Below are positions 1-64,000 of a DNA stretch of 64,000 nucleotides, piece by piece. Source of the DNA: Punctularia strigosozonata HHB-11173 SS5 (lineage: Eukaryota; Basidiomycota; Agaricomycetes; Corticiales; Punctulariaceae); the NCBI RefSeq assembly GCF_000264995.1, contig NW_006767433.1, positions 2,648,046-2,712,045 on the forward strand, in the 5' to 3' direction. Both the position numbers and the translations under genes were made by a program. The notes below the pieces were generated by a model. That model saw only the letters and a program-made list of their open reading frames with translations. It made no database searches and had not been told where the DNA came from. Numbering within the stretch: the stretch's first letter is position 1; each line of letters opens with the position of its first letter.

Positions 1-175
1 TAGAGCTTGTACTTGTCGGCTGGGAGGACATGAACACGCGACGACGGTGCGATGAACGAAGCTCACCGATGTGCGGGAGGCGTCTGATGTCGTCCACGCC
101 GGGCTCGCGTCCATTGGCCTCCCTGAACGCGCGCTCCCAGCCCTTGAGCTCTGCGCGGAGGCTGGCGGCGTCCAT
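1..175 (-). CDS. SLD2: SLD2/DRC1 replication regulator, N-terminal fragment
   Basis: Sld2 is phosphorylated by S-CDK and binds Dpb11 to start DNA replication in the nucleus. Reading the minus strand from the ATG at 175, exon 1 (175..67) encodes an N-terminus with the family pattern: RAELKGWE, then FREANGREP, then DDIRRLP. A 47-nt intron (66..20, GTGAGC...CCCAG) joins in phase 1 to exon 2 (19..1), giving ADKYKLY, the next conserved piece. The rest of the protein lies beyond the left edge, so the CDK sites cannot be seen. The start is the first ATG in frame, and the gene shares a short divergent promoter with the plus-strand gene at 322. The assignment rests on about 43 residues of a recognisable N-terminal block. 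Confidence 0.8.
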   Translation of the reverse strand, partial: MDAASLRAELKGWERAFREANGREPGVDDIRRLPHIGELRSSHRRRVFMSSQPTSTSS

Positions 176-195
176 GGGCGGATGTCGGAGAGGAG

Positions 196-201
196 ACGCG
201 T
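196..201. promoter_or_regulatory. MCB-like ACGCGT element
   Basis: The palindromic hexamer ACGCGT lies 21 bp upstream of the SLD2 start codon, followed by several TGACG(T) cores up to about 250. ACGCGT is the MluI cell-cycle box bound by MBF at G1/S genes in yeasts, which would suit a replication gene. The function here is inferred from sequence and position only. Confidence 0.45.
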
Positions 202-289
202 GCGTGACGGGTCACCGCGCACGGGCAGGCGTGACGTTGCGTGTGACGTGGCTCATTAGCAGGCGGTGACCGTGCTGGGCGGCTGGGCT

Positions 290-295
290 TATAAG
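290..295 (+). promoter_or_regulatory. TATA-like box
   Basis: TATAAG lies about 30 bp upstream of the first in-frame ATG (322) of the next gene. If it positions transcription about 30 bp downstream, the mRNA would begin at or near that ATG, which favours the in-frame ATG at 451 as the true start. Confidence 0.35.
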
Positions 296-321
296 CAGCG
301 GCGAGCAGCGGCCACGCACAG

Positions 322-2753
322 ATGGCCCTCGACGCCATCGCCGAGCTCGACGAGCGCGTGTCGGTGCTGGTCGTTCAGGCGCCGGGCGACGACGTCGACG
401 CGATCGTGCTCGCCGACGCGGACGCTCCACCGCAGGGTCTCCACCACCGCATGAGCTCATCGACGGCCCCGGGCGCTCGAGCTCTCAAGCCGATCCACCG
501 CCCGCAGCGTATAATATCCGCGAGCGACGCCTTCCAGCAGCAGCAGCAGCAGCAGCGCCAGCTCGTGTCCCCGCCCGCTCCCACATTCTCCGCCAGAACC
601 CCGCCGTCTTCAGCCACCGCAACTTTTCGCCTCTCGCCACCGACCATGGTCGTCGCCCAAGGCCGTCCGCCGGCCCCGTCCCACAATCCCTCGCCGTCAT
701 ACGCCCCGCTCGCCCGCTCTGGCGCCCAGGAGGCCGCCCCCAACTCCGAGACCGTCGCGAACCCGTACTACACCCCCGCCACCTCGGGCTACTACGACAC
801 CCCGCCCCCGATCCCGCCTATCCACATCGCCCACCCCGACCTAAGACTGGTGGCAGCGTGCGTCTATTTTTGTCCTTGCGCAGCCCACCGACGCTCACGC
901 CTTTGCACAGCTCGCCGCCTGAGCTCAGCGCCAGCGCCTCCTCTTCCTCCTCCTCCTCTGGCCCGTCTACGCCCCCGTCCTTCGGCGAGCCGTCATCACC
1001 CACGATTTCCGCTCACTCACACGAACACCGCTCCACCACCTCTCTCAACCACGGACACCTCAAAAATCCGAGCGTGGGATCGCTCTCCTACGCCTCCGTC
1101 CCCGACAGCCAACGCTCCCCGCCGCGGGGCTCACCTCCCGCTCGCACCTCGCGCGCCTCCGAAGCAGCGGGACCGGCACCCTTCCACGCACCGCCGCCCT
1201 CGATGCCCGACACCTCTTCACTCGTGTCCGGCGCCATGCCGGTAGTCACCAGCGGCTATCGCCGCCCGGATGCCCGCGCCGTTCCGGTTTGGAAGCCACG
1301 CGATCCAGGACCGTCCCAGAGCTCGCGTGCAGATCCTTCCGCCTCGCGCACCGCCGAGCCCTTTGCACGCAACCGCCACCTCGACCACGTACGCAGCCAG
1401 TACACGCACAGCGTCGCCTCCGGTTCAGCATCGGGCTTCGAGGTCCTCTCCCGGCCCTCGCGTACCGTGGCGTCCTCCTCCCGGCACCTCGCCCCGCCCA
1501 AGACAAACACTGCGCCCTCGATGCTCTCGAACCACACAGCTAATGCGTCCAATACGGACAAGATTGACCAGCTGGACGATACCGATCCGCTCGGCTACGC
1601 CTGGCACCACAGCAGTCCGTACGAGGCCGTCGGCTTGAATATCGGCAAGGGGCCCGGCTCGCATGCTCGCACGCGGTCGGAGGCCGCATCCGCGCTCAAC
1701 GCCCCGCCGTCAATCGTGAGTGCCGCCGATGCCATCTGGCCCTGCATCACTGACGATGCCACTCAGCCTATCGTTCGCTCGCATCGAGTCTCGCCGTCGA
1801 CCCACGCGCAGGAGGTTATCACGCCGATCGATCCTCGTCCGCCTCCGAGCGCCGCCATGTTCCCCAGCACTTCGAATGTGAATTACATCCATCCCGAAGA
1901 CGCCCACGCCCACCGCGAGGGCGAATTCGACGTGTATGACGAGCTCGAACCAGAACCCATGCTCCGTGTCCCGCCTCCTGGCCGTTCCATGGCCAGCTAC
2001 GAGGAAAGGCATACCGTTCGCGAACACGACTTTGCGCCCGGAGCGGGTCAAGCTCCTCAACACGCGCCCATCCTTCCATCCGGACCCATGGGATCCTACA
2101 AGCCCTCTGCGCATGCCATGCGTTCCCCTCCTCCGTCGGCGCCTTCCGTTCGCAGCATCGGCGGGGAATCAGGTTACTCGACGCCCGTGACCTTCCGCGA
2201 GGGCGGCGCGTACGCGTCCAGCGTGCGTTCGCGGGCGACCTCTGCGTCCGGCCGCCCACCACCGAGCCATCGCCCGCGCAAGCTCGTGATGCCGACGCCG
2301 CTCCAGGGCCATTTGCAGCCGCTGCAGGTCATCCCCCCTCCGTCATCCGCGCAGACGCCGCTCGCTCGCTCGAGCGACAGTGTCCGCACGCGCTCATCGG
2401 GCGAGACCTCACGGGCGGCATACGTGCCCATGATGCACGACAGAGGCCACAACCTTCTTCGCAAGCAGCGCGACTCGGACCACGACCACGGCTCGTTCGC
2501 CGAGCCCGAGCCGCCGGTCGTCGTGCAAGACGCGGGCTCGCGCTCGGCCAGCCGCGAGCGTGGCTTTTTGAGGAAGAGCGCCGCATCGAGAGATGCGAGT
2601 CCCGCACCGCCCGGCGCGGCAACGACCGGCTCGTTCACCAGCTGGTTCGTCACGCCCAAGACGAAGGAGGTCGAGCAGATCACAACAACCACGACGACTA
2701 CCGCCACCAAGGCGGCCGCCGGCGGAAAGAAGAAACTCAGCAAGCGCCGATAA
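322..2753 (+). CDS. Ser/Pro-rich disordered protein, function unknown
   Basis: Two exons, 322..857 and 911..2753, are joined across a 53-nt intron (GTGCGT...CACAG) whose phase restores one open frame of about 792 residues. I recognise no domain. The protein is low-complexity: a Gln run near the start, Ser and Pro stretches throughout, then a Thr run and a lysine/arginine-rich C-terminus (KKKLSKRR), as in scaffold or nuclear regulatory proteins. No signal peptide or membrane segment is seen. The start is uncertain: ATG 322 gives an acidic extension, while the in-frame ATG at 451 (MSSSTAPG) sits better relative to the TATA-like box. Codon use is GC-rich and consistent along the frame, which supports it as a real gene. 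Confidence 0.7.
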
Positions 2754-2997
2754 CGCGCCGTGCGTTGCTAGACGTTAAGCCTATCTTACTCTTATATAAT
2801 CCCTGCTTCATGTCTCCGTTATGTAGTTTTGTAGCTGCTATCGCTTGGGCCTCTCCCTTCACGCATGCCAGGGCAATTGGTAACGAAATTCTTGTGTATA
2901 CACGACGTTTGACGATCGGAAGGAGGAATTAGTATGTTGTACTTCTACACGGCCAAAAACGTTTATAGATCTAGCAATAACGCCTGCCAAGCAAACA

Positions 2998-5900
2998 TCA
3001 GTTCCACATCCTGCCCTTGCAGTTCCTTGACCCGCATCGGCAGCGGATATAGATGCCATCGGTAGGCTGCTCTTTAACCTCCTCCTCTTCCTGTTTCCGG
3101 AGTTTGATTAGCGTTGGGCTACAATCGATGTCAACGCAATGATCTCACGTCGTCGTCTCCCGGTACACCGGTATACGAGAAACAGATTTCCTCGTGAGGT
3201 TTGATGTTCTTCAGCGCGAAAAAGGTCAAGAGCGGCTTGTCGATATTGGCCTCGTTGATGTAGCACGGGACAATCACCACGTTCGGGTCGCACGAGTGGT
3301 TCTGAAAGGCTGGCGTGAGCATGAACAACGAAGAGGTCATGCACGGAGCGTACTATGAACCGAGTAAACTAAGTATATCGTAGAGTGAGTCGATCTCGGC
3401 TGGCAAGAAAGCGGACCATGCACGCACGTTGCCTGCGTGGAAGGCGTCATAGACATATATGGACTCCCACGTCAGCGGGTCCGGACCTTTGAGATACCAA
3501 AAGTCGATATCGAACAGGTACGTCCGGCCAAACTTGTTATAGAGCCTCGAAGGGATGGCAGGGTCGGTCTAGCGTGAGGCGGGGGACGAAGGAGCAAGCT
3601 CACCGGCCTCGCTCCTCGCCCTCTTCGTTGGTGAGCAGTTCGCCGGCGTACGTCCCGATGTACGTCCCGGCGGGGATAGCCTTGGAATCCGCGAAAACGC
3701 CCCATCCTTTCCTAGGCGTCTGTCGAACAACGAGTCAGCGAAGGCCCGCAACATCCAACAAGGTCGAGCCACCCGCCTTCATGATATTCAGGGCAACCTT
3801 TCTGCCATGCTGGACCACCTGAACCAAAGGATGAGAGGCGGAGCTTACGATGTGTCCCTACGCGTACCCGATTTTTGCACTCGTCGTAGCAGGCGCACCG
3901 ATAGTTGCACTCGAATATAGGGTACTCGTGCATGTCCTGCGCATATTGAGCAGAGGTACTTCATGTGTGCGCAGTAAAACTCGCCTTCTTGAGCCTGCCG
4001 TTATCCTGATACATGAAGCCCTTGAGCCCCGAATTCTTCGTCATCTCGTGCTGCCGCTTGAGGCACGAGCATGTTATGGAATTTGGGTCACAGTATGGCT
4101 CACAGCTGCACCCCACCAGGCTGTCCGTGTCAAGAGGCGGAACATCCTTCCCATGCCAGATCCTGTTCGAATAATGGAATTCCGCTCGTGGCACCGGTTG
4201 GTTGTCGACGTTGTTCACGACCTGGATGACCGGTGCTCTTGGCTCGTCTGTCGTCCCCGTGAGAATGTTTGTAGTGAAAATCGAGCGCAGCACAGACGGT
4301 ATGCGCATGTATTTGGGCATCTGAGTCATATACTTTTCGACTTCCCATTTCAGCTCGTGCGCAAAGTAAGTCTTGGGCCTCAACAGCTCCCTGGCCGCCT
4401 TTGAATCGATGACGGCAACAATGTGTGAAGGCAGCTTTCGACCCTCCCAAAAATCTTTAACCTCGGCGGATTTGACAACAGCAATTTGCGGACGAGAGGG
4501 CACACGCTTCGCAGCCCGTTCGTTTGATTTTGGCCGAAAGGACTCCGACGAGCGTGCAATCAACTTCTGGGCGTTTCTCTTGGAACGCCTCGGTGGCAAG
4601 GGAGCTTCAGAAGGCAAGGAGCGTGACGAGGTCTCCGAAGTATTCTACACGCGGTTAGACTCCTATCATCCCTAAGATAAAAGAATCTTGCCTCAGGCAT
4701 GTCTTGCAGTGAGACAGGCTCCGAATCGACATCAAGCAGCGAGGTTTCCGTGGAGACCTATACGAGGTCAGACTCTCGGCATGACGCGCAATGGAAATTT
4801 GGGGCTCGCCTGAGGTCTGTCTGGCAATGAGACAGAGTCCCGATCAATGTCACGCGGGGAGGCTTCCGTAGAGACCTACGCGGGTTGAGATGCAAGCACC
4901 GGATAGCGAATTTAAGCTTGCCTGAGGCTCATCCGGCAACGGAACAAATTGCAGGGGGTGGATGCCTTGTGAAGGCACGTTCGAAGACACCTGTGGGAGG
5001 TGATTGATACCTTCAGCAGCTAAAGCAAAGAATCATAGCTCACGTCAGGCATGTCTGGCAATGGAACGATATCCTCATGAGCGTCATGCAAGTTTTCGAG
5101 CGGGTCCTGTAGAATGTGAGTTTCTCTAGAGACAGCAGAAAATCTGGACTTGCGTCAGGCGTGTCGGGCAAAGGAAGAAATTCCAGATCACCGTCATACA
5201 AGATTTTGTCGGACGAGCCCTAGTCGAGATAAATATGTCAATAACAGATCGGAGTGAAAACTCACCTTGGGTATATCTGGTGACAGAAACGTTCCCTGTG
5301 GCACATCAAAGGAGGCATCCGAGGCGTCTTGCCCCGCATCTTTCTCGTCCTCAGTCGGCGGATAGTGCAAGATCGCATCTTCTCCTTCCGATGCGGAGGC
5401 GACAGGCTCCGACGGGACGGGGAGCATCCCTCTTCCCTCCGAGGTTGTCAGTGATGAGCCCTCTTGCGCAGAATTGGCAGCGACATCAGTTAGAACGCTG
5501 GGCTCCTCAAGAGGACGAGATTCTTGCTGAATATCACCGCCGCGAACCGGGCTTCGTTCCGTATCGACACGCTCCGAAGTCAACGCCCGATGCACTGCCA
5601 AGCTGGACGGAACCTGCGGGGTTTGAATCCGCGCACGCGGTGCGCCATCCCTGTCAAACCTCCGGTGACTACTCATGGTCGACAGCATGCTACACAAAGA
5701 GCTGAAGATATCATGATCAAATGACAAGATCCAGGAACGACGTACCCTTGCAATGCATGCGTACTTTTCCAGGCATCCGTTCCCGGTATGTCTGACAACG
5801 AAGACTTCGATTCAGACGATCCGGAATCCGAATCCGAATCCAAAGTGAGGTCAATCACAAATCCTGGTCTCGCCCCCAGCAACGTGTGCGGGTCTTGCGC

Positions 5901-7995
5901 AGGAGGTGCAGGGGTAGCGCCAGTTGTGGGCAACAGATCTCGTTCGCCGATGGGTAGCACATCTCCCCGTTCAGCCTTCACTTGAATTTGTTCAGCTGTA
6001 TCAATTGACGATAGAGCATCGGTGTTCTCTTGCAGGGCGGGACCAGTAGTCGGTTGATGGGTTGTCGGTATATGAATTGGGGCTGGCAGAACATCCTCCT
6101 CGTTCTGCTGCGCAAGGTGGAGTGTACCTAAGGGTTCTGTCGCAGCTGCTAACAAAGGTTGTTTGTTGAGAATATGGTTGAATGGCGAGACATCGGGTTT
6201 CCATTCCACTTCACGACGGCGGCGGGAGGGAATAGCGCTGATGGACCCTTCGGCACGTTTGTCCCTGAAGGGACCCTCTTTGGTATGCAGCCACGTAGAC
6301 GTCTGGGTGAGAGTGCGCGACGGATTCTGGGTGGATGCAGGCGCAGGAGGGATGGCAGCATACGAGGGAGCAGCATTGACGGGTCCAATATGCAGTTTGT
6401 ACAAGTCCTCCGTGGCTTCGGTAAGAGGGAGCGGATCCGTCGAAACGAATGAAGGATCCACATTCTCTTCGGCATCCGCAGACAAGGCCGGTTCGGGTGA
6501 CGAGGAAACCCGCCGTGATGAAGGTAACGGGAGCTGGCTCTTGATGACTGCAGCATTCTCACTTACTTGAGACGTCAACAGCAATAAAATCCCTTACCTG
6601 GGTCCTTATCACGATGAATCATGGTGACCTCCGGGGCAGATGCAGGAGGTTCATCATCTGAGTCCGAGATTACGATGACGTCGTCTTTCGAAGAATGAGG
6701 AAGCATGCTCTTTTTTACAGGAGTTATCTCCTCGTCAGAGGATGCCAGGTTGATCATCTCGTGCTTCGTCCAGTCAGACTTGCGGGGCCAACGACCTGTA
6801 TGATGCTTCACCGACGTTTTCCTACGGCGTTGTGCATCCAAGTCAGACGCAGAAACCCGACCAGGAGAAGTTGTCGAAGATATCCCTCCTGTGACCACGC
6901 GAGATGCGGAAGTCGATCCGTGCAGACGTTGCTGCTGTGTGCTGTTGGCCGTTGGGAGCGGACGCGTGGATACTTGATCAAAAGAGATGTAATTTTCAGG
7001 TTTGACAACTGTCCAGGATATCCACGATGAATGATAAATGGTAAACCGAGAAAGCGAAGTTGAGCAATGGAAAATAGAATACCTTTGGACGACGGGCTGC
7101 GCATGAACTCATCGAAGTTTCGAACACCAGGTGACGAGCTGCCTTGCGTCGAAGCGGCGTGCCGACGTGAAGCTTCCCGACAATCAACGCGATGTTTAAT
7201 ACGGGCACCCAAACTGAGCTTACGGGTAATTGGCATGCGATGAGTTACTGAGGTCTGGGACATCCTCGAAGGCGAGTGACTAAAGGTGTGTTTAGCTCCG
7301 TGCGTGATAACCGGGGATGGTTGGGATATTGTAGGTAACGGTTTCGGCCTCTTCGAAGGTCGATCCTTGTCAGGCGATTCGTTTGCAGTCCGTTTCGGTT
7401 TCCAGGACCGCATGCTGGCACTCAAAGTTAACTGCGTGCCCCGTGTGTTTTGGTGGATGGCCAGTTGAGATACCGGTGGTTTGGCACTCCGGGGGACTTG
7501 AGCATCTGGCAGAACAATCTCTATCTCTTCAGCCTCGCTTTCATGCTCATCTTCCGACGTCCCTTTGTCTTTGATACGAGTTGCAAAACAGGGGTTAGAA
7601 TGAGTTGCACTGAACGGAAAACCTTCGGCGCATTCATTGATGACTACTCTGCAATGAATACGCCGAACGTATAATCTCCGTTACATACCATGAATTGACG
7701 ACCGGGTAGGTACCGACGGAGACGTCATGTGTAGCGGGTAACGTCGAGAGCCTATGCCCTGGCTGAAATCGACCCTCAATGGTTGGCGAGCGCCTTTACG
7801 ATGAAGACCTTGGGGTTTCGGCTTCTTCAAGTCCAAGTGCAACACTGGAGCCGAGGACTCGCACCGTAAGCTTTTGGTGTAAGGTGCACGTTGTACTGGA
7901 AGAGATGAAAATGCCGGAACCGTGGCTGATATATGCTCAGCCACACCCGCCCGCTGCTTGTCCTCCGAACCATCTTCATGACGGCAAAGACCCAT
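2998..7995 (-). CDS. CLR4: SUV39/Clr4-type histone H3K9 methyltransferase
   Basis: It methylates H3 lysine 9 in nuclear heterochromatin. Exons (minus): 7995..7689, about 7568..7083, 7008..6598, 6547..5746, 5689..5266, 5219..5154, 5106..5044, 4990..4922, 4875..4810, 4757..4692, 4644..3985, 3936..3868, 3818..3777, 3719..3604, 3545..3428, 3368..3354, 3301..3149, 3090..2998, about 1341 residues. Residues 1-920 look disordered, with SUMO-interaction-like cores (VIVISDSDDE, VIDLTLDSDSD, IEIVLPD). A cysteine-rich pre-SET follows (VGCSCEPYC), then SET with KGWGVFA, GNFTRFINHSCDPN (about 1253-1266) and CFSYTG (Tyr about 1303), and a post-SET CxCx4C end. I see no chromodomain. It is much longer than Clr4 (490 aa). 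Six introns use GC donors, and one exon is 15 nt. The acceptor before 7568 and the start codon are uncertain; the ATG at 7995 overlaps the divergent neighbour. Confidence 0.9.
4645..5265 (-). repeat. Tandem mini-exon/intron cassettes in the H3K9 methyltransferase gene
   Basis: Five consecutive exons of 66, 63, 69, 66 and 66 nt (5219..5154, 5106..5044, 4990..4922, 4875..4810, 4757..4692) are separated by introns of 46-53 nt. Every exon begins and ends in phase 0 and encodes a 21-23-residue unit ending in a variant of LPD-x-P followed by D, Q or E (LPDTPD, LPDMPD, LPDEPQ, LPDRPQ, LQDMPE). Flanking exons begin or end with related residues (LSPDIPK upstream, TSETSSRSLPSEAP downstream). The donors after units 1, 3, 4 and 5 read GCAAGT, GCAAGC, GCGAGC and GCAAGA; the others are GTGAGT and GTGAGC. 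The pattern implies duplication of an exon together with its intron. Confidence 0.8.
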
Positions 7996-10900
7996 CAACC
8001 ATCGTCTAAGGTATACTCACGAGCGCTGCCATTGGTATCGCAAACTGAATTGTTCCCCAGTTTTACGTGGAAGATGTCGTCCATCGTAATGGAGCACCGC
8101 AGGACTACGGTATAATAACCGTGAGTATCCATCCATCGCACGCGAACTCAGCTTTACTCTTTCCGTTATTCACAGAGGTCCTGGAGTAATGAAGAAGAAC
8201 TCCCTTTGGAGGGAGAGGACTCCGATGATCCCTTCCTGCGCCCGCTTCAAAATGGTGAAGTCGGCGTAACGTGGGCGCATCCGTCTGGACGCGACATTGT
8301 TCACGAATCGGAACTCGTTCTTGTGGATCGAGCTTTCGGACCCGGAGATCTGTGCAAACGCAATATAGACGACATACCCTCAGGGATAATCACGAACGTG
8401 GACTGCAGAGTCCTGCTTTGTCACGCCGTTGATGAGACGCCAATAGAAGGCTGGAAAACTATGGAAGAGCTTGAGGATCCGCAGGATGTTGAACTTGGCG
8501 ATTTCGTGGTGCATGCCGATTGGATAGGACAGGTAAGCCACGAACAACAGCCAACCCCGATGTACCCAATCTGAAGATATTTGCCAATCAGATCGTCGAG
8601 GTATGTATCACTAGCACTTCCACGCGTTCGACTCCTCACCCTCGTTAAAGATGTTCGATGAAGCTATTGTTCAAGTCGAAGGAAGCCGCCGCCTTGTGCG
8701 CGTCCCCGAACTCAGTGCACATCTCATGGTTGGCGACAAGGGAAAGGTGCGTGCGTGGATATTGCTAACGTGGCTCAAGCTGACGTTACATTCATAGGAT
8801 ATTTTGCCGGAGCCCGCGTTCATGTTACCTATGTTCGGTCTTCATACACCAATGCCCAGACCGGCAGAAACAGATACAGTTCTGGACGTCAAGCATACTG
8901 TCCTAGCAGTCTCGTGGCTTGCTATCAATCAATCGGTCCGTTGTCTCTGGTTTCTTCAAAGATTAAGTCCGACGCAGTTTGCAAAAAGTTAGATCCACTC
9001 CATGCAGCTCAAAAGCCACGCCCACCTCGGTTCTGGTACGGGAACACATTGTCGCAGTTGACGTTGGTACGGTTGCGGTCAGATTGCACGCCGAGGCGTG
9101 GTGATAGAGTTCATCTGAAAGACAGCTCCCTCGTCCCTATCACCAAGCACGGAGAAGGAGATCCCAACGGTCCTATTGAGGTCAATACCTTGATGGTGCA
9201 AGACATCAGGACAAATGTTGACGTGCTGTGGCAAGACGGGTCCAGTCAACGAAATGTCCCGTCGACTTCATTGGTGCCATACCTGAACCCAAGCGATACC
9301 GACGCGTGGTGAGTGCTGAAAGGATTGTCCTGTTTCAGATTGCCGATGCTGTTGATGTCAGGCCTGGAGATTACGTCCTATGGAAATGCGAAGGTCACAG
9401 TCGACCGGCGGTTGTTCAATCCGTCAATGCCGTGGACCGGACTTGCATCGTGCGCTATATGGACGATCATACCCAAGACTTGGCATCGTTGCTTGAGTTA
9501 GATGCATACGGCATTGACGACCCTTCTGGTCCCATGTCTTCCTCGCATGAAGGACTTGGTTTGAGCCGCGGCGATCTTGTCCTCATTCATCGGGAAGGGA
9601 CGACCAATGGAGCAGGGAGCTTCAGAGTGCCGAAGATTGGCGAAGTTGAAGATTGGGCTAGGGAGCCTCCGGAACTGGATGAGGACGGACAGCTGGTCGG
9701 GTGGCGAGCAGAGATGTATGGCATTGGCGTCAGCCTCGCGAAGCAAGGCGGAGCGGCAGTTCATCGTGATGGTCAAGTAACATCGAGTAAATGCTACGAT
9801 GGATCACTCAATTGGCTTGGTGAAGTGATGGATGTTCGTGCATAAACACCTGCGTCATAAGCCCTCCCGCTCATGATCTGCCTCGTTTTACAGCTGCGTC
9901 TGGATGGTAGCGTTGAAGTTGGATTGCCTGATCGTACGGCCGCGGTGTTTCCCTTGGAACGTCTTACAAAGCTCTACGACGGCATGGATCAACTGGACGA
10001 CATGTTCGATGACGGCCTTTCCATCCATTCCTCCGAAGACGACGGCAACGACATCCAAGTGATGGATTCCAACGGACAGTGGGCGGACGTGAACGAGGAC
10101 GAGGACGGCTGGGAGGATGAAATGGACGTTGACTCCATAGAGGACAAAGAGACGTCCTCGATACCTGAACCTGCTGCGGCACCCACATTTTCAAAGAGGG
10201 ACAGCGAGCAGGAGCCAATAGAAACGCCTTCCGACAAGACACGATCAGAGCAGTCTCAACTGACCACACCTGACGATGATATAACCAACTGGACCCGTTT
10301 CGCGCTTCTTCCGTCTGCCCCAGCTGATCACGCTTTCTATACGACTACTCCGGGACAACCATCTAGGCACTTTCTCTCGAGGCTTGCAAAAGAATATAGA
10401 GTGTTATCCAGCAGTTTACCAGGTGCGCGCGAATTGCCAGTGGCAAGATGTTAGCCTGATCAGATTTTAGACACTATACTCGTCCGAGCGTATGAAGACC
10501 GTACTGATCTTCTGCGGACGTTGATCATTGGTCCTGAGAATACACCATACGAAGATGCCCCCTTTGTGATCGACTGGATGTTGGAATCAGATTTTCCTCA
10601 ATCACCGCCGAAAGCGCATTTTCTGAGCTGGACCCATGGGAACGGAAGAGGTGCGCGCGAACTGGTTTTTCTTGGCTGTGTTACTCTATGTTGATATTTT
10701 CTCCCCAGTAAATCCGTGAGTGTCGCCACTTCTTTCGTCGATCGTCGTTTCTCATCATGCACCGTCAGCAATCTCTACGAGGAGGGGAAAGTTTGCTTGA
10801 GCATCCTTGGGACGTGGTCGGGAGACAAGACCGAGACCTGGAGCCCCGCCAGGTCATCTTTGCTTCAAGCCCTGGTTTCAATACAGGGCTTAGTGCTGGT

Positions 10901-11369
10901 TAAAGAGCCGTGAGCACTGACATTGATCCCTTTCAGAAGCATGCTGATGGTGTATCCGCTAGCTGGTTCTGCGAGCCTGCGTATGAGAAACTCAGGGGAA
11001 CCGAAGAAGGTTCGGTTAGCAGGTAACCAGTTGATAAATAACTTGGATCACTGGAGGCTTATTACCAGTTATAGCCGTCTTTACAGCGAGAAAGCATACG
11101 TGCTTTCCCGAGGCTTTGTCCGTCGTGCTCTCGAGTTGCCACCTACCGGCTTGGAGACCGAAATAAACTGGTTATACCGCAAGAAGGGGAAGCTTGAAAA
11201 AGTCATCCAAGATGCTCGAACGCTTGTCGATAAAAGCAAGTCGTCGATACCACCGACGGAGAAGGAGAATGACCGCGCGGTTGCACGCTTGACAGAAGGA
11301 GGGATCATCGCCTTGAACCGCGTTCTGGTCAAGCTAGTTGCTCAGGCAGACCAACCGAGGTCCATCTGA
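7978..11369 (+). CDS. UBE2O: UBE2O-type E2/E3 hybrid ubiquitin-conjugating enzyme
   Basis: UBE2O enzymes combine E2 and E3 activity and ubiquitinate basic or orphan proteins. Exons: 7978..8010, 8061..8120, 8176..8532, 8592..8600, 8651..8746, 8798..8935, 8989..9308, 9362..9833, 9894..10422, 10471..10650, 10709..10715, 10769..10909, 10963..11022, 11075..11369, giving about 898 residues. The N-terminal two thirds hold the conserved beta-rich regions ([37 protein letters not shown]), then an acidic stretch. The UBC domain has [17 protein letters not shown] and [18 protein letters not shown], with the catalytic Cys at about 743. Two micro-exons of 9 nt and 7 nt are needed to keep the frame; the 7-nt one supplies part of the VNPN motif. 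The start ATG (7978) fits the frame and phase, but it overlaps the first codons of the minus-strand gene; an in-frame ATG exists at 7933. Confidence 0.92.
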
Positions 11370-11454
11370 TGTGGCCGTACCCAGGCAGTCGGCTGATTTG
11401 GTTTGAATTTTACCCTATCCCACGAATTTGTATGTATGCGCACAGTGAAGAGGA

Positions 11455-12964
11455 TTACATCAATGACTCAAGCTCGAAGAGATCTACCGTGTTGTTCCAC
11501 GCAGTTTCAACAAAGTTCTCAAATGATTGCTCCGCGCGTGCTTGACAAATAACCCAAGCGACGGCGCCGATGACGTTCGGCTCGTTGCGTCCTTTCACGG
11601 CTTTACCGGGTACGAATCTTTCAGGCTTGACGGATGGTGACATGTAGAGGTATTGCAGTTCAGCTGGAATACTAGCAAGATATTTCTGACTTGCGTGTGT
11701 TGATGTTAAAGAACACCACGGAGCATCTACCGCCGCGGTTGCATTTCACGGTGAATATCGCGACGATGAATATGACTCACCGGTCTCAAGTAGGATGCGA
11801 GATGTTGGGACGGATTTCACCGTTGCCACGTTCTCCTCGGTCTTAAGGCTGCACCCGTTGAAGCTGCAGGAGGTACAGTGTATTGCTCTATGAAGTATAA
11901 GATGGCGTACCCTATGTGAAAACCCATGTCTACCTGTAGAACAGTGCATAAACAGCGGGTGTATATGGATTCGGATCGTTCCCACCAGTTCTGCAGCCTC
12001 TGCGGCTGTCCCAGTGAAACTGTGTACGACACCCCCTTTCGCACCGACACTCCTCCCACCGTTGATCCCGAAGCCCTCTTCGCGGAGAATTTGGACGAAA
12101 TCGGCATGCGCAGCGCGAGAATGCAAGAACAAAGGTAGACCATGTTTTTTTGCTAGCCAGAGCTGGGAACCTGAAGGCGTGGAGTTGAAGGTTTGATCTA
12201 GCCTATAGCAACTCAACGCAGACGGTGTACGGCTTACGGAAATGGCGTCGCTGGACTTCCTCGGGTGCAAAATGCAACCGATCGTAATCTATGAAAACGA
12301 TCAATGGCTATTTTCCGTGGACCAGATCTGCTCACCTAGACCGCATTCGCCAATCGCAACTACCCGCTTCTTCCCCTTTGTATCCTCCTCTAATATGGCT
12401 TCCAGCGCCTGAAGATATGCCGCAGGACCGCCACCATACTGATCGAATTCTCGAGATCGAGTAGGGTGGCATCCAACCGTCGCGAATAGCTCTGTCTGAT
12501 GTGCTCAATGCACTGCACCGAAAGGTTTAATGCAGATCGACCTTGTTCTTCGGCCAAGGCGAGCGCATGACGAGACTCGTTTAGGCTTCCACCAGTAATG
12601 ATCATGGACTCGACCCCCGCTTTCCGAGACCTCTCAAGGACTGCTTCGAGATCGTCTAACAAGCAGCATGTGCTCTAACGAATATGCTCCCAGTGATGAT
12701 ACATATACCATACCGTCGTGTTTCCTTCTTCCGTGATATAGCCCGCGAAAGACGGGGTCCGTCAAGTTCACTGTGCATTATGCTATGAGTACGAAGCAAC
12801 AGTAGTGACATGTCTCATATAGGAGGATTTACCACCGATGTCTGGTGATCGGGGGTTGGCTCATGGTTTGAACAAGTCAATAAATGATAGGTTCTTGCGC
12901 ATGACTTGCCAATAAATCTGTGCTTGAAGCGACCACTGTCGGCATGAACTGGAGGGGACGACAT
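11455..12964 (-). CDS. TatD family metal-dependent DNase
   Basis: TatD proteins are TIM-barrel metallo-nucleases linked to DNA repair and fragmentation. Exons (minus): 12964..12910, 12841..12833, 12770..12714, 12655..12542, 12491..12336, 12288..12238, 12170..11986, 11933..11911, 11863..11781, 11726..11455, giving 334 residues, close to the usual size of 290-330. Motifs run in the expected order: [59 protein letters not shown] and ILLETDAPW. Metal ligands are carried by these His, Glu and Asp residues. The first intron has a GC donor (12909) and exon 2 is only 9 nt. The gene ends 85 bp beyond the UBE2O stop (convergent) and starts 247 bp from the thiolase gene (divergent). Confidence 0.93.
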
Positions 12965-13211
12965 CAGAAATGACTGGCGACCTCTCGGAGTATGGTTGCT
13001 TTTTGTCGCTCGTAAGAGGACAGAGGGCTTTAACATCAACCTTCGGAAGCTTGCCAGTGGGTTGCCGGAGCCCATGGTCACACGGCGAGTTACCCCATAC
13101 CGGCAATCGTCTGTGCCGGTCCGCGAAGGGGTTGAGGGACCTGCGGTCAGCCACCCTGTTCTTGCAGTGAACGTCCACCACCACCATCTACCCCCAACAG
13201 GAACGTCTGGC
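12965..13211. promoter_or_regulatory. Divergent promoter between TatD and thiolase genes
   Basis: This stretch of 247 bp separates two divergent start codons. It must hold both 5' UTRs and promoters. I recognise no specific operator in it. Confidence 0.5.
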
Positions 13212-15149
<1,938 letters not shown>

Positions 15150-15531
15150 GTTATCATCAACGGATGCCGAGCGCGGTGGTGCTCAGCTGTAGGAAGAGAA
15201 CGTACACACGTAGCGAGGCCTGTGTTGGATTGTGTTGGGATGCGTCCTACTTAGTAGCATTCCAGTGTGATCCAGAAGTGAGAGCAAATGGCCGGAAGGT
15301 GTGCTAAAATGGGGGCCGAGACGTTGCCGTGTCCGAAACAAGGACGGGAGATCAATCTGGGGCTGCAAGTGTTCGGCGTGTCACAGGCGGTCTCAGTCCG
15401 CCCACAAGTGCCGCAGCCTCTTCACCTTCTTCCTCCTCGACCCCCCGACCCTCTCCCCGCTACATATACCGCCCATCTCGGATCTCGACTCTCCTTTCGC
15501 TCCTTAACTTCTCACACGGCCACGCAGTGCC
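15150..15531 (+). promoter_or_regulatory. Upstream region of the heparinase-like gene
   Basis: This 382-bp intergenic stretch becomes strongly C/T-rich from about 15410, as is common near fungal transcription starts. It has a TATA-like ACATATAC at about 15463, some 70 bp before the ATG at 15532. No gene is seen. Confidence 0.4.
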
Positions 15532-18040
15532 ATGGCTAATTACGACCCCCTCCAAGAGGGGTCCCAGCTCAACCTCCATCACAATTCCCCCTACGGCTCC
15601 GGCGATCCCTACTACCACCAGTCGACGGGCTATATCACCCCGATGCCCGCCAAAAAACGCCTTAGTCCCTGGATCAAATTTGGTGTCCCGGTCGCCATCC
15701 TCGTGATCATCGGTGTTGTTGTTGGGGTCGTCGTCGGCACCCGTCACAACTCCAGCAGCACCAGTTCCGCGTCTTCCTCTGGTGGCAGCAGCCCCGCCGC
15801 CGCTAGCTCCGCTGTCAGCGCGAAGAATGCGATCGGTATCTTCGCTACGGCGACGGACAGCTACTACGAGATGCCATTATACCCTTCGACGGTGAGACCC
15901 CTTTCAACTGCTGTATCATTCGGAAACCAATGGTGTCTGCCTGCAGACCAATTCTGCTGCGTTTACGAGTCCGACCTTCATCTCCGGCTCGTCCGTCTCG
16001 TGGCCGTCCGACCCCTTCCAACCCGCCGACCCTCAGCCTACGGTGGTGCGTACGGACCGACCGCGCCTCATTGCTCCGGCGTACAAGTGGCAGGCGTTAC
16101 CCGATCTCATTGCGAATGACGTTTACATGTCGTACTGGAATGAGTCCATCTTCAACAATGCTACACAGTACTACTCGCTTGCGCCCGTCGTCTACCATAT
16201 GGACGGCGACAGCGGCATCCTCGATAACTCGCGCGAGATCAAGATGCGCATCAAGGCCTTTGCGTATGCGTACCGTATGAGCAATGACACGAAGTGGGTG
16301 GATAGGGCGTGGTCCGAAATCCAGGTATGCCAACTGGCTCCGCCCCGTGGTTGTCAGATTTTGATTCGACCCGGAATAGAACGCAGCAGGCAACGGTACA
16401 ACGTCCTTCGGTCCAGACGATGACAAATGGAACTCGGCACACTTTCTTGACACCGCAGAGATGACTGCCGCATTCGCGATTGCGTACGATTGGTTGTACG
16501 ACATGTGGACCCCCGATCAGAGGAGCCAGATCATGTTCACCATGATCAAGTACGGCCTTAGCTTTGGCCAGACCGCGTTCACCGATCTGGCCATCGGCTG
16601 GTGGTCGAACAATGTCACCGGAAACTGGAATTGTGTTTGCAATGACGGCCTCACGTTGGGTGCTTTGGCCATCTTGGGCGACGATACCACGGGTATAGCC
16701 GACTCTATCCTTGGCCTCACCGTTCCCAATGCCAAGGCAAACTGCGCATTCGGACCTTCGACCGACGGTACCTGGTCGGAAACCGCCAACTACTGGTACT
16801 TCGGCACCACCGGACACGCCGAAATGGCGTCCGCACTCATGACCGCGACCGGTTCCGACCATGGCCTGCTCGACACGAACACCAATTACCACCTGACGGC
16901 GCTGTACCACATGTACTCGATGGGCGCCACCTCGCTCTTCGACTGGGGAGATCACGGACCGAACAAGTTCTCTTCGACCGCCAACTCTATGATGTTCTAC
17001 TCGATGGTATACAACACTCCGATGTATGCGCTCTTCCAGCGTGACCAGCATGATGCCGCGGAGCCTTGGAGCATGTTCTGGTATGACCCGACGGTCTCCG
17101 GCGCGTTCTGGGACGGCTTGGCGCTGGACCACTTCTTTGACGACGAATTGACACAATGGGGTTCCATGCGCAGCAGTTGGACGGACATCAACGCGCTGTA
17201 CGTCGGCATGAAAGCTGGGAAGAATCAGGGACACCAGACGCACAATGATCTCGACGCTGGTGATTTTGTGCTGGACGCGATGGGATACCGGTTTGCGGGA
17301 GAATACGGCTCGGCCGATTACCTGTCGCTCGACTACTTCAGCAACGATACGCAGGACAGTGTCCGCTGGCTGTACTACCGCAAGCGGACCGAAGGCCAGA
17401 ACGCTATCATAGTGGATGCGCAGAACCAGAACGTGGCTGCTGCGCCCAGCATAAAGCACGACACTTCCGGAACCCAGCAGGGCTCTAGCACGGTGTTTGA
17501 TGTACCCGGCGATTCCACTGCGTACTTCGTCGCGGATCTCACCAGCGCATACTTCAACGTGTACGTTGCCTAGTGATAGGAAAGATTTTTGGAGGCTGAT
17601 GGGGTCACAGGTCATCGTACCAACGCGGCATCCGCATGATCAACGGGCGGAAGCAAGTGCTGCTCCAGGACGACATCACCGCGTCTGCGCCGATCATGTG
17701 GCGGTTGCAGACAAACGCGACGGTGTCGGTAGATTCTTCGGGGACGTCGGCGACGCTCACGATCGAGGGCAAGGTGGTGAAGATGGAGATCTTGAACGCA
17801 CCTTCGGGCGCGACGATCACGACTGGAGACGCTGTTCGTCTCGCGAGCGACCCCCCTCTCCCTGCCGGCCAGAGTGATCAGCCGAACCCTGGCGTGACGG
17901 TGGTGTCGATCAGCCTGGACGCGGGCACGTACAGCCTGCAGGTCCTGTTCAGCCCGCAGTGGGACGGCATGTCGGCGAGCGACTTCAAGACGCCGCCGGC
18001 CGTCTCCCTGGACAACTGGTCGCTGACGAGCCACGACTGA
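15532..18040 (+). CDS. Membrane-anchored heparinase II/III-like protein
   Basis: Exons 15532..15891, 15947..16324, 16380..17560 and 17611..18040 give about 782 residues. A cytosolic N-terminus (1-45) precedes one hydrophobic segment (about 50-69), so it is predicted to be a type II (signal-anchor) protein with the catalytic part outside or in the secretory lumen. A Ser/Ala-rich linker follows. The helical, heparinase/alginate-lyase-like half contains RPRLIAPAYKW, WLYDMW, NWNCVCNDGLTLGAL and WSETANYWYFG; the beta-sheet half contains HNDLDAGDFVLDAMGYRF, where polysaccharide lyases of this fold keep their catalytic His/Asn/Tyr set. The substrate cannot be told from sequence; uronan or wall glycan cleavage is possible. 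A long open frame on the opposite strand is an antisense shadow. Confidence 0.78.
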
Positions 18041-18624
18041 ACGCTTACTACTACTATTACTACTCGTTCTCGTTATCGACTTTCTTCTCGCCGTAGCTGT
18101 GCTGCTCATGGACAGATTTCTATACCGCGTAGTCAGGACGTCTTGTGATGTACACAGGGTCTATATGCTAATCGATGATGTGGATTGACGGGACGTGGTT
18201 GGGAGTGATTGGGGGCGTGATGGGGAGGGGAGACAGGGGCATTGCCATAGGGGTGGAGCCTGTTGACAAGGCTACGGCGTTCGTCGTTCGACCGCTGTTT
18301 CTCGCCCCGCCCGCACTCGTTTACGGCGCCCCCGCACGGATCTCGCTCTTTCTGTACATTCGAACCAACCTGCCGCCAGCCTACGGCGAAGAGCAACCAG
18401 TCAAGCCCGCTCATCGTATGTCTCCTCCCTCCGCCGTGCTCGACCGTCGTTGACCGTCGGCCATCCATCATTTGTTTCCAACCGTCAACTCGGCGCTCTC
18501 CGACTCGTCTCGTTTTGCCTTTTGATTTCCACCCCGTCCGCCATTTCCACCCTTGGCCCTGCCGTGCAGAGTCCACAGCCGGTTGCTCGTCCCTTCGACC
18601 CCACGTACACTACATCCACCAAAC
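18041..18624. other. Intergenic region, no gene seen
   Basis: This holds the 3' UTR of the heparinase-like gene (with a short CTACTATTACTACT run) and the promoter of the next gene. Pyrimidine-rich blocks lie between about 18260 and 18600. No open frame here has coding character. Confidence 0.5.
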
Positions 18625-19866
18625 ATGATCGCCCTCAAGCCCCGAAAGCTTACCCTCACGCTCGTTACCTATGTCGCGCTCGCTTTGCTCGTGGCCGGCG
18701 TTGCCGACGCCCACGCCGCGCAGGACCTGAACCGTCGCGACCACACCCAACTCAACCGCATGCTGAAGAAGCGCGCCCCCGCCCCCCAGGATGGCGCCGT
18801 CATCGGTGCCGGGTCAGACCCTGTTAGCATTACCAGCACTGGAACCAGCGCTGCGACCTCTGTCACCTCGGCCGCGACGTCCAACACAGTCGCGATCACC
18901 AGCAGTGCAACGACGACCACCAGTTCGGGCACCTCGACCCTGACTTCGGCTACTGCCACATCCTCTTCTGTGCGTTCAATTCCCCGTGACCTATCGCGAT
19001 CACCGTCTGACCGGCTTGAGTAGGCGGTCACCTCTTCCACGCCTACCACTTCCAGCAGCTCCAGCTCCTCGACCTCGTCGAGCAGCTCGTCCACGTCCTC
19101 CAGCGTGTCTTCCACCTCGTCTTCGACGACCAGCAGCTCGAGCACGACTACCATCACGACCACCCCTGCGTCCCAGACGTCCCAGACGCTCAACCTTCAG
19201 GGTATCACCTCTGCCGCTGACAGCGATGCCACCACCCAGCACTCCGTCGCACATATCACGCTCACCAGCACCAGCACCGCCGCTTCCAACTCGGCCACCT
19301 CGAACAACGACAGTTCGGGCGCGACTTCCACCGGCAAGGTTGCGAAGACCACGATCACTATCCTCATCGCCATCGCGGCCAGCGTCGGTGGTCTCGCCAT
19401 CATCTGGACCATCATTCGCAAGTGGAAGTTCAAGCCGTCGTCCTCCTTCGAGGACCGCATGGCGCCCATCGACTGGAACCCGGCGGAGAAGGACACCGGC
19501 TTGGATATCCCCGGCACTCACCGCCGGGCGAACTCGAGCGCTTCTTCGTTCCACTCGGGTTCCGGTCACGAGGAAAACGTCGCCGGCCGTGGCATGGGTG
19601 GTGGATACGGCGCTGGCTCGAACGACGGCCACAACATCGTCCCGGAGCACGACTTCACCGCTGGTCCCGCGCACCTCGCCCCCGTTGGCGGCTACGCGGA
19701 CCTTGCGCGTGGCCCCAGCCCTCAACCGTACGACTATGCGCGTGGCCCCAGCCCCCAGCCGCAGATGCAGGAGGCTGGACACAACTACGACTACGGCATG
19801 CCCATCCATCACCAGGGTGCTGCGCCCGCGCAGAACATGTACGACCCGAACGCCATCCGGTATTAA
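18625..19866 (+). CDS. Ser/Thr-rich single-pass membrane protein, wall-sensor-like
   Basis: Two exons, 18625..18969 and 19024..19866, with a 54-nt phase-0 intron, give 395 residues. The layout is signal peptide (about 1-30, ending near DAHA), a long Ser/Thr-rich ectodomain likely heavily O-mannosylated, one transmembrane segment (about ITILIAIAASVGGLAIIWTI), a basic stop-transfer (RKWKFK) and a cytosolic tail rich in Gly, Pro, His and Tyr with two copies of ARGPSPQP. This is the architecture of Mid2/Wsc-type wall-integrity sensors and of other fungal mucin-like proteins. No WSC cysteine module is present, so only the general class is supported. Confidence 0.75.
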
Positions 19867-20560
19867 TAGGCGGGGCTCACTCTAAACCGTGATCACCTGG
19901 CGGAAAGAAGGATGGACTTCGGCTCCGCTTCATCTATCTTTATGCACTCGGTCCCACTTGAAGTGTGCGCCTTTGGCTCTCGGTTCTTGTCTTCTTTGTT
20001 CTTATGGTTTTGTACATGCCGAATATATACGCTGGACGATTCACCATCATACTGTCTGCGCTCTCGACCCCTGTGTCGGCTTGGTTCGCTATTCTCGTTT
20101 CGATATACCCCTATTTTTATGTGCCTTAGCGCGTAATCTCGATGCGTTCACATCTTGATTGTGTCAACGGCCTTCTTCAGCTTCGTATTGCGGTTATCAA
20201 GGTCGTTGGCAACGTTCTGCAGGTGAGTGCAAGCAAGGTCGCAAGTGCACGGCGAGCTTGGGATGCGAACCTCGAAATGGCTGGACAGAGGCAACTTGCG
20301 AAACGGTGCGCGATATCCTCCTGCTGAGATCACTCGGACGATCCTAGCGTAGCACGACGATTCTATTGCATCCACAATCGCGACATCCTATCGGAGAAGC
20401 GGGAATACAAAGCCATGACAAGGTAAAGATAAGGCGGCAAGCTGCACAACAACATCATAGAATGGATGCTATGAACAAATAACAGGTAATAAAATAGCAG
20501 TCACAGACCGTCCAATACGAACAAATGAGCGTGATTGATCTTTCGAAGGAGGCACGTTCT
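19867..20560. other. Convergent 3' region with one weak small-gene candidate
   Basis: This separates the 3' ends of the sensor-like gene (plus) and KRE6-A (minus). On the minus strand, a short frame ends at 20148 with a charged, coiled-coil-like tail (LDNRNTKLKKAVDTIKM). It is preceded by an acceptor with a good branch signal (CTCACCTGCAG) and a possible 54-nt in-frame intron. I could not trace a start or a family, so it is not called as a gene. Confidence 0.3.
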
Positions 20561-23188
20561 TCAGCACTGATCAATAAGACGGTTCTTGGGGAATGGCTGC
20601 CCGAAATCGTCCCTCCAGGTAGTTAAGTTGGGGTTTGTGTACGCCTCGATGTACCTATCACGAACTTAGCGACCGCAAACCACGAGTCGCTACACAGGAC
20701 GCACTGTTCGATGTATGCCGCAGTCGGGAAATCCGGAGGGTCGCAACCAATGTTAGTACTTCCTTGCGGCTGGTACACGCGTATGTAATCAATCTTCATG
20801 GTGGTCGGGAACGTCAGGTGAGCCAAGTCAACGGTGCCGAAGTTAGTCGACATCCCCAAGTTGGCAATGATGTACTACGGGCGGCGTTTAGACTAAAGTA
20901 GCTGCGGGCACGGAAAGTTCCTCACCATAGGCTCCTGCGGCACAGGTCGCGCACTGATCTCCACTGCGGTATCCGCCGCCATACCACCCTGCATGAGCGT
21001 CCAGGACACTTTGTTATCGGCGATCCAGGAAATGTAAGCGCCGTCAAATCCGGGTTTATACTCGAAGCCATAGACCGAGAAACAGTCCTGTTCCAACTCG
21101 TAACAGCCTTGGTCTGGGATGGCAATCAACAACACGGGGTGCCACGCTAGCCACTGTGAAACGCACCGGTCGCAGTGACGACGGAAGTGGCCTGTTGAAA
21201 CACGCCTCCGATGTAGCTGTTCAGCTCGGAACTCGACGCATTGGGAATAATCAAATTGTCACTTGTGTTGAACCATATGTACCCAGCGTTGAAGGGCTGA
21301 AGTCGAGTCGATGAGTGATCTAGTAACGGCAAGGAGAACACCGTACCGCCCATTGTCCTGACTGCGAGACTTGTCCCGTCCGCGGATCTCCTGTTATCTG
21401 GGAGAGAAGTTAGCCGCGCCAGCAATCTGAGAAAAGACATGTTTACCTGTGCCTCGAAGATATCAATTTCGGGCGCCGATCTACCGACGTATGTGCCATC
21501 GGAATGAACAGGACCAGGGTGGGATTCGCCTTGACAGGTGCACCGAGACAACTTCTGGCCAGGAAGGAAAGACAAGACACCGTTTTCGCTCTTGTCGCCA
21601 TTCACAGTGGCTGCTAGGGGAAGGCCGTTCTGAGTTTGGTTGGGAAGGGTGCCGACATCGCAAGCGTCATATGTGTACGGCCACTACGCGTGTGTGGTCA
21701 GCGATAAGAATCGCAATACCGGACGGATCTCACCATGCCCTCCAAACTAGCCCCGTAGCCCGCGCGACCCAGGTTTCCCATCGCCCAAACTGCCGGCCAA
21801 AGACCGACGATATTGTTGGCCCCTGGTAACGAAACAGCAGTTTCTATGAGGCCTCCGGTGAAGCAAAATTTGTTCCAGGTGGTCATCATTCCGCCCTGAT
21901 AATCTAGTCCATGGGTCTCCTTCTGCGACAAGCTGACAATCATGCTATGTGAGCCTTTTCCACCAAAGTGACTGAAGGGAGACTAACGTGATGTGCAAAT
22001 AACCGTCCTTCGTAGTGATGGACGCCGGATCATACCACTCCATGTTGTTTGTCTGCGAAGGGGGATATCAGAGACGCAGGCATATTCACCGCATGAAAAG
22101 ACACGGACCTGCCAGTAATGAAGGTCGACCGCCTCCCAGTACGGATCATCGCCTGAATTCATCAGTCGCGTTCTCTTCGAATAACGGAGTGTATGTGCTC
22201 ACCTGGGTAGAACGTTCGCCCGTCCGTGTTGAACTCGTCGCTGAAGACGAGCTGAAAAGTAGATTGATCGGTGAAGCCTGGCTTGGTGTATACTTCCTTC
22301 GGTGTATCGAGGTCAATGAGACCCCAATTCCCGGGCATTGAGGGCACCTGATAGCACAATGAGCACTTGCGTTTACAATAGGGTATGATGGTGAGCACAC
22401 CTGTCCAGATGCGTTGGTCCCACCGAAGTTAAATCCACCGAATGTAGAAAGAGGATGTTTCGTGAAGTACGTAATCAAGGGGTATCCAGCACTGCATCGG
22501 CGTATGAGAATAGGTACTCGCGCGAGACGGAGGGAGGAAAGCGTACAAAAGAGTGACCAAACCAACAATCAGGATGAGCAGGCAGCCCAAGTTCGTGAAG
22601 CCTCGGTAAGTGAAGACAGTACCACCCTGATCGCTCTTGCGGTCCCGACGGGGGTCAGGGTTGTGCAGGTAGTCGTCAGGCTCCGGCTGGCTCATAGAAA
22701 GGCTCGCGCCCCACTGCACAGGATCCGCAGAGAGGGAGAACTGACAATGAGAAGGTTAGTTCTCAACCGGCGTGCACACGCCAAACATGCCGACGAACCT
22801 TGTCTGATAAGGAGGGGGCAATAGACGCGGTCTTGCCTTCCTTGGTGACAGTGTAAGGAGTGTCATTCTGTTTGAGATTGGGGGTCAATGGAGCTCGATT
22901 GTGAGATGGAGGACGTACCAGAGAGCTGTTGCTCTTCATGTTCCGTAACTGCGGGGGTTCACTTGCAAATGTGGCCTGCACGCCTCGCTGTGCGCCAGCC
23001 TGGGCACCAGGGGGTAGAAGATTGGTTGTGGAGGGAGTCTGGCTCGCGTTGCCGTAGGGCCTGGCCCCAAGGGACGCCGTGGAGAAATTGGCGGAGGGGT
23101 ACTGGTTTGGCTTCTGTACATAGCCAGCGGGTGTCGGGCCTTGATTGGAAGAGTTGTTGGCGGTGAACGGGTAAGGACTGCGGGACAT
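20561..23188 (-). CDS. KRE6: KRE6/SKN1 beta-1,6-glucan synthesis protein, copy A
   Basis: Kre6/Skn1 proteins are type II membrane GH16-related proteins needed for beta-1,6-glucan in the wall, acting in the secretory pathway. Exons (minus): 23188..22799, 22740..22547, 22491..22401, 22347..22203, 22152..22109, 22052..21988, 21944..21734, 21683..21447, 21397..21347, 21296..21167, 21113..20926, 20874..20705, 20654..20561, giving 669 residues. A Ser/Pro/Asn-rich cytosolic N-terminus (about 1-175) precedes a transmembrane segment (about 180-196). The lumenal domain has FSDEFNTDGRTFYPG, GRAGYGASLEGM and the GH16 acid motif EIDIFEAQ. The start MSRSPYPFTANN is chosen over an upstream in-frame extension because it begins the conserved-type N-terminus. 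All introns are GT-AG. Confidence 0.93.
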
Positions 23189-23692
23189 AACGCCAGCTGG
23201 AGATGCCTGGGGCTCGCCTAGCTCGGGGTGGTCGTGATGTGTGGGGGGGAAACAAGGAATGAGTGGATCACGTGGAGCTGCATCTCTTCTGTTGTTCCCA
23301 TCGCAGTCGTTGCGCAGAGAGGGTGCCGGTGAGTATACGCAGATCCCGACCAGCTGTGGTATGTGCACCACAACGTTCAAGACGATGAGCAGAATGTGCG
23401 GGCGGGCAGCGCACTATTCGCGCTCGCTTAAGTATCCATCCGCTTACGGCACCCGGCCGAGGCGCCATCCATTTAGCCAATGCAGATCGCCCAAGAACGC
23501 CTGGCACTGTAACGGTACGCTATATCTGCACCAACGTTGCCATAATATCACTCCAGTATATATTCTGCGGCACGTTAATATCGAAGGGCAAAATATCATA
23601 TTTCAACAGCACAATGGCAAAACGTACTCTACATACCATACACAAGGACGCCGGCCTCGGTACATCACGCAGCTTCCCCTTCCAGAGATGGG
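23189..23692. other. Intergenic: KRE6-A promoter and SNAPc-like 3' region
   Basis: About 500 bp between two minus-strand genes. The half next to KRE6-A is GC-rich; the half next to the SNAPc gene is AT-rich. I see no gene or clear motif. Confidence 0.45.
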
Positions 23693-24963
23693 TCAACTTT
23701 CCGCTTCCTCCCCGCCGCCTTCCCAGGAATTGGGCTGCTCGTTTTCAACACGTCCAGCACCCTCGAGTAAACTCAGTAGCCCTCCTCTTGCGCTCAACGG
23801 GTTCTCGTTGATTTGACCACGTCGTCGGTACCCTACGACCACTCTTTCGACCCGTGCCAGCCCATCTTGATCTTCGATTTCTGGCCAGTTCTTGTTACCG
23901 TCAACCGTATGTTTGATCTTTTGTAAGCGGCTCAGTATGGCTTCGTTGGCGTTTTCGAGCGCGGCCGACGACCCATGGTCACTGAGCGAGTGCTCTTCCA
24001 GTACATCCAGCAGTGTTGACTTTCGTTGCCTATACAATTCTCGCGTGTTTCTTGGTCCATTACAGATCAAGACATGGGTCGTGCCTTCGTCCCCATGTGG
24101 CACTGGGTCGCTCGGTGTCGACGATCGTCCTTCTTCCAAGCGGTAGTTCAACTCGGTTTTCTCAAGCCATTTCCCAAGCCCGGAGGCCGCTTCTTTAGCC
24201 TTTCTGAGTTTCTCCCGTTTTGTCGGACGGCCCTTCCGTTTGGCTGTGGCAGAGACATCCGATGTAAACCCCGGCAATTCTGCTCCGAGAGCACTGCCGG
24301 GTCCCGAGGCATCGGGGACAAAAACCTCGCGAGGAAGATCGCGAGGGTTAAGGGCGCACAGATGAGATGCCGGTGTGATATGAAATATCCCAGCCTGCAG
24401 TAGTCTGTCGAGAACAAACACCGTATATGGGTGCAGGCGGACCAGCGGTTGTCCCTTCAATTGGGTGGGTAGGTCCAAGAGCGAGGCGTACACATCTATG
24501 CTTCCCAATTTAACTTTTAACTTAGGGATGTGGTACGCGCAGATTGACGACACTCACCCAGAGGTATGTTGATCCGGCTTACGGAATGCGCGGTCGGTGC
24601 CGATACAGATGGTTGAGTCCAGAAAAAGGTGTATATCGCCCAAAGCGCAAGCACTCGGGTCAAAGATGGCTCGGACTCAGAACATCGCTCCGAGAACAGA
24701 CGAAGGGTAGTGGCCAAGAATGTGTCTCTGGCACGGTATTCTAGTACCTTCAAGTGCAGCCAACACCAGCCCTCTTCTACCCATAGCTGCTTGAAAAGTG
24801 CGAATGGGCCTAGACCAGGAGAGGAAAGATACCGCGCAGAGAACAACCGGACGAGGCGTTCGATATCCTCTCGAATGGCGTGGACATACAGTGAGGACGT
24901 GAAGTAAGACGGTTGAAGGGCTATCTCTCCTCTACTTGCAGTCGTTGCCGGGGCCAAAGCCAT
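23693..24963 (-). CDS. SNAPc subunit 1 (SNAP43)-like protein
   Basis: Exons 24963..24558 and 24513..23693 (minus), with a 44-nt intron in phase 1, give 408 residues. Residues about 20-200 form a helical domain resembling the SNAP43 N-terminal region: FALFKQLWVEEGWCWLHL, a Leu/Trp-rich helix (LALWAIYTFFWTQ), then IDVYASLL and HPYTVFVLDRLLQAGIFHIT. SNAP43 is part of the complex that drives snRNA transcription by RNA polymerases II and III. A basic stretch (KRKGRPTKREKLRKAKE) looks like a nuclear localisation signal; the C-terminus is disordered. The start codon lies 112 bp from the divergent IMA1 gene. The family call is made from motif memory and needs a profile search. Confidence 0.55.
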
Positions 24964-25075
24964 TAGCCTCGTTGGCGAGCACGTGAGTGACGCGCGCACC
25001 TTGCACTGGCAATGTTGCGGTCAAACTGACGACTCACTCTGCCTCATTGCGGTCCTGTGCAACGCCCAACCTCCT

Positions 25076-27036
25076 ATGGCACCGATATTTCAACGCTTTA
25101 ACCAAGCGATATGCTTCTTCTGCAATGAAACCCAGACGCCGAGCCCTCGGAACTGTCGCCAATTTCGATGTGCTCAGTGCGGCTGCTGGAATCGATACGA
25201 CGCGGCAGGTGAAATCATGTCCGACGAGCCCGCGATGCACGACGCGTCCTTGAATGCCAAATCTTTTGCGAAGAGAGGTCCGATTTATTCTGTGGTTGTC
25301 ATTGCCACTCAGAACTAAGCAATGCATCGCAGCGTCGCCTCGAAAGGATCGTCTCCCCACCATGGACGCTCATGCGAGGAAGGCGCAGCTATTCTGCCAT
25401 ACTTGTCAGACAAATCAAATGCTGATCATCAACCTGCTCTCCAACTACCTTCCTGAGCCGGCGGTGCGCATCATGGTCTGTAATTACTGTCATCCACCCG
25501 CTGACTTCACACGATAGGATCCGAGCTACTCGCAGCGTCTATCCATGCTTCCCAAGTACAAGGAGTCCCTCCACACCAGGTATCCTCCTGTTTGTGCGCA
25601 ATGCGCCCCTTTGGTCGACGACGTGATCAGTCAAAGAGAACACATGGCGCGAACCAACGCGTTGGGTGGATGGCTGAAGAACACGAAAGGCAAGGAGGCT
25701 CAAAGGCGGCAACCCTCGTCTTCTACACTGCATGAGGACAGACAACGAAAACCATCGAAGGACCGATTCAAACTTGAGCAGGAGCTATGGATGTGGCGAG
25801 CAAGAGGTTGCTTGTGGTGCGCAACGCTGCTAGGTTCTGTTGCAGGGCATGTTTGGGGTATGTGGTATACGGAATCTCAGTTCCCCAGCTGAATGACGTT
25901 GATAGGGACCTTCAGAGAACTGCCACCACCGTGGACACGGCCTTTTTGTGCGTTCTTCCCTTTGTATATCGTGGTATCAGTGCTTTGGACATTCTGGGAT
26001 CCGACGTATTCATCGGTGCAGAAAGCCCGGTGGCAAGGTCGTCAAGTCTGGGTACGAGGTAGAGCTCGTTATATAGTAAGGGCATCGACTCCCTACACTG
26101 GTGAGACGTTGAGACCGTTGGCAGGTGTACCAACTTTTAGCATGGCTGTCTCGATTAATGACTGCCGTTCTATTTGCTCTCCCGCTCTATGCCCCGGATC
26201 GCGACTACTTAAGACTGCTGTCCGGTGCCACAGGGGCCCCTGCTGGGCATGCGGGTGCCTCAGATAATTCATGGCCCATCCTCAAGATGTATTCGGCAGG
26301 AGCGTTGGCGTTGGAAATTATGGTGAGTTCATGGCTGAAGCGGCGTATTCCAGCGCTGACACCCGTATCGTCCCAGACTCTGCTTGCGTCGTTCCTGACG
26401 CTACGGCTCCACTATCCACCAAAGGTACGACTCATCGATACGAACCCGTCCCGCCGATCTGTGGCTCCAGAAACTCGGGTCGACACCCCTTCCCCGCCCG
26501 AACCGGGCATTGATCTGCTTGCGCCGTTGTCCTTCTCCGGAAATCCTGTGTTACAAACCCACGAAGATACCTCAGTGGGACATCCCATCTTCGGCTTGCC
26601 TTCCCTAACAATAGAAGCGCATAAAGATTCTGATGGACGACAACCAACCAGCAACACGGACCCTAACGCCATGGACATCGATACACCGTCCCCGGTCAAA
26701 CCGAGGAGCCCCTTCCATCCCGACCAACGCGATGATACCGACAATTCCGTCTGGCTGCGTCCCCAGCGTTTCTTTCCGCCGGAGAAACCGACGGGTCTAG
26801 AAGGTCTTTTGGAGCGGACACTCTTGATTGACCCATCGGTGGGAGAATCAGGAGATTCTGTACGACCAGGGGAAGCTGCCCGGCGGCGGAAAATGTTATA
26901 CGGGCTAGCTTGGGGTGCTGCCTTACTCTCTATGGGAGTGGCTACGCATCTATGGCACGTAGGGACCACACGGTCGCGTACCGCCATGGACCTTCAGATT
27001 CAAGATATGGAGATAGCGACAAGCGGAGATTCATAG
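25076..27036 (+). CDS. IMA1: Ima1/NET5-type inner nuclear membrane protein
   Basis: Ima1 (TMEM201/NET5/Samp1 in animals) is a multipass inner nuclear membrane protein that links heterochromatin and the nuclear envelope. Exons: 25076..25277, 25333..25475, 25518..25857, 25906..26051, 26125..26322, 26377..27036, giving about 562 residues. The N-terminus has the family's paired zinc motifs (CFFCNET, FRCAQCGCWNRYD, then FCHTCQTNQ and VCAQCAPLV). Several membrane segments follow (around FFPLYIVVSVLWTFW and LLAWLSRLMTAVLFALPLY), then a disordered Pro/Ser-rich region with a last membrane segment near the C-terminus (LAWGAALLSMGVATHL). The intron 26323..26376 is 54 nt, stop-free and in frame, so a retained form would add 18 residues. 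Confidence 0.88.
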
Positions 27037-27491
27037 CTTAGGGTGATGCCAAGTTGACTAGTTACGACCGTCACAGGGTGTAAACCCACATTTTTTGCAC
27101 CTTAACATCAGAGAAACATCCTCTAAAACCATTCAGAATTTTCAGATCATTCAATCCGAGAAAATTAACATCTCATTCGTGATGTTCACGTCTCAAAACG
27201 GGCAGAAATTTTCAAATATCTAAAGGATGTTTTTTGAATTCTGGAAAGAGGAAAATTCTAGGATTGTTGTGACTCACATAACGCTACTGGAAACAATCAC
27301 GAAGACGTATCCGAAGCAAGTGACTTACGTAATATTTCACCCGCGGCGTAACCTAGAATAAGTCTACCTACGAGCACAATCATGCCTTCATGCTGTATTC
27401 GCTTGTTATGTCTGTCTTTTTCATACATGATCCCATCCAGTTTATGGTACTACGCGTCAGCTTACGCGTAGAACGCGTCGAAGATTCGCGC
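27037..27491. repeat. AT-rich fold-back sequence (MITE-like)
   Basis: Within this AT-rich gap, about 27112-27127 (AGAAACATCCTCTAAAA) is a near-perfect inverted match to about 27219-27234 (TCTAAAGGATGTTTTT). Inner arms also pair: GAAAATT near 27159 with AATTTTC near 27208, and AACATC with GATGTT around 27170-27187. The whole could fold into a hairpin of about 125 bp. It encodes nothing. The rest of the gap is the IMA1 3' region and the KRE6-B promoter. Confidence 0.5.
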
Positions 27492-30436
27492 ATGGCTGCG
27501 AAGCTCCGCGGATGTTTGGCGAAAGTATTGTAGCGCTTCCGCCGCTTCGCGCCGAGGATGTGACGGACTGGAGGATGCCCTACATAATCGGCGACCCTTG
27601 ACACCATTCACCTCAACGCCGTCACGGTGCGGGATTTCCACTCCTTTCTCTGACCCTTCTGCGTCGTCCAACGCGCATTTTGGCTCTACGCCCAACTCTC
27701 TCGGCCAGGCGTCACAACACGTCCTTTACTCAACTCCCGACAACTCACCAACATCGGAAACGCCGTCCCTGAAGTCGACGACGCGGTTCATGGCTAGCGA
27801 GAACGCGAGGATGTACGGCGTCTCACCAGATGCAGCGTCCACCACGAACCTACTAAGCCCGTCCTCCGGGGGCCATGTGAGCGAGAAGTCTCCGCGGTTT
27901 CCTCAGGGACCTGGTTCATTGCGCAATGGCTCCAGCACGATGTCGTTGGTGAGTCATCTGGTCTCATGATTGCGTCGAGAATACAAATAATCCACTTTCT
28001 ATAGGCCGAGCTTAACCCTTCTAATACTGGCAGATCGTCCACGGCGCCGTCGCTATCTGACAAGGTACGGCATGAAAACAGTGAACCTGTGCTCGTTGAT
28101 GCATTTTTGCCCTAGTTCTCGCTCTCCCCCGATCCGCATCAATGGGGCGCCGAGCTGTCTATCAACCACGCAGAGCCTGATGACTTCCTGCACAACCCAG
28201 ATCCTAAGCGGGACAGGAAGAACGACGAAGGAGGAACAATCTTCACATACCGCGGTATCACGAACCTCGGCTGCCTGCTCCTGCTCGCACTTTCTCTGGG
28301 TACACTCTTGTGAGTGCTTCTGTGTAATCCTGCAAGAAGTTTATGAAGTCGTTACCGACAATAGTGCCGGTTATCCTCTAATCACATACTTCACCCGCAC
28401 TAAGCAATCGAATCAGGGCGGGTTTAACCTTGGCGGTACGAATGCTACCGGTCAGGTTAGTTACATCTGGCATTCGGACACAGATCGTCACTCAGAGCAT
28501 ATAGGTTCCTAGTATGCCCGGCAACTGGGGTCTCATCGATTTGGAGACACCTAAAGACGCCTATTACAAATCCGCCTTCCGTGACGGCTCTGAGATGCAG
28601 CTCGTTTTCAGTGATGAATTCAACACCGATGGTCGGACCTTCTATCCCGGTATGCTTCAGAGCCGCTCAATAAGATAACCCCCAGCAGACGTTGGTTCTT
28701 TACTTGGCAGGTGATGATCCATACTGGGAAGCTGTCGACTTGCACTATTGGGGTGTATGTGAATGATTGAACGTGTCAGTGCACCAACTCATTAAGTGCT
28801 ACGCAGACCAACAATATGGAATGGTACGATCCAGCAGCCATCACGACGAGAAATGGTTCCCTGGAGGTGACGTGAGTAAACCATGATGAAATCGAAAGCA
28901 CCGCCTGCAACAATGAACTTATTTGACGCAGATTGTCCAAGAAACAGACTCACGGCCTAGACTATCAAGGTGGCATGATGTCAACCTGGAACAAATTTTG
29001 TTTCACAGGAGGTTTGATCGAAGCCTCTGTGGTGCTACCCGGCGCAAACAATATCCTAGGTCTATGGCCTGCTATCTGGACCATGGGCAATCTTGGACGC
29101 GCTGGGTACGGTGCCACTTTGGATGGCATGGTGACCTCGATTTCCGCTGTCTTCTCTAGCGCGCAGTTGACATTTTTGCTTTCTTTTAAGTGGCCCTATA
29201 CATATGATTCCTGCGATGTCGGCACTGCTCCCAATCAAACCCACAACGGCTTACCTATTTCTGCGACGAACACGGGGACCGACAAGAACTACAACAATGA
29301 ATTGTCCTATCTTCAGGGGCAGCGTTTATCACGTTGCACTTGCCCGGGAGAATCACATCCTGGGCCGGTTCACGAAGATGGTACATATGTAGGACGTGCC
29401 GCGCCAGAAATCGACATCTTCGAAGCTCAGGTATCTAGACCACCAGTACTCACTCGACATGCATCACTAATCTGCGATTCTCCCTCAGATCAGCGGGGAT
29501 CCTTTAACGGGACAGGTAAGCTCCGGTGCCTAAAACCGGAATACACGTGCTTTACTGCGACCGTGAATCTAGGTCTCCCAGTCGGGTCAATGGGCTGTCA
29601 GTCCATCCATCGTATTCCACCGCAAGTTTAACCTAATTCCCTTTTCAGCCGTTCAACGCTTATTACCAATGGTTCAACACCAGTGACAATCTGATCATTC
29701 CAGACCCCAGTATCACCGTACTGAACAGTTACACCGGTAAGTTAAGTTCAATTTCTGCCGGTATCGTCATCCATTCACTGCCAACTCAGGTGGTGTGTAC
29801 CAGCAAGCGACGTCCGGTGTGACACAGACAAATCAAGAATGCTACGAGCTTACTGGAAATTGTTATTCTATCTACGGATTTGAATACAAACCCGGTACGT
29901 TTTGTATGCCACTTCTGAAGGAATTTACTAATATTTGAACCAGGTTTTGATGGAGCCTACATCTCATGGATAGCGGACAACAAGGTTGCCTGGACGCTGA
30001 ATCAAGCGGGCATGGCAGCGGATACCCGGGTAGAGATTGGACCCCGGCCTGTCCCCCAGGAGCCACTCGTACGTCATCATTAGTACAAGTTACAAGCGCA
30101 CTAACTCACTCGTGCTGGCAGTATATTCTTGTCAACCTTGGCATGTCAAGCAATTTCGGTTTCGTGGATCTGGATCACTTGACTTTTCCTACTACGATGA
30201 AAGTGGACTGGATTCGTGTCTATCAGCGCACGGATAGCGTCAATGTCGGGTGTGATCCTCCCGAATTCCCAACCGCGGCTTATATCAACCAGTGCGTCTT
30301 ACGGATCTTACTTGCTGACTATACGTTTAATCGGATGGCTAGATATATCGACGCTTACACCAACCCCAACTTGACAACCTGGGTAAATGACTACAAACAA
30401 ACAATACCCAAAAACTCTTTCTTGGGGCAATGCTAG
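27492..30436 (+). CDS. KRE6: KRE6/SKN1 beta-1,6-glucan synthesis protein, copy B
   Basis: Paralogue of copy A, in the opposite orientation. Reliable exons: up to 27948, 28005..28064, 28116..28309, 28365..28455, 28505..28649, 28711..28754, 28807..28871, 28932..29130, 29191..29430, 29489..29515, 29573..29596, 29649..29736, 29790..29894, 29944..30068, 30122..30291, 30343..30436. Same layout as copy A: disordered N-terminus (with RFMASENARMYG), a membrane segment (LGCLLLLALSLGTLLF), a lumenal GH16-like domain with EIDIFEAQ, and the end NPNLTTW...GQC. Seven exons match copy A nucleotide for nucleotide in length, but the 3' half has different introns. The 5' end is unresolved: ATG 27492 joined across an intron to 27574 keeps the frame, and ATG 27790 is the first Met inside the clear frame. 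Confidence 0.88.
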
Positions 30437-30805
30437 ATATTCCACGTTCCTTCTTTGTTGATTGTCCCGCATCCGCACTGATATTTCACTGCATTGTTAT
30501 CATATTATAAAGACGCTCGTTCCGCACCCGCATTAAATAGAAATTCATAATAGCATAGCATGTCGATACCCCTCCCATGGAGCAATTTAATTGCACTTGA
30601 TCCCCTTGAACAAGGGATTAGCGAGGCTTGGCACATGTGCGAACGTGTACCTCCACCTACCCTCTGCCACCGCCATCCATTCTTCGCCGTGTAAAGGGCT
30701 GTGATCAATATAAAGCATATGCATACTTCAAAGCTTCAATCAGTGCGTCATTACAGACCTAAGGCCTAAGGCCTAATCAGTGAACCACACATCGATATCC
30801 TCAGG
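30437..30805. other. Intergenic, left flank of the retrotransposon
   Basis: KRE6-B 3' region. No gene is seen. A short tandem CCTAAGG repeat (two copies plus a partial) lies near 30760-30776, about 30 bp before the element. Confidence 0.45.
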
Positions 30806-30905
30806 ACAAGCTAGTCCTTGGCTCATCCAGAGTGGGACCCCGGACGAGTGTGGAGCGTAAGGTAGGTACGCACGAGTAACGGGGTGTGGGCGAGAGTCGC
30901 CGCGC
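30806..30905. repeat. Split direct repeat B1 (outer copy)
   Basis: A 100-bp block repeated at 31138..31237; the two look the same by eye. It begins ACAAGCTAGTCC and ends GTCGCCGCGC, and marks the 3' terminus of the element. Confidence 0.85.
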
Positions 30906-31002
30906 GTGGGCGGGTTCAACAAAACCGTACACGCGCAACTGCACTCTGGGCTCCAAGATCCTAAGGACTCTTGGTGCCAATCGAAAGGGTGGGACGGGCG
31001 GG

Positions 31003-31138
31003 AAACGCGACGAGCGAAGCAGGAGGCGAGGAAAGGTGGAGGCTGTGTAGCCTCGCAAGCCCACCTTCCTCGCCTGCTGGACTGAGCTTGTCCTCTGATA
31101 GGCCAACGCTCGTACCTCGCGCATGGCCTATCGCCCAA
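31003..31138. repeat. Split direct repeat A (inner copy)
   Basis: A 136-bp block repeated at 36352..36487 at the other end of the element, beginning AAACGCGACGAGCG and ending TATCGCCCAA. Confidence 0.85.
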
Positions 31139-31237
31139 CAAGCTAGTCCTTGGCTCATCCAGAGTGGGACCCCGGACGAGTGTGGAGCGTAAGGTAGGTA
31201 CGCACGAGTAACGGGGTGTGGGCGAGAGTCGCCGCGC
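31138..31237. repeat. Split direct repeat B2 (inner copy)
   Basis: Second copy of the 100-bp block B, directly abutting the inner A block. Confidence 0.85.
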
Positions 31238-31374
31238 TCCCGCCCGGATTGGTACAGGCGCGCCCGGCTTCCCCACCTGAGCGTAGCTCATACGCCGGGC
31301 GCGCTACTCAGAGCAGACGGCAACCCCATCAGAGCTGCGCGAAGAATTCTGATATGGTATTGCAAGTAAGTTCG

Positions 31375-32859
31375 TTACTCATCTACATTCAAACGACGGC
31401 GTGTCTCAACGCCCAAGTCCTTCGGGATGCCGCGGGACACCCGAAATTCGTCGACCTTTTTCCCCAGGCGCGCAGCGTCGGATTTCGACATAGCATCCAC
31501 CAGGCCCGCCGCGATGATGTCCTCCACCTTGCGCCAGTACAAAAGGAATGCGAGGGAAGTCCAACCCCCGATCGCGGCAACGATCTCCGTCGGCGCGCCT
31601 TGAAGCAGCCAATGGGTGGTTCCGCCGATGCGGAAACAGTGCCCGGAAAGCGTGCGTAACCTGGCTTTCGACCAGATTTCGTTGCATCTAGTCAACAGGC
31701 GAGTTTTTGTCAAGGGTAGGAAAGTGCCGTCCGGTGATTTGTATGCGAAGAGGTGCTCGTTGGGGGCGGCCCCGACGTTGACCATCATGTGGGTGCACAT
31801 CGCTTTGATTGCGCAGAGTTCACTGTCTTGAGCAACGAGGATGACCGATGCACCTTCCTCCCGGGTCGTTTTCGTCCATGGTACCCTGTAAAACATCGCC
31901 TTGTATCCGTCGCCGAGATTTTTCATGTCCTGCAAAAGTGTGGTGCACATGGGATGGTACATGGGGTCGAGCTCTGGCTGCGAGGTTGGCAAGAGCTCGC
32001 CGAGTCTGCGGCAACCCCAAAAAGCGCTCGTCACCGCTGCCCAGATGGCCGCGTCCAGAGGGTCCGAGAGAGTCAGTGCGGCGTAGAGACATGACAGGTG
32101 CGCCAAGGTTGCCGGGGGACGCGGTTGCCGAGTGTGTATCCGGCCTTCCTTCTTGGCCGCCGTTCGTGACATCCCCACCAGCATGTCGTCGCCGCACCAT
32201 GGCGCGCCCATGATGCCGTGCCAGGCTCTAAGTCCCGCCAACCAACCCCTGACGCAGCTACCAGAGACGAGGCCCAGAGAGTGAGAGACGAAGGCTGTGA
32301 TCAAGATGGGAGGTGCTGGGATGCGAAGGGCCTCGGAAACCCCACGGGCGTCGCAAAACTGGGCGTAGCGCAGCAGACCGGCTGCATAAGATTCGCGGGT
32401 GTCCTTGTCGAGTGCTGCTGTGGCAATGCGGAACGGGGATTGCGCAACGTCAATCCCAAAGTCCTTCGCCGCCTCCGTCTGGCGCTCTACAGACCATTGC
32501 GAAGTCCACGAGGTGAGGCGCTCTGCTGCTGGGACATGCGGGCGAAATGGGCTGGGTGCGAGGTTGCATCCGGCCTTGGACTTACGAGCAAGCGGTGTTA
32601 CCGAGGATGAGCCGTCTGCTTGCCGTCCGAGTTGGGCTGGTGCATGTGCATGCCGGGCCTGAGAGCCTATCTCAACGATGGCTGGGAGCGCCTGTTGGGT
32701 CGCAGGTAGTGCCAGTGTCGGTTCGGGAATGCGTGCAAAGCTAGGTGCGGTCGATGGTTGCGTTGGCTGGTGTGTGCTGGGAGGGGGACTGGGCATTTTG
32801 TTGGTCTGAGCGGCTCCCGCCGTTGGCGTGAATGGCGGCGGAATGCGGAAGAACGACAT
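31375..32859 (-). CDS. Tyrosine recombinase of the Ngaro-type element
   Basis: Single ORF of 494 residues from ATG 32859. After a Pro/Ala-rich N-terminus, a core-binding region (about 110-250) precedes the catalytic domain. Catalytic residues are visible in order: Arg in WGCRRLGELLP, the His-x-x-Arg pair in SGHCFRIGG, Trp in IGGW, and the nucleophile candidate Tyr in LLYWR. It would cut and rejoin the circular cDNA intermediate into the genome. It starts 29 bp after the RT ORF stop, so the two are probably expressed from one transcript. No stop or frameshift is seen. Confidence 0.9.
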   Translation of the reverse strand: MSFFRIPPPFTPTAGAAQTNKMPSPPPSTHQPTQPSTAPSFARIPEPTLALPATQQALPAIVEIGSQARHAHAPAQLGRQADGSSSVTPLARKSKAGCNLAPSPFRPHVPAAERLTSWTSQWSVERQTEAAKDFGIDVAQSPFRIATAALDKDTRESYAAGLLRYAQFCDARGVSEALRIPAPPILITAFVSHSLGLVSGSCVRGWLAGLRAWHGIMGAPWCGDDMLVGMSRTAAKKEGRIHTRQPRPPATLAHLSCLYAALTLSDPLDAAIWAAVTSAFWGCRRLGELLPTSQPELDPMYHPMCTTLLQDMKNLGDGYKAMFYRVPWTKTTREEGASVILVAQDSELCAIKAMCTHMMVNVGAAPNEHLFAYKSPDGTFLPLTKTRLLTRCNEIWSKARLRTLSGHCFRIGGTTHWLLQGAPTEIVAAIGGWTSLAFLLYWRKVEDIIAAGLVDAMSKSDAARLGKKVDEFRVSRGIPKDLGVETRRRLNVDE

Positions 32860-32887
32860 TCGTGTACAACAGTATAGAGGTGAACAA

Positions 32888-35298
32888 TTAAGCTCGTACG
32901 ATGTATGGTTTCAGTTCGGCAGGAAAGGACATGGGCGGGAGACGAAGAGCTGCTGGCGGCAACATGCCGCGCGATACTGCGTCTGCTGGGTTCGCCTCCG
33001 ACGCGATGTACTCTAGGTCTAGCGTAACGTTCGTGCTGTCCAAAACTACGCCTGCCCTCCGAATCGCTAGGTTCATCTCGGGATTCGGGGAGCGTCCCTT
33101 CTCGAACGCACCAATTGCGGCCTGGCTGTCGGACCAGAGCCGCATCCAGCAGTCCGTCAAGCCTCCCTCCTCCAACGCGTACACGGCGAGTTCGATGGCC
33201 AAGCATTCCAGCCAGGTGTTGTGTCTGATACGATCTGGGCTCCAGGAATCTGTGAGTCGCCACGCATCCCATTTGTCGCCCAATACTATCCCTATCCCCC
33301 AATCCGTTGAGGCATCTACGTAGAGACCGACCTCTTGGAGGTCGCGCCGTTGCACCAACGGGCGCGACACGTTCGGCTTCGCAAGCTCGAGGTCCCACCA
33401 ATGTAGCGCATTCTTGATAGCCCCGGGAAGCCGGAGCTTGCGCCATTTGTTGTTCTTGAAGAGGGACGAAAAGTTCGAGAGGGCCGGTAGGCGCGTGCGC
33501 CCTGCTGGGTAGACGAAAGTGATGTGACATAGGGATCCGTGGATAGCTTGAATGTCATGCAGAGTACAGCCGGCGTTGTCGAAAGATGCGAGGAAGACGC
33601 GGACCCTCGAGCGGAATTTCTTGCGTTTCGTGTCCGTGAGTGATACAGTGCGGTTGGTGTAGTCCCACCAGAAACCTATGTGCTCGAACTCGGAGGCGAA
33701 CTTCGTGAGTTTGGCCATCTTCCATGGGATCTTCAGTGGCGCGACACTGCGGGAGACCGTATCTTCGTCGTAGTAGTAGCTGTGAGTGTCGATGCGAGCT
33801 AGGTTGGAAACTATGGGGGACCGGCTGACGGAAAAGTCGTCCTCGTACTTGGACACTGGCCCGATGTCGAGTGCTTCCCAGATGTCGGCGATTGCATTTG
33901 CGATCATGCCCGCGTTGCTGCTGGAGGCTGCGCATCCGAATGGGCATGCATGGTCGATGAAAAAGGTGTTGTCTGGTCCTCGGACCACGAACCACGGTTT
34001 GTGCGCAGGTGCAATTGGACAGGTGCGGTGAAAGGCCTCGATGTCTAAAGTCATCGATTGTGACCCAGCTGGCGCCCTCGCAATCTACCATTGCTGCGTC
34101 AGCCGTCGCCTATCATCTCACAACTCGTCTGTGCCCAATCGTCTCGAGTCGACACGTCCAACTGGCGGCCAAACACGGTGCATGCTCCTATGGCAGCGAC
34201 GGGCATGCTCCTATGGCAGCGACGGGCATGCTCCTATGGCAGCGACGGGCATGCTCCTATGGCAGCGACGGGCAGGCTCCTATGGCCGCAACACGATGCG
34301 GGCTCCTATGGCCACGACATGCGGTGTGAAAGCCTGGCGACTGGCTCCTATGGCGCAGTGCCCCTCGCACCCAATATGGGCCGGAACGCGACGTATGTCG
34401 CAACAAAATGTGCATGACTTACAATGTCTGCGAGGTCTCGAGCGGTGCTGAAGTGTGTCGGGAAATCTTCTTTACTGATGTGGTCGTTGACGGACGGGAT
34501 GCCAAGGTTTGCGTCGCCTTTTGAGAGATGGCGACAGACTCGATACTTGATCTTGTCGTCGCTGGTGTAGGATGTTGCAATGAGTAGAGGTGAGGACATG
34601 AATGGTCCGCGCAGGATGCGCTCGCAGTCTACTTGTGTGAATGGTCCTGAGAAACGGCCAGCGGCGCATTCTTCGTGTATGTAGTGCCGGATAACGTCGG
34701 GATGGTCATCGCAAGATCTGTGATTGTTGAGAATCACTGTCGAGGTCAGCAGAGGGAAGTCTCCCATCGGGAAACCCTGCTTCAAGAAACGGATCAAGTA
34801 CGGATAAGCCTCTGCCAACCGATGGTTGGCCAGGAAGGAGTCGAAAGCATCAGAGTCGTAGGGTGTGACAATCTTCTCGAAGATAGCGTCGTCAAGAGGG
34901 TGGGAGCTCTGCAGGCGTGAGCGGGGTATCATCTTCGAGGACAAATCTGGCTGCGGCTTAGCGCGAAGTCCCCGCCTTATCAGGGGGAGCTTGGCAATCA
35001 AAGGAGAGCGCGTGGTGGGCGGGAGATCCGCAGAATGAGCAGACGTGCTTCCAACTCTTGGGGTGAGTGCATGGGCGGGTGGCGGCACCACGGAGGTTCC
35101 AGACGCGGCAGACAGATTCACCGTCTTTGGTGCGGGAAGACTTGTCGATAAAGCATGCGCGGCCGTTGGGAAGTGTTGCTGCGGTGCAGCTCGCGCCGTT
35201 GTGACCAAGGGCCCCGCATCTGACGCATATATTGTCGGAGCTGGCCCGGTGCGCCTTCCGCGATGTCGGGAATCCTTCTTTGGGCCGAAACGAACCAT
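32888..35298 (-). CDS. Reverse transcriptase-RNase H of the Ngaro-type element
   Basis: Two exons, 35298..34423 and 34084..32888, joined in phase 0 across a 338-nt intron (GTAAGT...GGTAG), give about 690 residues. The join reads through the RT fingers/palm (FMSSPLLIATS, YRVCRHLSKG, then APAGSQSMTLDIEAFHRT), which argues that the gap is a real intron. The RT active site is YEDD in VSKYEDDFSV. RNase H follows with GLYVDAST, an acidic Glu in WLECLAIELAVYAL and LWSDSQAAIGAF. The 5' part overlaps gag by 341 nt in another frame. The intron holds a minisatellite. Confidence 0.85.
34181..34345. repeat. Minisatellite inside the RT intron
   Basis: A 23-bp unit (core GCTCCTATGGCAGCGACGGG) is repeated four times without visible change from 34181 to 34272, then followed by diverged copies sharing GCTCCTATGG to about 34357. 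It lies wholly inside the intron of the RT ORF. Confidence 0.85.
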
Positions 35299-36271
35299 GG
35301 CCTGCCTGGTTACCTGAAATGGGACGGAGGAGACGCGCCTCCAACTGCGCTATTTCCCTGCTCCTCTCGGCTTTAGCCTCCCGCTCGCGAGCCTCTTCCC
35401 GTGCCTGACGCTCCTCCTCCCAGATGTCGTTTTTGATACGCGATATCATTGCACTCAGGCCGACTGGGTCATGGCCGATCCGGGTGGAACCGTAAGCCCG
35501 GCGGGTCTCCTTATCCGTTCGGAGGATGGCTTTGAAGCATGTCTCGGTTTCGGGCTGGCGGCTGAGGTAGAAAAAATGCTTGTTCCAGCGATCGAAAAGG
35601 CGGTTGTTGCCTGGTGCGAATGTCTTGAATGAGCGGAGGAGGTTCCCTGCCGCTTGCTCCCAGGACCGTACATCGAGGTCATCCTCCTGGCCTATGACTG
35701 CTCTGACCTCTGCATGGTCAAAGTCCAGAACACGCATGGATCTGTCCGAAGGATTTTCGGGGTTGGTCTTCCTCATGGGTAGGTCGGAGCCTCGATCCAG
35801 GAAGTATTGCAAAGCTTTGTTGGTCCATAAGTGTATAGGGATGTACATACTATAGCCCAAGAGTTCGAGCACCGACGGATGGAAGTCTATTTCGACCGGG
35901 AGCCTGGCGGCCGGGTCGATCTCGCCGCCCGTGGGGTCCAATGCACATCTCTTCTTCGCCCGCCGGGCGTCGTCTTCGGCCTTCCTCTTGCGTGTCTCCT
36001 CGTCTATCTTAGCTGCAACATCCCGCTCCTGCTTGGCCACGATCTCGGCCTGTTCTGCGATTAACTCGGCCGGCGTGATCTCGATCTCGGTCTCATCGCC
36101 GGAGGCATCTGCCGCCCCTGGTTGGCCATGTGCGAAGGCAACACGGCGTTCCGCTCTCTCCCTGTTACTCTTCCGGATCCTCGCATTGCGAGTCCGTTTT
36201 TCGTCCAAAGGGAGTGCATTGAGTATCGGCCGGATGGCGTCGCAGAAGTAGGTCCGGTGGTTGTGGACCAT
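34958..36271 (-). CDS. Gag-like protein of the Ngaro-type element
   Basis: ORF of 437 residues from ATG 36271 (MVHNHRTYFCD). It is highly charged, with a Glu/Lys/Arg-rich helical region (about 40-120 and again about 280-330), and near the C-terminus a CCHC zinc knuckle (CVRCGALGHNGASC) followed by a second Cys/His cluster (CSFCGSPAHH). It would bind RNA and form the particle. The ATG is chosen because the longer frame upstream has no ATG. Confidence 0.85.
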   Translation of the reverse strand: MVHNHRTYFCDAIRPILNALPLDEKRTRNARIRKSNRERAERRVAFAHGQPGAADASGDETEIEITPAELIAEQAEIVAKQERDVAAKIDEETRKRKAEDDARRAKKRCALDPTGGEIDPAARLPVEIDFHPSVLELLGYSMYIPIHLWTNKALQYFLDRGSDLPMRKTNPENPSDRSMRVLDFDHAEVRAVIGQEDDLDVRSWEQAAGNLLRSFKTFAPGNNRLFDRWNKHFFYLSRQPETETCFKAILRTDKETRRAYGSTRIGHDPVGLSAMISRIKNDIWEEERQAREEAREREAKAERSREIAQLEARLLRPISGNQAGHGSFRPKEGFPTSRKAHRASSDNICVRCGALGHNGASCTAATLPNGRACFIDKSSRTKDGESVCRVWNLRGAATRPCTHPKSWKHVCSFCGSPAHHALSFDCQAPPDKAGTSR

Positions 36272-36351
36272 GATTATTCGCGGAGAAGACGGTAGATTAC
36301 TGAAGTTCGGCGAGTATATGCACAAATAAAATGATTATACGAGCCCTTTTT

Positions 36352-36487
36352 AAACGCGACGAGCGAAGCAGGAGGCGAGGAAAGGTGGAGGCTGTGTAGC
36401 CTCGCAAGCCCACCTTCCTCGCCTGCTGGACTGAGCTTGTCCTCTGATAGGCCAACGCTCGTACCTCGCGCATGGCCTATCGCCCAA
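36352..36487. repeat. Split direct repeat A (outer copy)
   Basis: The 5' terminal block of the element, matching 31003..31138. It ends 44 bp before the start codon of the ceramide glucosyltransferase gene. Confidence 0.85.
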
Positions 36488-36531
36488 GGAGGCGCAAGTC
36501 AAGTGGCTGTGTGCAACACTCCCTCTTCGCG

Positions 36532-37998
36532 ATGCCAGCCGAGCTTCGGACATTGGTCGCTTTACTGGGGCTTATCTGGTATACGGCCCTACTGGGCCTC
36601 AGCGTTATAGGATGTCACACTGCGTAAGTTGTAACTGGGCTCCGGGCTCGCTTTGTCTGATGTTGGCTTGCACAGTCGTCGGCGGTATCGACTTCGACCT
36701 CGTTCTCCCTTGGCTTCTGCGGGTCCAACCACTGTTCCAGGCGTTTCCATACTGCGGCCACTCAAGGGACTCGATACCAACCTGTATGAAAACCTGGAAT
36801 CTACATTCAATCAGGAGTATCCGAACTACGAGGTTCTCATGTCCGTTGCGGATGAGCAAGATCAGGCCCTGTCAGTAGTCAACGATTTAGTGGCAAAGTA
36901 CCCCAGCGTGAAAGCCAGAATAATCATAGGTGTGCTGCGTGGGCAACTTGAGATCCTCCTGTCTGACACATTCCAAAAGGAGAACAGGTGGTTGGCGTTA
37001 ATCCCAAAGTCAACAACCTAGTTCGTTCGTGCCGATTCGCAGAAAATGACATCTTATGGGTGCTGGACTCGAACGTATCCGTTGCACCGGGCACGCTTGC
37101 GCGTTCAGTGGACGCTCTCACTGCTTCATCTGCCCATCTTTCCACAAAACACCGCCGGCGAATAGCTCTCGTGCATCACGTCCCTTTTGCCTGGTCCAGC
37201 GAACCCACGTTCGGTTCTCAGGTGGAAGAAGCGTTCATGAACACCAATCACGCCAAGATGTATCTGGCGATCAATGCCGTGGCTCTGGACAGCTGCGTGG
37301 TTGGCAAGTCCAATTTATACCGACGTTCTGACCTGGAACGGGTGAATGGTTCGCTACGTCCAATTCCTGCGGGCAATGTTAAGCAAGAAGGGGAATGCGG
37401 GCTCCCAGCTTTTGGTCGCTTCCTTGCCGAGGACAACATGGTTGCCAGCGCATTTTGGCATGAATTAGGGGATCGACATGATCTTTCTTGCGACGTGGCC
37501 CGAAACGCCGTTGGCAAGATGTCGTTGGGGGAATATCTACGTCGGCGCGTCCGATGGATTCGGGTTCGCAAACGCATGGTCATGGCTGCCACGCTGCTGG
37601 AGCCATTCACTGAATCGCTCCTTTTGGGCTTCATCGCTGCCTCTAGCATTCGTCAAATGTTCGCCGTGCCCATTTGGTTTACCATGATCATCCACTATGC
37701 ATGGTGGTTGACTGTGGATCTCGATGTCTATGCTTCTCTTGCAGGACACCCGGTACCTTCCTCAACGTTCTGGAGCTTCTTGTGTGCATGGTGTACGCGA
37801 GAAATCTTGGCGTTCCCGATATGGGTCTGGGCAATATCGGGGGATGAAGTGGATTGGAGAGGGAACACATACCGCGTGCTCAGGAATGGGGAGGTTGAAC
37901 GTGTGCCACAGGGAGGGTCTGGCGGAATACGCGGATGGTGGGCTCTTGAGCAACGGAATGGGTATGATCCTGTATCACAGACAAGCCACTTGAATTGA
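36532..37998 (+). CDS. Ceramide glucosyltransferase (GT21)
   Basis: It transfers glucose from UDP-glucose to ceramide at the Golgi/ER membrane. Exons 36532..36623, 36676..36929 and 36980..37998 give 454 residues. The N-terminus is a membrane anchor (LVALLGLIWYTALLGLSVIG). GT21 motifs: VSILRPLKGLD, GVNPKVNNL, the D-x-D-like WVLDSN, FLAEDN, and the Q/R-x-x-R-W signature as RRRVRW. Two or three C-terminal membrane segments follow, and the end is soluble. The promoter is interrupted: a retrotransposon terminus lies 44 bp upstream of the ATG, so the native upstream region now lies more than 5.7 kb away. Confidence 0.93.
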
Positions 37999-38117
37999 CT
38001 TGCATGTAACCGAGCACGTGCAACCGAGGCCCCGTAACTAGTAATAGTATTGACGCCGACGGCTGCGATCATAACGTTCAACTCTCTCGGTTTGTACTAG
38101 GACTGCAATACTACCTC

Positions 38118-41100
38118 ATGAGCGACAACGATACTATTCGGCAAAGAATCATATCTTCCGTTTTCAGCAAGCGCAATGCCGGCGGAGTCTCCGAGGATTA
38201 TGTTGCACACCTTAAGATCTGGGAGGAGACCGAAGATGGCTCCTCGAAACCTCGATTCATCTTGTTAGCTCGTATGTACACCGATCGTCATATTCCATTA
38301 CAGCTACACAGATGGTCACAGAGACGGCTGAGGGCTCCGGAGTACTTCACAAATCGAAGTTGAATACAAATGGGTCATTTTCCGTTGGCAAAACATGGCG
38401 TCTGCCGGAGCTCAGGGGGATTGAGGTTGTAGAGGTACGCTTTCTGCAGATCCAACCTCCGTCTCAACGCCTGATCATTCATAGCCGACTTCTTTCAACA
38501 TAAGCTTAGCTCGTACATACAAATGGCGGACAGATAATGCTCGAGACCAGCAGAATTTCTTACTGGTCATGGTGCAGCTCTTCCGCGACATCACCGGGGG
38601 TAATTCGCCCTTGCAAGTCATCGGTCTACCAGAAGCTCCTCGTGCGCACAATCATAGCTCATGCATCTCACCAGTATTCAATGCTTTGCAGCTCCTGGCC
38701 GAGTGGTTCCCAACGAATCGCGTGGACTTCCCTCCTCACCCAGCGGCTCTCTTGCTTTGCCTGCGGCGAATCGTATTCCCGCGTCTTCCAGACCTCGAAC
38801 CCCATCTCGGGACTTGGATGCCCCGCGAAGTCGTGTTGCATCTCCGACACCGCGCTCTCAATCTCGTGCACCTGGGCCTTCGAGGCCGGCTTCACCTGCG
38901 AACGGCTTGCTCGTGTTGCCAAGTCGTCCTGAAGGGTCTACGGGAGCCTCAAGGACTCGCCCATCTTCACCAAATTCTTCTAGCGTTAGTTCAGCACGTC
39001 CTCGTGAACGTCGACGACCGTCAAACGCTACCCTTTCGTCACGAACGGAATCAGCGGCTAGCGACGGGCCACCCACGCAGTCAGCTTCAAAACAGCCACC
39101 ACTAAACGCCGATTCCTCTAAAATGAATGGGACCATTTCCCGTTTTCCAGACGCAGGAAGTGCACCACTACTGGGAAGCCGTCCATCTCTAGACGCCCGA
39201 AGGCCCGATATGACTTCGGTCAAATCCACGTCATCCGATAGACTTTCCGCGACGCGCTCGACGAAAGCAGTTTCCCCTGCACCGTTAGGACGTTCCCGGA
39301 AGATGTCATCGCATGTTACTGGTGGCACAACGGATCCGCTTCCCCAGCCGAGGGAGAGAAACGCCCGGGTGTCATTCTTCGATCCTGTCAATCAAGCAAC
39401 GCTTGACCGTCTGATCTCAGGAGCGGATGCGGAGTCCGCGGAAGATGCCGATGGTGCAAATCAGGAGACAGCTCAGGACACGTTGGCTAGTGTGGAGGAG
39501 ATGCTGGAGGGCTACGAATGGGCTAGCGAGGACGTACTGAGCATGAAGAGAACCAGAGGAGCAGCTGAACAGATTGAGTCCCGGCTTCTGAACGAACTAT
39601 TGGCTCTGGAGAAGGTCCGGACAATTGTACTCGTGACCCGCGGTCGACTCACATCCTGTTCAGGCTAGCATACACTCGTTCATAGAGTCCGATGACAGGG
39701 TTGGCGTCGTTCTGAAGTATCTCGACGATGCCATCAATGACCTCGATGGGATGGAAACCCTCCTTTCATCGTACAAAATTCACTTGAATGTGAGCGGACA
39801 CCATTCCATGCGATCGTCATGCACCTAACGCTGTACCAAGGCCGTTAGTGATGATATCGCCTACATCCAGTCACAAAATCGAGGTCTACAAGTACAAACC
39901 CAAAACCAAAAGGCGTTGTTAGCCGAAATTGAGCAACTGATGGTGACCTCCTTGACTTTATATCCTTGCGATTATTGAAGTGCCCGACAGCAAACTGTAC
40001 ATGTGAATCAAGAAGCGTTGACAGTACTCACCAATGAATCCTTGGAGAAGCCTACTAGCATTGAGAGGTTGGAAGAAGCCGCCGGTGAATTGTACAAAGC
40101 ATTGCAGGCGGGGCGGGATAGAGGTGCGGTGATTCCCTCGTTTTTCGCATTACGTGAGAGAATGATAGCGGAGAATCTAGACATGGCTGCAACGATGGAA
40201 AGATTGGACGAATATCGGACCTACAACTCGCAGTTCTGCAAGCGTCTATTGGATTACCTGTCAATCATGTTCAATGCGCAGGTAATATAACGTGACACAT
40301 GTAACCTTGGTGCACTTACCGTATGATCAGGCCAAAATGCTCCTCGGGGACACCGAAGGCATATCCCAACCTAGCGGCCGCGGGCGTCCTGATATCTATC
40401 CGCATACAGAGCTGGAGAATTATCTTGGACGCTACTCAGGCTTACTGTTATATCTGAAGGAGATGGACGAGAGCGCATACTCCAGAATCTGCGGGGCAAG
40501 TCAACGCTTGATCGATCTCTGGATAATCGCTCATTGTGGGTTAGGCCTACTTCTCCGCTGCGAGTGATCTGCATAGTACGCAGATGAAGGCTCTACTTGC
40601 CGCCTATGGTGATATGATCAAGACAAGTGATGATATTGACGACCGTAAGCTCATATCCTTTTGTTGAGGCGATGAATAACACATTTTACAGCTATGGGCA
40701 CGAATACAACGCCTACCACCGGTGGATTCCGAGCAGTTGCTGGCAGTCAGATACGAAGAGCCGGGACATTGATGAAATCCAATCGTGAGAATCGTGTGAA
40801 GGACAAGGACAGACCTGCCGACGCGGGTTTGCGAGCATCTGAGGTACGCTCATCGAATCGTTAGTCACGTTGAACGCTCATTGATTGACACGCATAAGGC
40901 CTTTGCCTACGTGCTCGAGCGTATAGCTCCTCAGATCTATCGTGAAGACGAATTCCTGTCGGACTTCCTGCAGATAAACGACGCGGCGTTGACTTTTGCG
41001 GATTACATGGCCATGGAAAACTATTTCCGAAGACAAGCGGCCATAACCAGCGGACTCGGTCCGGCGACTATGAAGCTTATTAGAGGGGCTCTGGACCTTA

Positions 41101-42382
41101 TCTTTGGCTTTTTGCAAGGGGAGCTGCGAGTGTGGATCGATGCGGCGCTGGACAAAGATAACATGTAAGCAGCAATTTGCCCCGCCGTCCGGTTCTCACA
41201 CGTCACGATGCAGGCAGATCGTTGGGATGGTTGCGACCATAGAGAAGTTTCTAGTGGACGCCGACGAGAGGGGGAACGCGTTCTGCATGAATGTACTCGA
41301 GAAACAGCATTCGCGCCTCAAAGCGCTCTACGAACGTCATATTGTGCGTTTGATTACATCTCATGCTCCTCGTGCTATGTCTCATAGCTTCGTATAGAAT
41401 GAACAAATCAAGATCGTCGAAGATACGAAATTGACGTCAAAGAAGCGAAAGGGCGTAGCACCGTTCATTCGCCATTTCCCTGCCTATCTCTCGCGGACTG
41501 AAGCCCAGCTCATTGGGGCGGACACGTTGGAGATCCGCCAACGGGTTAATGGTGCATACGACCAAATCATCCAAGCTATGTTCGACTGTCTCCAGCAGAT
41601 GGCCAAAATCTCTGACGAGGGTGAAGACAAAGGGCAGTTGAATTATCATGTCATCCTGATCGGTAAGTCGGGGTTCCGCGTGACTATACCCTCCGTATGT
41701 GACAGACTCTCCAGAGAATATGTATCAGTTCATGTCAGAGATGGAGCAAATCGAGATCGGTGCCGTAGCAGGATTCTCCGCGCGTGCTGAGGCAATCTAT
41801 CGGGAGAATGTGCAAGCCTATGTCAAGATCGTGCTCCGCAGGCCGTTCGCTAAGATAATTGTACGCCGATCTCTATCTCCCTTTCTGAGTTTTATGAACT
41901 CCCGTTCCTGGTAGGAATACTTTGACGGCGTCGAGCGTCTTTTGAAGACCACCGCACCCTCAGAAGTTAGCAACAACGCGAGTTACAATAAATCGGCTCT
42001 GAAAAGAGTGGTCAAGGAATATACCGGCAAGGATATTCGGAAGCACGTTGACGTCCTGTACAAACGTGTGGAAAAGCACTTCACCATCGAAGACAAGGGT
42101 GTCGAGGGAGCACCCGCGAAACCAAGCGGTAGGTGCCCGTTTTTCAGGTTGTAGCATGGTTCACTGAACTTTCGGCCGTATGTGAAAGCGGCCACTCCTA
42201 AGCCAATGCAGGCATCTGACGTGCTTCCTGGAGTGTGGAAGGCTTGCGAAGATGAGCTGCTACGAATCACGGATTTATTTAACAAGCGCATCGCACAGTG
42301 CTATGAAGGGAGCGGGGTGTCGCTGGAATACTCTTCTAGCGATGTGGAAGCAGCTTTCAAGAAACATCAAACGACGACTTGA
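38118..42382 (+). CDS. SEC3: Exocyst subunit Sec3
   Basis: Sec3 tethers secretory vesicles at the plasma membrane through PI(4,5)P2 and Rho GTPases. Exons: 38118..38271, 38322..38434, 38485..38641, 38692..39614, 39664..39789, 39841..39942, 39991..40281, 40331..40495, 40545..40644, 40692..40843, 40899..41164, 41214..41343, 41398..41662, 41715..41860, 41915..42128, 42189..42382, giving about 1165 residues. The N-terminal PH-like domain has HKSKLNTNGSFSVGKTW and RTYKWRTDNARDQQNFL. A Ser/Pro/Arg-rich disordered region of about 250 residues follows, then the coiled-coil and helical exocyst core (SVEEMLEGYEWAS, IAYIQSQNRGLQVQTQNQ, and onward). The intron at 40496..40544 has a GC donor; its removal gives RICGAYFSAASDLH. 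Confidence 0.93.
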
Positions 42383-42546
42383 GCACGCTGCTCTGCATTG
42401 AACGGGTACCCGGTTTATCGTAAGCGATGATAACCGGGACCGGAATTCACCCCAAGACAAAAATGCTTTGACTAGATATCCATATTGTATCATATTCGAC
42501 CGTGTATGTCCGCAAATCTTGCCGCATCATTGGATAATTTGGTGAT

Positions 42547-43497
42547 TCAGTGCAGCTGAGGCTCCGGAAATGGAGGTGCTTGACTGTCAGGCGCGTTCCG
42601 ATGATTGGTTGGTGAACCGACGGGCATCCCGGGAGTAACAAAAGAGGGCGAGGAAGGACTGACGTCGTACGGCCTCGCAGCGAATGAAGTGGTGGACGCG
42701 GAGGGGGAAGGGTTTGGCCCTGGGGCAGTAGGCTTGCCGCCCGTCGCTATCTGCTGTCCACGCTGCAGCGCTCCCAAAACAGAAGGCCCGTATGCGCGCC
42801 ACAGTCCATTCGCCATTCCGAGGTAGTTGGACGCATCTGCTGGCGTTGTGCCCTGTCCTTGTTGTCCGCCTTGTTGCGGGATAACCTGGCTTGTGTCACC
42901 TGCTTGTTGCCGCGTCGACGCTTTCGTCAGCAACTTGAAGACAGTATCGACGGCGGCAGCGAGTCGACCATGCAGGAATGACAGTGATTGTGTTTTCAGG
43001 CGTTCGATACCAGCATCGATGTCAGCTTCGTTGGCAATGATGTAGGGTGCAACGAAGGCCGTGTAGATGTATATCGAACCCTGTAGGCGGTGTCAGACGT
43101 CTGTGCACCACTGCGAATGCACAATATCACCTGCGTCTGGGGAAGCGATAAGAAAAGGAGAAATAATGTCTTGATTTCCCAGTAGAACGGGAGCCTGAAG
43201 AGCGCCCAGAAGTTAACTCGCAGCAGCTCACGCGACACGCTCTGGGGACTCACCAACTAATCAGCCACTGGAGTGTATACTCAAAAGCCACGAATAGAGA
43301 TATGACAACCCAGTATTGCGACCATTTCTCCAGTTCAGGGTCGGACACTGGTCGATGTGCAAGTGCTTTGAAGGTAGAGTATCCGGGCAATATGAACGCA
43401 AACCAGGCGCTGCGCACGGAGTCGTCTCAGCTTACATCTTCGAAATGCAGGCTATGGATTCTTACCTCACGATATGAGATATGGAATAAACAAGCAT
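42547..43497 (-). CDS. TB2/DP1/HVA22 (REEP/Yop1-like) membrane-shaping protein
   Basis: Exons 43497..43466, 43409..43254, 43194..43131 and 43080..42547 (minus) give 261 residues. Family elements: an N-terminal hairpin with LPGYSTFKAL, WSQYWVVISLFVAFEYTL, PFYWEIKTLFLLFLSLPQTQ and GSIYIYTAFVAPYI, that is, two hydrophobic hairpins that shape ER tubules. The C-terminal 130 residues are Gln/Pro/Ser-rich and disordered. Yop1 is shorter (about 180 residues), so this may be the HVA22-like or REEP1-4-like class. The first exon is only 32 nt. Confidence 0.85.
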
Positions 43498-43748
43498 GCC
43501 GGGTGAAACTTCTCTAGGGACTCTACGGAGGCGAGGGGAATATCTTCGTGATACAGTGTTAGGTGACGACTGAGCGTCGAGATGGAAAGGCGCTTGGACC
43601 GCGGCTCCGCTTGTTCACCTTTACAACTTCTGCAGTACTTCACAACGCTCATACCAATTTCTCGAAGCAGCACATACATACACAACAATCCCATGGTTCA
43701 GCGTCGTATACGACGCCTTGCGATCACCCATCTAAGTCACCGGTGTAA

Positions 43749-45095
43749 TCACTCCCAGCTGTTTCTCCCATTCCATTCATTTCCTTCTACTTTGTCCGCT
43801 CGCCACCTCCATTCTTCCTTCAACTCTTTGGGCAACTTGTCTTCGATCATGTCTGCTACATACTGACCAACATTCGGCAGGTTCTTGAAAGTATGACGAG
43901 ATCCTCCGGTGGCAATGAACAGTGTGCAAGGTGATGCAGGGTGCGGGCTTATGATCCAGCTACCATCGAAAGCCTCCGAGTCCCAGCATGCCTGCGCAAG
44001 TATGATCGTGGCACATTCGAAGCAATCTCCCCGGAACAATGGACGTACCTTGAAGGTCTGGAACGGCTTATTGGCTAGCTCAGGCAGTGTTGCTCGCAGC
44101 AGTCGGCGAACACCTTGTTCACCTGTTCGTCGAATATCTTCTGGGACACCCTGCTGAGGATCAACGGGCACGCTGCGTTCGCTTCCGTCACCCGCGTGCC
44201 GCATATTGGGTCGCCCGGGAGAGAGATCACAGAGTTTGAGAATTCCGGTATCGGTGGGGGGGAAGAAATATCCCATCCCTTCGCAATCAACGACGCAAAG
44301 CGACTTGTAGCGTGCAGCTTCCTCGGGGTTGAGCTGTATATGAGCCGTCATCACGCCGACACCGAGTAATTGGCCGCCAAAGTTCAAAGCGGGTTCGTCA
44401 AGGAAAGACTCCGACCAAGCCCCTAGCGAGAGTACGATTTTGCTTGCCCTGTGAATGATACCGTCTTGTGTGGTGACCCCGTCCACAGTCCCGTCGCTAC
44501 GCCGCGAAAGACCTTTGGCCGTGCCGGCGGGACCATGCACAAAATTGACCCCGAGCTCCACACACGCCTGCTGGACTAATCTGAGGGCCAACGACGAGTC
44601 ACACCAGCCTGCGTTCCCGTTGTATACGCCCGTCCAGCCGGTCATGTCCCCGGAGAGGATCGGGACCTTGGCCTTGATCTCTTCCACCGTCCGGAGCCGG
44701 ACGAGTCGGGACGGATCTCCGTATCTGATTGTGTTCTCCACGGACTTGTTGAAGGTTGATTTCTCCGGATCGCTGATGCTCGTGGCAGTCAGCCAGCCCG
44801 TTTCGTGAAAGGCGCCGCTGAATGGAGGAGTGCGCCACATGTTGATTGCCTCGTGGGCGATGCGCGTGTAGAGCTCGGTGTCATATTCGGTGCGAACTGA
44901 TGGCGCGATGTGTGAGCGCGGGGTGAGATGGGGTGAGGGGCGATGTGACAAACCGATTTTGTTGATATCGAAACCGGCGGAGAGGGGACTGGGGACGGGG
45001 TGAGCGTCGAGGCAGGTGACGGTGTAGCCGCGCTGCGCGAGGTGGTAGGCGGAGGAGAGGCCTATTGTGCCGGCGCCCACGATGAGCACGTCCAT
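43749..45095 (-). CDS. Fructosyl-amine oxidase-like FAD enzyme (DAO family)
   Basis: Exons 45095..44954, 44896..44049 and 43991..43749 give 410 residues. The N-terminus has the FAD dinucleotide fold (VLIVGAGTIGLSSAYHLAQRG). After the first intron is removed, DINKIVRTEYDTELY appears, the block typical of amadoriases (fructosyl amino-acid oxidases) and related sarcosine or pipecolate oxidases. After the second, FKACWDSEAFDGSWII matches the region of the covalent-FAD cysteine. The C-terminal block ATGGSRHTFKNLPNVG contacts FAD. Both introns are 57 nt, stop-free and in frame, so a naive reading makes one continuous longer ORF. No PTS1 tail is seen (ends NSWE). The substrate is not certain. Confidence 0.85.
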   Translation of the reverse strand: MDVLIVGAGTIGLSSAYHLAQRGYTVTCLDAHPVPSPLSAGFDINKIGLSHRPSPHLTPRSHIAPSVRTEYDTELYTRIAHEAINMWRTPPFSGAFHETGWLTATSISDPEKSTFNKSVENTIRYGDPSRLVRLRTVEEIKAKVPILSGDMTGWTGVYNGNAGWCDSSLALRLVQQACVELGVNFVHGPAGTAKGLSRRSDGTVDGVTTQDGIIHRASKIVLSLGAWSESFLDEPALNFGGQLLGVGVMTAHIQLNPEEAARYKSLCVVDCEGMGYFFPPTDTGILKLCDLSPGRPNMRHAGDGSERSVPVDPQQGVPEDIRRTGEQGVRRLLRATLPELANKPFQTFKVRPLFRGDCFECATIILAQACWDSEAFDGSWIISPHPASPCTLFIATGGSRHTFKNLPNVGQYVADMIEDKLPKELKEEWRWRADKVEGNEWNGRNSWE

Positions 45096-45315
45096 GCTGG
45101 ATGAGGGAGGGGCAGGGCAGCATCGGGCCGTCTCAAGGTTCAACGTTCAATGTCGAGGCTGTATCGAGCAGTAAGGTTTAGGGCCACGTGCCCTCGCAGC
45201 CCCGATTAGGAACAGGACCTGCTTAAGGCTCGAGCCTCAGCTGACCAGCATCCGGTGCGACTTTGACCGGCCCGTCTCACGCGCCCGCCCTTTCACGTCC
45301 TCCTCCTTGCCCGCC

Positions 45316-48300
45316 ATGAACAACAGCGCCGGAGCCATGTCCAGCAAGCAAGAGGACAGCGACGGCGCCACCGACAAACTCTCCGACAAACGGGACATCA
45401 AGCCGATGGTCAAGACCCTCAATCGCGTCTCTCGTCCGTGCTCTCTTCTTTCTCCTGCGCCGCGTACTGATCCTGTCGTCTATACATTCATCAGGCGCAT
45501 GCGTAAGCCTCGTCCCTTGCATCCCGTGTGCCTTGCACTTACGCCGCTTCGCGCATCGTACAGAATGCTTGCAGGAAACAGAAGATGCGCTGCGAAGGCG
45601 CTGAGAACCCTCCCTGCCGGCGCTGTCGACATGCCGGGCTCGAGTGCCTGTTCGAAAAGCCATCGCGCGAAGCATCGTTGACGGGCGAGGCCGGGCTGGA
45701 GTATGTGGATCTCTTTGCATGCCATCCTTTCGCGTGTCGTCCTTTGGCTCATGACCAGTGTCACCGCCAGGCGTATACGAAGCCTCGAGTCTCATGTTGC
45801 CGACATACGCGCCTCACAGCAATCTGTTCAGAGCACCCTTAACGAAATTCTCGCCCATCTTCGAGGCGGCGCAACCTACGAGCGCTCGCCAGCCTCCACG
45901 TACTCTCAGCCCTACAATGCCCAATCCCCTAGCGTGCAGTCTCACCCCACTCCTACCCAGGCTGCACCCTCTCTCATGGTCGATACCCAATCTATGCCTC
46001 CTCCTCAGTCTATCAGCAGCAATTACTCACTGCAGTCCATCGTGAGCCCTACCAACCGGGCTCCAATGCAAAACCAGGCTTACGGAAGCTCTTCCTTACC
46101 CACGGGTTCTTCTCAGGCTGCGAATGGACAGTCGAATTGGCATCAGCCTATGCCTTCAGATCAGCAAGGTGTGGTGTACGGCTCTTACAATAACCACGCG
46201 CAAAGCCTTGCGATGGCTGGCTCTGCAGCGCTCCGCGATTACGGCGCTGAGGACAGGAGAAAGCCAATTTCGAACGAGAACAGTGCTCATTCCTCCGATA
46301 TGGAAGACGAGGATACTAGCGAGCTCCCCGCGTCTGGTCTCGTGGCGCCCTGGGAGGTTCTACGTGGACTAGCAAGCGTCGCCATTGAACGAGCTGCCTA
46401 CGAAAACCTTGGCAGTGCTCCACCAAGTCGACCCAGGACGCCTTCTCCCGACCCCCATCAGCGTCCAGCGAAACGGCGGAGGACTGTGGTCAAACCACGG
46501 AACGCGCCATCCTTCCCTGACGGTATGCCGGTTGCCTTTCATGCGCCCGTCCCCATCTTACCTTCTGGTTTAGTCGTCACAAAAGGCATCATTTCGGAGG
46601 GAGAAGCCAGGGATTTGTTCAGAATGTACGCGTCGCATCGCTTACAAGACACCTCGCTTACCATCTAGCTTTGTTGATAGCTTCTACCACGGATGCTCGA
46701 CGTTCCTTTCAGTGTTTGACCCTACGTACGATACCTACGATGATTTGCACGGTCGATCCCCATTCGCCGTTGACTGCATCTGCATGGTGGCCGCCGGGGT
46801 CAGGGACGGCGGAGGTTTGAGAGTCAATTTTGTTGTCGCCTTTTCTTTGCTTACCCAGACTCCACAGGCAAGCCAAGCGAAACCTACAAGAAGTGCCTGG
46901 AGGAGGTTCAGACGATCTCTCAAGCTACACTCTTTTCTCCTGTCACGCGTCAGGAAGCCGTTCAGGCAATGAGTATGCGACCTCCTTTCCTGCAATGACA
47001 CATGCTCATAATCTGGTCAATCAGTCCTGGTGGCAGGTTGGTCAGAAAATGGCTGGCTGCCTGGCGGCCACGCCGTTCGTATGGCATTGGAGCTTTGTGA
47101 GCTATGCACGTGGCATGTAGCTGAAATCTTGACTGATATCCGAATCGCAGCCATGCACACGGCATGGCCTAGGCTACTGAAACGCATGCAAGCAAACAAG
47201 GCCGGTCGAACAGCCGAAGATCGCGAGCTGGTAGTAGCGGCCCGAACCTGGTTTTGCGCCTATGTTTTCGAACATCAGTGCGTATTGTTCTCGACTAGTT
47301 CATCAGCTCCGCTCATCCTTTGCATCAGAATATCTTACGGCACTGGACGACCTGCCATTTTGAAAGATGACGAGAGTATCTGGCAGTGTCGACTGCTACT
47401 GCAGCATCCACTGTCTGTTGAGGACGACATGCGGCTAGTGTCTTCTGTGGAGCTTATGGCTGTTCGCGAAAGGGTTCATAATAATCTGTCGCCCTTGGAC
47501 AGACCCATCGACGATATGACCTTCCAAGTTCTTCGCGACGCTGATGCGGAGTTTCAGACTTGGTATGCGAACTGGGATCGATCATTTTCGGAAAAGTATG
47601 AGGATGCAGGTAATAGATATGCGATATGTCTAACGTGTTTTAATTGACCAACGATATTGTACCCAGCTTTCTATCGTCAAAGTCTTACGAACCAGCGGAT
47701 GCACGCCGAGCTGTTTCACAACGCCAACGCTCTGCGCAACATCAATGGTCCCGAAGATGTCGTGCGTATGCCTCAGGCGCAGCGGGAACTCGCACTTCGT
47801 TCCATTCGCATCGCTCGCCAGTCCTTGGAAATTACCGTCGGTTCTCCGGCATACAGGGAAGGCATGAAATATGGTGTGTTTCCCGCCATGTGGCCAGGTC
47901 GCACGATTGACGTGGATCGATAGCTGTTCACTATACGCATGCAACGGCGACCTTTACCGCCACCCTCTTACTACGCCTTGCTCGCTTGTTGTGGGTGGTT
48001 CGGGCATTCATGGTATATTGCGTGTATTTACGGCTCTCTACAGCCCGGAGGAGTGCGACATGGAAGAAGCCAGGGTTCATGTCGAACGCCTGGCGAAGCT
48101 TTTGTCCGAAAGTGTGTTCTCGATCCGCCTCCCTTTATCATGTTGCTCACATCTGTCATAATACAGTTCCGGCAAAACGTTATGCCCTCACTCTGAAGTT
48201 AATGCTCAAGCGATCTAAGCAACGCGCGCAGTCGCACTCCAGATCTCCGTCGTCCGCCCGGGACTCACGCCGCTCGCTGCCCTCGGCCGTGGATGCCTCG

Positions 48301-48597
48301 GCGTCTATGATTCGGCAAGGCAATCAGTCTGACGCATTTTCGCCCACGTATACGCAATTCGCAAGCCCTGATATGCAGCACCAACATGCTCAAGGGCAGC
48401 CAGGCATGCCCACGCCTTATGCGAATGAAGCCGTCAACATAGATCAGATATGGCGCGGGTTCGAAATGGCCCCAAACGAACAAATACCTGTCTGGCTCTC
48501 GGACCAGAGTCTCGGCGGCAACTCGTTCACGCAACATGGCATGAACGCATTTTTGCTGCCACAGGATTACCTCCCTCCAACTCCTCAAATCTGGTGA
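45316..48597 (+). CDS. Zn2Cys6 fungal transcription factor with fungal_trans domain
   Basis: Exons: 45316..45433, 45495..45502, 45564..45700, 45771..46522, 46574..46625, 46681..46814, 46868..46972, 47025..47096, 47151..47277, 47329..47609, 47667..47873, 47924..47987, 48044..48111, 48167..48597, giving about 851 residues. The zinc cluster has six cysteines at about 42, 45, 52, 60, 63 and 70; an 8-nt micro-exon encodes the first. A heptad region follows (RIRSLESHVADIR), then a Gln/Ser/Pro-rich stretch, and the fungal_trans domain (GIISEGEARDLFRIF, AGWSENGWLPGGHAVRMALEL, AVHYTHATATFTATLL). The C-terminus is acidic or disordered. The intron 46523..46573 is stop-free and in frame. The gene is divergent from the FAD oxidase, with 220 bp between starts; joint regulation is possible but unproven. 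Target genes are unknown. Confidence 0.9.
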
Positions 48598-49000
48598 TCC
48601 TCCCACTCCGCTGGATTCGCTGGATTCACAAGTACCCCTCCGCCACTATTGACCGATCTTCCTCTCATCCTCCACCCAGTTGGCCATGTCACGACTCACT
48701 TGTATATTTCCCATTGCTCTCACTGCGTTTACGTTGACGAAAGACGTGTTGTACATTTATGGTCAAGAGGACATCTCTGGCCCCTGCTATTGCTTCCGTG
48801 GATCTTGCACAGTAATGTATCTCACTGCTACCGATACCCCGCCCTACAGATGTAAGTAGTCTAGTGTAGCAAACGTTGACGTCTGTGACTTCGGTTTGAC
48901 ACATGTTGGAGTTGGAACGTCGCGAGTACTACAGCTCGAGCCCGCGAACGGTACTGCATCTTCACTGGCCGTTCCCCCTCAATTGTTCTCGCACCGGATC
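48598..49000. other. Intergenic region
   Basis: The 3' region of the transcription factor gene and 5' region of the next gene. An open frame continues upstream of 49001 without an ATG. No other feature is seen. Confidence 0.4.
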
Positions 49001-51387
49001 ATGGCAGCTCCCTTTCCCGAAGTGCAACGGGGTGAAGAGACGAGTGCTCCGGATCGCAGAGCGCTGCGCGGAAGTGCGGAAAACAGAGACACGCCAACTT
49101 TCCCGATTAAGAGCCAAGGCGGTGGCCGGAGAAGAGCATCGCAACTTGATTCGGACGGTGCTAAAGATGCTCAGGGGACAGCACCGGCTCTCCCATATGG
49201 CGACCTGCGTCGGACAGACAGCTCATTGAATCAAGATCAATATTCTGGCGGGCGTGCAGCGGAAGTCTCGAATTGGCTGTCTCGTGGTGTGGGCGACTAC
49301 GCCCTTGAAGATACTGGTAATGTTCACTCTGGCTCGCACGGGAACGACGACCAGGCGGATCCGGAACATGATGGTTTGGATATGGTTCAACTTCATGGGA
49401 CTATGGACTTCTCGGCGACACCACGTCTGCACTCGCTCGACAGCACGAAAGGAGTCAATTCCGATGGAAATAGGGCATCGCTCAGGGGCAGATTCAACGA
49501 GGACCGCGCTTCGTCGATTGAAGCTGGCAATGAAGGCGGCACATCCCAGCTGCACCCCAACACCGACGCGGACGCAAAGGTCGTGACGGATTATATGGAC
49601 GACGATGGAAGGCACTTCAACGTGTTGCAGGCCCGCGACGGTGATAATAATGACTACTAAGTCAAGCTAATTGAGACTAATGGCGATTCTAGAGTCGAAG
49701 GAACGACGGATGTTTTTGTTGGTTCTCGCCAAGGCTCTCATGAGTTTCGGTGCACCATCTCACAGAGTGGAGGCTCACCTTGAACACTGCTCTTCCAAGC
49801 TCGGTATACGATCTGCCTTCATACAATTCCCCAATATCGTCATTGGGGTGTTCTTCAGGAATGTGACGGGTACCGCCTCGATCCATTTTGTTCGAGCGTC
49901 CGGGAAGGTCGCTTTAACTTCTCTCCACAAGGTACACCTTGTCTATCGGCGAGTTCTACACGAAAAGAAGGACGTGGGCGAGGCTCGACAAGAATTGATT
50001 GAAATCATCAAATCGCCACCGCGATACCCCAGATGGAAACGCTGTATATTCGCTTTCTTCCAGGGCGCTATCATATGCTCGCTCTCGTTTGGTGGATCTC
50101 TGTTGGATGTCTTTGTGGGAGGCGTATTCACGGCTAGTGTGCAGTGGCTGAACTTGTACGCTGTATCAAGAAGTGCTGCATACGCGAACGTCTTTGAGTA
50201 CGTTGATATCGTTGATCAGTTTGTCTTCCTTCTGACGACACATCTCAAGTATCACCTCGGCTATCATCGTCGCGCTCTGCGCCCGACTTCTCAGTGGTAT
50301 CCCTGGCAATGTGTTCTGCTACAACGCGATATCTTCCGCTGGGATTGTTCTCGTCCTGCCGGGATTTAATGTCTGTGAGTTACATCCCCTTCCGCATGCT
50401 CAGTCAACTAAGATGTTAACAGTGGTGTCTTCCTTGGAGTTGATATCTTTGAGCGTGCTGAGTGGTCCGGTCCGAATGGTGTACGCCATTATGTACACCA
50501 TGTTTCTGGTCAGTAGCGCATGTCGTACTCTGCCTCGTGGGCTGATCGTTCTATAGGGTTTCAGCCTCAATGCCGGTTCCGAGATATACTTCTCTGCCTG
50601 GCCTAAGGCTCGTACGCAACTGGAAGCGGCTGCGGTAGCGCTCACGACCAAGGACAGTTTCTACGGCTCAGCCACTTTATTGAACGGAACCATTGAGCTG
50701 GAGCCCTTTGACGCCACCTTCACTGTAGCAGATACTGCATCGGCTTCTAGATTTATAGTTCAAGGTTCGTCGCACGCATTGTTCAGCTCTGATATTGATC
50801 GTCAAGGTGCAGGTTGCTTCAGAGACCCGCACTGGCCGTGGTGGCGTCAATTACTGCCCTGGTGGACTATGTTATTTCTTGTGCCCGTATATGCGACCCT
50901 GTCTTGCATGTCGAACTTGCAGTCCTGGAGAAGCAAGCAATTCCCTGTCATGATATGCTTCTCGATCGCGACATATGCTGCTAATCGAGCGGCCAGGATT
51001 GCATATCCGAACCAAGCAAGCTTCATAGCAGCAGCAGGTGCAACAGTCATCGGTTTTCTAGGCAATCTCTATGGCAGGATATGGCGCGGTTCGGCTTTCA
51101 CGACTATGGTCCCCGGCGTTCTTTTCCTAGTTCCCGTAAGCCCCCATTCCCAGCATGCTCTCCGTGCAATTGCTTATTCAACACAGTCCGCATTATCAGG
51201 GGAAAATGGATTAAATCCTAGCTACTCTACGACAAGCAACGCTACCACGCAGTTCTCCGTAGGCTTTCAGCTCGGAATCAGGATGGTTCAAGTCGCGTTA
51301 GGCGTCATGGCGGGAGTATACGTTGGCGAATCTATCGCCTACGTAGGAGGGAGAAGACGCAAGCGGAATACACCATTCGCGTTCTGA
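49001..51387 (+). CDS. PRM10: ThrE/Prm10-type membrane transporter
   Basis: Exons 49001..49640, 49693..50197, 50250..50374, 50423..50508, 50557..50764, 50813..51135 and 51187..51387 give 695 residues. About 215 residues of hydrophilic N-terminus precede a ThrE (DUF1212) domain: RRMFLLVLAKALMSFGAPSHR and the many membrane helices that follow (SLSFGGSLLDVFVGGVF, NAISSAGIVLVLPGFNVL, SLELISLSVLSG). After a linker, the second ThrE-like half ends with TMVPGVLFLVPSALSG and ALGVMAGVYVGESI. Bacterial ThrE exports threonine and serine; yeast Prm10 is pheromone-regulated, with no firmly known substrate. The ATG at 49001 is the first in frame. Confidence 0.88.
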
Positions 51388-51615
51388 CCATTGGGTTGAG
51401 GCAGTGCCAAGCAGTTCCTGCGAACAACTAGATTGTAGTCCTCTATAGGTACATTTCAGACATACGAGTAGTGACGATGTTGGGTCGTGGAGTAAAGTTT
51501 CCGGTACAAATGAGGTCGCAAGGGGAAAAGGCTATGACAAAATAACATATCATTGACAACTGGTGAATGCGAGGCAGATACGCGCATAAAGTAAACATAA
51601 TGTAAATTAAGTGAC

Positions 51616-54600
51616 TTAACCGAATAGCTGCTGTAACTCCTCCATCCTTCGCTGGAGCATCTCGGCTTTGCTGTAATTCTGCCCGAGGGTCATGTTAGCA
51701 AGAGCGGTCTTCTTGCGCTGAACTTCGAGCAGGCGGGCTTCTATGGTGTTCTCGATAATGAGCTTGATCGTGGTCACCGGACGTGTTTGGCCCAGACGAT
51801 GCTACAAGCCAAGTGTAAGATACGTGCTAACCTTGACCGTTGTCACTCACGATGCGATCTACGGCCTGATTCTCAACAGCGGGATTCCTGTACGTCCTTG
51901 ATAAAAGAGGGCGAGCGTGCAAAATTCGGGTTATGCTCACCAATACGGGTCCATAAGGTACACCCGCTGCGCGGCGGTTAGATTGAGCCCGACGCCTCCT
52001 GCTTTGAGGCTGACAAGCAGGACTTCGCAGGCCGGGTCATGCTTTAGTGTTTCCATGGCGCGTGTACGATCGTCCCGCTTCATTGTACCGTCGAGCCGCT
52101 CGTAGCGTATCCCAGCCATTTCCAAGGCGTCTTCTATCCTATTACTACACTTAGCATCCCGAAACTCGCCGTCGGACATTCGTCACTCACTTGTCCAGCA
52201 TTGTCGTCCATTGAGAGCTGTCGATGAAATCAGCAGCAGTTATCAGGAGCAACAGCAAAAACATACAACACCACAGTCTTGACAACGCCGTCATCTACTT
52301 CATTGCCTTGGTCGTCGACCATCTGTACTTCGATGGAAGTTGGATCATAGTTGGCGGAATGAGGATTCGCCCTGGAGAATTGCATAAGATCACCGAGGAG
52401 AGCTTTGATCTTGGTGGAAGGATGAAAATCTGCCAAGCTCGCCCCCTTCCGCCTCTTCTCCCGCTTAGCCGGCTTCTTTTTGGGCGAAGCGTCCACACTG
52501 CTCTGAGCAATGATCTCCACTACGTCTGATGGCCCGAGCGCAGCTTGACAGGCGGAACAGGCTCGTAAGGTATCCTGGGAAGCGTTCGGCCATCCAGGGC
52601 ATACGCTACGTCGATAGCATTCGATGCAGAATAGGTGCTGGCAGCGTGTCATAACAGGACGCGGTCCACTGGGGCTGTTCTGACGGGTGGGCGCTCGTGA
52701 CATTGTTCTGCCTTTTCGCCCTCGTTTGGGGCCAGTTGAATTGTCCGGATCCATGGCACCGTCATTCTGAGCGCCGTCAGGACCGCCTAGATCGGACCCA
52801 CATTCGACACATTGAGCAGTCGCCGACTCTCGAAGGAGTGCAAAAACCGCAGCGGCGCGACTTGGCGTTATACCCTCGCGCGCAATGGCTGCAACGACGT
52901 CCTCGTAAACAGACGCGGCGTCTTGAGAAGAGCCTTCTGTAAATAGGCCCTTTCCCTCCACCAGTTCGTAGTGATCGCAGATCTGTCGTAACCGCAATAT
53001 CTTCTGGAGGATGCCAACGTAGTTCTTCATCACTTCATTCCGGTCAGAGAGTTCCGTGAACTCGGCTTTTGATTCGTTGTAGAACTGATTGTAAATCGCC
53101 TGCTCTTGTTCGTCGAACTTCAAGAGCCGGAGCTCGTCCCGACGCGGGGGAAGCGTGAGGATCTTTTGTCCGTCCTGAGCCCTCGTTTCCTTGGTCCGGC
53201 GTAACGTGATGCACTTCATGATGGTCTGCAATCTCGCGACGCCTAGCGGCTGCCCATACTTGACTGGTGTGCCAATGAACTCGGTCCAGACATTCTTATC
53301 GTCAAACGGTTCTAACCGCAGGAATTTGACTAAGGCGAACACGTCGTCGAGCTTGTTCTGCACCGGAGTCCCCGTGAGACAGAGACGACGATCCGCTATT
53401 AGGTCGCACGAGGCACGACATCCAACTGTACCCGTCTCCTTTATGGAGCTTGACAATGAGTGGTCAATCAGTATGCAACTCAATACCAACTACGAACTTT
53501 TCTTACTGAGCTTCATCGAGAACGACTCTGTTGATCGGTGACCGCAGTCAGCACCCGCAGTACAGCACTGGGGAGACATATTACTCGCCTGAACCAGTGA
53601 ATGCTTTGCAGAGCACTGCTCGCTTCCGAGGCGCTCGAGACAGTGACAAGCTTCTTGCGCTTCTTTCCTTTGGCACCGGACAGCTTGACGACTTGGTGAC
53701 CTCCGCCGTCGTATTCCGCCAAACCGTCGCATTCTTCGTCATCCTCGTCCTCATCCGCTTCCGAGCTTGCCAAACTGCGATTTTGCTTCGAGTATTCCGT
53801 TGCTAATGTCGAGAATGTGGTGATCACGGCGTCGAAATCAGCCAAGAAGGATGGATCCGGCCGTCGAGCGTTTCCGTGGTATACATACACGCGCAGAGCC
53901 CTTCCTTCATGTGATGACTGGGCATTGTCGGTGGGAAGTTTGCTCAGTGACGGTTGTGATGGCGGTAGCGATTGCGTCAATGACAATGAGGAGAGTGACG
54001 GCGTCGAACACTTGCTGGCGGCGTTACCGGAGGTACCTCCCACCACCGTCACCGGTCCCCGCCAGTGCTCTTTGAATTGCTCCTCCCAGTTTGAAATGGT
54101 TGAGAGCGGGCATATAATCAACGTCGCGCGACTCTTCGTCTTGATACGACATGCTCGAAGATAATCCGACTCAAGTCTGTCTTGCTCTTTAGCGGCTTTT
54201 CCCTTGCTCTTGATTGAACAGGATGGAGCAGACTCCGCATTTCCTTCAGGCATTCCCCAGACGCTACCAGCGAAGTGGTCTGCTGTGAGCGAGTGCTCCT
54301 GCGGGGGCGGCGGAAGGGCCAGAAGAGGCGAGGAAGCAAACGCTGCAGCTGAGTCCAAAGTCGCGGCTATCAGGGATACACAAGTGATCGTTTTGCCAAG
54401 TCCCATCTAATGCGATTGGTGAGTACGAGTCTCGTCTGCACAATGCCGTAGTATCCCTCACATCGTCCGCAAGGATGGCGCCCTTGGCTTCCTGGGGCTC
54501 ACGAAAGACTTCCTTCTGCGTGACGAGGTGTTGCCAGGATGGCTGTCCCGAAAAAGGATTCTTCCTCGCTTGCCAGAGGGAAGAATACGTGCCGTTTGGG

Positions 54601-55882
54601 CCAGGTCGTTCTCGCTCCCTTTCGAGCAGGAAGGTGATGGCCTTCTTCTGGTGCGAGTACAATTTCGTGGCGATACAAGGAGCTGACCCACAAAGATACA
54701 TCGTAAGAAGCTGCCTATTACATGCGTAATTGCACCACGTACATGGCTCCGTCTCCTCGAGTTCATCACCGTTCCGCAAGCTCTTGAACAGTTCCTCCGC
54801 CTGGCTGCGTTGTACTTCCACACTCTTGCAGTTGACCGCGGGTGAGCTCCATCTGCTATTTGCGCTAGATGCGTAGCCGAGCCTGTTAGGGGCATTAGGT
54901 AGTAAATTACGTGCGTGTCCGCCGGGAGGTGGATTATGCGGGTTGTAATAATGCGCAGAGGATAGACGTTGATAATCTTGTGACAGAGTAGGGTGATCTA
55001 AGAGGAGACCATGCTGAGACAAATATCCGCCGACGACAGGAATGTTTCCCTTGGGTGTGTAGACAAGGAGTTGCAGAGGAAGGATCGGCAGCTGGAAGAA
55101 ATGTGAGAAAGGGCTTCATTCGCAGGATATCCACTACGTACATTGGGCATCCCCCTTCGGACTTTACCATCTAACTTTATCAGCCCCTTCCCCAGCATTG
55201 GCCCGAGAGAGCTCGCGACCTTCTGTTCTACAACACCAAAGGTCTCCCCGGACACCATCTCGCCATTGGGCGCCTTCCAGTTGGGCGCCTTTATATTGAT
55301 GGTTTCTGATTTTCCAGGAGCCGGTTCATGCTGCAGGCGGACAACCGCCCAATCTGACTCGGTGCCAGCGGGTTCGGGCTGTCGGAGATAGGGTATAGGA
55401 TACAGCACAAGCGCGGTCACGGAGAGCATGCCAATGCAGACCGGTGTCTTCGGAGGCAGATCACTCGGAAGGCCACCAGGGGCTAGGGGCAGTGAATGTT
55501 GCGGTGGAGTGGCAGGCGGGGACGGGGAGCCAGTGAGATCTATCACTTGGCGATCCGGCAGCCTATGTGCGCTCGCCGGAATGACCGATGGTAGCGCGGG
55601 AGGTGGGAGAGCAGGTGCATGGGCCAACGGTGGCAATGGGGGACGAAAGGTAAACATAGAGGACAGCGAGACATCGCGTGTTGGTGGACCAGAGGACGAT
55701 GGCCCTGCGGTAGGGATGGACGGTCGTGCCGAGAGGCCCGAGGGCTGAGCAGAGCGGGGGCGCTTGGAAGCGCTGGGTCGGCAGCGAACATCGTCCTCGT
55801 CTTCGGTGTGGTCGTCGTCGCGGGTGAGGTCAATCGGATTGGAGTACATGTTGGAGGAGCTGGTGGCCGTGTATACCGACAT
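51616..55882 (-). CDS. Rad5/HLTF-like SNF2-RING ATPase
   Basis: Exons (minus): 55882..55142, 55091..54743, 54682..54462, 54406..53589, 53527..53507, 53448..52270, 52217..52191, 52138..51941, 51887..51851, 51801..51616, giving about 1258 residues. The N-terminus is Pro/Ser-rich with PIDLTRDDD and QVIDLTGSP, which look like SUMO-interaction motifs. SNF2 motifs: DDMGLGKTITC, CPLSTISNWEEQ, the Walker B VVLDEAH (on a 21-nt exon), LCLTGTPVQN, LKAGGVGLNL and DRIHRLGQTRPV. A RING finger lies between the ATPase lobes (CVEC, CQHLFCIEC, CSAC). This order is typical of Rad5/Rad16/HLTF ubiquitin ligases in damage tolerance. I could not see a clear HIRAN domain. The intron 53588..53528 has a GC donor (GCGAGT). 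Confidence 0.9.
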
Positions 55883-56236
55883 GGCGGGCGCAGAGCAGCG
55901 GCGAACGAGGTCGATCGTTGCGGCAGCGCCTTTTTGCACGGCTCTCGACCAAGGGCACAGGATGCGCACGTGACCCCTCCGGCAAAAGCGTAGCCAGTAT
56001 GACTAAGGGCGACCAAACGCCTCCTAACGCCTCACTCATCTGGTAAGCCGTTCCGAATCGCGCTGCCAGCCAACGATCCTCGACTCAGACCGCTGACTCA
56101 GACCCCTTCCTGCCTTCCTCATCTCACCCCGCGCTGCCCCATTCAGATCTGGGATTGGCCCAGTATTACTGGAGTCGGCGCCGGAATTGCGCAGCCTGAG
56201 ATAATGCAATATCGTAGTAAATAAACATATCCGCAT
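55883..56236. other. Intergenic: Rad5-like promoter and Mit1-like 3' region
   Basis: About 350 bp between two minus-strand genes. The frame of the Rad5-like gene stays open upstream of 55882 but has no ATG. No motif is recognised. Confidence 0.4.
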
Positions 56237-59200
56237 TCACTCTATCACCTCGATCGCGCCAGATGGGGATGAGGCGATCTCGCGTCTCTTGATCTGCTTG
56301 CTCAAGATCTTGCGCAACACCTGTACCGTGTGCGAGTGACCAGGGAGCTGATCCAGTCGCTTGATCTGCTTCGAAACGCTGCGCTTTACATCAATGCCCG
56401 ACCCACCTCACGTGTGCTAAAAACATACCTCTGTGGACCCTGCTGGACAACAGGGCAATCCTTGATGAGATGTCCCTGCGTCGAGTTGCACACAGCGCAT
56501 TCCTGCTTGAACTTTTTCCTCGCGGCCTCTGCGGGGGGCGATGAGGTGCGTTTCGTGGGCACTGCAGAAGGGGCGATGCCACGAGGCTGTGGGTCGGTCG
56601 GGTTCGAATGCAGCCCATCGGCCGTCCTTCTGAAATCCACAGCCGATTGCGGCTCTAGCAAGTGTAATGGCTGCCCTCGGATTAGGTGGATCGCGCCGCG
56701 CCGGTACAAGACCTCTTCGATCGCCCGAATCGCTGCACGCTAATCCGAAGAGCAGTGTGTCAGGAGCACATTTGTCAATGAGGCTGGTCTTGTGCTGACC
56801 CGTTCTTCGAGAGGCTCGTCCACGGCATGTACCAATATAATATGACGGTACTCGGCAAGGTTCTCGGAACTCTCTGTCATGTAGCACCCGCCGACGTCGT
56901 GCTGTAGGCCACATAGACCGCATACGTCGTCTTCTTGCATCCGCTCGACGGGCAATGCAGCCTTGCCCTTCATATGTGGTGCGAGCTCTGCCGGATCCAA
57001 GGGTTCATCAGTCTCGCTCTCCGTATCATCGTTAGGAGTAGCGGATCCGGCAAACTCGGAACCCTCGTCAGAAGCAACAGAAGGTGCCTTTGCCTTCTGC
57101 ACGGCCGTTACCTTAGGCGGCGGGACGGCGACACTGAGTTGCTGCTGTGCATATCATCAGGACGATGCCATTGGACTCCCTAAAAGCAAAACAACGCACC
57201 TGGGCAGCCAACGCTGCGGCTCTTCGACGCCGTCCTGTAACTACGGTATCGCTAGCTTGCGCTTTCTCCTCCGCGATCCGCTGAAGAGTCTGTGCCCATG
57301 AATCGCCCTGTTCGGCAGGTTCTTCGTTGACCGCATCAGCAATTTCCTCCAGTTCGTCCTTATCCGCAGCCCAGACTTTGGCGAAGGAGAATTGCAGACC
57401 GGACATCTTGTCTACTTCTTGTTCGTCTCCCTCCTTCTCAGTTTTCTCGATGAGTCTGTCGATATCTTGGTCCGAATCTAGCAGTAATTTCCCAATGGAC
57501 CGCAATCACAATGGAGCGCACTCGCAGGATTTACCGACTTACAGTGTATGTTCCTGGCCTCTTGTTCCTCGCTGCTACCGTCGAAAAGGGCTTTGGCACC
57601 GAAAGTCAGGATGGATTGTACGTCATCCCCGCCGTTCTCCTCGTCGTCCATCTTCTGCACGATGAGATGGTCCAGGACGAGCTTCTTTTTTCCCGTCTGC
57701 ATGATTCGCTCTGGCGCGCATGATGTTTGCCTGTGCGATTCTACGCGCGGAGTAGTGAAACACACCTTCGGCAGAATCCTTTACCATAAGTTTAAACACC
57801 AAGCAAGTCTTCTTTTGCCCATAACGATAGGCGCGCGCAATCGCCTATGAACCGCGTAAGGTCATTCCACGAGACGTAGAAGCTACATGAACTTCACCCA
57901 CTTGGAGGTCCTGATGGAAACGTGTTCGCGATCAGGGCACCGCTACGATGTGGAATTGATGCGCCTTACCTGATGAGGATTGAAATCGGGGTCAAATACA
58001 ATGACAGTGTCCGCGCTCCTGTGCGCGGCGAGGTCAGTACCAACGATCTTGCAGAGTGTTCCCGACGTGCCATAAGTTAATGCCGACACCACCAGCTCTC
58101 GTGGTGAGCAGAAATATGGAATAGATAGAGCCTTCTTTATTGAACTCATCCATGCTTTTCTGGCGATCTGCTTGCTTCGTGTTTCCGTCCTTGCGTACGA
58201 CGAGTTGAAGTCAGGACAGTTCGTACGCAAGCGGTACAACGAACCAAGCGGAGGTATTTGACGCCCTCGCCAGTCAAGAAGTCTTCAACGATATCAAGGG
58301 CGATCGAAAACTACATCATGTTCAATGGGGTGCCTCTCGAATGCTGACGACACTAACCTGGCTGAACAGGAGAATTCTGTGCCCACGAGCCCACAGCTTC
58401 GGCAAGAGGCTCCTGAGTAGACGTAATTTTGCGCTGGCGTCGATGAGCTTTTCGTGCGTCTCCGCAGGAGACAGGCCCCGCGGTTCAATGTCATCCGACA
58501 CGAGATACGGATGCTGAAGACATCTGATTCAAGGATTAGAGGGGAGGAACCGGAAGTGGAAGCCGATGCATACTTCCGTAGCTGCATCAGCAGATTGTTC
58601 ATGTTTGCTCTTAAACCTGAAGCACTGGTATTCGGATTTGACCCTTGGGTCAAACTTCGGAGCAAATCAAGGTTCTGGCCTGCACAGAAGTGAATGTTTG
58701 TCCAGAGGCTGCATGGCAAGGCGTACTCAGTATAGACCGATAAATTTCTTTCTGCAGAGGGGCCATCGAAACGGGGACGATGACTTCATTCTGTGCAAAA
58801 ATGTAAGGAGCATATGCGATATGAAATGTAACAATACCTTTGGCGGCAACGGCAGTACTTCCGACTTCATCCGGCGGAGGAAGTACGGTCGGAGTTTCTC
58901 GTGCAACTGTCTGACGAGATTCTCGTTCAGTTCGGCATATTCTCGTTCAAGACCCGCAAGGTCGTGCCATTCGGTAGGATCGAGGACTAGCCCCGTATCA
59001 ATGATACGTCAGAAGCAGGCCGAATATTTACGCACAGTTCATGAGATTGAACAACTCTCTCATATTGTTATTCAAGGGTGTCTGTTGGACGGAATCAACT
59101 GAGAATGCAAATAGTAGTTAGTAGAGGTCACTCACTCCTGTCATCAGAACTCGGTGAATGGATTTGAGCTCCCTGAGTTTCTTGAAGATAAGGCTACTAT

Positions 59201-62200
59201 CACTCTTCACTGTGATTCAATCTTGAGTGCCGCGTCCGAGTTATGGTCTTCGAACACAGGCTTACATCTTTGCCCCTCGTCAACGACGAGCACTTCCCAT
59301 CTTCCTGCTCCCTTGAAGACGGAGCTAAAATCCTTCGGGTTATTGAGAGTCTCGTAAGTGGTCACAAGGACGTGATAGTTCCGAGAATCTCGCAGCTCGA
59401 ACTCTCGGATGACAGCGCGGGCCTTGGCCTGTATGGATGGCATGATGAATTGTACACTTCACCTCACGAATGGGCCTACCTCTCCATAGAACGGTACCAC
59501 CCGAAGCTTCGGTGCCCAGCGTTCGAACTCCCGCATCCAGTTGGTGAGCGTCGAATTCGGAACGACAACCAGAGCAGGGAAGACTTTCCACCTTTCGACC
59601 AAGGTGCCGAGAAAAGTGGCGATCTGTACGGTTTTTCCCTAAACACTAACGGTCAGGATGGTTCTATCAAGAAATTCTACGGCTTACCAGACCCATCTCA
59701 TCCGCAAGTATGCAGTGCTGAAGGTTCCACCAATTGTTACACAACCAGTTGAGCCCATCCAGCTATTTTAGGTGGCCTCATCAACCGCTGGACGAAGCCA
59801 TTACCGAGTAATAAGTCCGTACCTGAAAAGGCATCAACTTCAAAGTATCGTCTTGGCCCAAATCGGGCTGCTGTCCTTCCACAAGGGCGTATTTCTTCTT
59901 GTACTCATTTTTGGTACGGTTATCCGGAAGATCTCGCTTCTTCACAACTTTGATTTCGCGAGCACTTACAAACCTTCGGAACGCGACCTCGAAGGCGGGA
60001 TAGTCGGCATCGTTTGGACACGGTGGGGAGTCCCATGTCGCTACGGAAGGCGTCAGCCGGAGAAGACACCGTAACGGCCGCACGACGCACACTCTTCATA
60101 CCCCAGATCGCCCCACTTGATGAACGCCCAGATGACCAGATGAGCGTCATCGTCTCTAAGTTCTCTCTTATTGCGTTTCTCCCATTCCTCCACGGTCTCT
60201 GCGAGATCATCATCAGGCTGCTCGCCTTGATTATACGCAGCAAATCGTTGCTGCTCAAGCTCTGACGACAGTTCAGCGACGTAATCGTTGCTGACGCTGG
60301 CCGACGCCGTTGAGCCCTTCCCTCTAGGTGCTTTTGCTTTCTGGAGTCTCTTCTCCGGCGCCCAGAGCAGTACTTCGAGTACGCGATCCACTGTTTTCCA
60401 TGAAGGAGGAATCCTCCTTTCAGCATCTATCAAAGCGGTAGTTGCAGTGTTCAGCGAAGAGTCCTCGGGTACACCCGGCACGGACGAGTCTCGGGAAATA
60501 CTCTCAACGGTAGCGAGATTATCATCCGGAGGAACATTGCTTGGTTGCATAGCATTCTCGGGCACGGGTTCATCGAGCAGCTTGACCTTAGTGCCTCCGG
60601 CGAGGAAGTTTTTCAGCTTCGCGGGACTTGTAGAGAGAAGCCACATATGAGGAACCCAGGATGTCCTCCGGTAGCTTCGGTCGACCCATTTGACAAGGTA
60701 CTCCCGCGGTAACTGGGACTTGTAATTGGAGGAGTCAGCAGGTGGCTGCAGCGCGTTCACTGGATATGGCCTCCAAGCCAAAATCTTGTCGAGGGCGAAC
60801 GTGAACGAAGAGCAATCGTGACATAGCCACTTGGTCTCGCGTTGGTAGTAGAGGGCATAGGACACGGGATCGTCATGTGCGCCTTCCGGTGGTGCTGGTA
60901 GATGAATATAATGAGCAGGACGCTTGCAAGTCAGGCACCTGAAAAGCAGCTCTTTTTGGTGCAAGTCATCCTGCTTCGCATCGTTGGCCATCTTGACATC
61001 ACCGTCGGGGCCCCCTCCGACGGATGCCTTGGAACCCGGGGAGTGCTCCTGTTGGGAAACACACGGACTATCCACTCTCTCTAGGCAGCCAATACAAAAG
61101 CCACCCCGGGTACAGGCACCGCAGACAAATTCAGTGGTTTCCAGAACATCAAGATCGTTTCGCCGCGTCATGTCGCCTCGGCTTCCGAGAGGTAGAGCCT
61201 GGTCGCGCTCGCGCGCAGCCTTGAGAATATCGCTGCGTTGAGTAGACGCTAAGCAATTCCAATGAGCTGCTACCGGACACCTCAAGCTATGAAAGGGCGG
61301 AGAAAAGTGCATAAGCTGTACATTAGCATTGATAGTTCAGATGCTCACCATCGAACCCAACCGCCAAGAGAGTTGATATGCTCTTCTTCGTCTTCCTCGA
61401 ACTCGTCTTGCCTCGCCCTTTTACCCCTTTTCTTGCGCAACAACTGGACATGGGCTGGACGCTCCCGGCATTTCTCACAGGTGTCGCGATGGGCTCTCAG
61501 ACGGGCCGTGTCTTCATCGGAATCATAATCAAGCGCCTCAACGGGACGCACGCAGCCGTACGCAGGCCGAGCCGGCTTCGGAATTTGTTTCCTCAGATGC
61601 AAACGGGGTTCCTGGTAGGCCGAATTGAGTTCCTCTTCATCTGTGCCATCTTCCGTCCTGGAAGACCTCTTGGAAGAAGCGGAAGTTCGTAATGTAACTT
61701 GATACCGCGGGGCGGTAGCATCGGAATCGTCATCGAAGTCGGAGTCAGGAACGGCATAGACTCTAGTTGCACGAGTCTTCTTAGGACTGAAAGGCAGAGT
61801 CTTTTTGTTGGATGCATTGCGTGTGTTCCTGCGGCTGGGGAGATCACCATGAAAGTCCAGGAAGTTATCGCCGCTGTCGATCTCGGACTCCGACAAAGAC
61901 TGTCCCTCGCTTGATGACTGACTAAGAGACCATCGACCGTTGGATTGCCTCTGCGAAGTCGGATTCCTTCGTTTTGCACGTGTGCCGCGAGATGAAGTAT
62001 CGGAGTATGCATTGAAGCGTGTAAGCGACCCTGAAGCTTTCTTCGCCACTGAAAGATATATGCTCAGCTTAACATCTCAACATAGAAAAGAGGATAGAAC
62101 ATTACATACAATACTCATTCACAAGCTTGGGGTATAGAAGAGTCATCTTCTTTGCAGGATACTGTGTGGCATGTCGATTGTTGGTAAGCATCGCACCCCG

Positions 62201-62524
62201 CCCCAGGATATACATACGCACCCTATGCACGGTCTCGTCGCCATGCAGCACATGGTAAGAGAGCACGCCGTCGTCTCGATCTTCGTCGATGATATATTCT
62301 GGTTGATCTCTGCCTTCAAACGCTTCGACGGGCGTCCGTGTCGGACCGCGGTACTTGGCTTTCTCCTGCGGCGGTAAGGTAGGGAGTTCAACACCGGAGA
62401 AAATCCAGCGCCGCGGGGCTTCCTGAGATAAACCAGACGGAGGGGGGAGTGCTGCTATGGAATTGTCGTTGGTTGCCGGTACTAGCGAGAATGAGATAGG
62501 ATCTGGAGACGACGATCCTGTCAT
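56237..62524 (-). CDS. Mit1/CHD-type chromatin remodeller (PHD, chromodomain, SNF2)
   Basis: Exons (minus): 62524..62110, 62048..61349, 61286..60091, 60040..59823, 59762..59688, 59638..59480, 59428..59266, 59209..59136, 59081..59036, 58986..58838, 58790..58727, 58679..58574, 58523..58358, 58310..58245, 58189..58071, 58018..57970, 57910..57902, 57844..57766, 57710..57543, 57477..57200, 57144..56800, 56739..56429, 56378..56237, giving about 1698 residues. PHD-like finger ([21 protein letters not shown]), chromodomain-like [21 protein letters not shown]2 motifs ([44 protein letters not shown]) and two C-terminal Cys clusters ([28 protein letters not shown], a CCHC knuckle). In fission yeast, Mit1 is the remodelling subunit of SHREC in heterochromatin. 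Intron 58070..58019 has a GC donor; exon 17 is 9 nt. The start codon is the first ATG in frame and not certain. Confidence 0.88.
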
Positions 62525-64000
62525 CGCGTCTGGGGTGGGGAGACGTCCGACGAACGCGACGCGCGACACACCGTTGATGAGTCACGCATCACGCGCACCG
62601 GTCCCCGGAGCGTGATGGTTTCTCCCGGAATTCATATCAGTGCATATACAGTGCCCGATCAGTCACTTGTACAGTACCAGTCACTTGTACACCTGCCTTG
62701 ATCTGGCTCCCCTCGCTCAGAATTAGCTACTTCCTCTTCGAACTACAGTACCATATAGTTAATATACATGCTGGCTACAATATTTGATACTGCATGGGAT
62801 GCGATTTATCGACTCGATTAATTGTAAGACTGTCCAGAATGTGTGAAGTCCCATTCTGACCAAATTTCTGCTCCTTGCACGTTGTATGTAGAGCTACGAT
62901 TGTGGAGTCTACTGACAACCGCAGCTCCTTGTATCAACCAAGTGTACCCAAGGCATATTTTCCGTACTCTTATGTGGGCACCAATGCGGAACTACGTCCA
63001 CCAGGGTGCAAACCATGTGCAAAACAGCCGAAACGACGGGGAAAGTGTGACAGATTTGAGTTGCACAGCCATCTTGGCTCCCAAATATGGTAGCCGTGAC
63101 AGCCGTTTTGGCAGAGGCCGGCGTGACATAGCCGGTGTGCAAATGAATAGTTTTTGTCTTAAGCGCATGACAGCCAGTAATCGGCATCCACGCAGCTCCT
63201 CAACACATTGCAAGCCATAACAATATGCTGAGTTTGTGCAGAAGCACAATGTGCATCATATGAGATAGTTTTTACAAGGTATGAATGGGAGGACATGGAG
63301 TAATGGTCAAATTACATTTTTGGTGTACAAAGGACTGGTCGTGTACTGTACTGGAAAGAATGGCGGGTGCCCCGCCAGTCCACCTTTCTCTTGCATGTAA
63401 ATTAGCCTATTCGCGATGCAGTAGTAAGGCTAAGCTCATGCACGATCCGGGAACATCACATGATTAGCGTGACATTCCGAAAAAGGCAATCTACGGCTGC
63501 TTGGTTTGACGTGTCGCCTCCAGGCTCCTTAACCAGCCGCTCGTATCGCGTCGAACTCCCAAATCCTAGCGCGGTAGTCGATGTTGTAACAGAATGAATG
63601 TCGGAATGGGATCATGTGAACTCAGGGGTAACATCATGTGATCATTTCCTTTTATATCATAAGGCTTGGGGGAGTACGACGCGATAGAGCGGCTGGCAGA
63701 TCTTGTATTTCAAATTCTCGGCTTAGGCTCGGCATCCCTGTACAACAACGAGTCTAGGGGCAATGCGAGGCACTGCAAATACCTGAGGAAAATGCCTGAG
63801 AGCGACGAATATACCATAAATGGTATATTTGTGCACTTCAGTTGTCCGAAGTCAGTGGCCATGCGAGCGCTGCATCTTGTGGAAGTGTCCAGTCCCATGC
63901 CGACTTCGCATGAGAGGCTGCAAGCCGCAGCCAGTGCATAAATGAGATGCAGTTCGAGTTCCATCAGAATACCCAGCATGTGCCTCCACACTGCAGCTGA
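62525..64000. other. Right-end intergenic region, no gene seen
   Basis: About 1.5 kb without a convincing gene. Visible signals: CAGTCACTTGTACA occurs twice within 62655-62690; ATCACATGAT (about 63458) and its reverse complement ATCATGTGAT (about 63633) form a spaced inverted pair. Short frames near 62875-63093 and 63666-63941 have no family features, splice partners or coding-like composition. Confidence 0.5.

Follow-up and report, generated by a model that had tools for sequence, protein, structure and literature searches.

A gene on contig NW_006767433.1 of Punctularia strigosozonata HHB-11173 SS5 raises a question of both origin and use: how did five very small, frame-symmetrical exons accumulate in the N-terminal part of a histone methyltransferase, and does splicing vary the number of peptide repeats that they encode? 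The locus lies in a 64,000 nt stretch of DNA (contig positions 2,648,046–2,712,045; hereafter, the window), the numbering of which is used throughout. In our view, the array is probably a linker repeat that is specific to its lineage and constitutively included in the protein.

The gene encodes a predicted SUV39/Clr4-type H3K9 methyltransferase

The gene occupies positions 2998–7728 on the minus strand. Its final predicted model has 18 exons and encodes 1278 amino acids (the start codon is uncertain). By its domains and structure matches, the predicted protein is a SUV39/Clr4-type H3K9 methyltransferase, the identity that it had been given in the original prediction: Pfam searches return Pre-SET (6.9e-16) and SET (4.6e-18) domains, and the closest solved structures are H3K9-specific enzymes, including Schizosaccharomyces pombe Clr4 (best match 5.3e-45; 1mvh, 4.5e-44). 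These searches, and those for homologues, used a first gene model in which a 15 nt micro-exon was absent and the 17 residues before NHSCDPN were wrong. In the final model, the micro-exon is exon 16 (3354–3368, minus strand). It was placed on the basis of the sequence together with the GNFTR[YF]LNHSCDPN motif of homologues, and encodes the FTRFI of catalytic motif FTRFINHSCDPN. Once the micro-exon is included the catalytic motif is complete and, read by eye, fits the pattern R[FY]xNHSCDPN. Post-SET cysteines are also present at the C-terminal end (CRCGSRNC, by eye). The micro-exon is easy to overlook, and the enzyme seems broken when it is omitted.

No chromodomain was found in the predicted protein (Pfam at E 1e-3, first gene model) or in the precomputed domain annotation for 69 homologues. 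Since DIM-5 and the Cryptococcus homologue are also described as having no chromodomain (PMC10135481), we do not treat this domain as defining for the enzyme type here. When a Taiwanofungus homologue was compared with the genome (33.6 Mb, 32 contigs), it matched this locus only, apart from a weak SET match on contig 12, and hence the locus probably holds the genome's single clear SUV39/Clr4-type enzyme. In the homologue search, which was restricted to proteins of ~710–2260 residues, the best named relatives (which we take to be Agaricomycetes) show at most 53% identity. When a 369-residue piece served as the query, a single protein was returned: P0190 (231 aa), with 80% identity to the exon 11 reading frame. 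This one close relative spans exon 11 alone.

Several other features of the window were recorded. A plus-strand gene is predicted from position 7933, head-to-head with the methyltransferase gene and ~205 nt from its (uncertain) start at 7728; a promoter common to the two is possible. Within this neighbour, ORF 9222–9845 contains a UBE2O SH3-B match barely above cut-off. Further away, on the minus strand, lie three long adjoining ORFs (31375–36334) that by eye are retroelement-like, with a recombinase, and have no Pfam match, and an ORF (60053–61336) that weakly matches PHD-like and chromodomain models, in each case below the curated cut-off.

Layout of the mini-exon array

The array sits within the long N-terminal part of the methyltransferase, and consists of five minus-strand mini-exons that are all of phase 0-0: unit 1 (exon 6; 5154–5219; 66 nt; GSSDKILYDGDLEFLPLPDTPD), unit 2 (exon 7; 5044–5106; 63 nt; DPLENLHDAHEDIVPLPDMPD), unit 3 (exon 8; 4922–4990; 69 nt; VSSNVPSQGIHPLQFVPLPDEPQ), unit 4 (exon 9; 4810–4875; 66 nt; VSTEASPRDIDRDSVSLPDRPQ), and unit 5 (exon 10; 4692–4757; 66 nt; VSTETSLLDVDSEPVSLQDMPE). 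Each is followed by a short intron on the same strand: intron 6 (5107–5153; 47 nt; GC-AG), intron 7 (4991–5043; 53 nt; GT-AG), intron 8 (4876–4921; 46 nt; GC-AG), intron 9 (4758–4809; 52 nt; GC-AG), and intron 10 (4645–4691; 47 nt; GC-AG). Counting intron 5 (5220–5265; 46 nt; GT-AG), which lies ahead of unit 1, the set contains six introns. The exon and intron sizes, the phases, and the GC donors at four of the five units are thus as originally predicted. The prediction also held that all modules end in LPD-x-P. This is true of four units, in which LPDxP is followed by D or Q; the fifth ends in LQDMPE.

The two exons that flank the array carry partial copies of a unit. Upstream, exon 5 (5266–5689, minus strand; GT donor) ends in FLSPDIPK, a half-unit like the unit ends. 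Downstream, exon 11 (3985–4644, minus strand) starts with NTSETSS, a half-unit like the unit starts, and itself ends at a GC donor (AAG/gcgagt).

Units and introns are related beyond chance

The 621 nt array region, unsegmented, was aligned with itself. The maximum and mean scores were 77 and 69.2, compared with 23.4 (sd 2.9) and 21.4 (sd 2.2) in shuffled sequences (n=200). The excess similarity between units for which a self-comparison had been proposed is therefore present, and exceeds that of all 200 shuffles. Among 124 control stretches of 621 nt in the window, none reaches the mean score of the array and one reaches its maximum. Identity between pairs of unit exons is 51–74% (z 2.2 to 10.1), and each of the four neighbouring pairs beats all 45 background pairs, which consist of consecutive internal exons of 40–110 nt. 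The introns are also alike: the mean pair score of introns 6–10 is -4.80, while random length-matched sets of five genome introns average -11.99 (sd 1.53), and none of 5000 such sets scores as high. Taken singly, intron 5 shows a weak likeness to introns 6–10 that is not significant (13% of 252 background introns equal it). Tandem Repeats Finder did not detect the array, and a repeat search of the window returned, within it, only a 19 nt family at three places.

The array has the marks of duplication across a single intron

Two observations bear on how the array was built. Firstly, the likeness of the flanking exons to the units is rare in the background. The mean score of the exon 5 end against unit ends is equalled by none of 166 background phase-0 exon ends when 18 or 24 nt are compared, and by one when 27 nt are compared (best single score: 2, 2, and 3 of 166 for 18, 24, and 27 nt). 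The mean score of the exon 11 start against unit starts is equalled by one of 178 background starts over 18 and 24 nt, and by four over 33 nt. Both edge matches fade as the compared stretch lengthens. Half-units at both edges of the array point to duplication across one intron. Secondly, the array can be divided into two related blocks of three introns each: the block running from the end of exon 5 through I5-E6-I6-E7-I7 aligns with E8-I8-E9-I9-E10-I10 at z 11.3, with intron 5 as the counterpart of intron 8. This block relation, together with the relatedness of both unit exons and introns 6–10, bears out the earlier proposal that exon and intron were copied together.

We consider it likely that the array grew in two stages, first through tandem copying of a segment that spans one phase-0 intron and then through the duplication of three introns as a block, and that its units form a constitutively included linker. 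The steps that we infer are as follows. A tandem DNA duplication would have spanned one phase-0 intron in the long, presumably disordered, N-terminal region. Each such event would copy (i) the 3' end of the upstream exon, (ii) the intron, and (iii) the first (5') part of the downstream exon, and would so add one intron and one mini-exon, the latter being a 'downstream-exon start' fused to an 'upstream-exon end'. Later, a block of three introns (~344 nt) would have been duplicated whole, with exon 8 as the junction exon of the two blocks. GC donors would be passed along by the copying, and frame symmetry would be inherited from the single parental intron. The expected product is a repeated linker peptide of ~22 residues per unit, with all units spliced in constitutively and the LPDxP core looking most constrained.

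Further events have to be added to this scheme. Exon identity is highest between neighbours (70% for E6-E7; 74% for E9-E10, i.e., units 4 and 5), while intron identity is highest between block partners (60% for I6-I9). Since exons group by neighbours and introns by block partners, the scheme also needs gene conversion or later events. The duplications look old, given that the cores of introns 6–10 are just 42–60% identical.

Are all five mini-exons real?

The same similarities could belong to a decaying repeat, or to an alternative splicing path, in which case the five small exons would not all be real. Ab initio decoding with a home-made gene finder favours other boundaries and chose none of the five mini-exons. 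It also broke up exon 11, the reading frame of which is confirmed by the relative P0190, and so the decoder result deserves little weight. When the two blocks are aligned, conservation of the exons does not exceed that of the introns (59%, 96 of 163 aligned columns, versus 65%, 85 of 130), and the full units E6 and E9 show nearly equal dN and dS (0.62 and 0.64). Set against this, all units show splice signals at homologous positions, the frame is maintained in every one, and the in-frame coding score is positive for all five (8.4, 2.5, 3.2, 2.1, and 1.2 for units 1–5). The other two frames score below the in-frame one for every unit (for exon 7, one other frame reaches 0.8). Also, dN is lower than dS for E9-E10 (0.28 and 0.42) and E6-E10 (0.53 and 1.78), and the motif codons look constrained: pooled pN/pS is 0.42 for the eight codons at the unit end, where LPDxP lies, and 0.62 when the last twelve are taken. 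In the last eight codons, the differences by codon position are 0.30/0.16/0.42. We thus regard it as unlikely that some of the mini-exons are not real. Together, the dN/dS of full units and the pN/pS of the last codons suggest that the array is a linker under loose constraint that contains a short, constrained core.

GC donors appear to be ordinary and stable here

GC donors are found at six of the 17 introns of the gene. Four belong to the array; the other two lie between catalytic exons and follow exon 11 and exon 13 (3777–3818, minus strand; donor AAG/gcgggt). The join made at the exon 13 donor, NIMK/TPRKGWG, resembles NIQKTAKKGWG in homologue P0001. To put these numbers into context, 98.7% of fungal splice site pairs are given as GT-AG in one survey (PMC7072748). 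In our own background, a self-trained gene finder with a 1% prior predicted 12 GC donors among 551 introns in 264 kb, while the other 14 non-GT dinucleotides, which serve as a yardstick of false calls, average 3.8; the GC excess over the yardstick is ~1.7% of GT introns. With a stricter prior of 0.3%, there are five GC donors among 484 introns, and 18 donors in all with other non-GT dinucleotides. These background figures come from a weak gene finder, with 40,555 N bases in the 264 kb and the array of this gene absent from its calls. The four GC donors of the array are not independent of each other; finding two GC donors among the 11 introns outside the array has a chance of ~0.5–3%.

The donor of exon 11 allows a comparison with a relative. 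Where this gene has GRLKK/gcgagt, P0190 has GRLKKAS. The unlike tail of P0190 suggests that its frame continues into the intron; if it does, the alanine means GC, and the exon 11 GC donor is evidently kept in this relative. On the strength of this evident conservation, the gene's GC donors appear to be ordinary and stable.

Regulated skipping or constitutive inclusion?

The original prediction took the symmetry of the units and their GC donors, presumed weak, as a sign of a protein of adjustable length: GC-donor units would be skipped under regulation, giving an enzyme with 0–5 repeats before the catalytic domain. One premise is correct, in that removal of any single unit, or of all five, preserves the frame. 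Moreover, GC donors serve four of the five units, and this donor class has been linked to alternative splicing in other organisms. The conclusion drawn from these premises is not supported. On the proposed origin, the mini-exons would be fusions of two exon edges around a phase-0 intron, and their 0-0 symmetry, then an automatic by-product of duplication across that one intron, is no sign of skipping. Runs of such exons are not unique either: of 439 predicted internal exons, 76 have this phase, and the 70 background gene models likewise contain a run of five, the longest outside the array. In other respects the GC sites are median or better; scored without the +2 base, those of the array fall at the 83rd, 95th, 93rd, and 49th percentiles of 507 predicted introns. 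GC donors serve the catalytic exons too, where skipping should destroy the enzyme.

Fungal splicing in general points the same way. Averaged over 23 fungi, the reported share of alternative splicing events is 61% for intron retention and 3% for skipped exons, and intron definition has been proposed (PMC3925392); a weak donor here would thus tend to favour retention rather than a shorter protein. Retention of introns 5–11, one at a time, leads to an early stop in every case. RNA structure linking the units was also sought: folding of the array was no better than that of shuffled sequences (z -0.54, n=20). We consider regulated variation in repeat number improbable, and favour constitutive inclusion of all five units.

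The array is absent from homologues by motif count

No copies of the array were found elsewhere in the genome by DNA or protein search, with the best candidates scored. Of the 69 homologues, none contains more than two L[PQ][DE]xP motifs, whereas this protein contains five; by this motif count, the earlier statement that no such array is described for SUV39/Clr4 proteins holds. Likewise, among the matches listed in literature searches (on fungal exon duplication, GC-AG introns and intron gain, SUV39/Clr4 exon duplication, and Clr4 and SUMO), we found no report of a comparable array.

A possible source of the units within the family, a conserved acidic motif of homologues (e.g., EEREIVSLLDIPS in P0002), was considered and is regarded as unproven: the best match of the unit profile falls in the expected region in eight of 41 homologues, with 5.6 expected. 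Separately, motif discovery in the homologues returned a basic RRSxR block, which MAFFT pairs with PRRSKRN of this protein; the best match of the RRSxR profile in this protein lies elsewhere, near residue 346.

Do the repeats resemble SUMO-interaction motifs?

The N-termini of this enzyme family carry sites that resemble SUMO-interaction motifs (SIMs). With a pattern of our own design, picked after several such motifs had been noticed, SIM-like sites were found in the N-termini of 35 of 41 mostly Agaricomycete homologues (those of the first 57 proteins with the anchor pattern; 16 were without it): 65 sites, versus 7.3 (sd 2.7, maximum 16) in 200 shuffles. The repeats could then be weak SIM-like motifs (hydrophobic-hydrophobic-x-L-x-D), multiplied for stronger SUMO binding in a family already equipped with such sites at the N-terminus. 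In this protein the pattern matches at three places, residues 312, 569, and 842; the third match (LLDVDSEP) lies within unit 5. By a profile built from the 65 sites in the 41 homologues, the five units rank 11, 22, 23, 60, and 65 among 1267 positions in this protein. Their scores of 1.45 to -4.1 are far below those of the protein's clear SIMs (18.6 and 12.5), and the units are paralogous, so that they do not count as five independent matches; the pattern, moreover, was chosen post hoc. The units also carry a proline at a position where the SIM consensus disallows it. We judge a SUMO-binding role of the repeats to be quite unlikely. A scheme that combines it with splicing, in which skipping of the GC-donor mini-exons sets both the linker length and the number of SIM-like motifs, and so tunes the enzyme's hold at SUMO-rich silent chromatin, seems to us very unlikely indeed.

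Discussion

Intragenic tandem exon duplication is known from titin PEVK, collagen, and Dscam. The array described here is similar in that adjacent exon copies of equal phase were duplicated along with their introns. It differs in that the mini-exon seems to have been created by the duplication, through the fusion of two exon edges, rather than copied from an older, complete exon. The proposed route also resembles intron gain in potato, where a tandem duplication over an exon-intron boundary adds an intron with signals from the parent copy. In the potato case the donor comes from formerly exonic sequence, whereas here a whole parental intron, with both of its splice sites, was apparently copied.

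The position of the array can be compared with that of known regions in related enzymes. In S. pombe Clr4, autoinhibition and RNA binding are reported to map to a disordered region before the catalytic domain, in work concerned with basic residues (PMC12418378). The array occupies the same place, ahead of the catalytic domain, but it is acidic and proline-containing (by eye) and, by motif count, absent from the homologues found. The Cryptococcus neoformans Clr4 homologue is described as having the SET domain as its sole characteristic part and a very long disordered N-terminal side, much as here; that description (PMC10135481) makes no mention of a repeat array.

What the locus offers is threefold. 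Firstly, the half-units at the edges show a route from one intron to an array of frame-symmetrical mini-exons without selection for skipping, and carry a warning: exon symmetry should not be read as a signal of alternative splicing. Secondly, this is a case of one gene with several GC donors, one of which is evidently conserved in a relative. Finally, the SIM-like N-termini of mostly Agaricomycete Clr4-type enzymes provide a testable lead as to the placement of enzymes that lack a chromodomain.
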